DNA of 64,000 nt from Synechococcus sp. MW101C3 (GTDB lineage Bacteria > Cyanobacteriota > Cyanobacteriia > PCC-6307 > Cyanobiaceae), in assembly GCF_002252635.1 (NCBI RefSeq), contig NZ_NQKX01000003.1, positions 124,001 through 188,000 of the forward strand. The letters are read 5' to 3'. Every line of letters starts with the position of its first letter. Position 1 is the stretch's first letter. Under the pieces are notes generated by a model, which saw nothing but the letters and a program-made list of their open reading frames with translations, did not search any database and was not told the DNA's origin. This document shows positions 1 through 64,000 of this stretch, in pieces. Made by a program: the position numbers and the translations under genes.

Positions 1-236
1 CCAGATCGGATCGCAACGACAGCAGTGAAAGGCGTTCCATGCACCAATCCCTGAGGCTGGTGAGCTGCAGGATGCGATTGAGGATCTCGTTCTCTTCGCT
101 TGAGTGCATCTGAGACTCGTCCATCACGATCACGCCATGGCAGTGCGATGAGATCATCATCATGGGGTGTGCTGTGCCTTGCCTTGGAAATGCGACGCAC
201 GGGCGTAGCAAATAAACCAACGACGTCCTGGCTCAT
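1..236 (-). pseudogene. partial, probably frameshifted gene running off the left edge
   Basis: Two minus-strand frames are open to the window edge. One starts at ATG 236 and begins with an LFATPV segment, the style of N-terminus seen in PF13759-type 2OG-Fe(II) oxygenases. The other, from ATG 163, contains MDESQMHSSEENEILNRIL. Read together they suggest one protein whose frame changes near 150-165. The oxygenase link is only a weak resemblance. The gene is truncated by the window, so neither its state nor its function can be settled. Confidence 0.28.
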
Positions 237-305
237 CATTCTCCATGTCCTCCCGAGAAGGTTGATTATGACGAAGGGGATCATGACTCGTCGATCTTGA
301 GAAGA

Positions 306-380
306 CTGATCCGGACTTGACTGATCCGGGCTTAGTTGATCCAGGTTTGGCTGATCCTGCTCAGGCTGATCCTGGATCAC
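306..380. repeat. five imperfect 15-bp tandem repeats
   Basis: Five consecutive 15-bp units begin at 306, 321, 336, 351 and 366. Each starts CTGATCC or TTGATCC and the last six or seven bases vary. They lie in a stretch without a convincing gene. On the plus strand they would encode a short D-P-G/A rich peptide, which is likely a by-product of the repeat. Confidence 0.7.
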
Positions 381-715
381 CACACAGCCTGGGTCAACTG
401 TGCAATCGGTCCTTGATCCAAGGCCTGTGGCTTGACTGCCTCTGCAGGATGTTCATCAAGCGCGATGCGTTCAGGATTCAAGGTCCCCCCATCCCGTGCG
501 CTCCGGCGGCATGCCGCGCATCAAGGGCGATCAACTGTCGTTGTCACAGGATCCTTGCCTGATCCATCGTCGACGCATCTAGGGCACGTCTTCGTTGGGC
601 CACAAGTCCTGATCTGCACTGTCATTCCTCTTCCGCAGATTGACCACGGAGCCAGTTGCGGACGACCAGGCCTTCGTGAGGCACCACTGCAGCTGGAGCA
701 GCGCCATCGTGGGCC
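381..715. other. gene-free stretch
   Basis: Only short overlapping open frames are present, with no recognisable domain, start context or codon bias. I see no RNA gene and no terminator. Confidence 0.6.
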
Positions 716-1834
716 TTGGAGCCGTCTCTGCTCGCTGTGATTCCCGTAGCACCCCTGACCGTGCCGCTCCAGCCTCCCGCGGAGCCAGCCTGGGTGCTGC
801 CCTGCCCGGGAGAGGTGAGCTGGCAGCTGCTGGCCGAGGTGAAGCTGCCCCGGGAGGGCACCGACGGCCAACCGCTCGGTGGCTTCTCAGCCACTGCCAT
901 GGACCCGGAGGGCCGCAGCCTGTGGCTGCTCAGCGACGCCCCCGCACCCTTCCTGGTGCCGCTGCATGGCATCGCGCGTCTCGGGGAGAACGGGGGCATC
1001 CCGCCGGTGGTCGGCCGGCGGCTGAGGCTCACCGATGCCAACGGCCAGCCATTTGCCCACCCCCTCGACGGTGAAGGGCTGGTGATCAAGGGCGGATCGT
1101 TCTGGATCGTGAGCGAGGGGCGCCGCACGCTGGAGCAGCCGCCGCGGTTGCTGCGCTTTCAGCGGGCCACGGGGCGCCTGCAGGAGGCGTTTGACCTGCC
1201 GGCGGACTGGCAGGCGGCGCCGGGGCGGGGCCTGGGCTCGAACCAAGGGCCGGAAGCGCTGACCTTGCTGCCGGTGTCGCCAGCGGCGCCGGGCGGTTCA
1301 GGCCGGCCCCCTTCTCTACTGCTGGCGGCCGAGCGGCCCCTGCTGCAGGACCCGGAGGGATCGCTGCGCCTGCTGCATTTCGGCCCGCTGGCCAGGAGCC
1401 TGGCCGGCAACGCCTCCCCAACCACCCCTCAGACCGCAGCCCCGCAACCTGCCTTTCTGCCGGCTGGGCGTCTGGAGGTGGCGCTGGAGGGTCCCCAGTG
1501 GGGCCTCACCGAGCTGCTGGCCCCGCCGAGCTCCGGGCTGCTGCTGGGGCTGGTGCGGGGCTATGCCGCGCCGAACCGCTGGTGGGCGCGGCTGGTGGCC
1601 TTCCCCCTGCCGGCAAGTCGGCCCGCAGGTGAGCACGCCCCACCACTCGCACCGGTGCGGCAGTGGGATCTGCTGGCGGCCGGGCTCAGCCCCGACAACT
1701 GGGAGGCCCTCGCCGTGGGCCCGGCCCTGGCCGATGGACGCCCCACGCTGCTGCTGGCCAGCGACGACAACTTCAATGTGATGCAGGCGAACCGGATCGC
1801 CCGGATCGCCCCCCGCTGTCCGGCGCGTCCCTGA
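716..1834 (+). CDS. esterase-like activity of phytase family protein (PF13449-like)
   Basis: About 372 residues. The order LDGEGLV, then a GxNQGPEALT stretch, then NWEALAVGP and a closing LLLASDDNFN is the layout of the phytase-like beta-propeller family, whose acidic loops bind calcium and whose true substrate is mostly unknown. No clear signal peptide follows the TTG at 716, and an in-frame GTG at 737 is an equally possible start, so the N-terminus is uncertain. It stands alone and converges on the futB end, 40 bp away. Family placement is good. An actual phosphatase or phytase activity is not shown by the sequence. Confidence 0.75.
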   Translation: MEPSLLAVIPVAPLTVPLQPPAEPAWVLPCPGEVSWQLLAEVKLPREGTDGQPLGGFSATAMDPEGRSLWLLSDAPAPFLVPLHGIARLGENGGIPPVVGRRLRLTDANGQPFAHPLDGEGLVIKGGSFWIVSEGRRTLEQPPRLLRFQRATGRLQEAFDLPADWQAAPGRGLGSNQGPEALTLLPVSPAAPGGSGRPPSLLLAAERPLLQDPEGSLRLLHFGPLARSLAGNASPTTPQTAAPQPAFLPAGRLEVALEGPQWGLTELLAPPSSGLLLGLVRGYAAPNRWWARLVAFPLPASRPAGEHAPPLAPVRQWDLLAAGLSPDNWEALAVGPALADGRPTLLLASDDNFNVMQANRIARIAPRCPARP

Positions 1835-1874
1835 TCCAGGACCCCCAGCGTGAGCCCAGCTCTGGACTGGCGTT

Positions 1875-3446
1875 TCAGCCCCGGTCTTGACCGGAACCGA
1901 GCCGTTCGAGGCTGGGCATCAGCGCCACCGCCGCCACCAGGCCCAGAGCCACGATCAGCAGCGCCGGCACCAGCGCGGACGACACCCGTTCATCACCGGC
2001 GTACTGATAAACGCGCACTGCCAGGGTGTCGAAATCGAAGGGGCGCAGGGAGAAGGTGAGCGGCAGCTCCTTGACCGTATCGACGAAAACCAGCAGCGCA
2101 CCGACCAGCAGCGGGCCTTTCAGCAGGGGCAGATGCACACGCCGCAGCACCTGGGTCCAGCTGCAGCCGAGGCCGGTGGCCGCTTCATCCACGCTGGGCG
2201 GAATCCGCTCCAGAGCAGCATCAAGGCCCCCCTTGGAGACGGCCAGAAAACGATCGCTGTAGCCCCAGAGCAACAGGAGCAGCGGGCTGAGGCCGAGCGG
2301 GCCGCCGATCAGCATCAGGGCCAGGGCCAGCACCGTGCCGGGGATCGCGTAGCCCATGCCCGCCGTGAAGGTGAGCTGACGCAGGAAGGGCTGGGGGATC
2401 CAGCGGCGGGCGATCGCCAGCACCACCGCCGCCACCACCGTCACCAGGGCAGCGGCAAGGGCCAGGCCAAGGCTGCGCAATGTGAGCGCCACCAGCTCCT
2501 CGGGTGAATCGCTCTGCAGGTGGTCGCGGCTCATCACCAGCCAGGTGAGCGGAATCGCCAGGCTGATCAGCGGCGGGACCAGGGTGAGCAGCTGGGCCGC
2601 ACAGGACCGCCAACCGCTCAGGTGCCACTGCAGGGAGCTGGTGCCGTCATGGCCCATGTTCCAGCGGCGGCTGCGCTGGCGTAACCAGCGTTCGGCTCCC
2701 ACCAGCAGACTCACCATCACCAGGGCGATCAGGGCCAGCCCCACGGCTCCCTGCAGATCCCCTTCACCCTGCCAGCGCTGCAGGATCCCGCGCGACAGGG
2801 TGGGCACGCCGAGCAGTTCGACCGCGCCCAGTTCATTCACCACCTCCATGCCGCTGAGGGCAACGCCGGCACCGATCGAGGGCAGGGCCAGTGGCAGCGC
2901 CACCCGCCGAAAGCTGCCCCACGGACCAACTCCCAGGCTGCGGCAGGCCTCCAGCTGGCGGTGGCCGCTCATCGAGAAGCTCTCGGTGGAGAGCAGGAAC
3001 ACATAGGTGTAAGTGGTGAGGCTGAGCAGCAGCACCGCCCAGCCGATGCCGTGAAAGCGGAAGCCCCAGCGGCTGCCGAGATCGACGAGCACGGCAGCCA
3101 GCACAAACGCAGGGGCCGCCAGAGGAAGCACCTGCGCCAGGCGCAGCCAGCGCCGGCCGGGGAAGAGGCAACAGGCCGTGAGCCAGCCGTTGGCCGTGCC
3201 CACCAGGGCGCCGATCATGCCGACACCGATCACAAGCCCCACAGTGTTGACCACCTGCTCAACGCCCTCGGCACCCAGCTGGAGGGTGCTGGAGCCGGGG
3301 GCCAGCAGGGCATAGCCCACCAGCACCAGCACCGGCAACAGGGCCAGGGCTGAGACCAGCACAACCGCTGCCGTGAGGGAGGCGCGCCGCATCGGCGGTG
3401 CGCCCTTGACAGCTGGTGCGCGTTCGGCTGTTGCCAGTGCCGCCAT
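1875..3446 (-). CDS. futB: ferric iron ABC transporter permease FutB
   Basis: A 523-residue inner-membrane permease made of two homologous halves of about six helices each, as in FutB/SfuB/FbpB ferric permeases. Each half has the cytoplasmic EAA-type loop that contacts the ATPase (around LEACRSLGVG in the first half and DEAATGLGCS in the second). It moves Fe3+ delivered by the periplasmic protein FutA. It starts 8 bp after the futA stop on the same strand, so the two form an operon. The ATPase partner FutC is not in this window, as is common in cyanobacteria where it is encoded elsewhere. An internal Met 19 codons later (3392) is an alternative start. Confidence 0.9.
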   Translation of the reverse strand: MAALATAERAPAVKGAPPMRRASLTAAVVLVSALALLPVLVLVGYALLAPGSSTLQLGAEGVEQVVNTVGLVIGVGMIGALVGTANGWLTACCLFPGRRWLRLAQVLPLAAPAFVLAAVLVDLGSRWGFRFHGIGWAVLLLSLTTYTYVFLLSTESFSMSGHRQLEACRSLGVGPWGSFRRVALPLALPSIGAGVALSGMEVVNELGAVELLGVPTLSRGILQRWQGEGDLQGAVGLALIALVMVSLLVGAERWLRQRSRRWNMGHDGTSSLQWHLSGWRSCAAQLLTLVPPLISLAIPLTWLVMSRDHLQSDSPEELVALTLRSLGLALAAALVTVVAAVVLAIARRWIPQPFLRQLTFTAGMGYAIPGTVLALALMLIGGPLGLSPLLLLLWGYSDRFLAVSKGGLDAALERIPPSVDEAATGLGCSWTQVLRRVHLPLLKGPLLVGALLVFVDTVKELPLTFSLRPFDFDTLAVRVYQYAGDERVSSALVPALLIVALGLVAAVALMPSLERLGSGQDRG

Positions 3447-3454
3447 TCGGTGTC

Positions 3455-4507
3455 CTACTTCCAGCCGTTGGTTTCCATCATCCGGGTAGCGGCCCTGCTC
3501 CGTGCTCCGATCTGCTCGACCGAGACGCCATCCGCCCTGAAGGTACCGAAGCGCTTGAGGATGGGATTGTCACCCACGCCCTTGAGCGGGTACTCGTTGT
3601 TGGCTTCGGCGTAGCCGCGGCCACCGGTGGGGGAGGCCAGAAACTCGATCAGCCTGAGCGCAGCCTGGGGATTCTTGGCATGGCGCGTGACGCCGGCACC
3701 ACTGATGTTGACGTGGGAGGGATTCACGTAGACCACCCGGAGCTGCTCAGCCAGGCGCTTGTCCTCGGCGCCACCTTCGCCCGAAAGCATGCGGGCCACG
3801 TAGTACGAGTTGACGACGCCAACCGCGCACTCACCCCGGGCGACGGCACGGGCCAGGGGGGTATCCGAGGTGAAAAACGGCTGCTTCACGTTGGCCACCA
3901 TGCCGCGCACCCAGTTGCGTGCGGTCGCGTCGCCGCGCAGGATCATCTGGCTGGCCACCAACGACTGGTTGTAGGGGCTCTTGCGGTCGCGCAGGCAGAG
4001 CTTGCCTTTCAGGGCTGGCTTGGCCAGATCGGCGTAGGTGCGAATCGTGGCGGGATTCACCAGCTTCGGGTTGACCACCACCGCGCGCACCCGGCGGGTG
4101 AGGCCGTACCAGCGCCCCTGGGAGTCGCGCAGGTTGGCGGGCACATCGCGCTGCAGGGCTGCGGAGCGGCTGGGCTGGAACAGGCCTTGGTCGGTGGCGG
4201 TGTCGAGGCGGGCGGCATCCACCAGCACGAGCACATCGGCCGGGCTGTTGCGACCTTCACTCTTGAGGCGCTCGATGATGGCGTCGTCCTTGGCTTCCAG
4301 CACGTTCACCTTGATGCCTGTGCGGGCGGTGAACTGGCGGTAGAGCTCTTTGTCCGTGTTGTAGTGGCGGCCCGAGTACACCCCGATTTCAACGGGTTTG
4401 CGGTTGGGCGCCTGTTGCGCCAGGCCGGCACCAACGGCGGTGGCGATCGAAACAACCGTGAGACCGGCAGCAGCCAGCCTCACGGTGGCGGAAGAGATCC
4501 GTTTCAT
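3455..4507 (-). CDS. futA: ferric iron ABC transporter substrate-binding protein FutA
   Basis: A 350-residue periplasmic iron-binding protein. Residues 1-30 form an export signal with a basic start and a hydrophobic core. The mature part opens with EIGVYSGRHYN, giving His48 and Tyr49, and carries the Tyr-Tyr pair near residue 234 (NSYYVARML). These match the His/Tyr ligands that hold Fe3+ in the FutA/IdiA family. The length is typical. It is the promoter-proximal gene of futA-futB. In cyanobacteria such genes are usually iron-repressed through Fur, but I could not find a convincing Fur box in the upstream 250 bp. Confidence 0.93.
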   Translation of the reverse strand: MKRISSATVRLAAAGLTVVSIATAVGAGLAQQAPNRKPVEIGVYSGRHYNTDKELYRQFTARTGIKVNVLEAKDDAIIERLKSEGRNSPADVLVLVDAARLDTATDQGLFQPSRSAALQRDVPANLRDSQGRWYGLTRRVRAVVVNPKLVNPATIRTYADLAKPALKGKLCLRDRKSPYNQSLVASQMILRGDATARNWVRGMVANVKQPFFTSDTPLARAVARGECAVGVVNSYYVARMLSGEGGAEDKRLAEQLRVVYVNPSHVNISGAGVTRHAKNPQAALRLIEFLASPTGGRGYAEANNEYPLKGVGDNPILKRFGTFRADGVSVEQIGARSRAATRMMETNGWK

Positions 4508-4762
4508 CCAGGAGATGGAGCGCCCGATGGCGCGAATGCAACATCTGGAGCGTAGGAATCAGGGTTTAGCTACCCACGTCGAAAGGGTGCGACCGGAAGT
4601 AACAAATGTGACCCGAAGAAAGACCGTTGGATCAGTGGATGGGGGAAACAACCAGGAACGAGAACCGCTCAGGCCGCTTGTCTGTCGTGGCTGGGGCATG
4701 AGAAGCGGGCTCTGCCCTGTGGAATGGCAAGCCAGACAGATTCCCCGCAGGCAAGGCAACCC

Positions 4763-4799
4763 AAAGAAAAAGCGACCATCAGCAGGGCTGACGATCGCT
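4763..4799 (-). terminator. Rho-independent terminator of the small membrane gene
   Basis: Arms 4771-4783 and 4787-4799 pair over 13 positions, with two G-U pairs in the minus-strand RNA, around a 3-nt loop. On the minus strand the hairpin is followed by a run of five U residues (4770 downward). It sits 23 bp after the stop of the gene at 4823-4966 and between it and futA. Confidence 0.8.
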
Positions 4800-4822
4800 G
4801 AGGGCGAGATAGAGGGAAGCGT

Positions 4823-4966
4823 TCAGCGGCTGGGGCGGACCCGGACTGGAACGAGAGCCGGCTGCATCAGACCGCCGCCGGAATTGTCGTCGTCGGAGTC
4901 GGTGGTGAGCCAGAAGGCCAGGCCGAACAGGGCGATGACGCCGGTGAAAAGCAGAAGTTCGACCAT
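4823..4966 (-). CDS. small single-helix membrane protein
   Basis: A 47-residue reading frame starts ATG 4966. Residues 3-20 form one hydrophobic helix (ELLLFTGVIALFGLAFWL). An acidic patch (TTDSDDD), a short Gly run and a basic C-terminus ending RPSR follow. The strong terminator just downstream in the same orientation supports a real, separately transcribed gene. Its size resembles accessory subunits of photosynthetic or respiratory membranes, but I do not recognise a named family. It lies between hupE and futA on the same strand. Confidence 0.6.
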   Translation of the reverse strand: MVELLLFTGVIALFGLAFWLTTDSDDDNSGGGLMQPALVPVRVRPSR

Positions 4967-5043
4967 GGCACCCAACCGGTATCCAGCAACGTTAGCCAGA
5001 ACCTGAGGGCTGACTGTGTCGATGACTGCGATTGGTGCTCAGC

Positions 5044-5667
5044 TCAGGCGGCGCCGGCGCCGGCGAGCAGACCGATCGGCCCCAGGGCCAGCAGCGCACC
5101 CACCACGGTGAGCAGAACGGCAAGACGCACGGTCCAGGCGGTGCCGAGCCGGCGCAGCAACAGGAACGTGACCCCCACGGTGAGGCCGGAGGCCAGCAGG
5201 GCTCCCGCCCACCAGCTGCTGGCACCGCTGGCTTCATGGCCGTGCAGCATCGCGTGGATCGCCACCGCCACCGTCACCACGGTGCCGGCCGCAGGAATGG
5301 AAGGAGGGTGGCCAGAGCGGCGGCTCATCAGGATCAGCACACCCAGACCCGAAACCGCCAGTGCCGCCAGCAGCTCAGCCACGGGCAGGCCGCCGCCGCT
5401 GACACCGAAGAACGCCCCGATCACGGCACCGGCCAGGGCGAACAGCAGGAGCTGGGCACTCACGAACGACGAGGCCGCACCCACGCCCACCAGCAGGAAG
5501 AGGTGGTCGAGGCCGGTGAGGGGATGGCTGAAGCCACCCGCCAGGCCGGCTCCGGCCAGGCCGTGGGCGGAGGCGGGCAGGGTGCCCAGCAGGCTGAGGC
5601 CAAGACCGGCGCAGCCGGCCAGCACCAGATCTCGGCCTGACGAGGACTTGAGGGAAGCGAAGGGCAT
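5044..5667 (-). CDS. hupE: HupE/UreJ-type cobalt or nickel permease
   Basis: A 207-residue integral membrane protein with about six helices. It has the family signature HPLTGLDHLFLL near residue 55 and a second metal-binding segment HAMLHGHE near residue 147. A signal-like N-terminus ends ASAHG, so mature processing at ASA is likely. The start ATG 5667 was chosen because the upstream sequence is a structured leader (the cobalamin riboswitch) and because this gives a normal length. The riboswitch argues that cobalt is the substrate. The usual alternative for the family is nickel. Confidence 0.88.
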   Translation of the reverse strand: MPFASLKSSSGRDLVLAGCAGLGLSLLGTLPASAHGLAGAGLAGGFSHPLTGLDHLFLLVGVGAASSFVSAQLLLFALAGAVIGAFFGVSGGGLPVAELLAALAVSGLGVLILMSRRSGHPPSIPAAGTVVTVAVAIHAMLHGHEASGASSWWAGALLASGLTVGVTFLLLRRLGTAWTVRLAVLLTVVGALLALGPIGLLAGAGAA

Positions 5668-5704
5668 GGTGAACTCCGGTCCGCGCCGGGGATTGAAGGG
5701 GGAG

Positions 5705-5870
5705 GAGCAGGGGCGAGCGTTCTGGCTGAGGGCCCACCTGTTGATGGGGCCCATCACAGCTGCGGGACAGCGCCGGAGTGACCACCACGCCTTCGGACAA
5801 GGGTGATGCTGGCACCGGACTTTCCTCGTTGCCTCACCGGGGTGCGCACCGGCAAACCACTGCGGGGTCA
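5705..5870 (-). promoter_or_regulatory. cobalamin riboswitch, short form, in the hupE leader
   Basis: The minus-strand RNA carries the ordered conserved blocks of cobalamin aptamers: GAGGAAAGTCCGGTGCC (5827-5811), then GGCGCTGTCCCGCAGCTGT (about 5775-5757, the B12-box region), then AGCCAGAACGCTCGCC (5727-5712). An inverted GGGCCC pair lies between the last two. The block seen in full-length forms as GCCACTGG is missing, so this looks like the compact type common in marine cyanobacteria. It ends about 40 nt before the hupE start, so cobalamin would repress cobalt uptake. The blocks are seen in the sequence; ligand and class are inferred. Confidence 0.82.
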
Positions 5871-5956
5871 GTATGAAGCCAGCCCTGCCGCCCGGGAGTT
5901 CAACGGCAACCTTTGGATGCGGGGCCTCAGGTTGAAGGGCTGTCTGGCGAAGAGCG

Positions 5957-7249
<1,293 letters not shown>

Positions 7250-7491
7250 GGCGATGGCGGCCAGGGCGGAGCTGATCCCGCCAGTCTGGCGCCTGGCCTC
7301 TGCGAGCTGGCTCGCTGATGCGGCCGTTTGCAGGCTGGCAAGCGGCCAGGGCGCGGCCAGGAGGCTGCCGCTTCTACGCCTGACGCGGCGCGATCACGGC
7401 TGGGCGTGGCAGGGTTGGGAGGAGCCCCGTGCGGGCCGCCCCCACAGGCGGCCACCCTCCAGGCGCAGCTCTGTTCGGAGGCCCGGCGACG

Positions 7492-8490
7492 ATGAAGTTC
7501 AAGGACTACTACGCCGCCCTGGAGCTGGAGCGCGACGCCGATGGCGACGCGATCAAGAAGGCCTACCGGCGGCTGGCCCGCCGCACCCACCCGGACGTGG
7601 CCAAGGAGCCCGGTGCCGAGGAGCGCTTCAAGGAGATCAGCGAGGCCTACCAGACCCTTTCCGATCCCGAGAAGCGCCAGGCCTACGACGACCTGGGCCG
7701 CCATGGCAGCGGGGAGGACTTCAGCCCACCGCCCGACTGGGAGAGCCGCTTCCGGCGGGAGGGCGGCCAGCCGGCCGGTCAGGACGTGGATCTGGCCGAT
7801 CTGTTCGAGCAGATGGGCTTTGGCGTTTCTGGCGGCGCCGGTGGGTTCGGTGGCGGTTTCGGTAGCTCCGGCGGTTTCGGCCAACAGGCTGGCGGCTTCC
7901 CGGTCCGCGGCCAGGACCTGGAGGTGACCACGGAACTGACGCTGGAGCAGGCGGCCCAGGGCACCGAGGTGGCGTTCACGCTCAGCGTTCCCAGCCGCCG
8001 CGCCGACGGCGGCATGGCGCGGGAGCCCCGCTCCGGCACGATCCGGGTTCCACGCGGTGTGGCCGATGGCGAGCGCCTGCGGGTGCCGGGCCGTGGGGGC
8101 CCCGGCCACGGCGGCGGCCCGGCCGGTGATCTGTTTCTGGAGATCCGGCTCAAGCCACACCCCCGGTTTCGCCCCGTGGGCCACGACCTCTACCTGGAGC
8201 TGCCGATCGCCCCCTGGGAGGCAGCACTGGGCGCTGAGATCGAGCTGCCCACGCTCGCTGGCACAGCGCGGGTGACCGTGCGGCCGGGCATGCGCAACGG
8301 CCAGAAGCTGCGGCTGGCGGGCAAGGGTCTGCCACGGCGCAAGGAGGGCGCCGGCGATCTTTACGGTGTGATCCAGATCGTGATGCCGGAGCAGATCGGT
8401 GATCGCGAACGGGAGCTCTACCGCGAGCTGGCCGAAGCCTCCGCGTTCAACCCCCGTCCATCGTTCGAAGGAGCCGCCACCCATGGCTGA
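7492..8490 (+). CDS. cbpA: DnaJ-class co-chaperone, CbpA-like
   Basis: A 332-residue Hsp40 of the CbpA type. The J domain spans residues 4-68 with the invariant HPD at 33-35, which stimulates DnaK ATPase. A Gly/Phe-rich linker covers about 107-135, and the two beta-sandwich client-binding domains complete the protein. The four-Cys zinc finger of true DnaJ is absent, as in CbpA. ATG 7492 was chosen over upstream codons because the J domain starts directly there (MKFKDYY). Its stop overlaps the start of the cbpM-like gene by 8 nt. Confidence 0.9.
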   Translation: MKFKDYYAALELERDADGDAIKKAYRRLARRTHPDVAKEPGAEERFKEISEAYQTLSDPEKRQAYDDLGRHGSGEDFSPPPDWESRFRREGGQPAGQDVDLADLFEQMGFGVSGGAGGFGGGFGSSGGFGQQAGGFPVRGQDLEVTTELTLEQAAQGTEVAFTLSVPSRRADGGMAREPRSGTIRVPRGVADGERLRVPGRGGPGHGGGPAGDLFLEIRLKPHPRFRPVGHDLYLELPIAPWEAALGAEIELPTLAGTARVTVRPGMRNGQKLRLAGKGLPRRKEGAGDLYGVIQIVMPEQIGDRERELYRELAEASAFNPRPSFEGAATHG

Positions 8491-8791
8491 CGATCCGCTG
8501 ATTCCCGCCGACGACGACAGCCCGGTGGCGCTCGAGGAGTTGCTGGCGGCCTCTGGCCTTGCCCATGAAGAGGTGAGTGAACTGGTCCAGTTCGGCGTGT
8601 TCCAACTCACCGGCACGGGCACGTCCTGGTGCTTCCACGCCCGCACCCTCACGCTGGCCCGCCGCGCCGCCCGCCTGCGCGACGACTTCGGCCTCAACGT
8701 GCCCGGCATGGCCCTGGCCCTCACCTACCTCGAACGCATCGAGGCACTGGAAGCGCGGCTGCGGGAACTGGAGTGCCAGCTGCCGCGCTGA
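8483..8791 (+). CDS. cbpM: CbpM-like chaperone modulator
   Basis: A 102-residue small protein with a MerR-like helix-turn-helix in the middle. It has the CbpM layout: an acidic N-terminus, a segment around LVQFGVFQLTG, then arginine-rich helices and a coiled C-terminal end (LTYLERIEALEARLRELE). CbpM binds the J domain of CbpA and limits its activity. The position directly after cbpA, with an 8-nt overlap that implies translational coupling, supports the pairing. Confidence 0.78.
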   Translation: MADDPLIPADDDSPVALEELLAASGLAHEEVSELVQFGVFQLTGTGTSWCFHARTLTLARRAARLRDDFGLNVPGMALALTYLERIEALEARLRELECQLPR

Positions 8792-8897
8792 GATGGGGCC
8801 GCTGCAGCCACTCCATGGCGCGCGTCGCTAGCCAGTGCATCAGACCAGAACGGCCATCCTGAACACAGAGTCAGCTCACAGCCTCCAAACCCCCGGA

Positions 8898-10493
8898 TCA
8901 GAACCGGAAGGTGGTTTTCACCAGGCCACCCAATTGGTTGAAGGTCTCGCCGGAGGGGGTGTCCTGGCCCAGGGGCCGGCTGAGATAGAAGAGGGCGGGC
9001 GTCACGGAGATGTTGTCGCTCACCTGGAACTTGTACCACCACTCCCACACGACATTGCCGTCGTTGGGGTAATCGCTGCCTTCGAGGGCCGTGGCGAAGA
9101 CCGGCTGGCCCACGGCCATGCCGAGGGCGTTCCCTTTCACGAACACATCGCTCCACTCCAGCCCCACCATCCACGACTGACTGGTGCGCACATCGCCATC
9201 CACCTCCTGGCCGTCGTACGACGTGGAGTTGATGCCCCAGCCGGCACTGATCGAGGGCAGCCAGCCGGAGCCGGCGGGTTGCCAGTAGCCGCTGAGGCCG
9301 ATGGCATTGGTGCTGCTGCTGGGGTTCTCGAAGGCGAGGGCGGTGATGGGCGTGGTGCCGGGCACCCCCACCCCTGACTGGATATAGCTGTAGATCGCAG
9401 CCACGGCCCATTGCTCCTGCGCGTAACCGATCTGCACGGTGCCGGTACCGGCGCTGGCGCTGGTGCCGATGCCGCCCTCGCTCGGATTGCCGCCGTTGCC
9501 GTTGGCGGCCACGTAGTTGGCGCTCACACTGAAGCCATCGTTCTGCCACCAGAGGCCGGCGCCGGGGCCGAGGTTCTTGTTGTAAGCCGCCGGTGCACCG
9601 TTGAGGGTGAGCACGTTCAGGATCGTGTCGCTGGGGTACACGCTCGGCCACAGAGCGAGCATGTCTTCCTGACCGACGCGGCCACCGAGGGTGGCGGTGA
9701 AGCCGCTGCCGAGCGGGAATTGATAGAAGAGCTTGTCGATCGCCACCACATCGCCGCAGTCGGCGTTGTCGCCGCAATCCTCCTGGAACGCCACTTCCAG
9801 GGTGGAGAGGCCGCCGGTGGGGCCGGCGCCGCCGAAGGCGCTGTCGGCGAAATTGCCGGCCCGCAGGATCGTGCGCAACAGATCCTTGCCGCTGAAGCTG
9901 GTGTCGAAGCTGAGCTGGAGGTCGTAGTTGAAGGTGGTGGCGCCCACCTCCTGGCGGACCGCCCCTCTTGGAGCACTGCCGCCGAAGGCATTCGCCCCGA
10001 GCACGAAGGTGGCCTGGCCGCTCAGCTTGGTGGTGGTGGAGAACTGGCTGGCTTCCAGCTCGCCGACTTTGGCTTCGAGGCCATCAACCCGGCCCTTGAG
10101 CACGGCCAGTTCAGCATCGAATTCCTTGAGCAGGCGGCGCAGCTCGTCGGTCACCTCGGTGATGCGATCGAGGCAGGCATTGAGCAGGGCGGCGGCTTCC
10201 CAGCGGCTGAGGGCCTGCTTGCCGCGAAAAGTGCCGTCGGGGTAGCCGGCGACGCAGCCGTAGCGCTCGATCAGGTTGGAGAGCGCCTGGTAGGCCCACT
10301 CGGTGGGCTGAACATCAGAAAACTGATTGATGCTGGTGACCTGATCGGCGCTGAGGCCATCGGCGGCCTGGCCAGCGGCATAGCGCTGGATGCCCTCCAG
10401 GTTGAGCTCCGCCGCGCTGGCGCCAACGGGGGCCAGCGGCGCCAGCAGAGAGAGGGCGCCAGGAACGATCAGGCGAAGCAGAGGCTGGGTCAT
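8898..10493 (-). CDS. SLH-type outer-membrane porin (SOM / iron-uptake porin family)
   Basis: A 531-residue outer-membrane protein. A signal peptide ends near ASA (residues 1-27). An SLH domain at about 56-110 (FSDVQPTEWAYQAL, GYPDGTFRGKQALSRWEAAA) would hold the peptidoglycan. A coiled coil at about 115-155 precedes an OprB-like beta-barrel ending in the aromatic VKTTFRF, typical of proteins handled by the BAM machinery. Cyanobacterial SOM porins pass small solutes and inorganic ions. The Fur/Zur-like palindrome at 10527-10541 suggests this paralogue is metal-regulated. It is a single-gene unit. Confidence 0.9.
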   Translation of the reverse strand: MTQPLLRLIVPGALSLLAPLAPVGASAAELNLEGIQRYAAGQAADGLSADQVTSINQFSDVQPTEWAYQALSNLIERYGCVAGYPDGTFRGKQALSRWEAAALLNACLDRITEVTDELRRLLKEFDAELAVLKGRVDGLEAKVGELEASQFSTTTKLSGQATFVLGANAFGGSAPRGAVRQEVGATTFNYDLQLSFDTSFSGKDLLRTILRAGNFADSAFGGAGPTGGLSTLEVAFQEDCGDNADCGDVVAIDKLFYQFPLGSGFTATLGGRVGQEDMLALWPSVYPSDTILNVLTLNGAPAAYNKNLGPGAGLWWQNDGFSVSANYVAANGNGGNPSEGGIGTSASAGTGTVQIGYAQEQWAVAAIYSYIQSGVGVPGTTPITALAFENPSSSTNAIGLSGYWQPAGSGWLPSISAGWGINSTSYDGQEVDGDVRTSQSWMVGLEWSDVFVKGNALGMAVGQPVFATALEGSDYPNDGNVVWEWWYKFQVSDNISVTPALFYLSRPLGQDTPSGETFNQLGGLVKTTFRF

Positions 10494-10526
10494 GGAGGGC
10501 TGGGGGCAAGGTGAATGATGCGAAAA

Positions 10527-10541
10527 AGATAATCGTTATCA
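10527..10541. promoter_or_regulatory. Fur/Zur-type operator upstream of the porin
   Basis: AGATAATCGTTATCA is a 7-1-7 inverted repeat with one imperfect pair in each arm. It closely matches the TGATAATNATTATCA type bound by cyanobacterial Zur and Fur proteins. It lies 34 bp before the porin ATG on the minus strand. Whether Zur or Fur binds cannot be told from sequence alone. Confidence 0.7.
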
Positions 10542-10650
10542 AAGATCTCAGGACTGATCGTGGCCGGTTGCCCTGCCGACCAGTCCAGCCTTGGGGTATC
10601 CGCTGCTGATTCCGTCCCCGCAACCACTGTGCGAATCAGCGACTGCTGTC

Positions 10651-10860
10651 TCAGTCATCGCCATCGTCGTCATCGTTTCCTTTGCGTTTCTCGCCCCCAT
10701 CACGGTCGTCGTCGCTGTCATCGCGGCTGTCTCGCTCTTCGCTGGCGTCGTCGCGGCCCGGGTTCTGAGGCACCAGAAAGCCAGGGATGAATCCACAACC
10801 CGTGGACGCGGCGATTAGCACCCCGGCGATGAATGAAAGGCTGAGGCGGGATCCGGGCAT
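10651..10860 (-). CDS. small acidic lipoprotein
   Basis: 69 residues. A hydrophobic signal ends in a lipobox with the lipidated Cys at 22 (LIAASTGC). A very hydrophilic tail, nearly all Asp, Arg, Glu, Ser and Lys, follows from residue 37 to the end. Lipidation and export look plausible, and the acidic tail could bind cations, fitting the metal-rich neighbourhood, but this is inference. No family is recognised. It is divergent from the imelysin gene. Confidence 0.5.
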   Translation of the reverse strand: MPGSRLSLSFIAGVLIAASTGCGFIPGFLVPQNPGRDDASEERDSRDDSDDDRDGGEKRKGNDDDDGDD

Positions 10861-11107
10861 GGGGCATCAGGGCCAATGGAGACAGATTGTGCGGGCTGAG
10901 GAGCGGATGGCATCCCCCGGGCACAGAGCCGGGTGTCTTTGGTGACAGGCTCCGCTGGCGTCAGTGCCAAGACCGGCAGGCCTGCGGCCACTGGCCCTTT
11001 GTGCTGGATGCGGAACCCGGTGCCAACCATCACACCGGTGGGTGGCCAATGGGCCCTGCGCTGCAAGGCAGCCGGGGGACAGTGCCGACAGCTGTCAGCC
11101 GCAGACC

Positions 11108-12160
11108 ATGACGCACATCCAGCTCCGGTGTCGCCGCCTCGCTCTGAGCCTGCCGCTTTGGCTGGGCCTCACCCTGAGTGCCTGCAGCATTCCCAGCACC
11201 AACTCCGTCACAGCTGTGCCGACGGATCAGGCGGTTCCGACAGAACAGGCAGTGGTGACGTCCTTCGTGGAGACGGTGGTCACGCCCAACTATGCGCAGC
11301 TCGTGAAGCAGACAGCTGCTCTGCAGGACGCCATCCGGCTCCTCACGGACAAACCCACCGAGGCCCATCTCCAGTCGACCCGCCAGGCCTGGCTGGCGGC
11401 CCGCCAGACCTGGGAAACCAGCGAGAGCTGGGCATTCGGCCCCGCCGCCACGGAGGGTTTCGACGGGGCCATGGACGACTGGCCGGTGAACCGCAAGGAC
11501 CTCGCGACTGCTCTGAGCAGTGGACGCTTCAGCCCCGAAACCTTCGCCACGCTCAGTGAAACCGCCAAGGGGTTCCACGGCATCGAATGGGTGATCTACG
11601 GCGGGCGAACCGGCAGCCCTCCCAGTGCAGAGCAACTGAGCGCCAACGAACTCGTCTACCTGGGTCTGGCGGCCGCTGATCTTCACAACCAGGCGGAAGG
11701 ACTGCTGGCCAGCTGGTCGGAGCCGCAGGGCTTCGGGGCACGGATCAGCAGTCCTGGCGAAGCCGGCGCAGCGGTGCAGGAGATGCTGCAGGGAGTGATC
11801 GGCCTGCTCCAGGAGGGGGGCGATGAAAAGCTTGGCCAACCACTCAACACACGCGATCCCCACACCCTGGAAAGTGCCGCCAGCGGCAACACCCGAGCGG
11901 ATCTGGTGGCCAACGTGGAAGGAGCCCGGCGGGTGCTACTGGCTACAGGGCTGCTTGGCCTGATCCGCGGGCGCGATCTGGAGCTGGCCAGCCAGATCGA
12001 CGCCCAGAGCGCCGCCGCGGTGGCGATGGCCAAGGCCCTGCCCCAGCCGCTCAACGACGCCCTCGCTGATCCCTCCTCCCGTCAGGCGATGCAGCAGCTG
12101 ATCACCCAGCTGCACAGCACCGCAAAACTGCTGGAACGGTCGGCACACCTACTGTCCTGA
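11108..12160 (+). CDS. imelysin-family lipoprotein (M75), iron-associated
   Basis: A 350-residue exported lipoprotein with its lipobox Cys at 26 (LTLSAC). The imelysin domain carries the family motif GxHxxE as GFHGIEW near residue 158 and paired four-helix bundles. Imelysins (IrpA, EfeO/EfeM relatives) act in periplasmic iron uptake or sensing and are not shown to be peptidases. ATG 11108 gives a clean lipoprotein signal. The stop overlaps the start of the di-haem gene (TGATG), so the two are translationally coupled, a partnership often seen for this family. Confidence 0.87.
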   Translation: MTHIQLRCRRLALSLPLWLGLTLSACSIPSTNSVTAVPTDQAVPTEQAVVTSFVETVVTPNYAQLVKQTAALQDAIRLLTDKPTEAHLQSTRQAWLAARQTWETSESWAFGPAATEGFDGAMDDWPVNRKDLATALSSGRFSPETFATLSETAKGFHGIEWVIYGGRTGSPPSAEQLSANELVYLGLAAADLHNQAEGLLASWSEPQGFGARISSPGEAGAAVQEMLQGVIGLLQEGGDEKLGQPLNTRDPHTLESAASGNTRADLVANVEGARRVLLATGLLGLIRGRDLELASQIDAQSAAAVAMAKALPQPLNDALADPSSRQAMQQLITQLHSTAKLLERSAHLLS

Positions 12161-13497
12161 TGGCTCGCCACTGTTGCAAGAGGCCGCCGATGTGGCGGTT
12201 GGTGCTGCCAATGATGCTGGGCCTGCTGGCCTTGCTGGTGGTGCTGGCCATCCGGCTGCAACCCAAGGTGGCGGCGACTGATCCGCAGCGGGCCGCCGGA
12301 GTGATGACGGTGGCCAACCGCACATCGGCTTCCTTTGAGCAACCGGCCGCCGGCCTCAGCCCCGCCGAACTCGACCGCCATCTGATCTCCGATGTGCTGT
12401 TCGATCGCACCCATGTGCCTCTGGCCGGATCCCCCGGTGCTGGCCTGGGCCCCCGGTTCAATGCCGCCTCCTGCATCGCCTGCCATGTGCGCAACGGCCG
12501 CGGCCGACCGCTGATGGGAGAAGCGTTGGTGCGGGTGGCCCTTCCGGATGGCCGGCCCGTGCCGGGCCTCGGTCATCAGGTGAGGGACCGGGCGGTGTTG
12601 GGCTGGCGGCCCGATGCGGCTGTACAGGTGGAATGGCAAGCGCAGGGGGGCCTGCGGCGGCCGTTGGTGCACCTCAAAGGGCCGGAAGGCGTTGATCTGG
12701 CGGCCGCCAGCGTGGCCCGCTCCTTACGTGTGGCGCCGCCGCTGATCGGCATGGGTCTGCTGGAGGCAGTGCCGGAGACGGTGATCCTGGGCCGCGCCGA
12801 TGCCGACGACGACGATGGCGACGGCATTTCCGGCCGTCCCCACTGGTTGGTGGCTGACTCCGGTCAGCGGCGGCTGGGACGCTTCGGCTGGAAGGCCCTG
12901 GCAGCTTCCGTGCGCGAGCAGACCACCGCCGCCTTTCTCAATGACATGGGCCTGACCACAGCGGTCGCGCCTGGCTCCGGCAAGGCTGCCGCTGGGCAAG
13001 CGGCTGATATCAGCGACAAGGAGCTGACCCTGGTGACCTTCTACAGCCAGACCCTGGGAGCGCCTCGCACCGCCCTGCCGGCCTCCAGCCGAGTGGTGCG
13101 GCGGGGGCAGGAGCTGTTCGACTCGCTGCAATGCGCCAGCTGCCACGTGCCCCAGCTGATCACCGGCCGCTCTCCGCAGGCGGTGGCGCAGGTGCTGCAA
13201 GGCCAGACGATCTGGCCCTATACGGATCTACTGCTCCACGACCTGGGCCCCGGCCTTGATGACGGGGTAGCGGAGCAGGGGGCGGCAGGGAGCGAATGGC
13301 GCACCGCGCCGCTCTGGGGGTTGGGCCTGACGCAGCGGGTGAACGCCTCGGCCGGTTTCCTCCACGACGGTCGGGCCCGCACGCTTGAAGAAGCGATCCT
13401 GTGGCATGGAGGGGAAGCAGAAACCTCGCGGTTGCGCTACGAACAGCTGTCCGTGCAGGCTCGCCGAGAACTGCTGGCCTGGTTGGCGCAGTTGTGA
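12160..13497 (+). CDS. di-haem oxidoreductase family protein (DUF1111)
   Basis: 445 residues with an N-terminal membrane anchor or signal (about 11-31). Two c-type haem sites are present, CIACH at 105-109 and CASCH at 325-329, in the arrangement of the thiol oxidoreductase / DUF1111 family related to di-haem peroxidases. An Asp-rich loop (DADDDDGDG) resembles a calcium-binding site. Coupling to imelysin suggests electron transfer linked to iron handling in the periplasm, which is inference. The natural substrate is unknown. Confidence 0.85.
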   Translation: MARHCCKRPPMWRLVLPMMLGLLALLVVLAIRLQPKVAATDPQRAAGVMTVANRTSASFEQPAAGLSPAELDRHLISDVLFDRTHVPLAGSPGAGLGPRFNAASCIACHVRNGRGRPLMGEALVRVALPDGRPVPGLGHQVRDRAVLGWRPDAAVQVEWQAQGGLRRPLVHLKGPEGVDLAAASVARSLRVAPPLIGMGLLEAVPETVILGRADADDDDGDGISGRPHWLVADSGQRRLGRFGWKALAASVREQTTAAFLNDMGLTTAVAPGSGKAAAGQAADISDKELTLVTFYSQTLGAPRTALPASSRVVRRGQELFDSLQCASCHVPQLITGRSPQAVAQVLQGQTIWPYTDLLLHDLGPGLDDGVAEQGAAGSEWRTAPLWGLGLTQRVNASAGFLHDGRARTLEEAILWHGGEAETSRLRYEQLSVQARRELLAWLAQL

Positions 13498-13571
13498 ACC
13501 CTGGGTTTGGCAAGGCGGCGCTGTGACGGTGTGGCAGAGCCGCCTTTCATGCCGGGCCTTCCGCGCGGTGA

Positions 13572-14015
13572 TCAGGAAGCGTCGTGGCGGGCCTGGCAGC
13601 TGGGGCAGATGCCGAAGAACTCCAGGGTGTGGAACAGCAGCCGGAAGCCGTCCAGCTGCTGGGGTTGCAGGTGGACGTCGTGCATGGGGCAGGCCCGCAG
13701 CGGCAGGGTGCGGCCGCAATCGACGCAGGTGAGATGGTGCTCGTCCCGTTCGGTGGGGGCGTAGAGGGCTTCGCCACTGGGCAGATGGCGGCAACGAACC
13801 AGCCCGCGCTGCTGCAGCTGGCGCAGGTGCCGGTACACCGTGGCCAGGCCCATGCCATGGGGCGTGCCGCGCAGCCGGGCATGCAGGTCCTGGCCGGAAA
13901 GCTCGTGGCCGGCGGCCTGCAGCTGATCGAGCAGATGGCTCTGTTTGGCGTTGAGCGGGCTCTGCTTCAGCGGGCTCTCGTTCTGCGAAACAGGAACGGC
14001 TGCCTCGGAAGCCAT
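13572..14015 (-). CDS. zur: Fur-family metalloregulator, probably Zur
   Basis: A 147-residue regulator. The N-terminal winged helix includes MGLATVYRHLRQLQQRGLV. The structural zinc site is given by CVDC near residue 97 and CPSC near 137. It is divergently transcribed from znuA, with a 15-bp palindrome in the shared intergenic region. Context therefore favours Zur over Fur or PerR, although the metal preference cannot be read directly. It would repress the znu genes when zinc is plentiful and probably other operons around it. Confidence 0.83.
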   Translation of the reverse strand: MASEAAVPVSQNESPLKQSPLNAKQSHLLDQLQAAGHELSGQDLHARLRGTPHGMGLATVYRHLRQLQQRGLVRCRHLPSGEALYAPTERDEHHLTCVDCGRTLPLRACPMHDVHLQPQQLDGFRLLFHTLEFFGICPSCQARHDAS

Positions 14016-14123
14016 GGCCAGGACGACAGCGGGTCAACGCCGATCCTATGGAGCGCCGTGAGAGGGCGGCGCCTGCGCGGCGGCGATGCAGAGGCCGAGG
14101 CACAGGCGAAGGCCATACCTAAA

Positions 14124-14138
14124 TGAGTACGATTCTCA
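14124..14138. promoter_or_regulatory. Zur-type operator between zur and znuA
   Basis: TGAGTACGATTCTCA is an imperfect 7-1-7 inverted repeat, close to the TGAGAATNATTCTCA form of Fur/Zur boxes. It lies 53 bp before the chosen znuA ATG and 109 bp from the zur start, a natural place to control both directions. Confidence 0.65.
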
Positions 14139-14190
14139 ATTCGACCCCTCGCCGCTTCGGTGCCGGGATCCCCGCTCTCCTCTGCCTGCC

Positions 14191-15231
14191 ATGCGTCTCC
14201 TTCTGCGCCGTGCGGCGGTACTGGCTTCTGCGGCCCTGCTGGTCGCCTGCGGCCAGACCGCCCAGAATCCGGCGGCCAGCAACGGCACCGACCTGCAGGT
14301 GGTCACCACCTTCCTGCCGATCACCGGATTCACCAAGGCGGTGGCGGGCGACTGCGCCACGGTGCAGGCACTGGTTCCCACCAGTGTTGGACCCCACGAC
14401 TTCCAGGCCACCCCATCGGATCTGGTGAAACTGCAGAAGGCCGACGTGCTGGTGAAGAACGGCCTGGGTCTGGAGTCGTTCCTCGACAAGCTGATCGCCA
14501 GCGCCGACAACCCCACGCTGCGCGTGATCGACACCAGCAGCGGCGTGGCGACCCTGGCCAATGCGGACGAGAAGGCCGCGGAGAAAGGCGGTGGTGAGCA
14601 CGGGCATGACCATGGCCACGACCATGGAAGTGATCCCGCTGGCGAGGCGGGGAAAAGCCAGGAGGCGGCCAAAGAGCACGACCAGGGGCATGATCACGGC
14701 CACGAGCACGGCCCGATCAACCCCCACATCTGGCTCGATCCGCTGCGGGCCGTCCAGCAGGTGGAAACGATCCGGGATGGCCTGATCGCCGCCAAGCCCG
14801 CCTGCAAGGAGCAGTTCAGGGCCAACGCCACCAGCTTCACCGCCGAGCTGCAGGCACTGAATGCCGAGCTCGCCGCCCAGCTCAAGCCCTTCGCCGGCAA
14901 GACCTTCGTGGCCTTCCACGACTTCGCCCCCTACTTCGCCGAGCGCTACAAGCTCAAGACCGCCTTCGTGGTGGAGGCGCCCGAGCAGAACCCCACCCCG
15001 GCCGATCTGCAACGGGTGGCCGAGCAGGTGAAGCAGTCCGATCTCAAGGCCCTGCTCTCCGAGCCGCAGGAAGGCAGCCGCTCGTTCAACGCCCTCGCCG
15101 GCGACCTCGGTGTGCGGGTGAGCGTGTTCGATCCGCTCGAAACCGGTCCGGCCGAGGGCGAAAACCCCGGCTACTACACCGTGCAGATGCGCCGCAACGT
15201 GTCGGATCTGGTCAAGGCCTTCGGCAAGTGA
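14191..15231 (+). CDS. znuA: zinc ABC transporter substrate-binding lipoprotein ZnuA
   Basis: 346 residues, lipobox Cys20 (LLVAC). The fold has two cluster A-I lobes. A His/Asp-rich loop at about 136-175, repeating HGHDH, is the hallmark of zinc-specific ZnuA proteins. Conserved His residues follow in NPHIWLDP and VAFHDFAPY. It captures Zn2+ in the periplasm and passes it to ZnuB. ATG 14191 was preferred to the upstream in-frame codons because it gives the lipoprotein signal and leaves the operator outside the gene. First gene of znuA-znuC-znuB. Confidence 0.93.
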   Translation: MRLLLRRAAVLASAALLVACGQTAQNPAASNGTDLQVVTTFLPITGFTKAVAGDCATVQALVPTSVGPHDFQATPSDLVKLQKADVLVKNGLGLESFLDKLIASADNPTLRVIDTSSGVATLANADEKAAEKGGGEHGHDHGHDHGSDPAGEAGKSQEAAKEHDQGHDHGHEHGPINPHIWLDPLRAVQQVETIRDGLIAAKPACKEQFRANATSFTAELQALNAELAAQLKPFAGKTFVAFHDFAPYFAERYKLKTAFVVEAPEQNPTPADLQRVAEQVKQSDLKALLSEPQEGSRSFNALAGDLGVRVSVFDPLETGPAEGENPGYYTVQMRRNVSDLVKAFGK

Positions 15232-15342
15232 GCCGGCCCGGACCAGCGGCACTGGCGGCAGCAGCCCACCACCTGGCGGCGCTTCCACCTGCAGCGATCT
15301 CCCGGGCGATGGATCCCCCCGCACGGCCGGTAGGCTGAAGCC

Positions 15343-16110
15343 ATGGCGGAAATGGTTCTCGAAGTCAGCGACCTCACGGTGCGGCGCGAGGGCACGACAG
15401 CCGTGGAGGGGGTGAGCTTCACCCTGGCGGCGGAAACCGACACGGCGCTGGTGGGTCCCAACGGGGCCGGCAAGAGCACCCTGGTGCAGGCGCTGCTGGG
15501 CATCCTGCCGCGCCAGAGCGGCCAGGTGCGGCTACTGGGTCGGCCGATGGGCCCCCAGGGCCAGCTGCCCGCTTCGGTGCGGGCCCAGGTGGCTTATCTG
15601 CCCCAGTCCTTCACCGTCCGCTACCGCTGCCCCCTCAGCGTGGCCGACTTCGTGGGCCTCGGCTGGGATCCGCCCGGGCTGCAGTTGCCCTGGCGCGGCG
15701 GTGAGCGGCGGCGGCAGGCGGTGCGCCAGGCGCTGGCGAAAACCGGCTGCGGCGACCTGGCCGACCGACTGATCAGCGAGCTCTCCGGCGGCCAGACCAA
15801 GCGCGTGCTGCTGGCCTTCTGCGTGGTGCGGCCCCGGCGCCTGCTGGTGCTTGATGAGGCCCAGGCCGGCCTCGACAGCCAGGCGGCGGAGCAGTTCTAC
15901 GGCCTGCTGTTCGACCTGCGCCGCAGCGAAGGCTGGACGATCCTGCAGGTGTCGCACGACCTTGAGATGGTGCGGCGCACCTGCGATGGCGTGCTGTGCC
16001 TGAACCGCAGCCTGCGCTGCTCCGGCCCCCCCGATCACGCCCTCAGTCCCGCCCAGCTGGAGCGGGTCTACGGCCGGGGGTATGTGCCCTACCACCATCA
16101 CCACCGATGA
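15343..16110 (+). CDS. znuC: zinc ABC transporter ATP-binding protein ZnuC
   Basis: A 255-residue ATPase. Walker A GPNGAGKST is near residue 39, the Q-loop lies in AYLPQSFT, the ABC signature is LSGGQTKR near 146, and Walker B LLVLDEAQ is near 168. Walker B carries Glu-Ala where many ATPases have Glu-Pro. It powers ZnuB. The gene starts 111 bp after znuA and its TGA overlaps the znuB ATG (ATGA). Confidence 0.92.
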   Translation: MAEMVLEVSDLTVRREGTTAVEGVSFTLAAETDTALVGPNGAGKSTLVQALLGILPRQSGQVRLLGRPMGPQGQLPASVRAQVAYLPQSFTVRYRCPLSVADFVGLGWDPPGLQLPWRGGERRRQAVRQALAKTGCGDLADRLISELSGGQTKRVLLAFCVVRPRRLLVLDEAQAGLDSQAAEQFYGLLFDLRRSEGWTILQVSHDLEMVRRTCDGVLCLNRSLRCSGPPDHALSPAQLERVYGRGYVPYHHHHR

Positions 16111-16934
16111 ACGACGGCGTGGCCCTGGCCGAGCTGCTGGCCCTGCCCTTCATGCAGCGTGCCCTGATCGGCGGCCTGCTCACCGGCGCCCTGGGCGGCC
16201 TGCTGGGCAGTTTCGCGGTGCTGCGTCAGCTCTCCTTCTTCAGCGATGCGCTCGGCCATTCGGCCCTGCTCGGCATCACCCTCGGCATCCTGCTGGGCCT
16301 CAACCCCACCTTGGTGCTGATTCCCTTCGCGGTGCTGTTCGCCCTGGTGGTGAGCCGCCTGGTGGAACGCAGCCAGCTGCCCACCGATGCCCTGCTCAAC
16401 ATCGTTTATTCGTCGTCACTGGCGATCGCCGTGGTGGCGCTCAGTTTCGTGCGCAGCTACAAGGGCGGCATCCATCAGCTGCTCTTCGGCGACATCCTCG
16501 GCATCTCCTGGCTCGACCTGGGGCTGATCGTGGCCCTGCTGCTGACTGCCGTGGGCTACCTGGGCCTCACCCGCCGCGACCAAATCCTGCTCACGCTCGA
16601 TGAGCCGCTGGCGCTCTCGCGTGGGGTGGCAGTACCGCTGCACCGGCTCCTTTTCATCGTGCTGCTGGCGGTGGTGGTGGCGATCTCGATCAAGGCGGTG
16701 GGGGTGCTGCTGATCAGCGCCTTCGTGGTGATCCCCGCCTGTGCCTCCCGGCTGGTGAGTGTTCAGTTCAATGTCTACGTGGCGCTGGCCGCTGGCCTTG
16801 GCGCCATCTGCGCCGTGCTGGGCCTGCTGCTCTCCGGCAGCCTGAACCTGCCGTCAGGTCCCTGCGTGGTGCTGATGCAGCTGGTGGGCTTCCTGATGGC
16901 CCTGGCGCTGGCCCCACGGCAACGGCTGGCCTGA
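16107..16934 (+). CDS. znuB: zinc ABC transporter permease ZnuB
   Basis: A 275-residue permease of the ABC-3 family with about eight or nine transmembrane helices. The coupling region GHSALLGITLGI and the late-helix segment KAVGVLLISAFVVIPA are typical of ZnuB/MntB proteins. The start ATG 16107 overlaps znuC by 4 nt, indicating coupled translation. Zinc rather than manganese is inferred from the His-rich ZnuA and the Zur gene. Confidence 0.92.
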   Translation: MNDGVALAELLALPFMQRALIGGLLTGALGGLLGSFAVLRQLSFFSDALGHSALLGITLGILLGLNPTLVLIPFAVLFALVVSRLVERSQLPTDALLNIVYSSSLAIAVVALSFVRSYKGGIHQLLFGDILGISWLDLGLIVALLLTAVGYLGLTRRDQILLTLDEPLALSRGVAVPLHRLLFIVLLAVVVAISIKAVGVLLISAFVVIPACASRLVSVQFNVYVALAAGLGAICAVLGLLLSGSLNLPSGPCVVLMQLVGFLMALALAPRQRLA

Positions 16935-16951
16935 GCGGGAGCGGGCGCCCC

Positions 16952-18316
16952 TCAGCCGGCTGGCAGCCACTGGGCCTGGCGCACCGGCTTGTCGATCAAG
17001 GTGAGCTCGAGGCTGAACGGATCGATCAGGGCGGGCTGGGCCTCACGGCGCTGGAGCGGGCCGCCGGCAGGGGTGTCGAGCTCCAGGCGGCGCAGGGTGA
17101 GCAGCAACCGTTCGCCGGTGGGGTCGTAGTGGAGGCCGGTGCCCGGCTCCAGCTCCCAGCCGCTCAGCACTCGGCGTTGCAGCACCGCGCCGTTGCGATC
17201 GAGGGCCAGCAGGATCAGCCGCGGCTCAGCGATGCCCTCGATCAGCAGCGCCCACACCCGTTCGCCGCCACGGGAGCAGGCGCTGGCCACCAGCCCGGCG
17301 CTGCCGATCCAGAGCGGCCGCGGTGCCTGCCCCGGCTCCACCAGCTCCAGCGAGCGCCGGAAATCGGGCCAGTGCCGCACCAGCAGCGCCCGCCCCGCCA
17401 CCGGGCAGAAGCTGCTGAGGTCGCGGCTGCCGGGCAGGATCTGGCGGCGTGGTTCCCGCGGCGGCAGGGTGCGCAGCGACAGCCCCTCCCGCTCCGGCAC
17501 GATCAGCTCACCGCCGCCGGGCAGCAGCGCCACCGGTCCACTGGCCTCGATCTCGAGACGTCGCCGGCCGCCGCCGCGGAACCACTGCACCAGATCTTCC
17601 GGCCCCTGGGTCATGGCCGTGGATTGCACCAGCAGATCGCCCTGCCGGTTGCTGCTCAGCTGGGCGTACTGCAGCGCCTCGCGTGTGAAGCGATCGATGC
17701 CCGTCTGTCGCACCCGGCCCAGATCGGGCCGCAGCGGTGCGTCCATGGCGGCCACCCGCGCCAGGTTGCGCTCCTGCAGGTTGAGGCGCCACACCTGGTG
17801 ACGCCCCTGGTCGTCCCGGCTCACGATCCCCAAGCCGGAGCCATCGCCCAGCGGCTCGATCTCGGTAATCGAGCTCCACACCGGAGACAGTGCCGTCCAA
17901 CCACCATCGTGCTGCCGCACCTGCACCTGCTCACCGCTGCCCACCGGCACCACCGCCAGCAGATGGGCGCGCGGATCCCATTGCCAGAGGGCCGGACGCA
18001 TCGGCAGGCCACGACGGTCGTCGCCCTGCAGCTGCAGCCGCAACGGGGTGACCAGCCGCTGCCCTTGGCCCGGCAGCAGCAGCAACGGGTTGCCACCGCC
18101 CTGCAGATCGAAGCGCAGCGGCGGCTCCAGGCGGGTGCGGGCCGCCACGCTGCCGGGATTCATCGGCCGGCTGAAGCGCAGGTTCAGGGCCGCCGGGCCG
18201 GAGCTGGCCGCCGCCTGCTCCAGCGCCAGCAGCCGCGGCGGCCGATGGAGCAGCACCTGCTGCTGGGCGACGGCCAGCAGCACACCAGCCAGCAGGGCCA
18301 GGCGCAGGGCCCTCAT
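16952..18316 (-). CDS. exported protein with SbsA-like N-terminus and propeller-like repeats, function unknown
   Basis: A 454-residue protein with a hydrophobic N-terminal signal (1-18). A short Ig-like segment follows at about 45-100 (LNLRFSRPMNPGSV), which resembles the SbsA/Big_5 type. The remainder is repeated beta-blade-like stretches (for example VWSSITEIEPLGDGSGLGIVSRD), suggesting a WD40/TolB-like propeller. It is the last gene of the four-gene operon with QueD-like, permease and TIGR03943 genes, overlapping the latter by 4 nt. The operon position implies a role tied to that metal-linked permease. I know no named family for it. Confidence 0.6.
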   Translation of the reverse strand: MRALRLALLAGVLLAVAQQQVLLHRPPRLLALEQAAASSGPAALNLRFSRPMNPGSVAARTRLEPPLRFDLQGGGNPLLLLPGQGQRLVTPLRLQLQGDDRRGLPMRPALWQWDPRAHLLAVVPVGSGEQVQVRQHDGGWTALSPVWSSITEIEPLGDGSGLGIVSRDDQGRHQVWRLNLQERNLARVAAMDAPLRPDLGRVRQTGIDRFTREALQYAQLSSNRQGDLLVQSTAMTQGPEDLVQWFRGGGRRRLEIEASGPVALLPGGGELIVPEREGLSLRTLPPREPRRQILPGSRDLSSFCPVAGRALLVRHWPDFRRSLELVEPGQAPRPLWIGSAGLVASACSRGGERVWALLIEGIAEPRLILLALDRNGAVLQRRVLSGWELEPGTGLHYDPTGERLLLTLRRLELDTPAGGPLQRREAQPALIDPFSLELTLIDKPVRQAQWLPAG

Positions 18317-19008
18317 GGTTCGAGCGGCCGCGCCGGCCGGGGGATCGGTCGCACCGACTCCGCGCGGATCACGCTGCGGGTCTGGCCGTCAAAGCGTTCG
18401 GTGTCCATCACGCCGCGCAGCTCCAGCCACTGATCGGCCTTTGGCAGCGGCCGGCCCGGGGGCCACAGCACCGGCAGCCCCACCGGCGTGGCATCCACCA
18501 GGCAGCAGCGCACCAGCAGGCGAGCCAGCTGGGGACGGTCCCCGGGCACGGGCAGCACGAAGCCGCTGATCCGCACCGGATCACCCGCATGCAGCTTCGG
18601 GTCGGGCTGGCTGCGCAGCAGGCGCACCCACTCGGTGAGGCTGCGCTGGCCCGGCGGCACCACGAAATTCAGGCCCGGCTCATCGAGCAGTTCGCGGTCG
18701 CGGTTGGCGGCGAGATCGGCGAACGAGGGCCGCGGTGGCACCAGCAGGACCGCGATCGCCACCACCACGCCCACCAGCAGCACGGTGCGTTGCCGCGGCG
18801 TGGGGGCGGCGCCACCCCCTCCCACCAGCTCCAGCAGCGCCACGACCACCAGCACCACGCCGCTGATCCACACCAACGGATGGAACACGGCCCTCAGCAG
18901 CAGATCCAGCCGGCCGCTGATGCCGCTCTGGAGCAGCACGGCCCCCCACAGCCCCAGGCCGAGGGGCCGCAACCAGCGGCCGCCGCGCAGACGTCGGGGG
19001 AGTGTCAC
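18313..19008 (-). CDS. TIGR03943 family membrane protein (partner of PF03773 permease)
   Basis: 231 residues. Two hydrophobic helices lie in the first 90 residues, with a soluble domain after them that contains VRISGFVLP, RCCLVDATPVGLPV and WLELRGVM. This is the layout of TIGR03943 (YcgQ-like) proteins, which are almost always encoded beside a PF03773 permease. GTG 19008 was chosen because it overlaps the permease stop by 4 nt (GTGA) and begins directly before the first helix. The stop also overlaps the next gene by 4 nt. Transport or assembly of a metal-related substrate is suspected but unproven. Confidence 0.8.
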   Translation of the reverse strand: MTLPRRLRGGRWLRPLGLGLWGAVLLQSGISGRLDLLLRAVFHPLVWISGVVLVVVALLELVGGGGAAPTPRQRTVLLVGVVVAIAVLLVPPRPSFADLAANRDRELLDEPGLNFVVPPGQRSLTEWVRLLRSQPDPKLHAGDPVRISGFVLPVPGDRPQLARLLVRCCLVDATPVGLPVLWPPGRPLPKADQWLELRGVMDTERFDGQTRSVIRAESVRPIPRPARPLEP

Positions 19009-19982
19009 AGCAGCCACAGGTTCACCCACTGACCGATCAGCAGCACGACCAGCACGGCGCTGACGGCCGTGAGCAGGATGGCGCGCGGACGCAGCAACAC
19101 GCCGAACAGCCCCACCAGCTTGATATCGATCACGGGCCCAAGCAACAGGAAAGCCAGCAGGGCACCCGGGGTGACCTGGGCCGCGAAGCCCAGGGCCAGG
19201 AAGGCATCCACGCTGGAGCACACCGACACCACCAGGCTCAGCAGCATCAGGGCCAGGATCGAGAGGGTGGGGGCCCCACCCACCGCCAGCAGCCAGGGCC
19301 GCGGCACCAGCGTCTGCACGAGGGCGGCGATCACGCAGCCGAACACCAGCAGGGCCGCCAGCTCGATGAACTCCCGGCTGCCATGGCCCAGGATTTCCGC
19401 CAGCGGAGCGCGGGGCGTGCGGCGTGGAGCAGCCGCCAGGGCCTGGGCCGCCAGCGGGTCAGCACCGATCACCCCGCTGCGGCGCTCCAGCAGGCTGACC
19501 TGGCTGAGCGGCAGGACCAGCTGCCGTTCCTCCAGCAGCGCCGGCTGCAGCAGCGCCGCCTCCGGCAGGCGGGCCAGCAGGGTGGCGAGCACGAGCGCGA
19601 TCAGCACCGCCCCCACGGGCCGGGCCACCAGCAGCCAGGGCTGGTTGGGGAAGGCGGCCCAGGTGCTGGCCACCACGATCGGGTTGAGCACCGGTGCCGC
19701 GAACAGGAAACCGAGCGCCGTGGCCAGCGGCGCCCCGGTGGCCAGCAGCTGACGCGCCACCGGCACATTGCCGCATTCACAGGCAGGCAGGGCAAAGCCG
19801 AGCGCGGCACCGGTGAGCGGCCCCAGCAATGGATGGGCTGGCAGGCGCCGCACCCATTGCCCGCCCGGGCTGAGCCAGCGGGCCAGGGTGGAGATGGTGA
19901 CCCCGATCAACAGAAACGGCATCGCCTCGATCAGCAGGGCCTGAAACAGGGCCCAGGCCGTGGCCAGACGTTCGGGGCTCAC
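19005..19982 (-). CDS. PF03773 (ArsP/YraQ-like) permease
   Basis: A 325-residue membrane protein with two blocks of four to five helices. Each block has the family's short motif: ALPACECGNVP in the first and SVCSSVDAF in the second. The Cys residues in these motifs are conserved in the family. PF03773 includes the methylarsenite exporter ArsP, but the branch paired with TIGR03943 has no settled substrate. It is the second gene of the operon, overlapping both neighbours by 4 nt, and lies next to znuABC. Confidence 0.85.
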   Translation of the reverse strand: MSPERLATAWALFQALLIEAMPFLLIGVTISTLARWLSPGGQWVRRLPAHPLLGPLTGAALGFALPACECGNVPVARQLLATGAPLATALGFLFAAPVLNPIVVASTWAAFPNQPWLLVARPVGAVLIALVLATLLARLPEAALLQPALLEERQLVLPLSQVSLLERRSGVIGADPLAAQALAAAPRRTPRAPLAEILGHGSREFIELAALLVFGCVIAALVQTLVPRPWLLAVGGAPTLSILALMLLSLVVSVCSSVDAFLALGFAAQVTPGALLAFLLLGPVIDIKLVGLFGVLLRPRAILLTAVSAVLVVLLIGQWVNLWLL

Positions 19983-20446
19983 AGGACCGGCTGAAACCAG
20001 GTGGGAACGGCCTCATAGCAGGCGGCGTTCTTTTCGTTCTCGCGGGCCTCAACCTTCCAGCAACAGGCGCGGCCGCCATCGCGCGCCAGCAGCAGCTCGT
20101 TCGCCCACCCCCACACCAGCTCGGCGCTGCTTTCCATGCCCACGTTGTCCATCACACGCAGGTCGAGGGCGCCCTGGCTGTGCAGCGCCTGCCACTGGGG
20201 CAGCAGTGGGTCGTCGGCATTCACCAGGAAGGTGTGATCGAACTGAACGGCCAGCCTCGCCTCAAGCGGCTGCAGGGAGGAGAAATCCACCACGAAACCG
20301 TTGGCATCCAGCTGGGTGGCCCGGAACCACACGGTGAAGCTGCGGCTGTAGCCGTGCACGAAACGGCAGTGGCCGGGATGGCGCCACTGGCGATGGCAGC
20401 AGGGGTAGCCGCTGAACCGTTTGGAGCAGGTGTGGGCCGCGGTCAT
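19979..20446 (-). CDS. QueD-like 6-pyruvoyl/6-carboxy tetrahydropterin synthase homologue
   Basis: A 155-residue T-fold enzyme. Cys27 and His31 ([12 protein letters not shown]) fall where QueD has its catalytic Cys and a zinc-binding His. The usual HGH reads HGY here, so Tyr33 replaces one zinc ligand. Other His and Cys residues nearby ([11 protein letters not shown]) may complete the site. [17 protein letters not shown] and the late Glu region match the family. It leads the operon with the PF03773 permease. Classical QueD serves queuosine synthesis, but the altered ligand set and zinc-gene context suggest a specialised paralogue. Confidence 0.78.
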
Positions 20447-20535
20447 GGCAGGGGAGCGTGGATCGCCGCCTCTCGGGGGGTGTCAGTCTTGGGGGATCCT
20501 TTCGCCCCGCCGCGAGGTCTAGCGCGGACACCACC

Positions 20536-21282
20536 ATGGAGGAACGCCATGCTGCCGCTGCGCCGCCCACAGCGGCCGGTGGCGGGCCAGCCACTCAGAT
20601 CGAAGCGCCCCTGGTGGAGCCGGCCTGGATCGATCAGCTGCGTTTCGATGCCGCCGGCCTGATTCCGGCCGTGGCCCAGGACTGGCTGGATGGGGCGGTG
20701 CTGATGGTGGCCTGGATGAACCGGGAAGCGATCACGCGCAGCCTGGCCAGCGGCGAGGTGCACTACTGGAGCCGTTCCCGCCAGGAGCTGTGGCACAAGG
20801 GAGCCACCAGCGGCCACTTCCAGACACTGCGCGGCCTCCGCTACGACTGCGACGCCGACGTGCTGCTGCTGACGATCGAGCAGAAGGGCGGGGTGGCGTG
20901 CCACACCGGGGCGCGCAGCTGCTTCTTTGCCGACGGCGAGCCGCACGCGCAGGCGGCGGCGCCGGCTGTGGCGCTGCCGCCGCCGGCCGATGCCTGCACC
21001 GAGCTGGCACGGGTGATCGTGGCGCGGCGCGAGCAGCCGGAAGCGGGCAGCTACACCAACAAGCTGCTGGAGGGGGGCGATAACCGCATCCTCAAGAAGA
21101 TCGGCGAGGAAAGCGCTGAATTCGTGATGGCCTGCAAGGACGACGATGCCGCCGGCATCGCCGGCGAAGCCGCCGACCTGATCTTTCACCTGCAGGTGGC
21201 GCTGGCCCATCACGGGGTCGAATGGCGCCGGGTGCTGGAGGTGCTGGCCGAACGGCGGGGGGCGCCCCGGCGTCACGGCTGA
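20536..21282 (+). CDS. hisIE: bifunctional HisIE: phosphoribosyl-AMP cyclohydrolase / phosphoribosyl-ATP pyrophosphatase
   Basis: 248 residues catalysing steps two and three of histidine synthesis. The N-terminal HisI domain (about 30-140) has VLMVAWMN, the zinc-binding Asp/Cys cluster DCDADVLL and [13 protein letters not shown]. The C-terminal HisE domain (about 155-248) has [19 protein letters not shown] and [12 protein letters not shown]. The start ATG 20536 was selected because it follows the divergent queD gene and precedes the first conserved block by a short tail. The 3' end overlaps the opposing metallopeptidase gene by 10 nt. Confidence 0.95.
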
Positions 21283-22211
21283 ACGGGGACCGGCGCGGCA
21301 GCCGGTGCAGGCAGCGGCTGGCCGAAACGGCTGGGCTGGGCCTGCAGCCAGCGCAGGGTGTCCCGATCCCGGGCCGTGAGCGCCACCACTGGCTGGCGGC
21401 CGGGCACCGCCGCCAGGGCATCGGCCGGATCGTCGCTGTGACCCCAGAGGCCGAAGGCATGGCCCAGCTCGTGCAGGGCGGTGGCCTGAATGGCCAGCTG
21501 ACGCTGCCCCGGGCTGATCAGCACCTCCACCCGCGGCTCCAGCCGCCAGCGACCGGCCCGCTGCACCTCCAGCACCTGCAGCGAGGCGCGCCCGTGGCTG
21601 GCACGCAGGCGCCCGCCCAGCTCCCGCAGCGGCGGCCGCTGACGCCGCACCAGCACCTGCGCCTGCGCCGGATCCGTCACCCGCACAATCACCAGCTCCT
21701 CCGCCCAGCTGGCCAGCGCCGCGTTCACCGCCTGCTGCCAGCGACTCTCCAGGGACGCCGCCGCAGCGGGGGCAATCGCTCCAGAGGCAGCGGCAGGCTC
21801 CACCCAGACGCACCAGCGCGCCAGGCGCGCCCAACCGGCGGGCGTGGGCGTCAGCCGGTGGCTGTAGCCCACTGGGGGCTGCGCGGAGAGGGAGGAAGCT
21901 GCTGGATCAGGTGGGGGCTGAACGGCCTGCAGGCCGGCGGCTGTGTCCATACCGCCAGTGGCGGCTGGGCCGGTCCGCCATGGCCGTGCGGCTAGCGCCG
22001 GTGGGCAATCGGTGCTGGGATCCAGGGCAGCAGGCGCCGGGCCCCGGCCTGAAACCTCGCCCACTTGAACTGGAGGGAGATACACCCGCGCTGCCCTCCA
22101 CGACCCCGAATCCGGGAGGGGAAGAGCGGTGACCTGGCCGGCTGGCCAGACCAGGCAAGCAGCGAGCGCCTGGACCAGGAAGCGCCGCAGCCGGCAGGGC
22201 CGAAGCCGCAC
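21273..22211 (-). CDS. exported matrixin-like zinc metallopeptidase
   Basis: 312 residues. A signal peptide spans about 10-29. A low-complexity Pro/Ala linker leads to a catalytic domain with [12 protein letters not shown] near residue 247, the HExxHxxGxxH zinc site of metzincins (matrixin M10-like). Acidic residues follow directly (SDDPADAL). It would act outside the cytoplasm on unknown proteins. The gene ends inside the hisIE tail and starts 257 bp from no divergent partner; the DUF2214 gene follows 12 bp downstream on the same strand. Confidence 0.78.
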
Positions 22212-22224
22212 GGGACGCCCCAGC

Positions 22225-22752
22225 TCAGGCCGCCAGGCCCACGCCGCGGGCCATGAGGGTGGCCAGCAGTGGAATCAGCGCGAAGCCCACCAGCTCGATA
22301 TTGAGGATCCAACGCAGACGGCCTGCCAGGGCCTCACTCACCTCGGGCAACTCCCCCTTGCGCAGAGGCAGGGCCCAGAGGATATAGGTAATGGTGGGGT
22401 ACAGGGAAAGGCCACCCACCGCGAGGTAAAGGCCCACCTTCCACCAGAACACCGGGTTTTCGGTGTAGAAATCGGCCCCCTGGCCGTAATGCAGCACCCG
22501 CAGGATGCCGCTGAGCAGCAGGGTGAGCGCCGCAATGCCGTAAACGATGTCGGTGATCACCAGGGTGGTGGCCACCTCCTTGCTGGGGTTCGCCCGGATC
22601 AGGCGCCGCTCCAGCACCAGCGCGCCGAAGCACAGCATCACGCTGATGTAGTGCAGATAGGCCACACCGGCACTGGGCAGCACGCCGGTGGGAAACACGA
22701 AGGCGGGCAGCGGGGCGAGGTGCGCAGAGAGGAGCGGTGCGAAGGCGAGCAT
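22225..22752 (-). CDS. DUF2214 family membrane protein
   Basis: 175 residues and four predicted helices, with GVAYLHYISVML near the N-terminus, RRLIRANPSKEVA in a loop and FWWKVGLYLAVGGLSLYPT, as in cyanobacterial DUF2214 proteins of unknown function. ATG 22752 was preferred to an in-frame TTG 15 nt upstream. The gene lies 13 bp after... the peptidase gene's downstream side on the same strand, so a shared transcript is possible only if transcription enters from here; its own promoter should lie in 22753-23024. Confidence 0.78.
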   Translation of the reverse strand: MLAFAPLLSAHLAPLPAFVFPTGVLPSAGVAYLHYISVMLCFGALVLERRLIRANPSKEVATTLVITDIVYGIAALTLLLSGILRVLHYGQGADFYTENPVFWWKVGLYLAVGGLSLYPTITYILWALPLRKGELPEVSEALAGRLRWILNIELVGFALIPLLATLMARGVGLAA

Positions 22753-23024
22753 CGCCAGTGGGATCAAATCTGCGGGGACGGTAGCGGCCCGACGCCGCCG
22801 ATCGCCCGCAACGCCAGGGCAAGCGGACGCAACGACAACTCAAGACGCAGCAGATCCGCCGCACCTTGCTGTGTTTCACCATCATTTAGAGGCAGATTCA
22901 GGTAGGGATAACGGAACGGAATAGCCCCATAATTGCCACTGGAACCTGAGAAACTGGAAGTCTTTCTATAGCTCCTCTTTTATCTTCAAAAGCACCGTAG
23001 GGTCGGAACAGATATCAGGAACAT

Positions 23025-23948
23025 ATGGCTAGCTCACTCAGTGCCTTTCTTGGCGAGATCGGCAGACATCAACTGCTCAGCCCCGCGCAGGAACTCATGC
23101 TGGGCCGCAAGGTTCAGGCCATGGTGGAGATCGAAGAACGTTGCGGCGCAAGCCGACGCAACGGCGAACCCACCCCGCTCACGAGCATCGAAACACGCAC
23201 GGTCCGCTATGGAATGCGCGCCAAGGAGCAGATGATCGTCGCCAACCTGCGCCTGGTGGTGAACCTGGCCAAGCGCTACCAGGGCAAGGGCCTTGACCTG
23301 CTCGACCTGATCCAGGAGGGCACGATCGGCCTGGCGCGGGCGGTGGAGAAGTACGACCCCACCCGCGGCCACCGCTTCAGCACTTATGCCTATTGGTGGA
23401 TTCGTCAGGGCCTGAACCGGGCCCTCTCCACCCAGAGCCGCATGATCCGGATTCCGGTGAATGTCAACGAGAAACTCACACGGCTGCGGGCCGCCAAGGC
23501 GCAGCTGCTGCAGCTCAATGGCCTGACGCCCACATCGCGTGAGCTGGCCGCCTGCATGAACGTTCCCGTTGCCGATGTGGAAGAGCTGCTGGGCTGCGAA
23601 CTGCGCAGTGTCACCGTGAGCCTGCAGGGCATTGTGAAATCAAAGGCGGATCCCTCCGAGCTGGTGGATGTGCTGCCCAGCAATGAAGTGCCACCGATGG
23701 AGCGGGCCGAGCAGGAGGAGCGGGCCGCCATCGCCTGGAACCTGCTCGAAGTGGCCCAGCTGACAGAACGGGAGCGCACGGTGGTGATCCTGCGCTTCGG
23801 CCTGGACGCACAGCACGAGTGGCGCACCCTTGCCGAAGTGGCACGCCAACTGGGCTGCAGCCGCGAATACTGCCGCCAGGTGGTGCAACGCGCCCTGCGC
23901 AAACTGCGCAAGGCCGGCACACAAGCAGGCTTGGCGGGCGTGGCCTAG
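23025..23948 (+). CDS. group 2-type sigma-70 factor
   Basis: 307 residues. Region 1.2 opens the protein, region 2 carries NLRLVVNLAKRYQGKGLDLLDLIQEG and the -10 recognition helix YAYWWIRQGLNRAL, and region 4 ends with LAEVARQLGCSREYCRQVVQRALRKLR. The length and the absence of a long region 1.1 point to the nonessential group 2 sigma factors that cyanobacteria use for stress and circadian responses. ATG 23025 follows an AGGA with suitable spacing. The exact paralogue (SigB, C, D or E type) is not assigned. Confidence 0.9.
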   Translation: MASSLSAFLGEIGRHQLLSPAQELMLGRKVQAMVEIEERCGASRRNGEPTPLTSIETRTVRYGMRAKEQMIVANLRLVVNLAKRYQGKGLDLLDLIQEGTIGLARAVEKYDPTRGHRFSTYAYWWIRQGLNRALSTQSRMIRIPVNVNEKLTRLRAAKAQLLQLNGLTPTSRELAACMNVPVADVEELLGCELRSVTVSLQGIVKSKADPSELVDVLPSNEVPPMERAEQEERAAIAWNLLEVAQLTERERTVVILRFGLDAQHEWRTLAEVARQLGCSREYCRQVVQRALRKLRKAGTQAGLAGVA

Positions 23949-24042
23949 GCCGTGATCACCGTCCTCTCCAGCAAGAAGTCCGCCCTGGAACTCTGGAAGC
24001 GTGGCCGCGATGATGAACAGATTCGGTGCTTGGGAGTGAGTG

Positions 24043-24468
24043 ATGACGCCAGGAGAAGCCACCCCAGGCGACGCTGGTTTTGAATCTTCCGGCTTCAATG
24101 CCGATGGTTCCGGCGATGCCGACCGCACCGTGGATGCACAGGTGCTGGAAAGCAGCGTGGTGGATGAGGGGCTGCTGCAGCGGCTTCTGCGGCGCGCCGG
24201 CCGAGCGATCGCTCTGCCCGCACTGGAATGTCTGGAATTGCTGCTCGATGGCCAGACCCCGCCGCAGGTGCGCCTCACGATGCTGGCGGCACTCACCTAC
24301 CTGCTGCTGCCCCTCGACCTCATCCCTGACTTCGTGCCAGTGGCCGGCTTCAGCGATGATCTGGTGGCGCTCACCGCCCTGCTGGGGCTCACCGGTAGCC
24401 ACCTCACCCCGGATATCCGGTCACGGGCACGCCGCAAACTGGATCGCTGGTTCCCGCCCACCCGTTGA
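24043..24468 (+). CDS. DUF1232 (YkvA-like) membrane protein
   Basis: 141 residues. A variable acidic N-terminus leads to the DUF1232 core near 85-115, YLLLPLDLIPDFVPVAGF followed by SDDLVAL, which forms a short helical hairpin associated with membranes. Function is unknown. The stop overlaps the next start (TGATG), and together with the following three genes it forms a run of small co-directional genes. Confidence 0.8.
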   Translation: MTPGEATPGDAGFESSGFNADGSGDADRTVDAQVLESSVVDEGLLQRLLRRAGRAIALPALECLELLLDGQTPPQVRLTMLAALTYLLLPLDLIPDFVPVAGFSDDLVALTALLGLTGSHLTPDIRSRARRKLDRWFPPTR

Positions 24469-24773
24469 TGGCCTCCTTCACCTCCCCGCAACTGGAGGAT
24501 CTGCAGACCTTCCTGAAGGAATGGATGCGTCACCATGGCCGCACCCAGTCGGATCTGCGCCGGGCGTTGCGGGCCGGTTCCATCCGCATGCCCGTGCTGC
24601 TCGAAGAACTGCAGCGGCTGGAGCAGGAGGAGGGCTTGGCCCGGCTCGCCGCCCAGCTCTGCGCCATTGAGGAGCAGTGGCTGGGTGAGCAGCTGGAAGG
24701 CCGTCCGGATGAGCAGCTCGATGGACAGCTGGATCTGTTGCTGCAGGAAATCCTGCAGGACGGCGAGAACTGA
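24468..24773 (+). CDS. conserved-looking helical hypothetical protein
   Basis: 101 residues, mostly helical. A segment near 10-45 (FLKEWMRHHGRTQSDLRRAL) resembles a small helix-turn-helix or oligomerisation unit. A Glu/Leu-rich C-terminal part is likely coiled (LLEELQRLEQEEGLARL). Translation is coupled to the DUF1232 gene through TGATG. No family is recognised. Confidence 0.6.
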   Translation: MASFTSPQLEDLQTFLKEWMRHHGRTQSDLRRALRAGSIRMPVLLEELQRLEQEEGLARLAAQLCAIEEQWLGEQLEGRPDEQLDGQLDLLLQEILQDGEN

Positions 24774-24846
24774 TCCCCGCAGGCAGAGTGGGAGCATTCA
24801 CCTCCCTCCGATGCTGCCCCCCCGTCGTCCACCAACCGGCCCAGCC

Positions 24847-25095
24847 ATGGGCCGATCGCTGATGTTGCTCGTCAGCGGCTCCCTGATCAGCTTCGGCAGC
24901 CTGGGCGCTGTCCCGGCCTTCGCCCAGCGCGAGGGCTACCTGCTGGGTCCGGGCAGCAACGTGGGTCCCGCCACCCGCATCGTGCCCACCAACTGCGTCA
25001 CGGCGGCCGATGGCTCAGTTACCTGTGACACCAAGATCGAGAACCCTCCTGGCGACACCCGCGCCAAACCCCAGTACACCCCCTTCGGTAACTGA
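24847..25095 (+). CDS. small secreted protein
   Basis: 82 residues. A signal peptide spans 1-28 (ending AVPAFAQ), followed by a short mature part with two Cys (NCVTAADGSVTCDTKI) that may form a disulfide. ATG 24847 gives a normal signal; an upstream ATG at 24811 would add 12 residues. The stop overlaps the psiE-like start by 1 nt. No known family. Confidence 0.6.
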   Translation: MGRSLMLLVSGSLISFGSLGAVPAFAQREGYLLGPGSNVGPATRIVPTNCVTAADGSVTCDTKIENPPGDTRAKPQYTPFGN

Positions 25096-25586
25096 TGCGC
25101 TGGAGCCGTGGCAAAGCGGGAGACGAGGCCTTCCTCCATCTCGTTGACCGATTCGAGCGCGCACTCGCCAAGGTGCTCTCGGTGATGCTCTGCATTGTGC
25201 TGGTGGCGGCCGGCGTCCAGTTCGTCGGTGCGGTGGGTCAGCAATTCCTTGATCCCAACACCGGCTGGCTGGGCGACGACCTGATCCGCCTGCTCGGCGA
25301 TCTGCTCACGCTGCTGATCGCCCTCGAGGTGCTGCAGAACGTCACCGCCTACCTGCGCCATCACGTGGTGCAGATCGAGCTGGTGCTGATCACGGCGCTC
25401 ACGGCCGTGGCGCGGAAGGTGATCGTGCTCCCTCCGGGTTCGGAAGACAAACCGCTGCTGCTGGTGGGTCTCGGCTTGGCCGTGCTGTCGCTGTCCGGGG
25501 GCTACTGGCTGGTGCGCCGCGCCGAGATCACGAACGTAAACGCCAGTGCAGCGCCAGCCAGAGCGTTCCCGGAGCAGGATCCGTAG
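25095..25586 (+). CDS. PsiE-family membrane protein
   Basis: 163 residues and four predicted helices, with the PsiE pattern LLGDLLTLLIALEVLQNVTAYL and HHVVQIELVLITALTAVARKVIV. Named for phosphate-starvation induction in E. coli; its molecular role is unknown. It is coupled to the secreted protein by TGATG. The last 59 bp overlap the oppositely oriented Nif11-cupin gene. Confidence 0.82.
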   Translation: MRWSRGKAGDEAFLHLVDRFERALAKVLSVMLCIVLVAAGVQFVGAVGQQFLDPNTGWLGDDLIRLLGDLLTLLIALEVLQNVTAYLRHHVVQIELVLITALTAVARKVIVLPPGSEDKPLLLVGLGLAVLSLSGGYWLVRRAEITNVNASAAPARAFPEQDP

Positions 25587-26055
25587 TCTCCACCCGGTGC
25601 GCCCGTCCGGGGGCGATCCGCAGCGTGTCGCCCGCCACCAGCTCCCGGCTGGTGGTTTCATCGGCGAAGGCCAGGCGGGCGCCACCGCGCAGCACCAGCA
25701 CCCACTCCTCCAGCGCCTGGCTCTGCCATTGCCCGGCAGGGGTGGACCAGGCGCAGGAATGGATCCGCTCCAGCCGTAGATCGGGGGTGTCGAGCAGCAG
25801 ATCCAGCCGCTCTTCACCCGGCGGCGGACAGGTGCTGGCCAGCAGATTGTCGGCACCCGGAGCGGCAGGCGCCAGGTGTTCGCCCCAGCGGCGGCCGATC
25901 TCAAAGCCGTGGCGGCGGGCCAGTGCCACCACCTCGTGATGGCTGCTGCAATCGCGCAGGGCCTGCTCCACGTCGGGGTCGGCGTCGCTGAGGGCCACGA
26001 AGGCCACCAATTGGCTCACCTTGGCGCGGAACTGCTGCAGATCGCTTTCGGCCAT
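25528..26055 (-). CDS. Nif11-like domain fused to a cupin domain
   Basis: 175 residues. Residues 1-60 match the Nif11/NHLP leader pattern (LQQFRAKVSQL, then EVVALARRHGFEIG). Residues 85-175 form a cupin-like beta barrel (EEWVLVLRGGARLAF, GDTLRIAPGRAHRVE) with one clear His and Glu in the expected metal-site positions. Nif11 segments normally head peptide natural-product precursors; here one is attached to a small enzyme or sensor-like domain, with no double-Gly cleavage site evident. Function is not known. The gene converges on psiE with 59 bp of overlap. Confidence 0.7.
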   Translation of the reverse strand: MAESDLQQFRAKVSQLVAFVALSDADPDVEQALRDCSSHHEVVALARRHGFEIGRRWGEHLAPAAPGADNLLASTCPPPGEERLDLLLDTPDLRLERIHSCAWSTPAGQWQSQALEEWVLVLRGGARLAFADETTSRELVAGDTLRIAPGRAHRVETTDPAPGTLWLALHWRLRS

Positions 26056-26079
26056 GGACCCTGATGCTGAACCTGTCCA

Positions 26080-26580
26080 TCATCCCGGCGGGGCGGAATC
26101 GAGGGTTTTGTGCATCAGCGAGCGCCGGAACGACACCCCTCCCAGTTCCAGATCCTCCATCGCCATCACCTGCCAGCCCTGGCGCTCAAACAGCGGACGG
26201 GAGATGAAGCTGGCCTCCGTGCGCAGGGAGGCCACCCCAGCGGTGCGGGCCAGGGCTTCGAGGGCCTGCAGCAGGACGCCGGCCCGGCCCTGGCGGCAGG
26301 AACGGCCCCGGCAGTACAACAGCGAAACGCGATCCAGCGGCTCCAGCACGGCGAACGCCTCGATGGGCGGCACGGGATCGGTGCCGGAGGGTTCACCCTC
26401 ACTCACCAAGCCGAATCCCCGCTCCAGAGTGAGCCTGAAGTCCGGGCGGTTGAGCGGCAGACCTGCCCAGGCCGCCACTTGTTGCGGGCTGTAAAGCGCA
26501 GGGGCCTGGGTGTGCACGGCATCGCGATACACCTCGATGACGGCGGTGTGATCGTCGGGAGTGAGACGACGGATCAGCAC
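26080..26580 (-). CDS. GNAT-family N-acetyltransferase
   Basis: 166 residues. The start VLIRRLTPDDHTAVIEVYRDAV and the acetyl-CoA-binding turn RGRSCRQGRAGVLLQALE (a variant of RGxGxGxxLL), then an ending FERQGWQ, give the GNAT fold. GTG 26580 was chosen because GNAT proteins begin at this point; an upstream ATG at 26649 would add an unconserved 23-residue tail. The acceptor substrate is unknown. It lies 24 bp upstream of the Nif11-cupin gene on the same strand, so they may be cotranscribed. Confidence 0.78.
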   Translation of the reverse strand: MLIRRLTPDDHTAVIEVYRDAVHTQAPALYSPQQVAAWAGLPLNRPDFRLTLERGFGLVSEGEPSGTDPVPPIEAFAVLEPLDRVSLLYCRGRSCRQGRAGVLLQALEALARTAGVASLRTEASFISRPLFERQGWQVMAMEDLELGGVSFRRSLMHKTLDSAPPG

Positions 26581-26970
26581 GGCTGCAGCCTGGCAAAAGC
26601 GCCGTGCCTTAAAGCGAGGGGGAACGAAGTGTACATTCGCTGCAGCCATGGGTTTCGTTATCTTCCCAGTTATTCACCCATGCCTGAGTGTTGACGAGGA
26701 GAAGAGGACGAAGCTGCCATGCTGAGGCTGTGGGTTGGTGCCGGATCCGCAGCCGGCCGATGGACACCTCAGCACAAAGTGGCGGGCCTCCATCGGCATC
26801 ACATGGCCACTGTTGACGGACCGGGGCGTACTCCCGAGGCGTTTCGAGGCGCTGATCTTTAAGCACGATCTGGCCAGCGTGAAATCGCAGAGTGAGGCGA
26901 TGGTGATCGCATGCGATCGATCCATCGTGTAAGTTGTAGAGCGCAAGGCACGTACAACGGAGAAGATCTC
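26581..26970. other. intergenic region upstream of the AbrB-like gene
   Basis: No gene is supported here. The only structure I see is the inverted repeat at 26933-26958 directly before the downstream gene. Confidence 0.55.
26933..26958. promoter_or_regulatory. inverted repeat GTTGTA-N14-TACAAC before the cyAbrB gene
   Basis: Perfect 6-bp arms at 26933-26938 and 26953-26958 end 12 bp before the ATG. The position fits an autoregulatory operator or a leader hairpin. No protein is known to me for this exact motif. Confidence 0.4.
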
Positions 26971-27339
26971 ATGATCAAAGGAGCAGATTTGCTGGCCAAG
27001 GTCAAGGAGATGGGCGACGTCGGGAAATCCGAAATCGTTCGCGCCTGTGGCTATGTTTCCACCAAGAAGGATGGCTCCGACCGCCTCAACTTCACAGCCT
27101 TCTATGAGGCGCTGCTGGAGGCCAAGGGTGTGGATCTGGGTGCCACCAGCAAGATGGGCAAAGGTGGCCGCAAGCTCAGCTACATCGCCACTGTGCAAGG
27201 CAATGGGAACCTGCTGATCGGCAAGGCCTACACCGCGATGCTGGATCTCAAACCCGGCGACGAATTCGAGATCAAGCTGGGCCGCAAGCAGATCCGGCTG
27301 ATCCCCGCCGGCAGCGAAGATGTCGAGGCCGACGACTGA
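26971..27339 (+). CDS. cyanobacterial AbrB-like transcriptional regulator (cyAbrB)
   Basis: 122 residues. Unlike Bacillus AbrB, the swapped-hairpin DNA-binding domain is at the C-terminus (KAYTAMLDLKPGDEFEIKLGRKQIRLI), the arrangement of cyAbrB proteins. The N-terminal half (GADLLAKVKEM...RACGYVS) is the conserved cyanobacterial extension. These regulators balance carbon and nitrogen metabolism. ATG 26971 follows GGAG at good spacing. Cytochrome c6 follows 26 bp downstream. Confidence 0.88.
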   Translation: MIKGADLLAKVKEMGDVGKSEIVRACGYVSTKKDGSDRLNFTAFYEALLEAKGVDLGATSKMGKGGRKLSYIATVQGNGNLLIGKAYTAMLDLKPGDEFEIKLGRKQIRLIPAGSEDVEADD

Positions 27340-27365
27340 TCCACCCGACCCTGGCGCCGCCACCC

Positions 27366-27779
27366 ATGCCACTTCCCTGCGCCCACCCCTCTGACCCCGG
27401 CCCCGCCGCCCTCAGGCGGCTCCGGCTGGTGGCCTGGCTGGTGGTTTTCGCCGTGATCCTGCTGGCCTGGTGGCCCCGTCCGGCCTGGGGAGACACCCCC
27501 ACCCTGCAGGCCAGCGGCGCCCAGCTGTTCGAGAACCACTGCGTGGGGTGTCACATCAACGGCGGCAACATCCTGCGGCGCGGCAAAACCCTGAAGCTGG
27601 CCGCGCTGCAGCGCCAGGGCATCGACGGCCCCGACGCCATCGCCAGGATCGCCGCCGCCGGCCAGGGCCAGATGAGCGGCTACGCCAAGGTGCTCGGCGA
27701 CGGCGGCGACCAGCTGGTGGCGGCCTGGGTGTGGGAGCAGGCCCTGCGCGACTGGAAACCGGCCCCTCCCGTGGGCTGA
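27366..27779 (+). CDS. petJ: cytochrome c6-like electron carrier
   Basis: 137 residues. A long signal peptide (about 1-42, hydrophobic 20-38, ending AWG) targets the thylakoid lumen. The haem site CVGCH is at 59-63 and the axial Met is at 103 (GQMSGY). NILRRGKTLKL and the WVWEQALRDW ending match cytochrome c6, which carries electrons from cytochrome b6f to photosystem I or to oxidase. Paralogues of the c6B/c6C kind exist, so the petJ symbol is provisional. Confidence 0.85.
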   Translation: MPLPCAHPSDPGPAALRRLRLVAWLVVFAVILLAWWPRPAWGDTPTLQASGAQLFENHCVGCHINGGNILRRGKTLKLAALQRQGIDGPDAIARIAAAGQGQMSGYAKVLGDGGDQLVAAWVWEQALRDWKPAPPVG

Positions 27780-27835
27780 AGGAACAGCGCGCTCAGGCGG
27801 CGAACGCAACCCCTCCGCGCTTCACGGTCGCAACG

Positions 27836-28108
27836 TCATCCGATCGCCTGGATCCACGGGTACACCTGCACCTCGGTCCAGATGCCCTCGCGGGCATACA
27901 CATCGGCGTGCACCAGCGCTTCCACCTGCTCCAGGGCGTCCGCCTCATAGAGGCCGAACACATGGGTGCTGCCTTCGGTGGGTCCGAGCGTGAGCAGCAC
28001 ACCCTCCGCATGTTGGCGGTGCAGGCCGTCAAGGTGCTCCTGCCGAAAGGGGGTGCGCCGCGTGAGGGCGTCCTCGCAGTAGGTGCCCCAGAGCACGAAT
28101 TTCGCCAT
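27836..28108 (-). CDS. YciI-like protein
   Basis: 90 residues with a ferredoxin-like alpha/beta fold. It begins MAKFVLWGTYCEDAL and has the conserved R..HL..L segment and the DPYVxAG-like region as HADVYAREGIW, where the family has its His-Asp pair. The biochemical role is unclear. ATG 28108 gives the normal length. It is 8 bp downstream of the DUF2256 gene on the same strand. Confidence 0.82.
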   Translation of the reverse strand: MAKFVLWGTYCEDALTRRTPFRQEHLDGLHRQHAEGVLLTLGPTEGSTHVFGLYEADALEQVEALVHADVYAREGIWTEVQVYPWIQAIG

Positions 28109-28116
28109 CGCCGTGG

Positions 28117-28302
28117 TCAGCGGGTTGCAGGCTCCACTGTGCCGCCCCGCCGCCGCCGGCAACGCTCGGAGCAATACCGCACCTCCTCCCACACGGCGCT
28201 CCAGCGGCGGCGCCATTGGAACGGCCTGCCGCACACCGGGCAGATCTTGGTGGGGCGGTCACCACGCCGCGACGGCCGGTTGGCAGGCTGTTGTGCTGCC
28301 AT
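28117..28302 (-). CDS. DUF2256 small zinc-ribbon protein
   Basis: 61 residues. The diagnostic [17 protein letters not shown], then W...[11 protein letters not shown], supplies four Cys for a zinc site. DUF2256 proteins are short and of unknown function. ATG 28302 faces feoA divergently, with 39 bp between the starts. Cotranscription with the yciI-like gene is likely. Confidence 0.88.
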
Positions 28303-28341
28303 CCCACCTCCTACGTTGAACAACGCTTCCAGTCCACCACC

Positions 28342-28572
28342 ATGACGCTGGCAACCGCGCCGATCGGTCAGGTCGTCGTGCTGGTCACGCTGCCCCAGCT
28401 CCCCTCCCTCCACGACCGCCTGCGGGCGATGGGATTGCGGCCGGGCTCCGAAGTGCAGGTGCTGCGCCGTGGCTTCCCCGGCGGTCTGCTGCATGTGCGT
28501 TGCGGGCAGGTTGAATTCATGCTGCGGCGCAGTGATGCTGCGGAGATGGCGATCCGACCGCTGGCTGCTTGA
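28342..28572 (+). CDS. feoA: FeoA ferrous iron transport accessory protein
   Basis: 76 residues with an SH3-like beta barrel. [19 protein letters not shown] is the family core, and the ending region [16 protein letters not shown] is typical. FeoA is a small cytoplasmic partner of FeoB. It ends 5 bp from the feoB stop on the opposite strand instead of preceding feoB in an operon. Confidence 0.9.
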
Positions 28573-28577
28573 TCCGC

Positions 28578-30428
28578 TCAGCCCAGACCAAGCAGCAGGC
28601 CGCCCTGATAGGTGAGCAGGGCCATCACCCAGGCCAGCGTGAACGACCAGGCCAGCGACACCAACACGAACACGCGGCTGCGCGATTCCTGCCACTGCAC
28701 CGCCACCGTGGACAGGCACGGGGTGTAGAGCAGCGTGAACATCATGAAACTGACGGCCTGCAGCGGCGTGATCGCCTGCACCAACGCTCCGCCCAGGCCC
28801 GCCTGGCTGGTGGCATAGATCACCGCCATCGCCCCCAGCAGGATTTCCTTGGCCACGAACCCGAAGATCAGCGACACCGTGAGGGAGGGGTTCATGCCGA
28901 TCGGCCCGAGCAGCGGCTGGAAGGTGCGTCCGATCATTCCGGACAGCGAGAGGCCGGAAAGGGGGTCGACACCGGGCGGCAGGTTGTTGAGCAGCCACAC
29001 GGCGATCACGCCGATCACGATGAACTGGCGGGTGGTGAAGAAGAAATTCACCATCTGCTGCCAGGCGCGCTGCAGCATGGTGTCGAGACTGGGGGTGCGG
29101 TAAGGGGGCAGCTCGAGCACGAATCCCTCGCGGCCGCGGTACACGTGCTTGAACAGCAGTGCCGTGAGCACCGCCGCCACGAAGCTCATCACGTAGAAGC
29201 CGAACACCACCAGCCCCGCCGCCCACCAGGGGCGAACAAAAAAGGCGCCGGCCATGAACACGAACACCGCCAGCCGCGCCTGGCAGAGCGAGAACGGGAT
29301 CACCAGCATCGACAGCAGCCGCCGGGGACGGTCGCGGATCACCCGGGTGCCCATGATCGCCGGCACGTTGCAGCCGAAGCCCATGATCTGCAGCACGAAG
29401 CTGCGGCCATCCATGCCGAGCCAGTGCATGAAGCCGTCCATCAGGAAGGCGGAGCGGGCCAGATAGCCCGAGTCTTCGATCAGGGAGATCATCAGATAGA
29501 AGAGGAAGATGATCGGCATGAAGCTCACCACCGTGGTGAGCCCGAGCCAGAGCCCATCGGTGGCCAGGTGCACGAGGAAGGGCGAAAGCCGCAGCGACTG
29601 CAGCAGCGGTAGCAGCAGCCGGGTTTCCAGTGCATCGGCGGCAGTGCCGAGCAGCTCCTGCAGTGGCGTGCCGATCGCGTAGATCGCCTGGAACATGGCC
29701 AACATCACGACCAGGAACGCCAGCACCCCCACCGCCGGATGCAGCAGGAAGCGGTCGATGCGGTGGCTGAGCCGGTCGATCAGGCCGTGTGGTGCCTGCA
29801 CACAGGCTGCTGACAACGCCTGCAGGCGCGCGTCGAGTGCATCGGGCTCGAGCCGGGCCGGGGGCGGGAAGGTGGTCGCCTCCAGGCGATGAATCTGATC
29901 GAGGAGATCCGGCACCCCGCGACCGCTGCGGGCGCTGATCGGCACCACCGGCACCTGCAGGTCTTCACTGAGGCGGACCGCGTTCACCTTCACGCCGAAG
30001 CGCGCGGCTTCGTCGCTCATGTTGAGCGCCACGATGAACGGCAGGCCGGTGGCGCGCAGCTCCAGGGCGAGGCGCAGCTGGGTGGCGGCGCGGCTGGTGT
30101 TGATCACCAGCACGATCAGATCCGGCGGGGCTGTGGCCAGATAGCGGCGCACGATCGCCTCGTCTTCGCTGCTGCCCTTGAGGTCATGGATGCCGGGCAG
30201 ATCCACCAGTTGGTAGTCGTTGCCGAAGGCATCGCTGGGCAGTTCACCGCGCAGCAGATCTACGGTGAGGCCCGGCCAGTTGGCCACATGGGCGCGGCCG
30301 CCGGTGAGCTTGTTGTAGAGGGTGGATTTGCCGGTGTTGGGCATGCCGATCAAGGCCACCTGGCGCACCCCGCCCGGCAGCGCCGCCGCCGAGCCGGACG
30401 TATGGCAACCCTGGGTGATCGCAGGCAT
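28578..30428 (-). CDS. feoB: FeoB ferrous iron transporter
   Basis: 616 residues. The G domain occupies the first 190: G1 GMPNTGKST at 28-36, NWPGLTVD as switch I, DLPG near 76, and N-M-S-D as G4. A helical GDI-like domain follows. The membrane part has two Gate motifs ([12 protein letters not shown] and [11 protein letters not shown]) that carry Fe2+ inward. FeoB is shorter than the ~770-residue E. coli form, as in many cyanobacteria. Orientation is convergent with feoA. I did not find a clear Fur box upstream of 30428. Confidence 0.93.
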
Positions 30429-30674
30429 CCCCTCACGTTAGGAGCAGAAAACAAGGCGCAGCCCTCAGCGCGCGGAGGTAGGCGCCAACCAGACCATCGC
30501 GCCTCAGCTGGCGATCCAAAAGCAACCCGGATGACCCGCACGGCCCATCCACCAGCGATCCAGGCGGCCAGCGATCAGCACGCCAAGAGGCGAACCTGAT
30601 GGCGATCCGGCCACGGCCGCTCCCAGGCCCGCGCAGATCGCCATGCTGGGGTCAACAACGCCAACGGACGCTCC

Positions 30675-31676
30675 ATGCAGATCACCACCTGGCAGGCTGA
30701 TGCTGCCGGAGCCCCGCTGCAGCGCAGCAGCGCCGAGCTGTTGCCTCCAGGCCCCGGCGAAGCGCTGCTGGAGGTGCTGCACTGCGGCCTGTGCCACAGC
30801 GATCTGTCGATGCTCGACAACCACTGGGGGATCAGCAGCTATCCGCTGGTGGCCGGCCATGAGGCGGTGGGCCGGGTGGTGGCGGTGGGCGAAGGGGTGC
30901 CGGAAACGCTGATCGGCCAGCTGCGCGGCCTGGGCTGGATCGCCGGAAGCTGCAGCCACTGCGCCCTGTGCCTCGGGGGGGATCAGAACCTCTGCGCCGA
31001 CCTGGAGGCGAGCGTGGTAGGCCGCAGCGGCGGCTTCGCCAGCCATGTGAAAGCCCAGCAGGACTGGCTGATCCCCATCCCCGACAGCCTCGATCCAGCC
31101 CTGGCGGGCCCCCTGTTCTGCGGCGGCATCACCGTGTTCGCGCCCCTGATCGACGAGGCCGTCTCCCCCACCGCCCATGTGGGCGTGATCGGCATCGGCG
31201 GGTTGGGCCACATGGCGCTGCAGTTCGCCCGCGCCTGGGGCTGCCAGGTGACCGCCATCACCACCAACCCCGCCAAGGCGGAGGAGGCGCGCGGCTTCGG
31301 GGCCCATGAGATCCAGCTGCTGGGCGATCTGGCCGCCACGCCGAACCGCTACGACCTGATCATCAACACCACCAACCAACCGCTGGATTGGGACGCGGTG
31401 GTGAACGCCCTGGCACCGAAGGGCCGGCTGCACCAGCTCGGTGTGACGCTGGAGCCCATCCCCTTCAATGTGTTCCCGTTCATCGCCGGACGGCGCCAGT
31501 TCACCGGCAGCCCCACCTCCTCACCCGCCAGCCTGCTGAAGATGATGGAGTTCTGCGCGCGGCACGGCATCCAACCCCAGGTGGAAAGCCTGCCCATGCA
31601 CGAGATCAACACCGCCATCGCCCGGCTGCGCAGCGGCGATGTGCGCTACCGCTTCGTGCTCGACGGACCGGCCTGA
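30675..31676 (+). CDS. zinc-dependent NAD(P) alcohol dehydrogenase, medium-chain
   Basis: 333 residues. Catalytic zinc ligands come from CGLCHSD near 37 and GHE near 62. The structural zinc loop CSHCALCLGGDQNLC follows at about 93-107. The Rossmann motif GIGGLGHMALQFA begins near 173. This is the AdhC/CAD-like branch, usually NADPH-dependent aldehyde reductase or alcohol dehydrogenase. Substrate is not assigned. It is a single-gene unit. Confidence 0.9.
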   Translation: MQITTWQADAAGAPLQRSSAELLPPGPGEALLEVLHCGLCHSDLSMLDNHWGISSYPLVAGHEAVGRVVAVGEGVPETLIGQLRGLGWIAGSCSHCALCLGGDQNLCADLEASVVGRSGGFASHVKAQQDWLIPIPDSLDPALAGPLFCGGITVFAPLIDEAVSPTAHVGVIGIGGLGHMALQFARAWGCQVTAITTNPAKAEEARGFGAHEIQLLGDLAATPNRYDLIINTTNQPLDWDAVVNALAPKGRLHQLGVTLEPIPFNVFPFIAGRRQFTGSPTSSPASLLKMMEFCARHGIQPQVESLPMHEINTAIARLRSGDVRYRFVLDGPA

Positions 31677-31707
31677 GCCGGACGCCAGCGCCTCAGGTGC
31701 CGGTGCG

Positions 31708-32355
31708 TCAGCCGCCGGCGGGAGAGCGGCGGAACACCAGCAGGCGGTTGTTGGCCGGCAGCGGAAGATCCGCTTCCGGCACCAGCCCCTGAGCACGTGC
31801 GATGGCGATCAGCTTCAGGCTGTCGCGCACCCCCATGGCGGGATCGATCGCGCGCAGGTGGGCGTCAAAGGCGGCATTGCTGGCGCTGGTGTGCACACCG
31901 CCGTCGTGGAAGGGGCCGTAAAGCAGAAACAGCCCACCCGCAGCCAGCACCCGGGCACTGCCGGCGAACAGAGCGGGCACGGCCGCCGCCGGCATGATGT
32001 GGGCGGTGTTGGCGCTGAACACCGCATCGAACGGACCGGCCGGCCAGTCAGGCTGGGTCACATCCAGCTGCAGCGGCGGCAGCAGCTGGCCGACGGCCAG
32101 CGCGCCGTCGGCGCTGGCGTGCGCCTGGCGCCGCCGCAGCCCCGGCAGGTGCTCAGGCCGGTCGCTGAGTTGCCAGCGTACGGGCAGGTGCTGGCTGAAA
32201 TGCACGCCGTGCTGGCCGGTGCCCGAGCCCACCTCCAGCACCAGTGCCGGCCGGTCGGGGGGCTGGGGCAGCCACGTACGCAGCGCCTCCAGCAACGGCT
32301 GCTTGTTGCGCTCGCAGGCTTCGGAAAAGGGTAGATCGAGCGGCTGGGGGGGCAT
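31708..32355 (-). CDS. DUF938 family SAM-dependent methyltransferase
   Basis: 215 residues. The opening FSEACERNKQPLLEAL, the SAM-binding EVGSGTGQHGVHF, then FSANTAHIMP and LFLLYGPFHDGG are hallmarks of DUF938 proteins, a class I methyltransferase fold with unknown substrate. It begins 11 bp after the trpA stop, on the same strand, so it may be carried on the ndhL-DUF3007-trpA transcript. Confidence 0.88.
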   Translation of the reverse strand: MPPQPLDLPFSEACERNKQPLLEALRTWLPQPPDRPALVLEVGSGTGQHGVHFSQHLPVRWQLSDRPEHLPGLRRRQAHASADGALAVGQLLPPLQLDVTQPDWPAGPFDAVFSANTAHIMPAAAVPALFAGSARVLAAGGLFLLYGPFHDGGVHTSASNAAFDAHLRAIDPAMGVRDSLKLIAIARAQGLVPEADLPLPANNRLLVFRRSPAGG

Positions 32356-32366
32356 GGGCAGGGCGC

Positions 32367-33209
32367 TCAGCTGTCGAGGGCCTGGCGCAGGCCGGTCAGA
32401 TAGGCACCTGCCGCCGCCGGCACCGACTCCGCAGCGGACGCTGCCGCTGCCATCACCTTCACCAGCGCGCTGCCCACGATCGCGCCATCGGCGCCCCAAT
32501 CGCGCACCTGGCGGGCCTGCTCCGGCCCGGAGATGCCGAAGCCCACGGCCACCGGCGTGGGCCCCATGGCCTTGAGTTGCTGCACCAGGCCGCCCACGCG
32601 CAGTTCCATCGCCGCACGCACACCGGTGACCCCGGTGACGCTGACCAGATAGGTGAAGCCCCGGCTGGCGGCGGCGATGCGCCCCATGCGCTCGGATGGG
32701 GTGGTGGGGGCCACCAGCAGCACCAGATCAAGCCCCTCCGCCGCGGCGATCGGCGAGAGCCGCTCCGCTTCCTCCAACGGCAGATCCGGCACCACCAGGC
32801 CGGCGGCGCCGGCAGCGGCGGCCTCACGGCAGAAGGTGTCCATGCCGCGGTTGAGCAGCGGGTTGCTGTAGGTGAACAGCACCAGGGGAGTGGTGAGCTG
32901 ACCGCGCAGGCCGGTGAGCATGTCGAGCACCTTGCCCGGCGTGGTGCCGGCGGCGAGGGCGCGGCTGGCGGCCGCCTGGATCACCGGGCCATCGGCCAGC
33001 GGATCGCTGTAGGGGATGCCCAGCTCGATCAGGTCGGCGCCGGCCTCCTGAAGGGCGAGCAGGGTGGCGGCGGTGGTGGCCAGATCCGGATCACCAGCCA
33101 TCAGGAACGGCATCAAGGCGCAACGGCCCTGCGCCTGCAGCTGGCTGAACCGTGCCTGGATGGCCGTGGTGCCGCTGGCGGCGACATTGCTGGACGGGGT
33201 GGCGCTCAT
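32367..33209 (-). CDS. trpA: tryptophan synthase alpha subunit
   Basis: 280 residues, a TIM barrel that cleaves indole-3-glycerol phosphate and hands indole to TrpB. Catalytic Glu and Asp lie in [19 protein letters not shown]; the phosphate-binding loop is [14 protein letters not shown] 33209 yields the usual length. It follows DUF3007 and ndhL in the order common in cyanobacteria. TrpB is not in this window. Confidence 0.95.
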
Positions 33210-33305
33210 TCGGAGCCGGATCCTGCACGCTCTGGCCGTGAGCCTATGGGGTCGCTGGCAGGACGTCCCAGCAAGCCCTGGGCCCAATGCCTCAGCCGCG
33301 CTGGC

Positions 33306-33641
33306 TCAAAGACTGGCGTCGTCCTTGAGCTGGCCGATCTCACGCAGCAGGCGTTCCTGCTCGGCAGGGCTGAGGGCGTCGAACTCCTTCTGGAGCTGCT
33401 CGGCGGTGATGGCGTCGTAGCCGGCGCGGTACTGGCGGCGCTGCTCCATGAAGGTCATCTTGCCGGTGACCACCCGCAGCAGGTAACTGCCCGTCCAGCC
33501 GAGCACGATCAAGATCAGAACAGCCTCGGCGGCGATGCCGGCCGAAAAGCCCTCGAAGCCGGCCGCCTTGAACCCCCAGTAGCCAAGGCCACCGAGGCCG
33601 AACACGCCAAGCCCAAGCAGCAGTGCCTGGCCGCGCGTCAT
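33306..33641 (-). CDS. DUF3007 membrane protein
   Basis: 111 residues. Two helices lie in the first 60 ([18 protein letters not shown] and [18 protein letters not shown]), followed by a charged coiled C-terminus. DUF3007 is conserved in cyanobacteria and plant chloroplasts and sits next to ndhL. The start overlaps the ndhL stop by 4 nt (ATGA). A link to the NDH-1 complex is plausible from context. Confidence 0.86.
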
Positions 33642-33886
33642 TCGCCCTGGCCGGCAAGCCTGAAGTTGAGGAAGGGCGAAAACACGATCATGCCCGGGAA
33701 GAACAGGAACACCAGGCCGTAGACGGCCGTGCGCTCGATCTTGCCCATCACCATCCAGCGCTTGTTCATCCAGAAGAAGAGGACCAGCGGCACCACCACC
33801 AGATAGGCCCCGCCAAGCAGCAGGTAGGCACCGAGCACCAGCAGGGTGTCAAGCGGCAGGGTGCTGAGAAACCCGGGCAACGGCAC
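33638..33886 (-). CDS. ndhL: NAD(P)H-quinone oxidoreductase subunit L
   Basis: About 82 residues and two transmembrane helices ([21 protein letters not shown] and [20 protein letters not shown]) joined by [16 protein letters not shown], the signature of NdhL, a small thylakoid NDH-1 subunit specific to oxygenic phototrophs. No ATG precedes the first helix. GTG 33886 is chosen; TTG 33910 is an alternative that would add 8 residues. First gene of the ndhL-DUF3007-trpA run. Confidence 0.88.
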
Positions 33887-33927
33887 GGAGGAAGAGGCAG
33901 GGTGCGGCAAATCTAGGATCAGTACGC

Positions 33928-34011
33928 GGGGGCATGGCGGAACCGGTAGACGCAGCGGACTTAAAATCCGCAGGCCGCAAGGCTGTGGGGGTTCAAGTCC
34001 CCCTGCCCCCA
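33928..34011 (+). tRNA. tRNA-Leu (anticodon UAA)
   Basis: 84 nt. The acceptor arms GGGGGCA (33928-33934) and TGCCCCC (34004-34010) pair fully. The anticodon stem GCGGA/TCCGC encloses a loop CTTAAAA with anticodon TAA. A long class II variable arm and a GTTCAAGTC T-loop follow. CCA is not encoded and there is no intron. It faces away from ndhL and is followed by accessory DNA. Confidence 0.95.
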
Positions 34012-34162
34012 TCGGTCAGATCCCTTCCGGTAACTGGCATTTACGAAATAGCCTGTCCGCAGGGGTCGGGACCCACTAGGCACTGGTTAGGCACGAAAAC
34101 ACCCAAAAGGGAGCGAGCTAGGCACGGTTTTTGGCACGGTGCCTTTGGCAGGCAAAGACGTC

Positions 34163-35496
34163 TGAGGTGGACTGGTTTTTCTGGACAGCGCCCATCGTTA
34201 ACCTCTGAGGGGTGGCACCACCCTTGAAAGGGGGCTCTCACCAATGAGCAAGCGCCGCACCCACAGCCCCGAGTTCAAGGCCAGAGTCGCCATGGAGGCG
34301 ATCAGTGGCCGCAAGACGATCCAGGAGGTCACGCCATCCACCCGATCCAGGTGAGTCAGTGGAAGAGACAGCTGCTGGATGGTGCAAGTGAGCTGTTCAC
34401 CCGGGGCAAGAAGGCCATGGACAAGGACGAGAGCCAGGTCAAGGAGGCGGAGCTCTTCCAGCAGTACTGCTGCGCAGAAGCCTGACGGCTACGGCAAGCT
34501 GCAGATGGAGCTGGAGTGGCTCAAAAAAAGTCTCAGCTGCTCTGATGCCCGTGAACTGCGCAAGCTGGTCGATCACGACCATCCAGAGTTCAACATCGGC
34601 AGGCAATGTGCGCTGCTGAGCCTCCCCAGGTCCACGCTCTACTACCAGCCAACTGCGGTGCGGGAATCGACCCTGCGGATCATGGCCAGGATTGACGCCC
34701 TCTACCTGGAGGATCCCTGCAGCGGCAGCCGCCGGTTGGTGGACTACCTGGCCAGAGAGGGGATCCCGATCAGCCGTGACCGGGTGCGAAACCTCATGCG
34801 TCGCACGGGTTTACGGGCGATCTACCAGAAGCCCCGCACCACCGTGCCCGGCAAGCCATCGGAGCGGTTTCCCTGCCTGGTGGATCTCAAGCAGGTCACC
34901 CGGGTGGATCAGGTCTGGGCGACCGACATCACCTACATCCCGCTGCAGAAGGGATTCCTCTACCTGGTGGCAATCGTGGACCTTTTCTCCAGAGACGTAC
35001 GCAGCTGGAAGCTCTCGTAGCCTTTGGCTTCCGCGAATGCGGTACAGCCTTGACACGGAGTTCTGCCTGGATGCCTTGGAGATGGCGCTTGACGGTGATC
35101 GCAAGCCAGAGATCTTCCACTCCGACCAGGGCTTTCAGTTCACCTCTGGTGACTTCGTGGTCAGGCTGCAGGCTGAAGCCATTCAGATCAGCTGGTGAGG
35201 AGGGAAGCGCTGCTACGACAACATCCTGGTGGAGAGGCTGTGGCGGACGGTCAAGTACGTGGCCGCAGGCTTCTCGGCGAAGCCGAGTAGAGGTGCACCT
35301 GCACGCCTACAGCGATGGCTGGGAGGCTGAAATCAGCCTGGCCCGATTCCTGTGGAGGTACTGCCATGTAAGGCCACACAGCTCCCTGGGAGGCAGAACT
35401 CCCCATGAGGTCTACGCTGAGATCGAACCCTGTTCCTCCCGCCCGGAGTTAACGATGTCAGGGGCCAGATCTGTCCAGTAAGAGGCACCCACCTCA
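34163..35496 (+). mobile_element. decayed IS3-family insertion sequence
   Basis: About 1.33 kb. Terminal inverted repeats are visible as TGAGGTGG (34163-34170) against CCACCTCA (35489-35496), CTGGACAG (34181-34188) against CTGTCCAG (35471-35478) at the same distance from each end, and ATCGTTAAC (34194-34202) against GTTAACGAT (35448-35456). No flanking target duplication is obvious. It begins about 150 bp after the tRNA-Leu 3' end. Confidence 0.8.
34244..35480 (+). pseudogene. IS3-family transposase OrfA/OrfB, multiply frameshifted
   Basis: OrfA begins ATG 34244 with a helix-turn-helix style start (MSKRRTHSPEFKARVAMEAI) and shifts frame near 34330. OrfB pieces follow: a HTH_21-like part with YYQPTAVRESTLRIMARID, the integrase core with ATDITYIPL (first Asp) and HSDQGFQF (second Asp), and the terminal RPHSSLGGRTPHEVY region. 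At least three frame changes and an internal stop separate them, so no functional transposase can be made. Confidence 0.85.
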
Positions 35497-36463
35497 ACCA
35501 GCAATGATTCGTGCACTTGAAGCGGTAGCCGCCATGATTGGCACCTCTTCAAGCACAACAAGGCTTGGCATTGCATCTAGGAGGCTGAAGAAACGCGTTT
35601 CGGACCTCCTATCGGCACCTTGTAACGATCAACAAGGAGACAGTTCCAGCCGTATATCGGCTGGCGGTTTCATTCCGGGGCGCAGGAAAACATCGATTGA
35701 CCGCGTTCACCCAGAATCACCCGGCTTCTGTAGAGGTATTCAGCAGCCTCCTAGCTTCAACAGACAAGGTACTGCCTTGGTGGGTTGAGGGGATCAATGA
35801 ATTCCAGACCCAGTATTCATTCTTGACCCTGTTGCAGCGGACGCCCCTCACGACTTGTTGTCATCCGCGTTTCCCGACTGGGTTTGGGCTGGGGAAGAGC
35901 AAACTGACCTCGCAGTCATCCAGAGCAAACGTTGGTTCACAATTGGCCCCATCATCGACCACCCCGATCGAGCGTCCAGTCGTATCAAGATAACCCCGCC
36001 GGACTGTCTCCTGCCCGAGATATTCGGCTAGCGAGCAGGCCCGTGAAGGGAGCTGATTCGTGCCCATGCAGATCCAGTGGGTTCACAACCTCAGCTGCAT
36101 TGGTCATATCCTCAAGCCCCCGGGTGTACGAATGAGAAGGGTGACATCTTTCCTGAAACCGGGCGACCTCCCAGGTCTTATCCAGGGAGAGCACCCATCG
36201 CCATAGCACCGGAAGGGTTTCGTCCTTGGACCGATAGCCAGGGTCCATTCAACTGCTTGGATCTCGAGCCCATCGGAACCGAGTCAGGCTCGTGTCACTC
36301 GAGGGGGACAGGGCCGTCGCTGAAGTCGCCTGCTGGGGCAAATCGTGGAGAAGTCAGATCAGAGATAGGTACCCTCAAACCACGGAAGGAATAGCCATCG
36401 GCGAATCCTCCTTCGGCAAGGCTGATAGCGATGTTGCAGGAAAACCGCTAGGGTTCATTGCTG
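35497..36463. other. gene-free stretch between the IS remnant and the EAL gene
   Basis: About 970 bp of lower GC than the flanks. Only short unrelated open frames on both strands, with no recognisable motif. It may be residue of older insertions. Confidence 0.55.
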
Positions 36464-37762
36464 ATGGCTACCACCGCAGTCAGCCATCATGCGCACTCCA
36501 TGGATCATGCTGAGCCTTTGCAAACATCGATCGAAGGGAATATGGACCCTCGATCGGATCAGCTGGACATTCACTTTCAACCAATCATCTCCCTCAAGCA
36601 AACCGCTGTCGTGGGCCTCGAGGCCCTCGCGCGACCGAAGCACATGGGTGTCGGACAGCTGTTCGCCCAGGCCCGCAAGGAAGGCAGGCTGCTGGCACTC
36701 GATCGCCGCTGCCGCACCCTTGCCATGGAGCGTTACCGGGATCTCAACCTGCCCCGGTCCCTGCGACCCTTTCTGTTTCTCAACTTCGAAAGCTCATTGA
36801 TCGACGAGGGGGTGGAGGGCTCTGGAGCTCTGCTTGAGGCCACCCTGGCCACGGGTCTGGAACCCAGTGACATCGTGATCGAGCTCAACGAAACCAAAGT
36901 GCAAAACACGGTGACCCTGAAGCGCTTCGTGGAGCGCCATCGTGAACTCGGTTTCCTGATCGCTATCGACGACATGGGAACCGGCCACAGCAACCTGCCC
37001 CGCATCGCCGAATTGCGGCCCCACATCATCAAGATCGACCGCAGTCTCATCGCCGGAGTCGAAAGCGACTTCTTCAAACAGGAAACCATGAAGTCACTGG
37101 TCCTACTCGGAAAGACCATCGGCACCCTGGTGGTGGCCGAAGGGGTGGAAACCCAGGCAGAACTGGACACATGCGCCGCCCTCGGAGCGGAGTTCTTTCA
37201 GGGTTATCACTTTGCGCGCGCCAAGCCATCGGCGGATCTGCACTTGGCGGTCCTGCAGCCAGCGCTGATGGAAGCCGCCTGCCGCCAGCGGGCCAAGGCC
37301 GTGGCCACCATCCAGGCCCGGCACAAGGAGAGCTTCGATTTGATCACTCTGGCCCTCGCAGGATGTGAACGCCTACGCCACAGCGCTGCCAGCGCGTTCG
37401 ACAGCGGCCTTGCCAACTGGGTGAGTAGCAACACCGCCATCGAAGCGGCCTACCTGCTCGACGGGGACGGCCTGCAGATCAGCAACACACACCTGGGCAG
37501 GGGGCTACGCCCGTCCGGGAACCGCCTGTTCACGCCCGCCACGCGGGGCACCGACCACGCCAACAAGGAGTACTTCTTCAGCTTGATTGACACCGGTCTC
37601 CATCAGTACATCACTGACACTTACATCAGCTTGGCCACCGGCCAGCCCTGCCGCACCCTGGCCATGAGGCTGGAGCACGCCAGCGGCACTTCCTTCGTGC
37701 TCTGCATTGATCAACGTCTGTCCGACGACAATCTGGTTGAGGGTTCGCGCCAAACAGGTTGA
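36464..37762 (+). CDS. EAL-domain c-di-GMP phosphodiesterase with C-terminal sensory-like domain
   Basis: 432 residues. The EAL domain spans about 35-270, with E53-A-L (GLEALAR), Asn in FLNFESS, Glu in ELNET, the Asp pair in DDMGTGHSNL, Lys in IIKIDRSL, Glu in VVAEGVET and Gln in FFQGYHFA. All metal and catalytic positions are kept, so it should linearise c-di-GMP. The last 140 residues (AYLLDGDGLQISNTHL, EYFFSLIDTGLHQYITDTYIS) resemble the YkuI-type PAS/Cache domain. No membrane segment. An internal ATG at 36542, just before the EAL fold, is a possible start. Confidence 0.87.
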   Translation: MATTAVSHHAHSMDHAEPLQTSIEGNMDPRSDQLDIHFQPIISLKQTAVVGLEALARPKHMGVGQLFAQARKEGRLLALDRRCRTLAMERYRDLNLPRSLRPFLFLNFESSLIDEGVEGSGALLEATLATGLEPSDIVIELNETKVQNTVTLKRFVERHRELGFLIAIDDMGTGHSNLPRIAELRPHIIKIDRSLIAGVESDFFKQETMKSLVLLGKTIGTLVVAEGVETQAELDTCAALGAEFFQGYHFARAKPSADLHLAVLQPALMEAACRQRAKAVATIQARHKESFDLITLALAGCERLRHSAASAFDSGLANWVSSNTAIEAAYLLDGDGLQISNTHLGRGLRPSGNRLFTPATRGTDHANKEYFFSLIDTGLHQYITDTYISLATGQPCRTLAMRLEHASGTSFVLCIDQRLSDDNLVEGSRQTG

Positions 37763-37879
37763 CCGCTCTGGAGTGGTTCAGCTGAATCCGGTTGCCATGC
37801 GCAGGGCACCGGGTCATGCCTGCTCCCCTCACCACCTAACAGATTGCGCTGTACGTGTCCAAACGACGAGCCGGCCGCC

Positions 37880-38382
37880 GCCAAGAGGTGGCCGCCGCTC
37901 CGGCGGGCATTTGGGTGAGCAGTGCCCACCGGATTGATTCAGGCCGGCTGCAACCCAAAGCCGCCAAACCCCCTGGACGTCGACGTCCAGACCCGTTGGC
38001 CGAGGTCTGGGATCCGCTGCTACTCCCGCTGCTGGAACGCCACCCTGCCCTGACACCCACCACCGTGTTGGAACACCTGCAGGAGTAAAGCCAGATCAGG
38101 ACTGGAGTTCACTCAACCGCACCCTGCAGCGACGGGTGCAGCACTGGAAGGCCCTCCATGGCCCAACACCCGAGGTGATGTTCCCGCTGGCCTACCAGCC
38201 CGGCGAGATCGGGTTCTGCGACTTCACCAAGGTCAAACGTGTGGAGATCACCCGGCGGGGAAAGCCGTTTCCGCACCTGCTGTTCCACTACCGCCTAGCC
38301 TGGAGCGGCTGGCCTACGGCCAGGTCATCCACGGCGGTGAAAGGTTTGTCGCCCTCTCAGAGGGGCTGTAGAACGCCCTTGC
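37880..38382 (+). pseudogene. IS21-family IstA transposase remnant
   Basis: Pieces of IstA are readable in changing frames: RIDSGRLQPKAAKP and LLPLLERHPALTPTTVLEHL; then RVQHWKALHGPTPEVMF, GEIGFCDFTKVKRVEIT and HLLFHYRLAWSGW; then [18 protein letters not shown] followed by a stop. There are at least two frameshifts and a nonsense codon. The N-terminal helix-turn-helix and the C-terminus are missing, and no IstB follows. Confidence 0.82.
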
Positions 38383-38466
38383 CGCCACGGTGCCGTTGTC
38401 CTGCAACAGGCGGTCGGCCAGGGTCGATTTGCCGTGGTCGATGTTGGCGATGATGCAGAAGTTTCT
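38377..38466 (-). pseudogene. 30-codon fragment of lepA (elongation factor 4) N-terminus
   Basis: The minus strand encodes [20 protein letters not shown] followed by [10 protein letters not shown], which is the G1 region of LepA (known form ...[21 protein letters not shown]). It has no start codon and stops matching at the junction with the IstA remnant near 38380. A displaced copy of part of a housekeeping gene, not functional. Confidence 0.8.
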
Positions 38467-38638
38467 GCAGAACCGTGCCGGCCACTGTCCTCACCTCGAA
38501 CCTGCCATCCCGTCCGGCTCCTGCGCGGATGTATGCCCGTCGGTGTTCCCACGCTCCGGTTGGCTCGACCCGCAGGCCTAAGGCGGCCGGGCCCGAACCG
38601 TCCGACCTCCTTAGGCTTGGCTCCGGGGCAAGGCATGG

Positions 38639-41230
38639 ATGCATCCTCTGCTCGGGGCACTTCTCAAGCCACGGCGACTTCCCTCTCTGTGGCAGCGGCA
38701 GCGCCCGTGGTCTCTGCTGCACTCCTGGTGGAAAGACGAGCGGCACTCGCTGAACCGGGCCAAAGCCCGCCTGCCCGGCCTGGCCGCCCTGCTGCTGCTC
38801 ACCCCGCTGCTCGGCCTAGAGATCGCCCGGCGCAGTGACAACATCAGGATTGAAAAAGACACCCAGCGCCGTGAACAGCTGGAGGTGGTGATGGCGGCGC
38901 TGCTGAGCGTCAAGCGCACCGTCTTCGACTGGGGCCACTGGGACGACGCCTACGAGTTCGCCGCCGGCCGCAATCCCGGCTTCGTCAGCCTCGACGTGGC
39001 CAGCACCTCGCTGTTCGATGGCGAGGCCCGCATGGTGATCTTCGGCCCCGGCGGCAAGACCCTGCTCACCTACAGCCGCGGCATCCGCCGCCGCCATGCG
39101 GCCACCACCAACAGCCATGGAGTCGGTGGCGGTATGCCGCAGGAGCTGATCCGCTGCGCCCGCGATCAGCTGCCCGCCCTCGTCACGCTGAACAGCTTCC
39201 GCCGCCTCGCTTGCCCCAGCGACGACGGCCAGCTCTACATGGGTGTGATCACGCCTCTCACCGATAACGCCAGCCTGCGGCCCGCCCGCGGCGCCCTGGT
39301 GTTGTTCGAACCGCTGCTCAAATCCGACTACGGCCCCAACCTCAGCGGCAGCCTCAGCCAGCTCGGGGAGGCCGTGCAGTTCATGGCTACGGACGACGAC
39401 GCCGCGGCCGCCCGCGCCGGTGTCGAACTGGTGGAACCGCCAATCCACTCCAACGATCGCCAGCGGCTCGGCCTGCGCCGCCAACCGGTGCTGCCCATTG
39501 TGGCCCGCTCCCTGGCCGACGATCTTCTGCTGATCCTTGCCATTGTCGCCGGCCTGCTCGTCTTCCGCATCCTCCTGGTGCTGGAGCGGCGGCGGCAGAA
39601 GGTACTGCGGTGCAAGGTGGAGCGCCGCGCCGCCCAGCGCATCCGCCGGGCCTGCCGCGACCTCGACGCCCTGCTGGAGGGGGTGGGGAAGGGGCCCGAG
39701 GGCCTCCCCGATGGGCCCTCCGAAACGCACGTGCTGGCCCGGCTGATCCACAGCGGAATAGAAACCGCCCCAGACAGCGATCCGCTCCTGTTACCCGAGC
39801 ATGAGGCGGCCACCATGGAGTCCAGGCTCGCCGAGGTGGCGGACCGCTTTCAGCATTTTCTGCGGTCGGCCCGCTCGCTCGCTCTGTTCGATTCGCTCAC
39901 CCAGCTGCCCAATCGTCGCTACTTCATCGAGCAGCTTCAGATCGAAGTGCAGCGGGCCCACCGCAGCCGCCAGGCCTCCGCGATCCTGTTCGTGGATGTC
40001 GACAAGTTCAAGAACATCAACGACACCTACGGCCACGATGCCGGCGATGCCGCCCTGGTGATCACCGCCCAGCGGCTCCAGGATCAGATCCGCGGCGGTG
40101 ATTTCCTCGCCCGCTACGGCGGTGACGAGTTCGCCATCCTCATGGCCCCGTACGCCGGTCCCGACCGCTCTGGCGGCGACCTGCGCAGCCAGGCCCGCCA
40201 GTTGGCCCAGCGGGTGGCCAAGGCCTTCGAAGACAGCTTTCAGGTGGCAGGGGTCTCGATCGAGATCAGCCTCAGCATCGGCATCGCCACGGTGGAGCCC
40301 GACGAAACCGACATCGAGGCGTGCATCAAGCGCTCCGACATCGCCATGTACCAGGCGAAGCAGCACAAGCACAGCCGCATCTCCATCTTCGAAGCCAACG
40401 CCGCCACCACCGAGCTCGACGACTACAGCCTCTATTCCGACCTGATGCGGGCCCTGCGCCAGGGTGAGCTGCGCATGCTGTTCCAGCCGATCGTCGATGG
40501 CTCCGACACCATCCACGGCGTGGAAGCCTTGGCCCGCTGGCACCACCCCCAGCAGGGCGATGTTTCACCGGAGGTGTTCATCGCCCTGGCGGAGCGCTAC
40601 CGCCAAATGGACATCCTCGGCGAGGAACTGGTGCGCCTTGCGATCGAGGGCTTCGTGCGCCTGCGCCAGCAGCTCGGCCCGGAGCTCCAGCTCGCCGTCA
40701 ACGTCACCCCGTCGCAACTCTCGCACCCCAACATTGTGGATCGGCTGCTGGGCCTGCTCGCCTGGGAGGGGATCCCCTTCCACCTCCTCACTTTGGAGAT
40801 CACCGAACGCTCGGTGCTGGAGTCCACCGACACCGTGGCTGGCAACATCCGCCTGCTTCAGGACCAGGGGGTGCGCCTGGCCCTCGACGACTTCGGCATC
40901 GGGTATTCCTCGCTCAACCTGCTCATCACCCTCAAGCCCAACGGCCTCAAGATCGACAAATCATTCGTGACGGCGATGCACGTCAACCCCTTCGCCAATC
41001 AGATCGTCACCATGATCGCTGGCCTGGCCAGCCGCATGGAGCTTGATCTGGTGGCGGAAGGGGTCGACAACCCCGACACCCTGGTGTTGCTGCAGAACCT
41101 CGGCCTGCGCTTCTTTCAAGGCTTCCTTTACTGCAGTCCCCTCTCGGTCGAGGGCGTCCTGGCCCGCTACAGCAGCGGATCGGGTTCACAGGCGGCGCTC
41201 TCCGCCAGGCCGCCGTCAGGGCCGGCGTAA
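38639..41230 (+). CDS. CHASE4-GGDEF-EAL membrane c-di-GMP protein
   Basis: 863 residues. TM1 at about 46-62; a periplasmic CHASE4-like sensor with TVFDWGHWDDAYEFAAG; TM2 at about 295-315; an insert; then the GGDEF domain with YGGDEF (494-498) preceded by the RGGD inhibitory site five residues before; then the EAL domain (E-A-L near 628, ITERS, DDFGIGYSS, LKIDKSF, VAEGVD, FFQGFLY). Both catalytic sets look intact, so the protein could make or break c-di-GMP, with feedback inhibition on synthesis. The gene lies just after the IstA/lepA debris. Confidence 0.92.
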   Translation: MHPLLGALLKPRRLPSLWQRQRPWSLLHSWWKDERHSLNRAKARLPGLAALLLLTPLLGLEIARRSDNIRIEKDTQRREQLEVVMAALLSVKRTVFDWGHWDDAYEFAAGRNPGFVSLDVASTSLFDGEARMVIFGPGGKTLLTYSRGIRRRHAATTNSHGVGGGMPQELIRCARDQLPALVTLNSFRRLACPSDDGQLYMGVITPLTDNASLRPARGALVLFEPLLKSDYGPNLSGSLSQLGEAVQFMATDDDAAAARAGVELVEPPIHSNDRQRLGLRRQPVLPIVARSLADDLLLILAIVAGLLVFRILLVLERRRQKVLRCKVERRAAQRIRRACRDLDALLEGVGKGPEGLPDGPSETHVLARLIHSGIETAPDSDPLLLPEHEAATMESRLAEVADRFQHFLRSARSLALFDSLTQLPNRRYFIEQLQIEVQRAHRSRQASAILFVDVDKFKNINDTYGHDAGDAALVITAQRLQDQIRGGDFLARYGGDEFAILMAPYAGPDRSGGDLRSQARQLAQRVAKAFEDSFQVAGVSIEISLSIGIATVEPDETDIEACIKRSDIAMYQAKQHKHSRISIFEANAATTELDDYSLYSDLMRALRQGELRMLFQPIVDGSDTIHGVEALARWHHPQQGDVSPEVFIALAERYRQMDILGEELVRLAIEGFVRLRQQLGPELQLAVNVTPSQLSHPNIVDRLLGLLAWEGIPFHLLTLEITERSVLESTDTVAGNIRLLQDQGVRLALDDFGIGYSSLNLLITLKPNGLKIDKSFVTAMHVNPFANQIVTMIAGLASRMELDLVAEGVDNPDTLVLLQNLGLRFFQGFLYCSPLSVEGVLARYSSGSGSQAALSARPPSGPA

Positions 41231-41418
41231 CGCCCCAGCCGCACCAGCCCCAGGGGCAGGGCAATCACCAGGCAGCGCCGCAGCAGCGTGCCCGCGCTGG
41301 CCAGCACCACCGTGCCGCCATCGATCACCAGACCGTTGCTGCTGAACCGCAGGGCGGCCGGATCGACCATGAAGGTGACGCTCTGGCTGGTTGGGTGGCG
41401 CAGAGGCAAGCAGAAGCT

Positions 41419-41850
41419 GCTGGGGCGGAGTGCAGTCAACCGGAACGCCTGGCTGCAGCAGAAGCGGTGCTGGGTGCCTGGCCGGTTCCCGTCAGCTATG
41501 GCGGCGAGCGGGCCTGTTACCTACCCCAGATCGATCGGATCCAGCTACCGGAGCGGGCTGCCGTTCGTTCTGCTGCTGGGTTCTACGCCACCTGGGCGCA
41601 TGAGGTGATCCACTCCACCGGGCACGCCAGCCGCCTCCAGCGGGACCTGAGCGGGCGGTTCGGCTCGAAGGCCTATGCCCGAGAGGAACTGGTGGCGGAA
41701 CTTGGTTCAGTGCTGCTGGGGGACCAGCTGGAGATTGGCAGCGCGATCGAAAACCACGCGGCCTACCTCGACCACTGGGTTGAGTTGCTTAAGGAGACTC
41801 CGCAGTTGCTGTACCAGGTGCTCGGAGAGGTGAGGCGTGCGGTGGAGCTG
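41419..41850 (+). pseudogene. fragment of an ArdC-like protein (zincin-like domain)
   Basis: The reading frame matches the C-terminal part of ArdC/DUF1738 antirestriction-type proteins: RLAAAEAVLGAW, GGERACYLPQIDRIQLP, WAHEVIHSTGHASRL with its HExxH zinc site, and SGRFGSKAYAREELVAELG. The N-terminal ssDNA-binding domain is missing and the match ends near 41850, where the frame runs into IS sequence. ArdC proteins travel on plasmids and phages, so this marks past transfer. Confidence 0.72.
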
Positions 41851-41861
41851 GTTCTACTTCA

Positions 41862-42238
41862 GAGAGGGGATAAGCAAGGGACGCCAGCAGAGACTGACCC
41901 TACATGCCAGTAACGGCAATGCCATACATGCCGCCACGCTGGAGAGCCGGCTGGAGGAGCTGGGAGTGCTCAGATCCTTCTCCAGGCCACGGGTATCCAA
42001 CGACAACCCCTACTCCGAATCCCTGTTCCGCACGGCCAAATACCGGCCTGACTACCCCAGCCGGCCATTCACCAGCAAGGAGGCCGCCTGCCAGTGGGTG
42101 ACCTCGTTTGTGGACTGGTACAACCACCGGCACCCGCCACACGGGGATCACATTCGTGACACCCCATCAGCGCCACAACGGTGATTCTGTGGAGATCTGC
42201 CGTCACCGGGCTGGCGCGGCGGTTCTGAAAAAAAGATG
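41862..42238 (+). pseudogene. second IS3-family OrfB fragment
   Basis: C-terminal integrase core: ATLESRLEELGVLRSFSRPR, VSNDNPYSESLFRTAKYRP and WVTSFVDWYNHRH, then a frame change to HTGITFVTPHQRHNGDSVE. The DNG motif that normally contains the second catalytic Asp reads ASNG. The sequence differs from the IS3 remnant at 34 kb, so it is another element. Confidence 0.8.
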
Positions 42239-42255
42239 AATACAGTTAAGATGGT

Positions 42256-42909
42256 GTGGTGTTGACTTTATCTAAATCTTTGGATCTCCAGCGCTTTACC
42301 CGCAACGCTTCCTTTGGGGTTTATTCGCTTGCCATCTTACTGGCATCTGGAAGGGCTGAAGCCTCGCCATCGCAGTTCCAGGTCATCATCGACGCTTCTA
42401 ATCCAGCAGCCGTTACGTTCTCTGGAACCCTTGCTCCGGCCTTGGCTAATTCCACCGGCCAGGGTTTTGCCGTGGTGTTCGAGGGAACACTCTTAGGCAG
42501 CTTACGATTTGCCTCATTAACTCCCGGCAGTTTCGCAGCCAATCAATCTAATTATCGATACGGCATTCTTTCCGCTGCTCAGCCTAATGCTGTTTCGCCT
42601 GATGGCGGTCTGCGCCTTACCTGTTGTGGCAATCAAACCCAGACCTTCATCGCAGGGCAAACTGCATTCTCCGGACTATCGACGTTCAACCTGACGCCTT
42701 TTCCCATTGCCACCACAGATCGCACAGGAAATATCCTCGTAAGCGATATTAATGGCAACACCACAGCAACGGTGGTCGGCCACTACAGCTACATCGTCCC
42801 AGGCCCGCTCCCTGTTCTCGGCGCTGGTGCTGCCTTCTTTTGGAGCCGGAAACTCCGCAAGCGCCTCAAGCATTCCAAGCCCGAAATGATTCCAGCCACT
42901 AGGGTCTGA
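42256..42909 (+). CDS. secreted protein with cyanobacterial PEP-CTERM-like (PGPLP) sorting signal
   Basis: 217 residues. An N-terminal signal ends near residue 36 (SGRAEAS). A beta-rich mature domain follows with Asn/Thr-rich repeats and one Cys pair (LTCCGNQT). The C-terminal tripartite signal is PGPLPVLGAG, then a hydrophobic AAFFW, then a basic cluster SRKLRKRLK. This is the cyanoexosortase-type sorting signal, so the protein should be processed and exported to the surface. The GTG at 42256 is used since no ATG fits. GC is well below the surroundings, and no exosortase gene is in view. Confidence 0.78.
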   Translation: MVLTLSKSLDLQRFTRNASFGVYSLAILLASGRAEASPSQFQVIIDASNPAAVTFSGTLAPALANSTGQGFAVVFEGTLLGSLRFASLTPGSFAANQSNYRYGILSAAQPNAVSPDGGLRLTCCGNQTQTFIAGQTAFSGLSTFNLTPFPIATTDRTGNILVSDINGNTTATVVGHYSYIVPGPLPVLGAGAAFFWSRKLRKRLKHSKPEMIPATRV

Positions 42910-43401
42910 GGTGGTCAACAAGAGCTTCATCTGACGGAGCTGTCAGTGCATTTCTTCAGTGCATTTTTTGCACCGGCAGTTCCGTAGCTGCTGCGCCAGA
43001 CACCGCTGACCGTAACCCGGTGGGCAGGGTGTGTTCTTTGGCGCCTCAGCCATGAATAGCCGCTCGTTCTAGATCTCCTGCTGGAAGTGGCCCTACCGCC
43101 ACACGCGTCACCTGCGCTGGTTGGTGGCATTGACCTGGCCCCCGCAATCCTTTCCTCGCCGGCTCGCCATCGAGCTGGAACTGCGCCGCTGCGAAGGCAA
43201 CTGGAAGCTGCCCTAGCGACCTCTGGCGGAACCCCTTGATGAGGGGGCCTGCTGGAGACCCGCGCCTGCGGGGCCCACTAGCGCCAGTCTTGTAGCGCCA
43301 ATCTTGGCTTGACAATAACAATTCTCGAGAGCTTACATGTCCATTACTAAAATGAGCCTGACCAATAGAGAGACGGTGACAGAATTAACGTGGAAAGATG
43401 A
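42910..43401. other. gene-poor stretch with degraded coding traces
   Basis: Contains one copy (42978-43043) of a 66-bp repeat also found at 44915-44980. An unassigned plus-strand open stretch follows at about 43071-43220, rich in Arg/Trp/Leu (WKWPYRHTRHLRWLVALTW). No intact gene is supported. Confidence 0.5.
42978..43043 (-). repeat. diverged repeat, copy A
   Basis: About 80 percent identical over roughly 65 bp to copy B at 44915-44980, same orientation. In the minus-strand frame both copies keep the pattern HPAxRVT, then G, then RS and GT, so they look like fragments of the same protein-coding element. Confidence 0.6.
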
Positions 43402-44754
43402 TTAGTAACTGCAATTGGCAACTGAGTATTTATTATTGCTGGCATTCGCCCTACCTGCTTCATAGTCACATTTCATGATGGCGTTCTTCCTTCGCGGGAT
43501 GTTGATTGCACTAGGATTGTTTCGAAATACCTGAGTCATGAGATCCGCGAACGTACCAGTTTCCAACGAAATGAAGCTCTTCCCACCACGTCCGCTTTCC
43601 ACCATCATTTCTTTCGAGTTAAATCGGACAAAGCCAATCGTTCCCTTGCTGGGATCAATCTGGACTGCCCAAAAGATGCCGTACAGCAGCGCATTGACAT
43701 CAATGATGGGTACATTAACTCTGTTGCGATTGTAGATCTCCTGTTTCCAGTTTCTAAGGTCATCCCATGTGTTACTGGCGTCACAGTGCCCGTTGAGCTT
43801 CTCGGGTGAGCTGCGGTTGTCACATCCGTAGTGCCCATGGATAACAGCAGCGATGTTCATGTCTGCTGCAACTTGCTCAAACTCTGGTGACATTGTGCCA
43901 TCTAACCTGTGGGAAAAGAGGATTACCGGTAGGTCCAGGCGTCCTTCACTGGATAGCTTATCTCGAATTCTTTTGAGGTATCTCGTAGAGGTCGTCGAGT
44001 AAAGCTCGTTGTGCAGCTGGACCAAGAGAACACCCGGTTTCGGATTTGGTGTACTCCAGAAATTCAAGTTGAATGAGAAGTTATATGTTGGCTTATTGAG
44101 CTCAATCGCGTAGTAATAGGCATCCTCATTCATGCAGTACCAAGCATCACCGTATCCGAAGGAGCCGCAACTCGTCAGCATATTGTTATATCTGCTATCC
44201 TTAAGAGAAGTAGCGGCTCTCCAGATAATGTCATCCTGAGAAGGTTTTTCTTCATTGTCAATCTGACTAAGGAATAGATCGTAGACACGCCAGCCTAAAA
44301 ATCTAGGGGCAACAAAGTTATGCTCCTCAATCTCCTGCAAGCTCATTGGCTTGGCCCGGTCGTCGGAAGCAAGGGAGCCCATATGGTACAAACCTCGTGG
44401 ACTGTCGAAACTCACCCAGTCATCAGCGAAGTTATCGTTATCATGATTGCCAAGGCCATCAAATACCTTGATGCCGAGTTTCTCGATTGGGAGATGGAAT
44501 ACTTCGCCGTATTTTCGGGCTTTGTCGGGTTTGTCGTGGGACAGATCACCAGCAACAACGAGGACCTTGCTACAGTCCGTGCAATGATTCAAGATACGGG
44601 CTGCGCGCAAGCCTGTTTCAGTGGCTAGGGCATCATCACCAAAACTGTACTGTGGATCCGCACCGACGAAGAAGGTGATCGGTTCGGCCTTGGCGGTTGC
44701 ATGAAGCAGGCCGAGCGCCATGGCGAGGAGAACAACGGACTTCCTCAGTTCCAA
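43402..44754 (-). CDS. secreted metallophosphoesterase (calcineurin-like)
   Basis: 450 residues. A signal peptide ends at AKA (residue 23). The metal-binding blocks appear in order: GADPQYS (with Asp but without the usual xxH), GDLSHD, GNHDND, a lone His (LFSHRLDG) and HGHYG. Such enzymes hydrolyse phosphomonoesters or diesters outside the cytoplasm. The start is TTG 44754, chosen because AAGGAG lies 8-13 bp upstream and the full signal peptide is kept. GC content is far lower than the flanks, which points to acquisition from another organism. Confidence 0.82.
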   Translation of the reverse strand: MELRKSVVLLAMALGLLHATAKAEPITFFVGADPQYSFGDDALATETGLRAARILNHCTDCSKVLVVAGDLSHDKPDKARKYGEVFHLPIEKLGIKVFDGLGNHDNDNFADDWVSFDSPRGLYHMGSLASDDRAKPMSLQEIEEHNFVAPRFLGWRVYDLFLSQIDNEEKPSQDDIIWRAATSLKDSRYNNMLTSCGSFGYGDAWYCMNEDAYYYAIELNKPTYNFSFNLNFWSTPNPKPGVLLVQLHNELYSTTSTRYLKRIRDKLSSEGRLDLPVILFSHRLDGTMSPEFEQVAADMNIAAVIHGHYGCDNRSSPEKLNGHCDASNTWDDLRNWKQEIYNRNRVNVPIIDVNALLYGIFWAVQIDPSKGTIGFVRFNSKEMMVESGRGGKSFISLETGTFADLMTQVFRNNPSAINIPRRKNAIMKCDYEAGRANASNNKYSVANCSY

Positions 44755-45116
44755 ACCTTCTCCTTATTAATACTTTCTAATTTTAGCAGATTATTGATTC
44801 TGTACTCTCAGCTACATGTTCCCTTGATTCTTGCTGGAGCAAGTCGAGGAACTGCCGGGCTTTGACGCCTACGAGCTCAACTGAGGATCAAGCCAACGCG
44901 TTGGTTAAAGCTACGGTTCCATGGCCGCTGCGCCCGATACCGCAGGCCGTCACGCGGTAGGCAGGGTGTTCGTTGGCTGCACCTCTGGATCTGCAGCCAG
45001 GTCCGCCAAGGGTTTTGCATGGACAAGCGGCTCCCTTGACGGACCCGGCCACGGGATGCGAGAGCCTCCCAGCCAACAGGAGCCAGACTCCAGGCAGCGA
45101 TTGCTGACCTCGGCGA
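44755..45116. other. intergenic region with transposase-like residue
   Basis: The first 70 bp are AT-rich and include a probable extended -10 (TGCTAAAAT on the minus strand) for the metallophosphoesterase. Around 44836-44883 a short plus-strand frame (LEQVEELPGFDAYELN, stop) looks like the tail of a lost gene. Repeat copy B is at 44915-44980. Confidence 0.5.
44915..44980 (-). repeat. diverged repeat, copy B
   Basis: Pairs with copy A at 42978-43043. The two copies flank the metallophosphoesterase gene as direct repeats about 1.9 kb apart. The minus-strand peptide EHPAYRVTACGIGRSGHGT ends soon after at a stop near 44888. Confidence 0.6.
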
Positions 45117-45887
45117 ATGACTGGTTGGATGGACTACAGCCTCGTCAGCCTGGCCGGGGCCGTCTGCGCCTTTCTGAACACCCTGGCCTCCAGCGGGTCT
45201 GCGGTGAGCCTGCCGATGCTGATCTCCCTGGGCATGGATCCGGAGATGGCCAACGCCACCAACCGCCTGCCGGTGATCGTGGGCTGCACCACGGCCGTTG
45301 CCACCTTCGCGCAAGCCGGTGCCCTGCCCTGGCGGATGGCCCTGCGGGTGGCCGGCCCGGCGACGCTCGGCAGTGTGGCTGGTGCCTTGCTGGCCGATGC
45401 GATACCGGCGCGGAATCTGGGGCTGGCGATCACGGCTGCCGTACTGGTGGCCCTGATCCTGCTGTTCACCAAACTGAAGGCCGCCCTGAACCAGCCGCCC
45501 CAGGAATCGGCCCGGTTCAGTCTCAAGGAAGCGCTGATCTTCTTCGGCATCGGCACCTGGGTGGGGTTCATCGTGCTCGACGGCGCCACTTACCTTCTCC
45601 TGGCTCTCGTGCTGGTGGTGCGCCTCCCCCTCACGGCGGCCAACGCCGTCAAGAACCTGGTACTGATTCCAACCACCCTGGTGTCTCTGCTGGTGTTTGC
45701 CCGCGATGGCCATGTGGCCTGGCTGCCCGGCGGCGCCATGGCATTCGGCAGCATCGGCGGCGGCATGCTGGCTGCTCGCCTCGCCCTGTTGCCGGCCGCC
45801 CGGGTCTGGGTGTTTCGCCTGTTGGTGGTGGTGATCGCGGGGGAACTGATCCAGATCAGCCAGCACTTCCTGCACCGCCCTGCCTGA
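45117..45887 (+). CDS. TauE/SafE (TSUP) family permease
   Basis: 256 residues and about eight helices. The duplicated TSUP pattern is visible: SGSAVSLPMLISLGMDPEMANATNRLPV in the first half and a second segment with ITAANA-like LTAANAVKNLVLIPTTL in the second. These export or import sulfite, sulfonates or other organic sulfur anions. The substrate is not assigned. GC matches the host, so this may mark the return to resident DNA. Confidence 0.85.
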   Translation: MTGWMDYSLVSLAGAVCAFLNTLASSGSAVSLPMLISLGMDPEMANATNRLPVIVGCTTAVATFAQAGALPWRMALRVAGPATLGSVAGALLADAIPARNLGLAITAAVLVALILLFTKLKAALNQPPQESARFSLKEALIFFGIGTWVGFIVLDGATYLLLALVLVVRLPLTAANAVKNLVLIPTTLVSLLVFARDGHVAWLPGGAMAFGSIGGGMLAARLALLPAARVWVFRLLVVVIAGELIQISQHFLHRPA

Positions 45888-46154
45888 AGCCTGGTCGTCT
45901 AGCTCTGCAGCGCGCCCAGGTTGATGCTCCCGCCCGTGGCGCGGGTTGGTACCGAGCAGCTCAAGGGGCAAGCCATCCTGGGCTGCTCCAGCTGGGTGTT
46001 TGGCTTCTGAGCAACCGGCACAACGCAAGGTCGATTGAGGTGAAGTGGCACTGCAGAGGCCGCCGTCCGTGACGTTGTTGAGTGAGCGAGAAGCACCGCT
46101 CACCGAGAGGCCAGTGGCTGGACGGCCTTGTTGCCGGCAGTCATCATGGCGCCA

Positions 46155-46808
46155 TCAGCCATCCCGGAGTTCCTCTCCTTGCTGGCTTTGATCCCTTGCG
46201 GGGCGTTGACGTTCAAGCAGTTGCTGCTCAAGGGTGGCGATGCGCTCGCGCAGAGCCCGTTCCCGCTCCTCCACGTCTGTTGCCGTGAAGCGGGGCGTGA
46301 TGAATTGGGGGCAGTTCCAGTCGAAGGCCACCACCTTGAGGCGAAACAGGCGCTCCACTGCACCGGCCTCAGCATCCTGCGGCCGCAGCCACGTCGCCTG
46401 GTTTGGCGCTGGATTCACGTGAAGCGGAACCTCTTCAGCCTCAGCATCGATTTTGAGCCGTCGCCTGGCGCGGTAATGCATCAGGAACAGGGCCACCCGT
46501 GGATCGGCTCGCACATGACCGGTGGAGAGCAGTTGCCTGTTGCCGGCGTAATCGGCAAATCCCAGGGTGCGCTCATCAATCACCCGCAGGAAGCCCACCG
46601 GCCCACCTCGGTGCTGGATATAGGGGGCGCCTGATTCGGTGAGGCTGGCGAGATAGAAACTGTCGCGGGCACTGATGAAAGCGACCTCCCGTGCCCCCAG
46701 CCGATCCGGTTGCGGTGCCATCGGGCCAGCCTGGCTCTGCCCGTAGGCCTGGAACTGCGCCGCAGCCACCGCGGGAGTGAGATGGCGATGCAGGTAGTGC
46801 TCGGTCAT
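46155..46808 (-). CDS. pyridoxamine 5'-phosphate oxidase-like FMN protein
   Basis: 217 residues. A split-barrel fold with REVAFISARDSFYLASLTESG, APYIQHRGGPVGFLRVIDE and DYAGNRQLLSTGH, the flavin-binding pattern of PNPOx-like proteins, and a C-terminal coiled helix. The activity is probably FMN-dependent reduction of an unknown small molecule. It follows the gst gene by 2 bp on the same strand and belongs to the TetR-controlled divergon. Confidence 0.82.
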   Translation of the reverse strand: MTEHYLHRHLTPAVAAAQFQAYGQSQAGPMAPQPDRLGAREVAFISARDSFYLASLTESGAPYIQHRGGPVGFLRVIDERTLGFADYAGNRQLLSTGHVRADPRVALFLMHYRARRRLKIDAEAEEVPLHVNPAPNQATWLRPQDAEAGAVERLFRLKVVAFDWNCPQFITPRFTATDVEERERALRERIATLEQQLLERQRPARDQSQQGEELRDG

Positions 46809-46810
46809 GG

Positions 46811-47428
46811 CTACAGGCTCAGCTCTGCATCAAGGCCCGCGATCGGGGCGTAGCCCGGCAGCGCCTGAATCCGCCGGATCCAGGCCAGGACATCGGGATA
46901 GGGCGTGAGACCGATCCCCCCCTCTCCTGCCAAAGCGATGTAGGGGAACACAGCGATGTCCGCGATCGTCGGCCGTTCCAGCTCCAGCCACTGGCGATCG
47001 CTCAGGTGCCGGTCGAGTTGTCCGAGGATGAAGCTGGACTTCTCCCGGGCGCGCTCGATCGAAAGGCTTTTCACCCCGAAGCGGTGAAACAGGCGGGCGT
47101 TTTCTGGGCCTTGCCGTACCTCACCGGCGGCCGTGGAGAGCCAGCGCACCACCTTGGCCTGCTCGTAAGGGTCGACGGGAAGCCACTGACCATCCCCTTG
47201 TCGGACTGCCAGGTAGTAAAGGATCGCCTGGGCGTCGGAAAGGACGCTGGCCCCCTCTTCCAGAACGGGTACCTGGCCGAAGGGGTTGAGCGCCAGGAAG
47301 GGCGGCTGCTTGTGTTCTCCCTTCATCAGATCGACACGCACCCACTCGTAGGGCACGCCAAGAAGGTCGAGCAGGAGGCGCACCTTGGCGCTGTTGCCGG
47401 AGAGTTCATGGCCGTGGAGACGAAGCAT
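46811..47428 (-). CDS. glutathione S-transferase
   Basis: 205 residues. The thioredoxin-like N-domain has the Ser-containing start LHGHELSGNSAKVRLLL, the cis-Pro in GQVPVLEEG and the glutathione-binding VLSDAQAILYYLA; the helical C-domain has the N-capping box as TIADIAVFPYI. ATG 47428 gives the normal length. With the PNPOx-like gene it forms an operon divergent from tetR, suggesting detoxification of an electrophile or quinone. Confidence 0.9.
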   Translation of the reverse strand: MLRLHGHELSGNSAKVRLLLDLLGVPYEWVRVDLMKGEHKQPPFLALNPFGQVPVLEEGASVLSDAQAILYYLAVRQGDGQWLPVDPYEQAKVVRWLSTAAGEVRQGPENARLFHRFGVKSLSIERAREKSSFILGQLDRHLSDRQWLELERPTIADIAVFPYIALAGEGGIGLTPYPDVLAWIRRIQALPGYAPIAGLDAELSL

Positions 47429-47517
47429 GGTGAAGTGAGCAGTGGGGTGGAGGCGCGCGCAGAAGCAGGGGAGAGGCAAGGCCCCGGAACAGAACCGAAA
47501 CCCGGTCCACCGGAAGT

Positions 47518-47563
47518 AGACCGACCTGTCTGAACACCAGAAAGTTAGCAGACTGTTCTGTCT
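47518..47563. promoter_or_regulatory. two TetR-type operators, AGAC-N6-GTCT
   Basis: AGACCGACCTGTCT at 47518-47531 and AGACTGTTCTGTCT at 47550-47563 are matching inverted repeats, 32 bp centre to centre, which is three helical turns. They lie between the divergent gst (start 47428) and tetR (start 47596). The extended form TAGACCGACC resembles NemR-type sites. Confidence 0.68.
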
Positions 47564-47595
47564 ATCGCCTAGGGTTGGCTCAGATCGTGACCGCC

Positions 47596-48207
47596 ATGGC
47601 TGAGAGGGCCGCCAGCACCAAGCCAGCACCAGACAGAACCCGTACGGCCAGGGCCTCGGCCAAGCGCGAAGACCTGTTGAACACGGCCCAGGAGCTGTTT
47701 GCCCGCCAGGGCTACCGGGCCGTGGGGATCGACACGCTGCTCGCCGAAGCTGGCGTAGCCAAGATGACCCTGTACAAGCAGTTCGGCTCGAAGGAAGAGC
47801 TGATCGCCGCCGTGCTCGAGCGCCTGGCCGGCCAGATCACCAGCAGCCTCACCACCCGCCTCACGCAGGCACAGGGGGGAAGCCATGGCCGGGTTCTGGC
47901 GGTGTTCGACTGGCTGGCCGATTGGGTCCGCTCACCCACCTTCCACGGCTGCCTGTTCATCAAAGCGGCCAGCGAATACCCCGACGCAGGTGATCGTCCA
48001 CGCCAGGCCGCGGAAGCCTTCAAGGCCGGCTGCCGGGAGCTGCTGACAGGGCAATGCCGCGACCTGGGCGTCGCTGATCCAGAGCGCCTCGCCTCACACC
48101 TTCACCTCTTACTGGAGGGTGCCCTGGTGCTGTGCTTCCTGGAGCGCGATTCCAGAGCTGCCATCCACGCCAGGGAAGCGGCCGCGGTTCTCCTCAACGC
48201 CGCTTGA
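47596..48207 (+). CDS. TetR/AcrR-family repressor
   Basis: 203 residues. The N-terminal helix-turn-helix is clear: AQELFARQGYRAVGIDTLLAEAGVAKMTLYKQFGSKEELI. The C-terminal ligand-binding part has HGCLFIKAASEYP, with a Cys that could sense electrophiles. ATG 47596 is preferred to a GTG/TTG start 21 nt upstream. It should repress itself and the gst-PNPOx operon through the two sites upstream. Confidence 0.88.
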   Translation: MAERAASTKPAPDRTRTARASAKREDLLNTAQELFARQGYRAVGIDTLLAEAGVAKMTLYKQFGSKEELIAAVLERLAGQITSSLTTRLTQAQGGSHGRVLAVFDWLADWVRSPTFHGCLFIKAASEYPDAGDRPRQAAEAFKAGCRELLTGQCRDLGVADPERLASHLHLLLEGALVLCFLERDSRAAIHAREAAAVLLNAA

Positions 48208-48544
48208 GAGCAAGCCTGCCCCTTCAAGCCTGGAACACCGGGGTGGTGGATCCGACCAGACCGTACGCCCCCAGCAACACCCCAGAGTGGTTGGCAGGGA
48301 AGGAGTTTCGGGGAGCGATGCTGGTGGCAAATGAATTCCTGAACCTGCGGAGCTTGGCGGTGGCCCGGGCAGAGGGGATTCGGCCACAGCCCGGGGTTCC
48401 TGGTGCTGGTGACAGGGCTGAACTTCGCCCAGAGGTCGGCCGGGCCCATGCGGCGCCTGGGCCATCGCGGCGTGCCCTGGAGGCCCTGCTGCCGCCCCTG
48501 CAGCGGCTGTTCGCTGGCTCGGCTGGGGAGGGAACAGTGTGCTG
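48208..48544. other. intergenic region, no gene seen
   Basis: GC-rich spacer between tetR and the HAD gene with only shadow frames. No hairpin or promoter can be supported. Confidence 0.5.
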
Positions 48545-49732
48545 ATGAGCGTCCTGACCACGGCGGCGGCAAGCCTGCTCGCTGTGGCGATGATGGCCCC
48601 TTTGGCGCCCGCCATGGCGAACCAGGCCAGCCCCGCGGGGTCCACACAGCCGCTCCCGTCCTGGCGGGACGGTGCCACCCGATCGCGAATCCTGGCCTTC
48701 GTCGCCAGCGTCAGCCAGCCGGGGGGAGAGAGCTATTTGCCACCCGAGGAGCGCATCGCCGTCTTCGACAACGACGGCACGCTTTGGCCTGAGCAGCCGA
48801 TGTACGTGCAGCTGGCCTTCGCGATCGAGCGGGCCCGCGCCCTGGTGGCCCAACAGCCCGGGCTCGCCACCAACCCGGTCATCGCCGCCGCAACCGCTAC
48901 CGGCAACGGGGAGGCCGTGCTCCCCATGGGCATCAAGGGCCTGCTGGAACTCGTGGGGATCACCCATGCCGGCATGAGCACGGAGGCGTTCCGCCATCAG
49001 GTGCGCGCGTGGCTGGACAGCGCCTGCCACCCGACCCTGCAGCGGCCTTACACCGACCTCACCTACCAGCCGATGCAGGAGCTGCTGCAGCACCTGCGTG
49101 CCAATGGATTCCGCACCTACATCGTGTCGGCCGGCGGCGTGGAGTTCATGCGGGTGTTCGCCGAGCAGGTCTACGGCATCCCTCCGGAGCAGGTGATCGG
49201 CTCCAGCGTCGTCACCACCTATGCCCGCGAGGGCGGTTTGCCGGTGATCCAGCGCCAGAGCAAGATGCAGACCATCGCCGATCGGGCCATGAAGCCGGTC
49301 CTGATCGAGCAACTGATTGGCCGCAGGCCGGTCGCCGCTTTCGGCAACTCCGACGGCGATCTGGAGATGCTCGAGTGGGTCACCAGCCAGCCGGGGCAAC
49401 GGCTGGGAGTGATCGTTCACCACGACGACGCCGAGCGGGAGGTGGCCTACGACCGGGAGTCGGCCTTCGGCCGTCTCGATCGGGCCTTGAACGAGGCGCC
49501 CCGGCGGGGCTGGACGGTGGTGAGCATGCGCAACGACTGGGCCAGCGTGTTCGCGGCCCCACCAGCGGCAACGGGGTCAGGAGGGGGAGTGGTCGAGCGC
49601 TGTGCCGTGCCCCCCGCGAGCCAACCCGCGCCGGCTGGAGAGCGTGGCACTGGGAAGCTCTCCGAACAGCCGGCGGTAATCCCGGGCGAAATGCCCCGCA
49701 TTGAGGAAGCCCCAGGAGGCCGCCAGCCCTGA
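48545..49732 (+). CDS. exported HAD-superfamily phosphatase
   Basis: 395 residues. A signal peptide spans 1-27 (ending PAMANQ). HAD motif I is DNDGTLWPEQP near 77, motif II Ser is in YIVSAGG, and motif III/IV Asp residues are in FGNSDGDLEML. Such secreted HAD proteins act as broad phosphatases. From about residue 337 on, the protein is an unconserved tail that is antisense to the AraC gene's helix-turn-helix; homologues usually stop soon after the NDWASVF region. Confidence 0.83.
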   Translation: MSVLTTAAASLLAVAMMAPLAPAMANQASPAGSTQPLPSWRDGATRSRILAFVASVSQPGGESYLPPEERIAVFDNDGTLWPEQPMYVQLAFAIERARALVAQQPGLATNPVIAAATATGNGEAVLPMGIKGLLELVGITHAGMSTEAFRHQVRAWLDSACHPTLQRPYTDLTYQPMQELLQHLRANGFRTYIVSAGGVEFMRVFAEQVYGIPPEQVIGSSVVTTYAREGGLPVIQRQSKMQTIADRAMKPVLIEQLIGRRPVAAFGNSDGDLEMLEWVTSQPGQRLGVIVHHDDAEREVAYDRESAFGRLDRALNEAPRRGWTVVSMRNDWASVFAAPPAATGSGGGVVERCAVPPASQPAPAGERGTGKLSEQPAVIPGEMPRIEEAPGGRQP

Positions 49733-50581
49733 GATCGTTGCGCTGCCCGGCTGGGCCTCCAGCAGCCCGCGGCGCACACCATGCAGCCGCTGCAGCTTGA
49801 AGTAAGCCATCGGGCCCATGCCCAGGTGCTCCCGGAACCCCTGGATCAGGGTGCGTCGCCCCACATACATCTCACGGCAGAGCGCCTCCAGGCTGATCGG
49901 CTCGAGCGGATGCTCCTCCGTCCAGCGCTGCACTTGCTTGACAAGTTCGATCCGCGCCGGCGGGCGGTCGGGCCAGCCCTGTTGCCTGAGGCCCTGCTCC
50001 AGAGCGTCAACGAGCAGTGGGAGGAGACCCTCTGCACTTCCTTCAGGTTCTGACGGCGCTGGAACAGAGGGTGTCTTCGAATGGAGGGGCAGCAGATTGA
50101 GCAACCAGCGCTGGAGCGGCGTTCGGCTGGCGGCGTCAATGGGCAACACATTGAAGCGGAAGGGCGCCGATCCCAGATCGAGGCTCCCCTTGCCGCTGCT
50201 CCAACGCGTCAGCGTGCCGGGGTTGACCATCACCACGGCCAGATCCATCCGCTCAGGCGTGGAGAGATGGACGTCCGCCTGGGGATCCAGTCCGAACAAC
50301 GCATCGGCGCCGACGGCGGTGCCGTGGGCCCGCAGGGGCGGCGCGTTGCGGTCGGACACCAGGTTCAGTGCCATCAGCCGTTGGTCGCGTGGCTTGCCGC
50401 CAGCCACGTGCAGACAACGGTTGACCTGAAGCCGCAGCAACCGCAGCGGCCCGAGCTGGCGGGTGACCAGGCGGCCGCTGAGGTTGCCGTTGGAGAGCTG
50501 GAGCAGGCGCAGATCCAGGCCCACCGCTCGCAGCTGGGTTTCGAGCTCTTCAACAGCCTCGAACCTGTGGAGCGGAGCCAT
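49577..50581 (-). CDS. AraC-family transcriptional regulator
   Basis: 334 residues from ATG 50581. The C-terminal AraC domain is clear, with two helix-turn-helix units: SLEALCREMYVGRRTLIQGFREHLGMGPMAYFKLQRL and then ISGLAASWGFLNAGHFARDYRRLFGELPS. The N-terminal ligand part is not recognised. ATG 50644 would add 21 residues. It is divergent from the arylsulfatase gene, with 129 bp between, so it is the likely controller of the sulfatase-FGE genes. Confidence 0.83.
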   Translation of the reverse strand: MAPLHRFEAVEELETQLRAVGLDLRLLQLSNGNLSGRLVTRQLGPLRLLRLQVNRCLHVAGGKPRDQRLMALNLVSDRNAPPLRAHGTAVGADALFGLDPQADVHLSTPERMDLAVVMVNPGTLTRWSSGKGSLDLGSAPFRFNVLPIDAASRTPLQRWLLNLLPLHSKTPSVPAPSEPEGSAEGLLPLLVDALEQGLRQQGWPDRPPARIELVKQVQRWTEEHPLEPISLEALCREMYVGRRTLIQGFREHLGMGPMAYFKLQRLHGVRRGLLEAQPGSATISGLAASWGFLNAGHFARDYRRLFGELPSATLSSRRGLARGGHGTALDHSPS

Positions 50582-50710
50582 CGAAGCCTGCACTTTTTGA
50601 GTGGCCCCACCCTGCCATGGGCAGCAGGTTGTAGCTGAGTTCATCAGCGTGCCGGGGCTGCATCCTTCTCCAGCCCCTGCCCGCCCCCTCACCCCCAGCC
50701 TCCACCTGCC

Positions 50711-52216
50711 ATGCCCAACGGACAACCCAACATCCTGATCCTCTGGGGCGATGACATCGGCCAGAGCAACCTCAGTTGCTACAGCGATGGGCTGATGGGT
50801 TATCAGACCCCCAACATCGACCGTGTCGCCAAGGAGGGCGGGCGCTTCATCCACTACTACGCCGAGCAGAGCTGCACCGCAGGGCGGGCCGCCTTCATCT
50901 CCGGCCAGAGCGTGTTCCGCACCGGCCTGAGCAAGGTGGGCCTACCGGGCGCCGAACAGGGCTATCGCGCCGAGGACCCCACCATCGCCGAACTGCTCCA
51001 GCCCCTGGGCTACCGCACCGGCCAGTTCGGCAAGAACCACTTCGGCGACCGGGATGAGCATCTGCCGACGATGCACGGCTTCGATGAGTTCTTCGGCAAC
51101 CTTTACCACCTCAATGCTGAGGAAGAACCGGAGCTGCGCGATTATCCAAAGCCGGAAGACTTCCCCGATTTCCAGAAGAACTTCGGCCCCCGCGGTGTGT
51201 TGCACTGCTGGGCCAACGGTGATGGCACCCAGCGCATCGAGAACACCGGGCCGCTTACCAAGAAGCGGATGGAGAACTGCGACGAGGAGTTCATGGCCGA
51301 AGCCAAGCGTTTCATCCGTGAGGCGGTGGCCTCCGGTGAACCGTTCTTCGTCTGGTTCAACACCACTCACATGCACTTCCGCACCCACGCACGGCCCCAG
51401 GATCTGGGCCAGTCAGGGCGGTGGCAATCGGAATACCACGACGTGATGATCTATCACGACAACTGCATCGGCGAGATGCTCGACCTGCTCGATGAGCTGG
51501 GCATCGCCGATGACACGATCGTGATGTACAGCACCGACAACGGGCCCCACATGAACAGCTGGCCCGATGCCGGCATGACCCCGTTCCGCAACGAGAAGAA
51601 CTCCAACTGGGAGGGTGCGTACCGGGTGCCCGCCCTGGTGCGCTGGCCCGGCAAAATCGCCCCCGGCACCCTGTTCACCGGCATCGTCAGCCACCTCGAC
51701 TGGCTACCCACTCTGGTAGCAGCGGCAGGGGAACCGGAGATCAAGCAGAAGCTGCTCACAGGCCATCAGGTGGGATCGAAAACCTTCAAGATCCACCTGG
51801 ACGGCTACAACATGCTCGACTACTGGACGGGCCAGAGCGATAAGAGCCCCCGGGTTGAGTTCTTCTACTTCTCCGACGACGGCGACCTCACAGGCTTGCG
51901 CTACGACAACTGGAAGTTTGTGTTCATGGAGCAACGCCAGCCTGGCACCTGCCAGATCTGGGCAGAGCCGTTCGTTGTCCTGCGCCTGCCGAAGATCTTC
52001 AACCTGCTCACCGATCCCTATGAGCGGGCCGACATCACCTCCAACACCTACTGGGACTGGATGCTGGACCATGCCTTTGCGCTGGTGCCCGCCCAGGTGA
52101 TCGTCGGGCGGTTCCTGGCCACCTTCCAGGCCTATCCGCCCCGCCAGAAGGCGGCGAGCTTCTCACTGGAGGAGGTGATCGCGAAGATGACCTCCGCAGC
52201 GAGCGGCGGCCACTGA
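50711..52216 (+). CDS. arylsulfatase-family sulfatase
   Basis: 501 residues of the alkaline-phosphatase fold. Metal ligands begin with WGDDIG at 12-17; the modification site SCTAGRAAFISGQ has the Cys that is turned into formylglycine near residue 56; GKNHFGD and STDNGPHMNSWPD follow. There is no signal peptide, so it acts in the cytoplasm. It hydrolyses sulfate esters, possibly to release sulfate. The modifying enzyme is the next gene, 26 bp downstream. Confidence 0.92.
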   Translation: MPNGQPNILILWGDDIGQSNLSCYSDGLMGYQTPNIDRVAKEGGRFIHYYAEQSCTAGRAAFISGQSVFRTGLSKVGLPGAEQGYRAEDPTIAELLQPLGYRTGQFGKNHFGDRDEHLPTMHGFDEFFGNLYHLNAEEEPELRDYPKPEDFPDFQKNFGPRGVLHCWANGDGTQRIENTGPLTKKRMENCDEEFMAEAKRFIREAVASGEPFFVWFNTTHMHFRTHARPQDLGQSGRWQSEYHDVMIYHDNCIGEMLDLLDELGIADDTIVMYSTDNGPHMNSWPDAGMTPFRNEKNSNWEGAYRVPALVRWPGKIAPGTLFTGIVSHLDWLPTLVAAAGEPEIKQKLLTGHQVGSKTFKIHLDGYNMLDYWTGQSDKSPRVEFFYFSDDGDLTGLRYDNWKFVFMEQRQPGTCQIWAEPFVVLRLPKIFNLLTDPYERADITSNTYWDWMLDHAFALVPAQVIVGRFLATFQAYPPRQKAASFSLEEVIAKMTSAASGGH

Positions 52217-52242
52217 ACAACGCAGCGTTCCGCGGAGTCGCC

Positions 52243-53226
52243 ATGGCCTCGAACCGTTCCCTTGCCCCGGCTCTCCGGCCGGGGCGACCGCCGGCGCGAG
52301 ACATGGCCTGGATCCCCGCGGGCACGTTCCTGATGGGCTCCAACCACCACTACCCGGAGGAGGCTCCGGCCCACCGGGTGGCGCTGGAGGGCTTCTGGAT
52401 CGACCGTGCCCCGGTCACCAACGCCCAGTTCCTCAAGTTCGTGAAGGCCACGGGCCACCGCACCCTGGCCGAGCGGCCGGCCGATCCGGCCCTCTACCCC
52501 GAGGCGCCACCAGAGCGGCTGGCACCCGCCTCGATCGTGTTCGTGCCCCCGCCCGGCCCGTTGGGAACGGACGATCCCTACCGCTGGTGGCAGTACATCC
52601 CCGGCGCCGACTGGCGTCACCCGGAGGGCCCCGGCAGCTCAATCAGGAACCGCCCGCAGCATCCGGTGGTGCACGTGGCCCATGAGGATGCGACCGCCTA
52701 TGCCGCCTGGTGCGGCAAGCAGCTGCCGAGCGAAGCGGAATGGGAGCGGGCCGCCTGGGGCGGCCGTGAAGGCTGCGAGTTCGCCTGGGGGGATGCGCTG
52801 CACCCGGAGGGCCGCCCGGTGGCGAACACTTTCCAGGGCGACTTCCCCCACCACAACAGCCTGCTCGACGGCTATGCCGGCACCTCGCCGGTGGGCGCCT
52901 TTCCTGCCAACGGCTTCGGGCTGCTCGATTGCATCGGCAACGTGTGGGAGTGGACCGATAGCTGGTACGGCCCCCACCCGCACCAAGCCGATGGGGCGTT
53001 ACCGGCTGAGGGGAGCAGCGGCTGCTGCGCCGAAGCGGCTGCCGCCCGTGAGGCCAGCATCGATCCCACCAGCCAGCACGGAACGATGCCCCGCAAGGTG
53101 GTGAAGGGCGGCTCGTTTCTGTGCGCCCCCAGCTATTGCCGTCGCTACCGGCCGGCGGCGCGCATGGCCCAGGGCATTGACACCTCCACCGGCCACATGG
53201 GCTTTCGCTGCATCGTGCGGCCCTGA
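52243..53226 (+). CDS. formylglycine-generating enzyme (SUMF1-type)
   Basis: 327 residues, the FGE-sulfatase domain. Conserved AWIPAGTFLMGSN opens the fold, WIDRAPVTNAQF and LPSEAEWERAAWGG follow, and the catalytic copper-binding Cys pair is in SFLCAPSYCRRYRPAAR near 292-297. It oxidises the sulfatase Cys to formylglycine. The tight coupling to the sulfatase gene indicates a dedicated pair. No signal peptide, matching a cytoplasmic target. Confidence 0.93.
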   Translation: MASNRSLAPALRPGRPPARDMAWIPAGTFLMGSNHHYPEEAPAHRVALEGFWIDRAPVTNAQFLKFVKATGHRTLAERPADPALYPEAPPERLAPASIVFVPPPGPLGTDDPYRWWQYIPGADWRHPEGPGSSIRNRPQHPVVHVAHEDATAYAAWCGKQLPSEAEWERAAWGGREGCEFAWGDALHPEGRPVANTFQGDFPHHNSLLDGYAGTSPVGAFPANGFGLLDCIGNVWEWTDSWYGPHPHQADGALPAEGSSGCCAEAAAAREASIDPTSQHGTMPRKVVKGGSFLCAPSYCRRYRPAARMAQGIDTSTGHMGFRCIVRP

Positions 53227-53306
53227 AGCCATGGCGCCACCATCCCTTTCAGTCAGCTGATTTCCACCCCTTGGCTGACGCCTGCCGCAAGGTGATCACT
53301 CCTCCG

Positions 53307-54011
53307 ATGACACTGCCCAAACGATCCACCTGGCTGACCCGTCAGCAGCTCCGCCGCGAGTCACCGTTCTTCCTGCTGCTGGATCGCTCCTTCAGATTCA
53401 GGCTGTTGATGGCAGCAACCCTGTCCTTTGTGTTGCTGTCCGTCGTCAATCGTTTCGACAACTGCCATGGAGCCGAACCCAGCGAGAACTGCCTGACCAG
53501 CAATTTCCTGGACGTCATCAGCATTGACAATGTGGAGTCGTTCAGCATCGTTACAGCGGGTCTTGTTTACATCCTGGAGGCGGGTCGTCGCAAGGAGAGA
53601 GAACATCACGAGCAACTCTCGCTGTTGTTGGCGCAGCAAGAGGCTGGCATCAGATTCAGCCTGGCACGCATCCGCGCCCTTGAAGATCTGTGCTCTGATG
53701 GCATCTGGCAGGACGATTTCGATCTGCAGGCCACGAATCTGGAGGGGATCAAGATTCCGTTCAGCCGTTGGCGAGGCGGCAACTTCAGCGCAACGGTGTT
53801 GCGCAAGGCGAATCTCCAGGGTTCGGATCTGCAAGGGGCCAACTTCACGGAGGCCGATCTCAGCGAGGCCAATCTGGCCGGGGCGGACCTCAGCCAGGCC
53901 AACTTCACCCGCGCCATCCTCACCAAGGCCGATCTCCGCGGCGCCATCCTCACCGGCGCTGTGTTCCAGGAGGCCGATCTCACTGGAACCAGCCTGGATC
54001 CGAGCGGTTGA
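53307..54011 (+). CDS. membrane-anchored pentapeptide-repeat protein
   Basis: 234 residues. Two hydrophobic helices lie in the first 110 (LLMAATLSFVLLSVV and SIVTAGLVYILEAG). A short coiled linker follows, then about ten A(D/N)LxX pentapeptides at 150-232 (ANLQGSDLQGANFTEADLSE), which fold as a right-handed beta helix. Function of such proteins is unknown. ATG 53307 was chosen; an in-frame upstream start would add 12 residues. Confidence 0.82.
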   Translation: MTLPKRSTWLTRQQLRRESPFFLLLDRSFRFRLLMAATLSFVLLSVVNRFDNCHGAEPSENCLTSNFLDVISIDNVESFSIVTAGLVYILEAGRRKEREHHEQLSLLLAQQEAGIRFSLARIRALEDLCSDGIWQDDFDLQATNLEGIKIPFSRWRGGNFSATVLRKANLQGSDLQGANFTEADLSEANLAGADLSQANFTRAILTKADLRGAILTGAVFQEADLTGTSLDPSG

Positions 54012-54110
54012 ACCTCAGTCACTTGCCTCTGAATCGCTCAGTTTCCATCCAGCTAGCTCGATTTCTCTCCATCCAGCCAGCTCCATCTGTTTCTCCTGCC
54101 ATCTGATGCC

Positions 54111-54989
54111 ATGGGCCAGCCCTCCCTGTTGATCGTCAGCGCCGCCCTGTTCACGATCATGTTCGCTCTGGGAGTGGGTCTGACTGGAGAGGCGATCGTT
54201 CGCCTGAGCCGAAGACCCGCCCTGGTGATCCGGGTATTGATCGGCTCCTGTGTGCTGGTGCCCCTGGTCGCCCTGCTGCTGATGAAGCTGCCGCTGAGCT
54301 TGGCCCTGACCCAACCGGCCCGCATCGGCATCGCCCTGATGGCGGCCTCCCCAAGCGCTCCGCTCACCCTGCGCAAGGCGGGCAAGGTCGGCGGCGACCG
54401 TGAGCTGGCCGCTGTCCTGCAGGCCTGTGTGGCCGTGGCGGCGATCGTGTCGATTCCGCTGATCGCCGATCTGTACCAGTCCTCCTTCGGGGTATCCGGC
54501 TGGGACATCACGGCGAGGACGGTAGCCCTACAGGTGGGCAAGACCCAGGTGCTGCCCCTGCTGGCGGGCCTGACGCTGAGGCGCTGGCGACCTGGCTTGG
54601 CAGAGCGGCTCTCCGGTCCTCTCGACAAGCTGGCCAATGGCCTGCTGCTGCTGCTGATCGTGCTGGTGCTGGTCAAGTCGTTGCCCCTGCTGGTCGCGTT
54701 CGTGGGCGCCAACCTGCTGGCTCTGCCCTTCATGGCGGTGATGGTGCTGGCGTCCCTGACCATCGGCTACGGGATCGCTGGCCCTGAGCCCCGGGAACGC
54801 GTCACGATCGCCCTGGTCACCTCCATGCGGAACCCGGGCCTGGCCCTGCTGTTCGCGACGACCTACGGCAGCGACATTCCCGGCCTGAAACTCGCGGTGC
54901 TGGCCTACCTCGTGGTCACCGTGCTGCTGTCGATTCCCTTTCTGCGCTGGCAACGCCAGAGGCAGTCGGTGCCCTTCGCCGCCCTGTAG
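54111..54989 (+). CDS. bile acid:sodium symporter (BASS)-like transporter
   Basis: 292 residues, nine or ten helices. The hallmark GVGLTGE region, the loop LMAASPSAPLTLRKAGKVGG and the second signature SMRNPGLALLFATTYG are of the BASS fold. In cyanobacteria relatives move bicarbonate-like or organic anions with sodium; the substrate here is unknown. The DUF1622 gene follows immediately without a gap (stop 54989, start 54990). Confidence 0.78.
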   Translation: MGQPSLLIVSAALFTIMFALGVGLTGEAIVRLSRRPALVIRVLIGSCVLVPLVALLLMKLPLSLALTQPARIGIALMAASPSAPLTLRKAGKVGGDRELAAVLQACVAVAAIVSIPLIADLYQSSFGVSGWDITARTVALQVGKTQVLPLLAGLTLRRWRPGLAERLSGPLDKLANGLLLLLIVLVLVKSLPLLVAFVGANLLALPFMAVMVLASLTIGYGIAGPEPRERVTIALVTSMRNPGLALLFATTYGSDIPGLKLAVLAYLVVTVLLSIPFLRWQRQRQSVPFAAL

Positions 54990-55376
54990 ATGCCCTGGCT
55001 TGAATCCTCCGAGGCCCTGCTGCAGGGTCTGGCGACTGTCGTTCGCCTCAGCCTGGAAGCCCTGTCGGTGCTCTGTGTGGTGGCCGGCATGATCGCCACC
55101 TTTCGCCTGGCCCTGCCGTTCCTGCCCGTGCTGACCCATCGCGGGCGCCGCCCCCCCAGCGCGGTTCGCCTCTGTTTCGGCAGCTGGCTATCGATGGCGC
55201 TGGAGTTTCAGCTTGGTGCCGACATCGTCGCCACCACCACAGCTCCCACGGACAGCAACCTGATCCAACTGGCGACGGTGGCCGTGATCCGCACCTTCCT
55301 CAATGTGTTCCTCGCCAAGGAACTGGAGGCTGAACGGCGGCTGGAGCAAGACCAGCCGCAGCCGCCTGGATCCTGA
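54990..55376 (+). CDS. DUF1622 membrane protein
   Basis: 128 residues. Two or three helices, with RLSLEALSVLCVV, RLCFGSWLSMALEFQLGADI and VAVIRTFLNVFLAKEL, as in DUF1622 proteins of unknown role. Its start abuts the BASS stop, so the two are almost certainly cotranscribed. Confidence 0.85.
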   Translation: MPWLESSEALLQGLATVVRLSLEALSVLCVVAGMIATFRLALPFLPVLTHRGRRPPSAVRLCFGSWLSMALEFQLGADIVATTTAPTDSNLIQLATVAVIRTFLNVFLAKELEAERRLEQDQPQPPGS

Positions 55377-55404
55377 TCACACCATCCTCGCCATCTGACA
55401 CCCC

Positions 55405-55791
55405 ATGAACCTCACCAATGAACTGGCCAAGGAGCGCAACCGGGAGGCGGCGGAGCGCACGCTGATGGCCTGGATCCGCACCTGCCTGTCGCTGATCAGC
55501 TTCGGCTTCGGTCTCGACAAGATCATCGGAGCGATCGAGGCCAGCCGCTTTGAGGGCAGCTCCCATGCCCATCTCAGCGTGCGCTTGATCTCGATCGGGT
55601 TTGTGGTCACGGGGATCGTGGCCATGGCAGCGGCCACGCGTCAGCACCGCAGGGTGGTGCGGCGCTTGAAGCATGACGATTTCATTTACATCGAAAAGGC
55701 CTCGATCGCCACGGCGACGGCCCTGGCCCTCACCCTGATCGGCCTGCTGGCCCTGGTGCTGCTGATCGCCGGCGGATTGGGTGGCCGATGA
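55405..55791 (+). CDS. DUF202 (YidH-like) membrane protein
   Basis: 128 residues. The opening ELAKERNREAAERTLMAWIRTCLSLISFGF is the DUF202 signature, followed by three helices. It follows DUF1622 by 28 bp on the same strand. Function unknown; DUF202 proteins often appear near transporters. Confidence 0.87.
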   Translation: MNLTNELAKERNREAAERTLMAWIRTCLSLISFGFGLDKIIGAIEASRFEGSSHAHLSVRLISIGFVVTGIVAMAAATRQHRRVVRRLKHDDFIYIEKASIATATALALTLIGLLALVLLIAGGLGGR

Positions 55792-55916
55792 GCGCAACCC
55801 GCCGCAACGGCCACAGCCTCCGCCCCTTCGAATCGCGCCTCCCGTCGATACCGGCCAGGCCCCTTGTGGGATGCTCGGCGTGTTCAAAGCCTTCTGACAC
55901 CGGCCTCGAACAAGTG

Positions 55917-57050
55917 ATGTCACTCCCTTCCCTTCAGCCGATGGTCTGGTGCCTGCCTCGCTCTCACGCTGGTCGTTCAGCGCTTCCGCTCCAGCGGATC
56001 AGCGCTGTGTGGCTGATCGCTGCTCTGGGTGGCGCCCTCGAGGCCTCTGTGGCGAAAGCTGCTGAGCCGGCTACGGCGGCCTCCAGCTTGATGGGGCCGA
56101 TCCTGAGGGCATCCGTTCAGGCCGAAGCAGCTCAGGGTGATACGGGTCTGAGTGAGACGGCCCAGCTTGAACCAGGCTCCGTTGACCCGGCGGCCAGCGA
56201 AGGCGCACCATCGCCGTGGGCCGGCAGTGTGGAGCTCTATGGATTCGCGCCGCTGCGCACCACCGGGTCCACCACCGTCAAAGGCTTCGACACCGAACTG
56301 GATCTCAACCTCGGCCAGGTGCTGAAGGCGCTCACCGGCGTGGCCTCCATCCGCGGCAGTGTGGAGTACGGCCGCATCGGCCTCCTCACCGACATCAGCT
56401 ACGTCTCCGTCGCCGGGGAAGAAGGCAGGCTGCAGGACATCACAACACGCTCGATTGAAGGCCCGCTCGGCCGCCGCAGCCTCACCCTCACCCCTGACAG
56501 CCAACGCAGCGTCGCTGCCAGCATCAGCAACATTCAAGGCCTCTACGACCTGGCCCTGCGCTATCGCTTCGGCGATCGGGAATCAGCCGTGGCCCGCGCC
56601 GGCAGCTTCGCTGTCATCCCCTACGCGGGCGTGCGGTTCGTGAACATGCAGTACAACCTGGCCGTGCAGAGCAGCGGTCCCGGCCGAACCCTCACCTTCA
56701 GAGGGCCGCGCCTGGAGGGATCCAGAACCCTTGAGGGCTTGAACCTTCAACCACAACAGTCGTTCGGGAGCACTGTGGCTCAGCCCCTGCTGGGCACCCA
56801 GGCCATGCTGTTTCTCTCCCCGCGCCTCAGGCTGTTCGCCCGCGCCGACATCGGCGGATTCGGGCTGAACAACGCCGATGATTACTCCTGGAACACGCAG
56901 CTGGGGGTGGGCTATGCCATCGGCAACTCCACCCAGCTCAACATCTCCTGGCGGTATCTGCACCTGGGGGGAAGTAATGGAGAGGATCCCGAAAATGCCT
57001 TCAACATCAATCAAAATGGCGTCGAAGCCGGTGTGAAGTTCTTCTTCTGA
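55917..57050 (+). CDS. outer-membrane beta-barrel protein, OmpW/OmpA-like size, function unknown
   Basis: 377 residues. A signal region (about 25-46, ending SVAKAAEP), a variable acidic linker, then a beta-rich domain from residue 100 with alternating strands (VELYGFAPLRTTGST, VEYGRIGLLTDISYVSV) and a final strand AGVKFFF ending in Phe, as for BAM substrates. It looks like an 8- to 10-strand barrel. ATG 55917 is preferred to an upstream frame overlapping DUF202. It could be part of the same transcription unit. Confidence 0.72.
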   Translation: MSLPSLQPMVWCLPRSHAGRSALPLQRISAVWLIAALGGALEASVAKAAEPATAASSLMGPILRASVQAEAAQGDTGLSETAQLEPGSVDPAASEGAPSPWAGSVELYGFAPLRTTGSTTVKGFDTELDLNLGQVLKALTGVASIRGSVEYGRIGLLTDISYVSVAGEEGRLQDITTRSIEGPLGRRSLTLTPDSQRSVAASISNIQGLYDLALRYRFGDRESAVARAGSFAVIPYAGVRFVNMQYNLAVQSSGPGRTLTFRGPRLEGSRTLEGLNLQPQQSFGSTVAQPLLGTQAMLFLSPRLRLFARADIGGFGLNNADDYSWNTQLGVGYAIGNSTQLNISWRYLHLGGSNGEDPENAFNINQNGVEAGVKFFF

Positions 57051-57405
57051 TCGAGCAGCTACTGGGGGAGGAGGCCACTCTGCAGCTGCCTGCTCAGCAG
57101 CAGGCATGAACAACCTGGTGGGGAAACGCAGCTAGGGGCGAACGCACCTGGAGATCCTCCAGCAGTGGAGAGCGGCCTGCCTACCCACCAGCTCTCAGAA
57201 AACTGGAGGCGGGCATGGTCTGACTGTGCTGAGCCGGTACGCGCAGCTGAGTCATTGGGCTTCAAACCCCTTGCTACCACTGATGGTCAGCAAAGCTGCA
57301 AGGTCAGCCGACCGCCGTAGCTGTTCGCCCAAAACCTCACCACATCAGGTGATGCATCCCAGAGTCAAAGTTCCTAGGGTGGAATTACTTCGAGATAGGG
57401 GCCCA
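57051..57405. other. intergenic region, nothing supported
   Basis: Short shadow frames only. It should hold the promoter of the Nif11 peptide gene, but I cannot place one. Confidence 0.5.
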
Positions 57406-57642
57406 ATGGCCACCTGCGACCTACCGACCACCTCTGCCACTGCTCCGAACGAAGACGCCCTGCATCAACTCAAGACGCTATTGCAACAAGATCAAAGCTT
57501 TGCCAATGCGCTGTCTGGGAACACCACCACAGAGGAAGCGGCCCATCTAGCCTTTGAGCACGGGATTTCTGTCACTCCTGAGGCCATCTGGCGTCAGCGT
57601 GGCACCCTGTTAGAGGGAGGAATTCCGACTTGGCGTGGCTGA
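57406..57642 (+). CDS. Nif11-like peptide
   Basis: 78 residues. Residues 17-66 fit the Nif11/NHLP leader pattern (ALHQLKTLLQQDQSFANAL, then EEAAHLAFEHGISVTPEAIW). It ends GGIPTWRG without a Cys-, Ser- or Thr-rich core, so it is not an obvious lanthipeptide precursor. No LanM, radical SAM or peptidase-transporter gene is adjacent. ATG 57406 has a weak AGGGG upstream. Confidence 0.65.
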   Translation: MATCDLPTTSATAPNEDALHQLKTLLQQDQSFANALSGNTTTEEAAHLAFEHGISVTPEAIWRQRGTLLEGGIPTWRG

Positions 57643-58130
57643 TTGAGCCCCCCCTAACTCTTGCGACACAAGCTGGGGACACGCTGATCAGTCCTCTTGG
57701 ACTGAAGGAAGACGTTGACCTCAGCTCATGTCGCCACCTTCGATCGAATCGAGTTCTGTCGGCAGAGTGATATCAGCGTGGGCGAGCCCCTCGGGCTGGT
57801 GGGTATAAGTGATAGCTTCCGCATAACCCTAGCCCAGCATGTAAGTAGGTCATGGGAATCTTTGATCTCATCTGGCGTGAGGTTGGCAGCGACTTCCCCG
57901 GCAGGACTATCGACCTAATCGGGCAATGCCAGAATTAGTCAACTTGACCAGGGTCTTTGATCGCCTAGAGATGAAGAAGCCGCCCGAAGGCTTTCCCCTG
58001 GTTGCTCAAGACGCAATCAAGACTCTGACCCATAGCACATGTGGCCCTCAGAGCAATACGCTCAGCCCTCTAGAACCAGCATGGTGCAACGGAAGGCAAC
58101 CGATGTGATCAAGCTCGCTTGACCTCGGCT
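57643..58130. other. gene-free stretch
   Basis: No convincing gene. Two short plus-strand frames (57715-57918 and 57926-58108) have no recognisable features. GC is lower than average. Confidence 0.5.
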
Positions 58131-58739
58131 ATGAGTTTGATCATCAACATCGTCAACCCGTCAGTGAAGACTCAGTACTATTCCGCCTCCAGCCTGGATG
58201 GCTTCATTGCCACCAAGGACAACTCCCTGGACTGGCTGCTTCAGTTCGGAGAAGCCGAAGGCACAGGCTACGAAGATTTCCTTGCTGAGGTTGGTGCGAT
58301 CACGATGGGGTCATCCACCTATGAGTGGCTGTTGGATCATCACATCAAAGCGGGAACACCAGAAGAAAAGTCCTGGCCTTATCAACAGCCCACGTGGGTC
58401 TTCTCGAGCCGCAAGCTACCCGCCGTGCGGGATGCCGATCTGCGCTTCGTGTCTGGCACTGTCTCTCACGTGCACGAACAGATGGTGGCCACAGCTGCGG
58501 GGAAGAACATCTGGGTTGCCGGAGGCGGCGAGTTGGCCGCGCAGTTCTTCGATGCTGGCCTGCTTGATGAACTGATCATTCAGGTGGCCTCGGTGACCCT
58601 GGGGCAGGGCTCGCCGCTCCTACCGCGGCAGATCGCCTTCCCACCCCTGAGGCTCACCTCGGCGCGGGCCTTGGGCGAGGCCTTTGCTGAGCTCCACTAT
58701 GAGGTGCCGCGGCAACTTCAGGTGTCCAGCCCCGCCTAG
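58131..58739 (+). CDS. dihydrofolate reductase / RibD C-terminal-like reductase
   Basis: 202 residues. The start region QYYSASSLDGFIA, the loop GAITMGSSTYEWL, the nucleotide-binding VAGGGELAAQF and DELIIQVASVTLGQGSPLL are the pattern of RibD_C/DfrA-like NADPH reductases. The substrate is not assigned. ATG 58131 is used. The gene stands alone. Confidence 0.83.
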   Translation: MSLIINIVNPSVKTQYYSASSLDGFIATKDNSLDWLLQFGEAEGTGYEDFLAEVGAITMGSSTYEWLLDHHIKAGTPEEKSWPYQQPTWVFSSRKLPAVRDADLRFVSGTVSHVHEQMVATAAGKNIWVAGGGELAAQFFDAGLLDELIIQVASVTLGQGSPLLPRQIAFPPLRLTSARALGEAFAELHYEVPRQLQVSSPA

Positions 58740-58794
58740 ATGATGAAGATGCAGCGTTATCTCGTGACATCGCAAAGGGGAGTGGCTTTGTGAT

Positions 58795-58962
58795 TGAGCT
58801 CACGAGAAGAAGCCCTTGGGCCAGAACGATCAGGGTGGCCAGCACGTTGGCACTGACATGCAACCGGCGCCAGCGCAGGTGGTTGTGGATCTCAGGGCGG
58901 CAGGCCACAGAGAACAGCGTCAGGCCCACGAGCCCCATGCCCAGCAAGGGCAACGGCCAGGA
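58795..58962 (-). pseudogene. C-terminal remnant of a DUF4079 protein
   Basis: The minus strand encodes RSWPLPLLGMGLVGLTLFSV, then CRPEIHNHLRWRRLHVSANV and LATLIVLAQG, matching the last 50 residues of cyanobacterial DUF4079 membrane proteins. The front three quarters of the gene are missing and the frame runs on past the normal end. Confidence 0.6.
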
Positions 58963-59002
58963 CCGATTGAAGCAACCAGAGGCAGTCGAGGGCCTGAATG
59001 GC

Positions 59003-59479
59003 TCAGGGCTTCAGGGGTGCCCAGGCCATTGTGGCGTTGAAGGCCTCGCACCAGATCAGCAGCGACCCCTGCTGGCTGAGGTCGATGGAGGAGGGGATCA
59101 CATAGCTCTGGGCGCCGGAGGCGGATTTAAGCGGGGCGAGGATTGTGTAGCTGCCGGCTTTGAGCGGAAAGCTGGGGGCCTTGGTGCTTGCCAATGGGGT
59201 TGCTGATGGGCTGAAGACCACTTTCAGGTCGGGGGCTGTCTCCTTGGTCTTGAAGTCGCTGCTTATCACAAGCAACTGCTTGCCGGCTTTCTTGATGATG
59301 GTGAAGCTGCCAGTAACAGGAGCTTCGGCCATGCGGAAGCTCTGCATGGCCATGGGAGTTGCCTGGGCGATCACCATGGAGGCAGGGCCCTGCAAGGTTT
59401 CGGCTTGCCCAGGAGCCGCGGAGCTGCCGAGCAGTGCCAGGACCAGGGCACCGATCAGAGTTGTCTTCAGAGCCGTCAT
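59003..59479 (-). CDS. secreted DM13-domain protein
   Basis: 158 residues. A signal peptide spans 1-26 (ending PGQAE). A DM13 domain covers about 55-158, with VTGSFTIIKKAGKQLLVISS, DLKVVFSP, and the Cys-containing LLIWCEAFNATMAWAPL, the conserved near-terminal WC site. DM13 domains are thought to bind haem or to take part in redox chemistry. Single gene. Confidence 0.8.
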   Translation of the reverse strand: MTALKTTLIGALVLALLGSSAAPGQAETLQGPASMVIAQATPMAMQSFRMAEAPVTGSFTIIKKAGKQLLVISSDFKTKETAPDLKVVFSPSATPLASTKAPSFPLKAGSYTILAPLKSASGAQSYVIPSSIDLSQQGSLLIWCEAFNATMAWAPLKP

Positions 59480-59519
59480 GACGAATGCAGACCGAGTGGG
59501 AAGCTAAGGCCATGAACCG

Positions 59520-60527
59520 ATGCGGCATGGACCTCAGACTCCTCATGTACCGATGAGCGTTCCGAGCGGATTGGAACTGAAGGATCTGGATTGGCGGCGC
59601 GTTCTGCCACTCAGCCTGTACGTGCTGCTCAAAGGGCTGGATGCCACAGTTCTCAAAGCCCTGCAGACCTATGGCACCACCCACCCGGTGCATGGGGAAA
59701 ACCCGATCAGCTTCTGCAACGTTTTCTTCGTGGCTCAGCTGGTGATCGGACTGACCTTCCTGATGCCGAACCCTGGGGCCATCCGACCTGCTCTTGCGCA
59801 ACTGAACCCGACGGACCGATGGTTGCTGATCATCGATGCTGGCCTGGGTCTGTTCATCGGCCCGATCGCTTACTACTTCACCCTCGAATCCCTGTCGGTG
59901 ATCAGCCTGACCCTGTTATTCGCCCTCGTGTTGCCAGTCTCAGCCCTTCTGGCTCGCCAGTTCCTTGCAGAAAGCCTGCCTCGCCGCTTCTGGCTCAGTC
60001 TGAGCCTGATCGCCATCGGCCTGATGCTGCCAGGGGCGGCCATGATGAAGGCGGCGGGACAGGGTGATCAACTGATCGGTTACGGCTGGGCTTTGGTGGG
60101 AGTGCTGGCCTTCGGTTCCACCGCCGTGACCGGTCGCAGCATCGCCACGCGGCATTGGCCTGCCGTGGTCACGATCGGGATCCCCTCAACGATGTCAGCA
60201 CTGCTGTTTGGCATCATCGCTCTGGTGCTCTTCGGTCCCGGGCACTTCCACCTGCTGAACGTGCGCTGGGTCGTCGGAGTGATCTTGATCTACGGCATCA
60301 CTCTGTCCCTGGGTAGCACTGTGGCTCTGGGAATGGCCTATCGGCAATACAGTGTGGCGACCGTATCAATCTGGGGATCACTGACGATCGTGGTGGCCAT
60401 CGTCAGCGCGTCTGTGCTGTTGGGAGAACCACTCGACTTGGCCACAGTGTCAAGAGTGATCTTCCTGCTGGCCGGGATCATCACCAGCCACCGCTCCATT
60501 CGATCGGATCAGGTCGTTCAACAGTAG
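59520..60527 (+). CDS. DMT/EamA-superfamily transporter
   Basis: 335 residues and ten helices in two repeats (GLDATVLKALQTYG and FTLESLSVISLTLLFALVLPVSALLA in the first; ALVGVLAFGSTAVTGRSIATRH and YRQYSVATVSIWGSLTIVVAIVSA in the second), as in EamA exporters. The substrate is unknown. ATG 59520 is used; 59553 is an alternative. Convergent with the DUF1254 gene. Confidence 0.83.
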   Translation: MRHGPQTPHVPMSVPSGLELKDLDWRRVLPLSLYVLLKGLDATVLKALQTYGTTHPVHGENPISFCNVFFVAQLVIGLTFLMPNPGAIRPALAQLNPTDRWLLIIDAGLGLFIGPIAYYFTLESLSVISLTLLFALVLPVSALLARQFLAESLPRRFWLSLSLIAIGLMLPGAAMMKAAGQGDQLIGYGWALVGVLAFGSTAVTGRSIATRHWPAVVTIGIPSTMSALLFGIIALVLFGPGHFHLLNVRWVVGVILIYGITLSLGSTVALGMAYRQYSVATVSIWGSLTIVVAIVSASVLLGEPLDLATVSRVIFLLAGIITSHRSIRSDQVVQQ

Positions 60528-60570
60528 CTGTCCATTCATTCCGGGCCTGTGGCCTGCATGAAGGACAGAC

Positions 60571-60619
60571 ACGACACATTCCACAGCAGTGTCGTTCGGG
60601 AGGGTTCACACTCCCGAAC
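60571..60619. terminator. paired hairpins between convergent genes
   Basis: ACGACAC (60571-60577) pairs with GTGTCGT (60589-60595), and GTTCGGGAG (60594-60602) pairs perfectly with CTCCCGAAC (60611-60619). The two share bases 60594-60595. There is no U-run, so a Rho-independent terminator is not proven, but the position between two gene ends suggests termination or transcript-end protection. Confidence 0.45.
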
Positions 60620-60680
60620 TGCCATTCAAGCAACCCGAGCCAAAGATGATCACGACGAGTCGATGACGTTGATCGCTGAA

Positions 60681-62192
60681 TCACTTCTGCAATTCGATCG
60701 GACCTGGCCGCCAGGTTTTGTTGAACCAGGGCTCCAACGGACCATAGAGGCGCAGAAGCGTGAACCAGCCCTTGCCAGGAATCGTCTGCACCCAGTTCTT
60801 CTCGAATCCAGCCGGTGGCTGTGGACCAAACCAGACATCGACAGAACCGTCGGCATTGGTTTTGATGCCCTTGTCCTGGCTGCTGACGCTCGGTGCTTTC
60901 TGGTCTGTCTGCAGCATGGAACGGGTCTGCGTGTCGTACACGATCACTGACCAGAAATCGGCAACGGGAGTGTTGGGCGGCAGGCGCAACCGATAGGTTT
61001 TGCCGCCATCGAAGCGATCGCCCTTGGAATCCAACGCGGCCCAGGGATACTGGGAGCCCTTGCCGACAATCTTTTCTTCCATGGCCGGCGTCACACCGGT
61101 GGCGAAGTAGTAATAGAAAATCGCACCATCAAGGTTGGCCACACCTGGGGATACTTCGAACCTGTATCCACCGAAGAAGGGCAACCGCCAGGAACTGTTG
61201 GGATAGAAATAGGCTTCCGGCTCGCGAATCTTGAGAGCCAGGGTTCGTGCCGTCACGGCACCGATGTTGGCGGCGTCGGCGAGGATGGCTTTCCAGCGCT
61301 CGTTGGGTTTGAAGGGCTTGCCTTTGACAATGCCGATCGAGGCGAACAGTCCCAACGTGGTGGGGTCAGCGCCGGTGGGAGGTTCCTCCTGAATCACCTG
61401 GTTGAGCAGCGCCCAGAAGGAGTAGTCGCCAGGGGCGACGAAATTGGCTGGCACGCCTGAGGCATTGGCAAACTTGATCGCCGGAGGGTTGGCAGCATCG
61501 GAGAGTTGGTAGATCTTCAGGTTCGCTTTCACCGACTCCACCCCTGGCTTGGTGGAACCATCCACCAGAAAGGAGCGGAAGAACAGCCAGTTGCCGAAGG
61601 TTTTGGGTTTGACCACGACATAACCTTGCGGGATGGCGCCCTGATACCCCGGTGGCAGGAACAGGTACTTGCCGCCCGCGCCCTTGTCGGCCCCCGTGAT
61701 GCCGATGTCGGCCACCCAGCGATACCAGAAGTCATTGACAGCACCCAGCACCTTGGGAGGCACTTCGACCACCAAGGGCCCTTTCTTCGTGTCGAGCCAG
61801 ATAAAGCTGTATACCGTGTTGTCGTTGGCCGTGAGTTCTATCGTTCTGGGATCCACCAGGTTCTCCCAGATCACGTTGGTGGTGTTCTCGGGGCCAAACT
61901 TGCGCAACGATTCACGCATACCGGCCTGATTCACAATCGGAATGGCCAGCAGGTAGGCCTGTAAAGCGCGGGAGCGATCCAGATTGTCGTAGATCTTCTC
62001 GATGGTATCTGGCTGCGGGAAACCATCGATAAGGTTCAACGGGCCGATCGACGTCTCCAACCGGTCAGGAGTGGCCACTCCAGGTGGTATTGGCGTGGTC
62101 ATCTGGAAGGTCTGAGCCGATGCAGTGGTGGCCGCATTCGCAACAAGAGCGGCAACGGCAAGTCCCAGATAGTGTTGGCTTGATGACCTCAT
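60681..62192 (-). CDS. DUF1254/DUF1214 exported protein
   Basis: 503 residues. Signal peptide 1-28 (ending TTASAQ). DUF1254 covers about 60-190 (NQAGMRESLRKFGPENTTNVIWENLVDPRTIELTANDNTVYSF), and DUF1214 the last 120 residues (RLPPNTPVADFWSVIVYDTQTRSML and GFEKNWVQTIPGKGWFTLLRLYGP). This two-domain family is widespread and uncharacterised. ATG 62192 gives a normal signal peptide. It converges on the DMT gene. Confidence 0.87.
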   Translation of the reverse strand: MRSSSQHYLGLAVAALVANAATTASAQTFQMTTPIPPGVATPDRLETSIGPLNLIDGFPQPDTIEKIYDNLDRSRALQAYLLAIPIVNQAGMRESLRKFGPENTTNVIWENLVDPRTIELTANDNTVYSFIWLDTKKGPLVVEVPPKVLGAVNDFWYRWVADIGITGADKGAGGKYLFLPPGYQGAIPQGYVVVKPKTFGNWLFFRSFLVDGSTKPGVESVKANLKIYQLSDAANPPAIKFANASGVPANFVAPGDYSFWALLNQVIQEEPPTGADPTTLGLFASIGIVKGKPFKPNERWKAILADAANIGAVTARTLALKIREPEAYFYPNSSWRLPFFGGYRFEVSPGVANLDGAIFYYYFATGVTPAMEEKIVGKGSQYPWAALDSKGDRFDGGKTYRLRLPPNTPVADFWSVIVYDTQTRSMLQTDQKAPSVSSQDKGIKTNADGSVDVWFGPQPPAGFEKNWVQTIPGKGWFTLLRLYGPLEPWFNKTWRPGPIELQK

Positions 62193-62320
62193 CTCGACGA
62201 CTCCGTGCACTGGGAAAGGGAATGCCAGAAGCCTATCCCAACATCTTCTGGCAAAGGATGCGGCCAAACGGCGGGCATCACCAAACCGCAAGAACTGTGA
62301 GGATCCAGGCAGCCACCCTG

Positions 62321-62833
62321 CTACAGCTGCCTGGATGAATGGTCTTGCCATACCGTTTCATACTGGCATAGCTGCGTAAACTCAGACTTCTTGCCATCAA
62401 AAGAGTCGTAGAGGGCTCGATGCCTGGGAAGGCCGTACTCATCAGAACGCTTCTCATAGGTACGAACCCATTGGATCAGGTTGTCCAAGTTCTCATCTTG
62501 CTCCTTTCGGGAACGAAACTTGTCCGGCTCCCAAGGTCTCGAGCGGCAGTTGGCCACACATACATCTACCCCAGGATTCAGGAAGATCAGTTCATCGCAG
62601 TAGACCAATATAGGCTCAATAATGTCCGCATAGCAGCCTTCGATGATCCAGCTGGAATGCCGTAAAATCCAACACCTTACATCTTCGATACTATCTTGAA
62701 GTGGCCGTCTTTCAGTGCCGCCGAGGAACGCCACCTCATCCAGCGATAGTCGAGCGGCTGGTCGCTTCGCAAGCAACAGCCTCGACAAGGTAGTCTTCCC
62801 TGCTCCAGCGTTTCCCAGAAGGATCACTTTCAT
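62321..62833 (-). CDS. P-loop nucleoside/adenylate kinase-like protein
   Basis: 170 residues. Walker A GNAGAGKTTLSRLL at 7-20; LSLDEVAF and WIIEGCYADI match the topology-modulation (FlaR-like) group of small kinases; a lid-like basic segment RSRKEQDENLDNLIQWV follows. The substrate is unknown. The start overlaps the stop of the antitoxin-like gene by 4 nt (ATGA). Confidence 0.78.
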   Translation of the reverse strand: MKVILLGNAGAGKTTLSRLLLAKRPAARLSLDEVAFLGGTERRPLQDSIEDVRCWILRHSSWIIEGCYADIIEPILVYCDELIFLNPGVDVCVANCRSRPWEPDKFRSRKEQDENLDNLIQWVRTYEKRSDEYGLPRHRALYDSFDGKKSEFTQLCQYETVWQDHSSRQL

Positions 62834-63204
62834 GGCGCTAACGCTCCATCGGGAGAACGATTGCCTTCACCTGGCCGCAGTGATCTCGGGCGTCGGCAAA
62901 GAGTGATGTGGAGGCGGGCGGGTGAGTGGCATTGTTTAACAGCCGTCTCTGCTTCAACAGCAGGACTGGCATGCAGTTGAAGCCCGAGTGCCGAACCAAC
63001 CTTCAAGACAGTTCCACGTTCGGGATTACCGCTAGAGGAGAGCGCCGTATAGAGACTTTCGCGACCCAGTCCAGCTTCCCTTGCCATCTGTGTCATGCCT
63101 TTGGCACGAGCACTATCACCTAGAGAGGCTTTGCAATAGGCAGCCATGACTTCACAAATGCTGAGATGATTGGCCAGATTCCAGGCAGTGGCTGCGGTCT
63201 TCAT
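62830..63204 (-). CDS. orphan HigA/XRE-type addiction module antidote, internally deleted
   Basis: 124 residues. SARAKGMTQMAREAGLGRESL, then YTALSSSGNPERGTVLKVGSALGLQLHA, matches the antidote of HI1420-type toxin-antitoxin pairs. Against the usual form about 12 residues between MAAYCKASLGD and SARAKG are missing, and an unconserved basic tail of 40 residues follows. No RelE/HigB-like toxin gene lies next to it. It may be non-functional. The tail ends inside the kinase start. Confidence 0.62.
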   Translation of the reverse strand: MKTAATAWNLANHLSICEVMAAYCKASLGDSARAKGMTQMAREAGLGRESLYTALSSSGNPERGTVLKVGSALGLQLHASPAVEAETAVKQCHSPARLHITLCRRPRSLRPGEGNRSPDGALAP

Positions 63205-63309
63205 CTGGGGCACAACCTCCCAGGGGCAGCATGGCCTCCAGGCCAAGGGCCCGGTGCTCCGCGCGGCTGAAAACGGTGTTCAGGTTAAGCCGGAGCTTGG
63301 TGAGCAACG

Positions 63310-63820
63310 CGGCGCCGCGGAGGTTGGCACCGCAGGCGTGGGCCTCAGCGCCGACAGCTGTCGTTGACCGTTGCGACAGGCTTGGGCCCCATCGGTGCGC
63401 TCCCGGGAAGCTCCGCCCCGCGCAAAACAGACACCACCGCGCCGAACAGTCCCGTGGTTGCCGCCAGTCGATAGGCCACAACTGCTGGGCCCCCAGAAAG
63501 GCACCCAGGGGCTGTCCGCTCAAGCACGCGCCATCGAGTGGCACCCGTTGGCCACACTGAGGTGCTCGGGTGGAATGGTGTTGAGGGTGGCGCTGTTGCT
63601 GGGCGGATGAAAGGGCACGCCGCCCACGCCCAGCAGCACCAGGGGCCACACGATGGCGGTGGTGGAGGCGTCAGGACCTAGCCAGGGCAGGCCGACCAGG
63701 CCGGTGCTGATGCTGATGCTGAGCATCCCGGCGTTGCTGAGAGTTCGCGCCCCCACCCGTTCGCCCAGGCTGCTGACCGTGAGACTCGTGGCGGGGAGGA
63801 CCAGCGATCTTGTCCTCCCT
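63310..63820 (-). pseudogene. MFS (DHA2-like) transporter fragment
   Basis: The minus strand shows SLTVSSLGERVGARTLSNAG, VWPLVLLGVGGVPFHPPSNS and ATLNTIPPEHLSVANG in one frame, then QPLGAFLGAQQLWP in another. These are the second-half motifs of a drug-type major facilitator. A frameshift near 63540 and missing ends show a decayed gene. Confidence 0.7.
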
Positions 63821-64000
63821 GAAGACCCTCTGCATGATTCAGTGCAGCTCGGTTGTCCTGGCCCATGGCAGTGACTACCGGAATGCCGAATCATCAATGT
63901 CTGTTTTAACTGTTTGCAGGAGAACTTCTTCTAGGCTTTCGTTGAGGTGGGTTGGTCTCAGCCTGGCAAGCCGAGAGTTCCTGCAGTGCTGGTGATGGCT

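Follow-up and report, generated by a model that had tools for sequence, protein, structure and literature searches.

The closest described systems are the YcgR-YcgQ pair of Bacillus subtilis and the ScfA-ScfB pair of group A Streptococcus, in which members of the same two families, PF03773 and TIGR03943, lie side by side. In B. subtilis, ycgR and ycgQ are controlled by envelope-stress ECF sigma factors, while scfAB contribute to streptococcal fitness; pairs of this kind are found well beyond cyanobacteria and, apart from this fitness role, have no known function (PMC5584981). A related PF03773 permease, SO_0444, is needed when cells face zinc or copper stress (PMC3219624). AztD, a protein of another kind, is a periplasmic beta-propeller acting with the zinc ABC transporter AztABCD, and its conserved zinc ligands are several histidines and one aspartate (PMC6689063). 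We analyzed a stretch of 64,000 nucleotides from Synechococcus sp. MW101C3 (hereafter, the window) in which a PF03773/TIGR03943 pair is followed by the gene of a predicted beta-propeller protein. Our best reading is that this protein is the cyanobacterial periplasmic subunit of a three-part transporter.

Four consecutive genes occupy the minus strand: a QueD/PTPS-like paralogue (20446-19979; 155 aa; PF01242, E = 1.1e-23), a PF03773 (ArsP_1) permease (19982-19005; 325 aa; E = 1.7e-54), a TIGR03943/DUF1980 subunit with a GTG start (19008-18313; 231 aa) and the propeller protein (18316-16952; 454 aa). An earlier note on this DNA had described a four-gene array with three 4-nt overlaps, and the open reading frames and junction sequences bear this out (ATGA at 19982-19979, GTGA at 19008-19005 and ATGA at 18316-18313). 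For the TIGR03943 gene, the mechanical ORF list also contains a longer frame of 302 aa starting at 19221. A simple scan revealed no promoter-like site in the operon, as expected, and a single terminator-like site, located within the permease gene, as many as chance would give.

We then compared these junctions across 31 sampled genomes of the window's family (family f1) and 80 named loci, both sets having been entered through propeller matches. The two sets overlap (e.g., L057 and L183), so that their counts are not additive, and three of the 80 named loci are not intact (L221 and L234 start inside the propeller gene and the TIGR03943 frame of L226 is in two pieces). The 4-nt overlap between the TIGR03943 and propeller genes recurs in 29 of the 31 f1 genomes and in 70 of the 78 named loci where both frames were found by script, and is therefore more than chance. 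The overlap between the permease and TIGR03943 genes is less constant (12/31 and 60/78, respectively). The same script detected neither overlap in 80 loci from other families (0/61 and 0/51 junctions).

The permease passes the Pfam gathering cut-off of PF03773 (185.4 bits vs 32.3; residues 6-317) and constitutes the sole PF03773 match of its genome. Residues C68-E-C70 and C255 are invariant across 42 sequences, and the CEC motif is kept in 100/100 cyanobacterial and 8/8 other permeases. The TIGR03943 protein exceeds its equivalog cut-off (154.3 bits vs 88.8) and also matches DUF1980_C in Pfam. In its AlphaFold2 model (pLDDT 84.4), three predicted membrane helices precede an OB-like domain at the C-terminus. 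This domain matches OB folds with VIA Z-scores up to 9.0, while the model yielded no Foldseek match at E <= 0.001. The OB-like domain carries the site C168-C169-x-x-D172, whose two cysteines and aspartate are invariant in 53 sequences. The motif CC-x-x-D was present in all 120 cyanobacterial TIGR03943 proteins; among eight non-cyanobacterial ones, the second cysteine and the aspartate were found in 8/8 and the first cysteine in 6/8. Profile searches of the PDB at E <= 1 returned nothing for either the permease or the TIGR03943 protein.

The 454-aa protein has zero matches in Pfam or NCBIfam at E <= 1, in agreement with the earlier statement that it belongs to no named family. It is predicted to be periplasmic with one N-terminal membrane helix: the AlphaFold2 model (pLDDT 93.9; pTM 0.90) is composed of this helix (~2-24), an Ig-like domain (~29-108) and a beta-propeller (~110-454), and its best structural matches in Foldseek and VIA are propeller folds. 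Relatives of the protein match known domains more readily, with Big_5 (PF13205) detected in 24 of 45 at E <= 0.1 (best 7.5e-9; none at E <= 1 in the window protein) and PD40 in 9 of 45. Together with the predicted fold, these matches in relatives agree with the label "SbsA/propeller-like" initially given to the protein. The f1 propellers are strongly diverged, since the window protein shares 15-20% identity with the remaining family and the f1 branch represents ~10 changes per column in our tree. Across the alignment of 45 members, the only histidine or cysteine column conserved at 50% or more is one cysteine (62%), where the window protein has an alanine. Within f1 (68 sequences), every protein retains C304 and C347, and H315 is conserved at 99%.

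To analyze the distribution of the three families, we surveyed 386 genomes of the phylum, using TIGR03943 matches over the cut-off and a permease subfamily defined at E <= 1e-40. The propeller family was present in 157 genomes, which are exactly the 157 genomes with TIGR03943. The permease subfamily was found in 156 of these 157 genomes and in none of the remainder. Three members of the window's family (G175, G181 and G274, from genera g8, g9 and g11) lack all three genes, and the other sampled members listed for these genera (3, 1 and 3, respectively) carry all three. The presence of the three genes in the same cyanobacteria suggests one machine. The order permease-TIGR03943-propeller was consecutive in 31/31 f1 genomes, and an independent TIGR03943 search recovered the same 31. 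Absence of the 454-aa protein from the operon of related genomes had been put forward as evidence against the idea; it is present there in every case. The protein thus appears to be a dedicated component of the PF03773/TIGR03943 system, and the proposal that it is a previously undescribed exported one is supported as far as literature searches reached: no third component is named in the titles and opening lines of abstracts on TIGR03943, COG3689, DUF1980, YcgQ or COG0701.

Beyond f1, we examined 80 class-wide loci that were chosen for breadth from the 126 non-f1 genomes with TIGR03943. This set excludes nine genomes already obtained via propeller matches, and three of its loci (L087, L108 and L133) stop at contig ends. 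The permease was located within 400 bp upstream of TIGR03943 in 60/80 loci, and the propeller within 400 bp downstream in 45/80 and within 3 kb in 51/80. Clustering of the neighboring genes in these loci, with the largest clusters judged by the opening residues of a single representative, neither showed nor excluded a recurring metal gene. On a quick tree built without bootstrap and including 11 of the 31 f1 rows, separated propeller copies are scattered among adjacent ones ("adjacent" meaning within 3 kb), with 14 label changes of which at least six are forced. Separated copies were therefore kept after repeated separations. In G172, the second TIGR03943 copy has its own adjoining propeller. 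The two genes do not always pair singly: G170 has four TIGR03943 matches and one propeller, and several genomes combine two or three propellers with a single TIGR03943 match. On plasmids, we observed a Calothrix TIGR03943 gene without permease or propeller within about 5 kb and an Acaryochloris propeller gene with neither partner within 8 kb.

The QueD-like gene is a different case. The enzyme QueD, a 6-carboxytetrahydropterin synthase, has the zinc-site motif CxxxHGH. The window paralogue scores below the QueD equivalog model (TIGR03367; 39.3 bits vs 89.25) and presents CRFVHGY where 3jyg aligns CRHLHGH, HGY thus replacing HGH. In 3 of the 31 f1 genomes the permease has QueD as its immediate upstream neighbor, and in five more QueD lies within 3 kb; it adjoins the permease upstream in 35/80 named relatives, and none of the 80 loci from other families yielded it. 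Since this adjacency is limited to part of f1, we rejected QueD as a general functional partner. The four-gene unit of the earlier note was not borne out in this respect: QueD is a neighbor in the window's lineage only, outside the conserved unit.

The genes on the other side of the operon are related to zinc. The window encodes Zur, the zinc uptake regulator (13572..14015, minus strand), for which the best PDB match is Zur of Synechococcus WH8102, a demonstrated zinc sensor (7NE9; E = 2e-47; next match 6.3e-16). On the plus strand follow a znuA-like substrate-binding protein (14086..15231; PF01297, E = 1.6e-73; a mechanical start, the real one being probably further in), a znuC-like ATPase (15343..16110; PF00005, E = 2.3e-26; MntA/AztA-type NCBIfam matches are under their cut-offs) and a znuB-like permease (15996..16934; PF00950, E = 9.7e-55; mechanical ORF start). 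The znuB-like gene is convergent with the propeller gene, with 17 bp between their stops. Zur/znu-like neighbors were observed in 30/31 f1 loci, as a raw count, and their arrangements differ: znuC may follow immediately in the same direction, zur may lie within 150 bp downstream, or znuA or znuB may be convergent. Elsewhere, a zur-like gene was found in 1 of the 80 class-wide TIGR03943 loci. A search of 35 displaced or second-copy chromosomal loci for zur, znu, cobW and thrS revealed zur in L290 only, about 4.6 kb off, and weak znuC-type ABC matches in five. An Acaryochloris plasmid carries a zur-propeller pair alongside cobW, thrS and metal ABC genes.

We further searched for Zur boxes. A palindrome resembling a Zur box, TGAGTACGATTCTCA (14124..14138, no strand assigned), was noticed by eye between zur and znuA and is under the scan threshold; in the close relatives L155 and L156, a site near znuA matches the published consensus core at 12/13 positions. 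A scan of promoters outside genes (window positions 1-26000), which also missed this weaker site before znuA, detected no site of at least 11/13 consensus positions upstream of queD, and Zur regulation of the operon was rejected on this basis. One locus (L067) has a Zur-box match about 250 bp before the permease frame, yet it is also right beside a divergent gene. The suggestion that the neighboring znu genes hint at zinc therefore holds in part: Zur is identified by sequence and the zur/znu linkage is strong in f1, but such neighbors are rare elsewhere and the operon has no detected Zur box. In Synechococcus WH8102, synw0968-0973 are derepressed in a zur mutant, synw0973 being called uncharacterized, in a study that used strand-specific libraries (PMC9337993). 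Because the convergent propeller gene frequently follows the znuA-linked gene in related marine loci (with one additional gene at this place in L021), synw0973 could be the propeller gene, which we regard as a lead only. The accessible text of a Synechocystis Zur study (PMC12058595) contains nothing on the permease, TIGR03943 or propeller genes.

How these observations should be explained depends first on whether the three proteins work together. Their co-occurrence might reflect only shared descent in conservative genomes. Among the 229 genomes lacking the set, the 20 that were listed all belong to f1 and 17 of them are smaller than 2.0 Mb, which could represent one or a few losses. We nevertheless consider this highly unlikely, given the three genera in which one species lacks the whole set and the other listed members carry it, the contiguity of the genes in many families with a 4-nt overlap conserved in f1, the retention of copies after separation, the second TIGR03943-propeller pair of G172, and the fact that 0/157 genomes keep the permease and TIGR03943 without the propeller. 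It is most improbable, too, that the propeller acts as an AztD-like zinc metallochaperone, giving zinc to ZnuA and only sharing an operon with the permease. AztD (6n01) is indeed among the Foldseek matches, the znu genes are next door and f1 propellers have their conserved cysteines and histidine, and AztD itself works beside a zinc ABC transporter (PMC6689063). However, 6n01 ranks 41 in the list (E = 8.1e-6; TMq 0.41; 12% identity), many other propellers give equal or better matches, and the family accompanies the permease and TIGR03943 without zur/znu neighbors in nearly all non-f1 loci. No histidine column reaches 50% over the 45 propeller relatives (by alignment, not superposition), and an AztD-like identity was rejected because the conserved ligands are lacking.

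The substrate is the more difficult question. The same three-part complex could serve envelope homeostasis through export of a lipid, a cell-wall compound or a redox compound, the zinc neighbors of f1 being inherited synteny. This alternative is a tentative one that deserves real weight: outside f1, the unit seldom has zinc genes beside it, no Zur box was found before the operon, and the Firmicute relatives are linked to envelope stress, acid stress and biofilm (PMC5584981). The sigma-factor control of ycgR and ycgQ and the fitness contribution of scfAB are equally compatible with an envelope role. Yet the f1 linkage persists through different rearrangements, the Acaryochloris plasmid pairs zur with the propeller among metal genes, and SO_0444 acts under zinc or copper stress (PMC3219624). 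We are evenly poised on the proposal that the permease, TIGR03943 and propeller proteins form one inner-membrane transport complex, probably for export of a soft divalent metal, zinc first.

In this three-part transporter, the PF03773 permease would form the transport pathway and TIGR03943 would be its partner, the three helices placing the OB-like domain and its vicinal-cysteine site in the periplasm. The propeller protein, anchored by its N-terminal helix, would set its Ig-like domain and propeller over the permease and TIGR03943, possibly as a docking or gating platform. The cargo exported from the cytoplasm would most likely be a soft divalent metal, with zinc as the first candidate. A more elaborate version, in which the propeller gates or docks the permease of a zinc(-like metal) exporter that hands metal to ZnuA, creating a periplasmic export-import recycling loop that picocyanobacteria have wired to Zur and ZnuABC, seems unlikely. 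Marine Synechococcus live at very low zinc (PMC9337993), and the propeller unit may supply a missing part of their zinc handling. More generally, an all-or-none third subunit across 157 cyanobacterial genomes, predicted to be a largely soluble periplasmic protein, offers an experimental handle on these pairs.

Finally, we compared the window proteins with known ones. TolB is among the best Foldseek matches to its model and is likewise a periplasmic protein with a propeller, but in the window protein the propeller is supplemented by a membrane helix and an Ig-like domain; without a Pfam or NCBIfam match at E <= 1, we rejected a TolB identity and retain a fold resemblance only. AztD shares the beta-propeller fold, a common one that indicates no function, and the proximity to a zinc ABC transporter; the window protein differs by its added membrane helix and Ig-like domain and by accompanying a PF03773 permease. 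The SO_0444 family of Cu/Zn efflux transporters (NF033936) represents a related PF03773 permease, but the window permease falls far under its cut-off (79 bits vs 300), and no TIGR03943 or propeller partner of SO_0444 is named in the available part of its source (PMC3219624). In seven non-cyanobacterial plasmid loci, chosen from 25 such records, the permease is directly upstream of TIGR03943 in 7/7 and no propeller was matched (profile search, E <= 1e-3); the propeller search of the plasmid collection, the sole non-cyanobacterial ground searched, returned one record, which is cyanobacterial. The examined Firmicute and Nocardia loci thus present a two-gene version without the propeller subunit, whereas the cyanobacterial version carries it.

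The window's ORFs confirm the operon with overlapping junctions claimed in the earlier note: four minus-strand genes (20446-16952) share three junctions, each overlapping by 4 nt. They encode a QueD-like PTPS paralogue (19979-20446), a PF03773 permease, a TIGR03943 subunit of 231 residues with a GTG start at 19008 (a longer mechanical ORF is listed) and a 454-residue propeller protein (16952-18316), for which Pfam and NCBIfam gave no match at E ≤ 1. The genome is 3.03 Mb and its closest named relatives belong to Synechococcus/Cyanobium, with propeller identities of 91% (locus L155) and 90% (L156). A protein at 21273-22211 presents a weak, below-cut-off match to matrixin-type metalloproteases (PF00413, E 0.0011). 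The operon was also found in locus L174, a contig from a MAG whose title names Bifidobacterium breve; the operon is cyanobacterial and the title looks wrong.

We analyzed the distribution of the last three families across 386 genomes of the phylum. Used alone as query, the 454-residue protein matched 66 genomes, 31 of them from the window's family (f1), and a 45-member propeller profile matched 157 (E ≤ 1e-6). TIGR03943 matched 158 genomes, 157 of them over the cut-off, and the propeller and TIGR03943 sets are identical save for G096, where TIGR03943 is weak (E 9.8e-5). The permease profile (E ≤ 1e-40) matched 156 genomes, all inside the 157, G326 being the only one without it. Shared descent explains part of this co-occurrence, and the listing of genomes without the set covers 20 of 229. 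Nevertheless, G175, G181 and G274 lack all three families, and all three are present in the other listed members of their genera (respectively, G270, G304 and G314 in g8; G330 in g9; G239, G322 and G364 in g11). The second TIGR03943 copy of G172 adjoins its own propeller, but strict pairing is contradicted by G170, where TIGR03943 matched four times and the propeller once, and by several genomes with two or three propellers per TIGR03943.

Permease, TIGR03943 and propeller are consecutive in all 31 f1 loci and in 77/80 of the named loci, the other three being two loci that begin within the propeller gene and one with TIGR03943 split in two pieces; the 4-nt TIGR03943/propeller overlap is present in 29/31 f1 and 70/78 named loci. 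Among 80 loci chosen across other families, three of which end at contig ends, the propeller lies downstream of TIGR03943 at no more than 400 bp in 45 and no more than 3 kb in 51; 60 loci have the permease upstream at 400 bp or less, and in 38 both genes are that close. The 45-member profile located non-adjacent propellers elsewhere in the same genome. In a quick tree of 108 copies, these displaced propellers are scattered among adjacent ones (14 label changes, at least six of them forced), and the gene has therefore moved repeatedly yet been kept. A very long branch separates f1 propellers from the remainder, so the case for homology rests on evidence other than the tree: single-sequence E-values down to 4e-12, common position and common domain order suggest that the two groups are homologous. 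Tandem propeller genes were observed at L297:6572-9601 and L298:5371-8516; their members sit in different clades, one of which includes second copies from other families.

The interpretation offered in the earlier note is supported in part. The identical 157-genome sets and the f1 gene order support the proposal that the 454-residue protein is a component of the PF03773/TIGR03943 system and strengthen it well past the window; it is very probably a dedicated partner of that system. The inclusion of the QueD-like gene in the unit was not supported, as this gene directly adjoins the permease in only 3/31 f1 loci. The copy in the operon scores under the QueD cut-off, with HGY replacing HGH, and is one of three PTPS matches in its genome, two of which lie in one frame elsewhere (contig C13, 18352-19164). 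The gene is therefore better regarded as adjacent to the transporter unit than as part of it.

The AlphaFold2 model of the 454-residue protein (68 sequences; mean pLDDT 93.9, pTM 0.90) starts with a helix (2-24), followed by an Ig-like beta domain that ends near residue 108 and a beta-propeller that reaches the C-terminus, with about seven blades when strands were counted by eye. The label "SbsA/propeller-like" was right, because Big_5 is matched by 24 of 45 relatives at E ≤ 0.1 and PD40 by nine. The top Foldseek matches in the PDB are lactonase-type propellers and TolB, with AztD at rank 41. VIA-align gave Z 22.4 (rmsd 3.1, 287 aligned) against the propeller of an S9 peptidase, and many unrelated propellers had comparable Z; the predicted fold is a common one and is no evidence of function. 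The TIGR03943 model (pLDDT 84.4) comprises three membrane helices plus a domain at the C-terminus best matched by OB folds (VIA Z 9.0, rmsd 3.2, 93 aligned), and it had no Foldseek match at E ≤ 0.001.

The regulator at 13572-14015 is Zur on sequence grounds, its top PDB match being Synechococcus WH8102 Zur (7NE9, E 2e-47; next 6.3e-16). A zur/znu-like neighbour, at most 4 kb downstream from the propeller gene or 6 kb upstream from the permease gene, occurs in 30/31 f1 loci (exception L063) and 74/80 named loci, which are raw counts from overlapping sets; znu labels denote homologues of the window's genes and do not imply zinc specificity. These neighbours are arranged in several ways. Co-directional znuC lies within 100 bp past the propeller in L026, L029-L031 and L072. 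In 8/31 f1 loci zur is the first zinc gene downstream and co-directional (within 150 bp in four), and znuA is convergent with the propeller in 11/31, as znuB is in the window. Outside f1 this link is nearly gone: zur was found in 1/80 loci (L148) and in 1/35 displaced or second-copy loci (L290).

The window scan detected no Zur box before the operon. A Zur-box-like site (11/13 consensus positions) occurs at 10525-10537, some 30 bp ahead of a gene for an SLH/OprB porin (8898-10493; PF04966 E 1.1e-13, PF00395 E 3e-8), which is a candidate for zinc regulation. L155 and L156 have sites like this one 200-430 bp past zur. In the window, a weaker site at 14124-14138 was seen by eye only. Between porin and zur (10964-13497), an imelysin (PF09375) is directly followed by a di-haem peroxidase-like protein (PF06537), possibly a metal-related pair. 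Downstream of znuA, L021:10509-11906 and L069:7759-8913 present a His/Gly-rich stretch near the N-terminus, and genes like these two occur in L022, L024, L031 and L073. The L021 protein weakly matches an outer-membrane barrel (PF24653, E 3e-6). This gene would correspond in position to the Zur-regulated, uncharacterized synw0972 and is a candidate zinc-related outer-membrane protein.

Positive-inside reasoning by eye would place the TIGR03943 C-terminal domain and the propeller in the periplasm, and the most likely arrangement would be a permease with two accessory subunits facing that compartment. CC-x-x-D is kept in 120/120 cyanobacterial TIGR03943 proteins; among non-cyanobacterial ones, the second C and the D are kept in 8/8 and the first C in 6/8. 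In the permease, 100/100 cyanobacterial and 8/8 non-cyanobacterial sequences have the CEC motif, the latter compared over early columns only since those stretches ended early. Thiol pairs in both proteins are the pattern expected of a soft-metal pathway, but disulfides are possible too. SO_0444, a PF03773 relative, is needed for growth when Zn or Cu is stressful (PMC3219624), and in Nitratiruptor Cd and Cu strongly induce an SO_0444-family gene (PMC10092412). The chief competing explanation is that the permease system serves the envelope, to which B. subtilis and streptococcal data point (PMC5584981). We tentatively propose a zinc-type metal as substrate, at slightly less than even odds, and lean toward export.

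Permease and TIGR03943 are side by side in seven plasmid loci (Priestia, Pontibacillus, Enterococcus, Nocardia, Pseudalkalibacillus), a small, plasmid-only sample taken from 25 non-cyanobacterial records, and the propeller had no match in these seven. The Pseudalkalibacillus plasmid encodes a CobW-type GTPase about 0.8 kb before the permease. The plasmid search found the propeller in one record, which is cyanobacterial; a Calothrix plasmid carries TIGR03943 with neither permease nor propeller nearby. As a striking exception to the near-absence of a zinc link outside f1, an Acaryochloris plasmid has a propeller copy preceded, at 111 bp, by a gene for Zur (7NE9 as top match, E 2.2e-27). The island with the zur-propeller pair (L281; Acaryochloris marina MBIC10699 plasmid pREC2, 277147-294517) also contains threonyl-tRNA synthetase (thrS), CobW GTPase, DnaG, M28 peptidase and metal ABC genes, and looks like a plasmid-borne low-zinc kit. 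With 79 bits on the SO_0444 model against a cut-off of 300, the window permease is ruled out as an SO_0444 equivalog. The three-gene system is an apparently new version of a known, uncharacterised kind of transporter.
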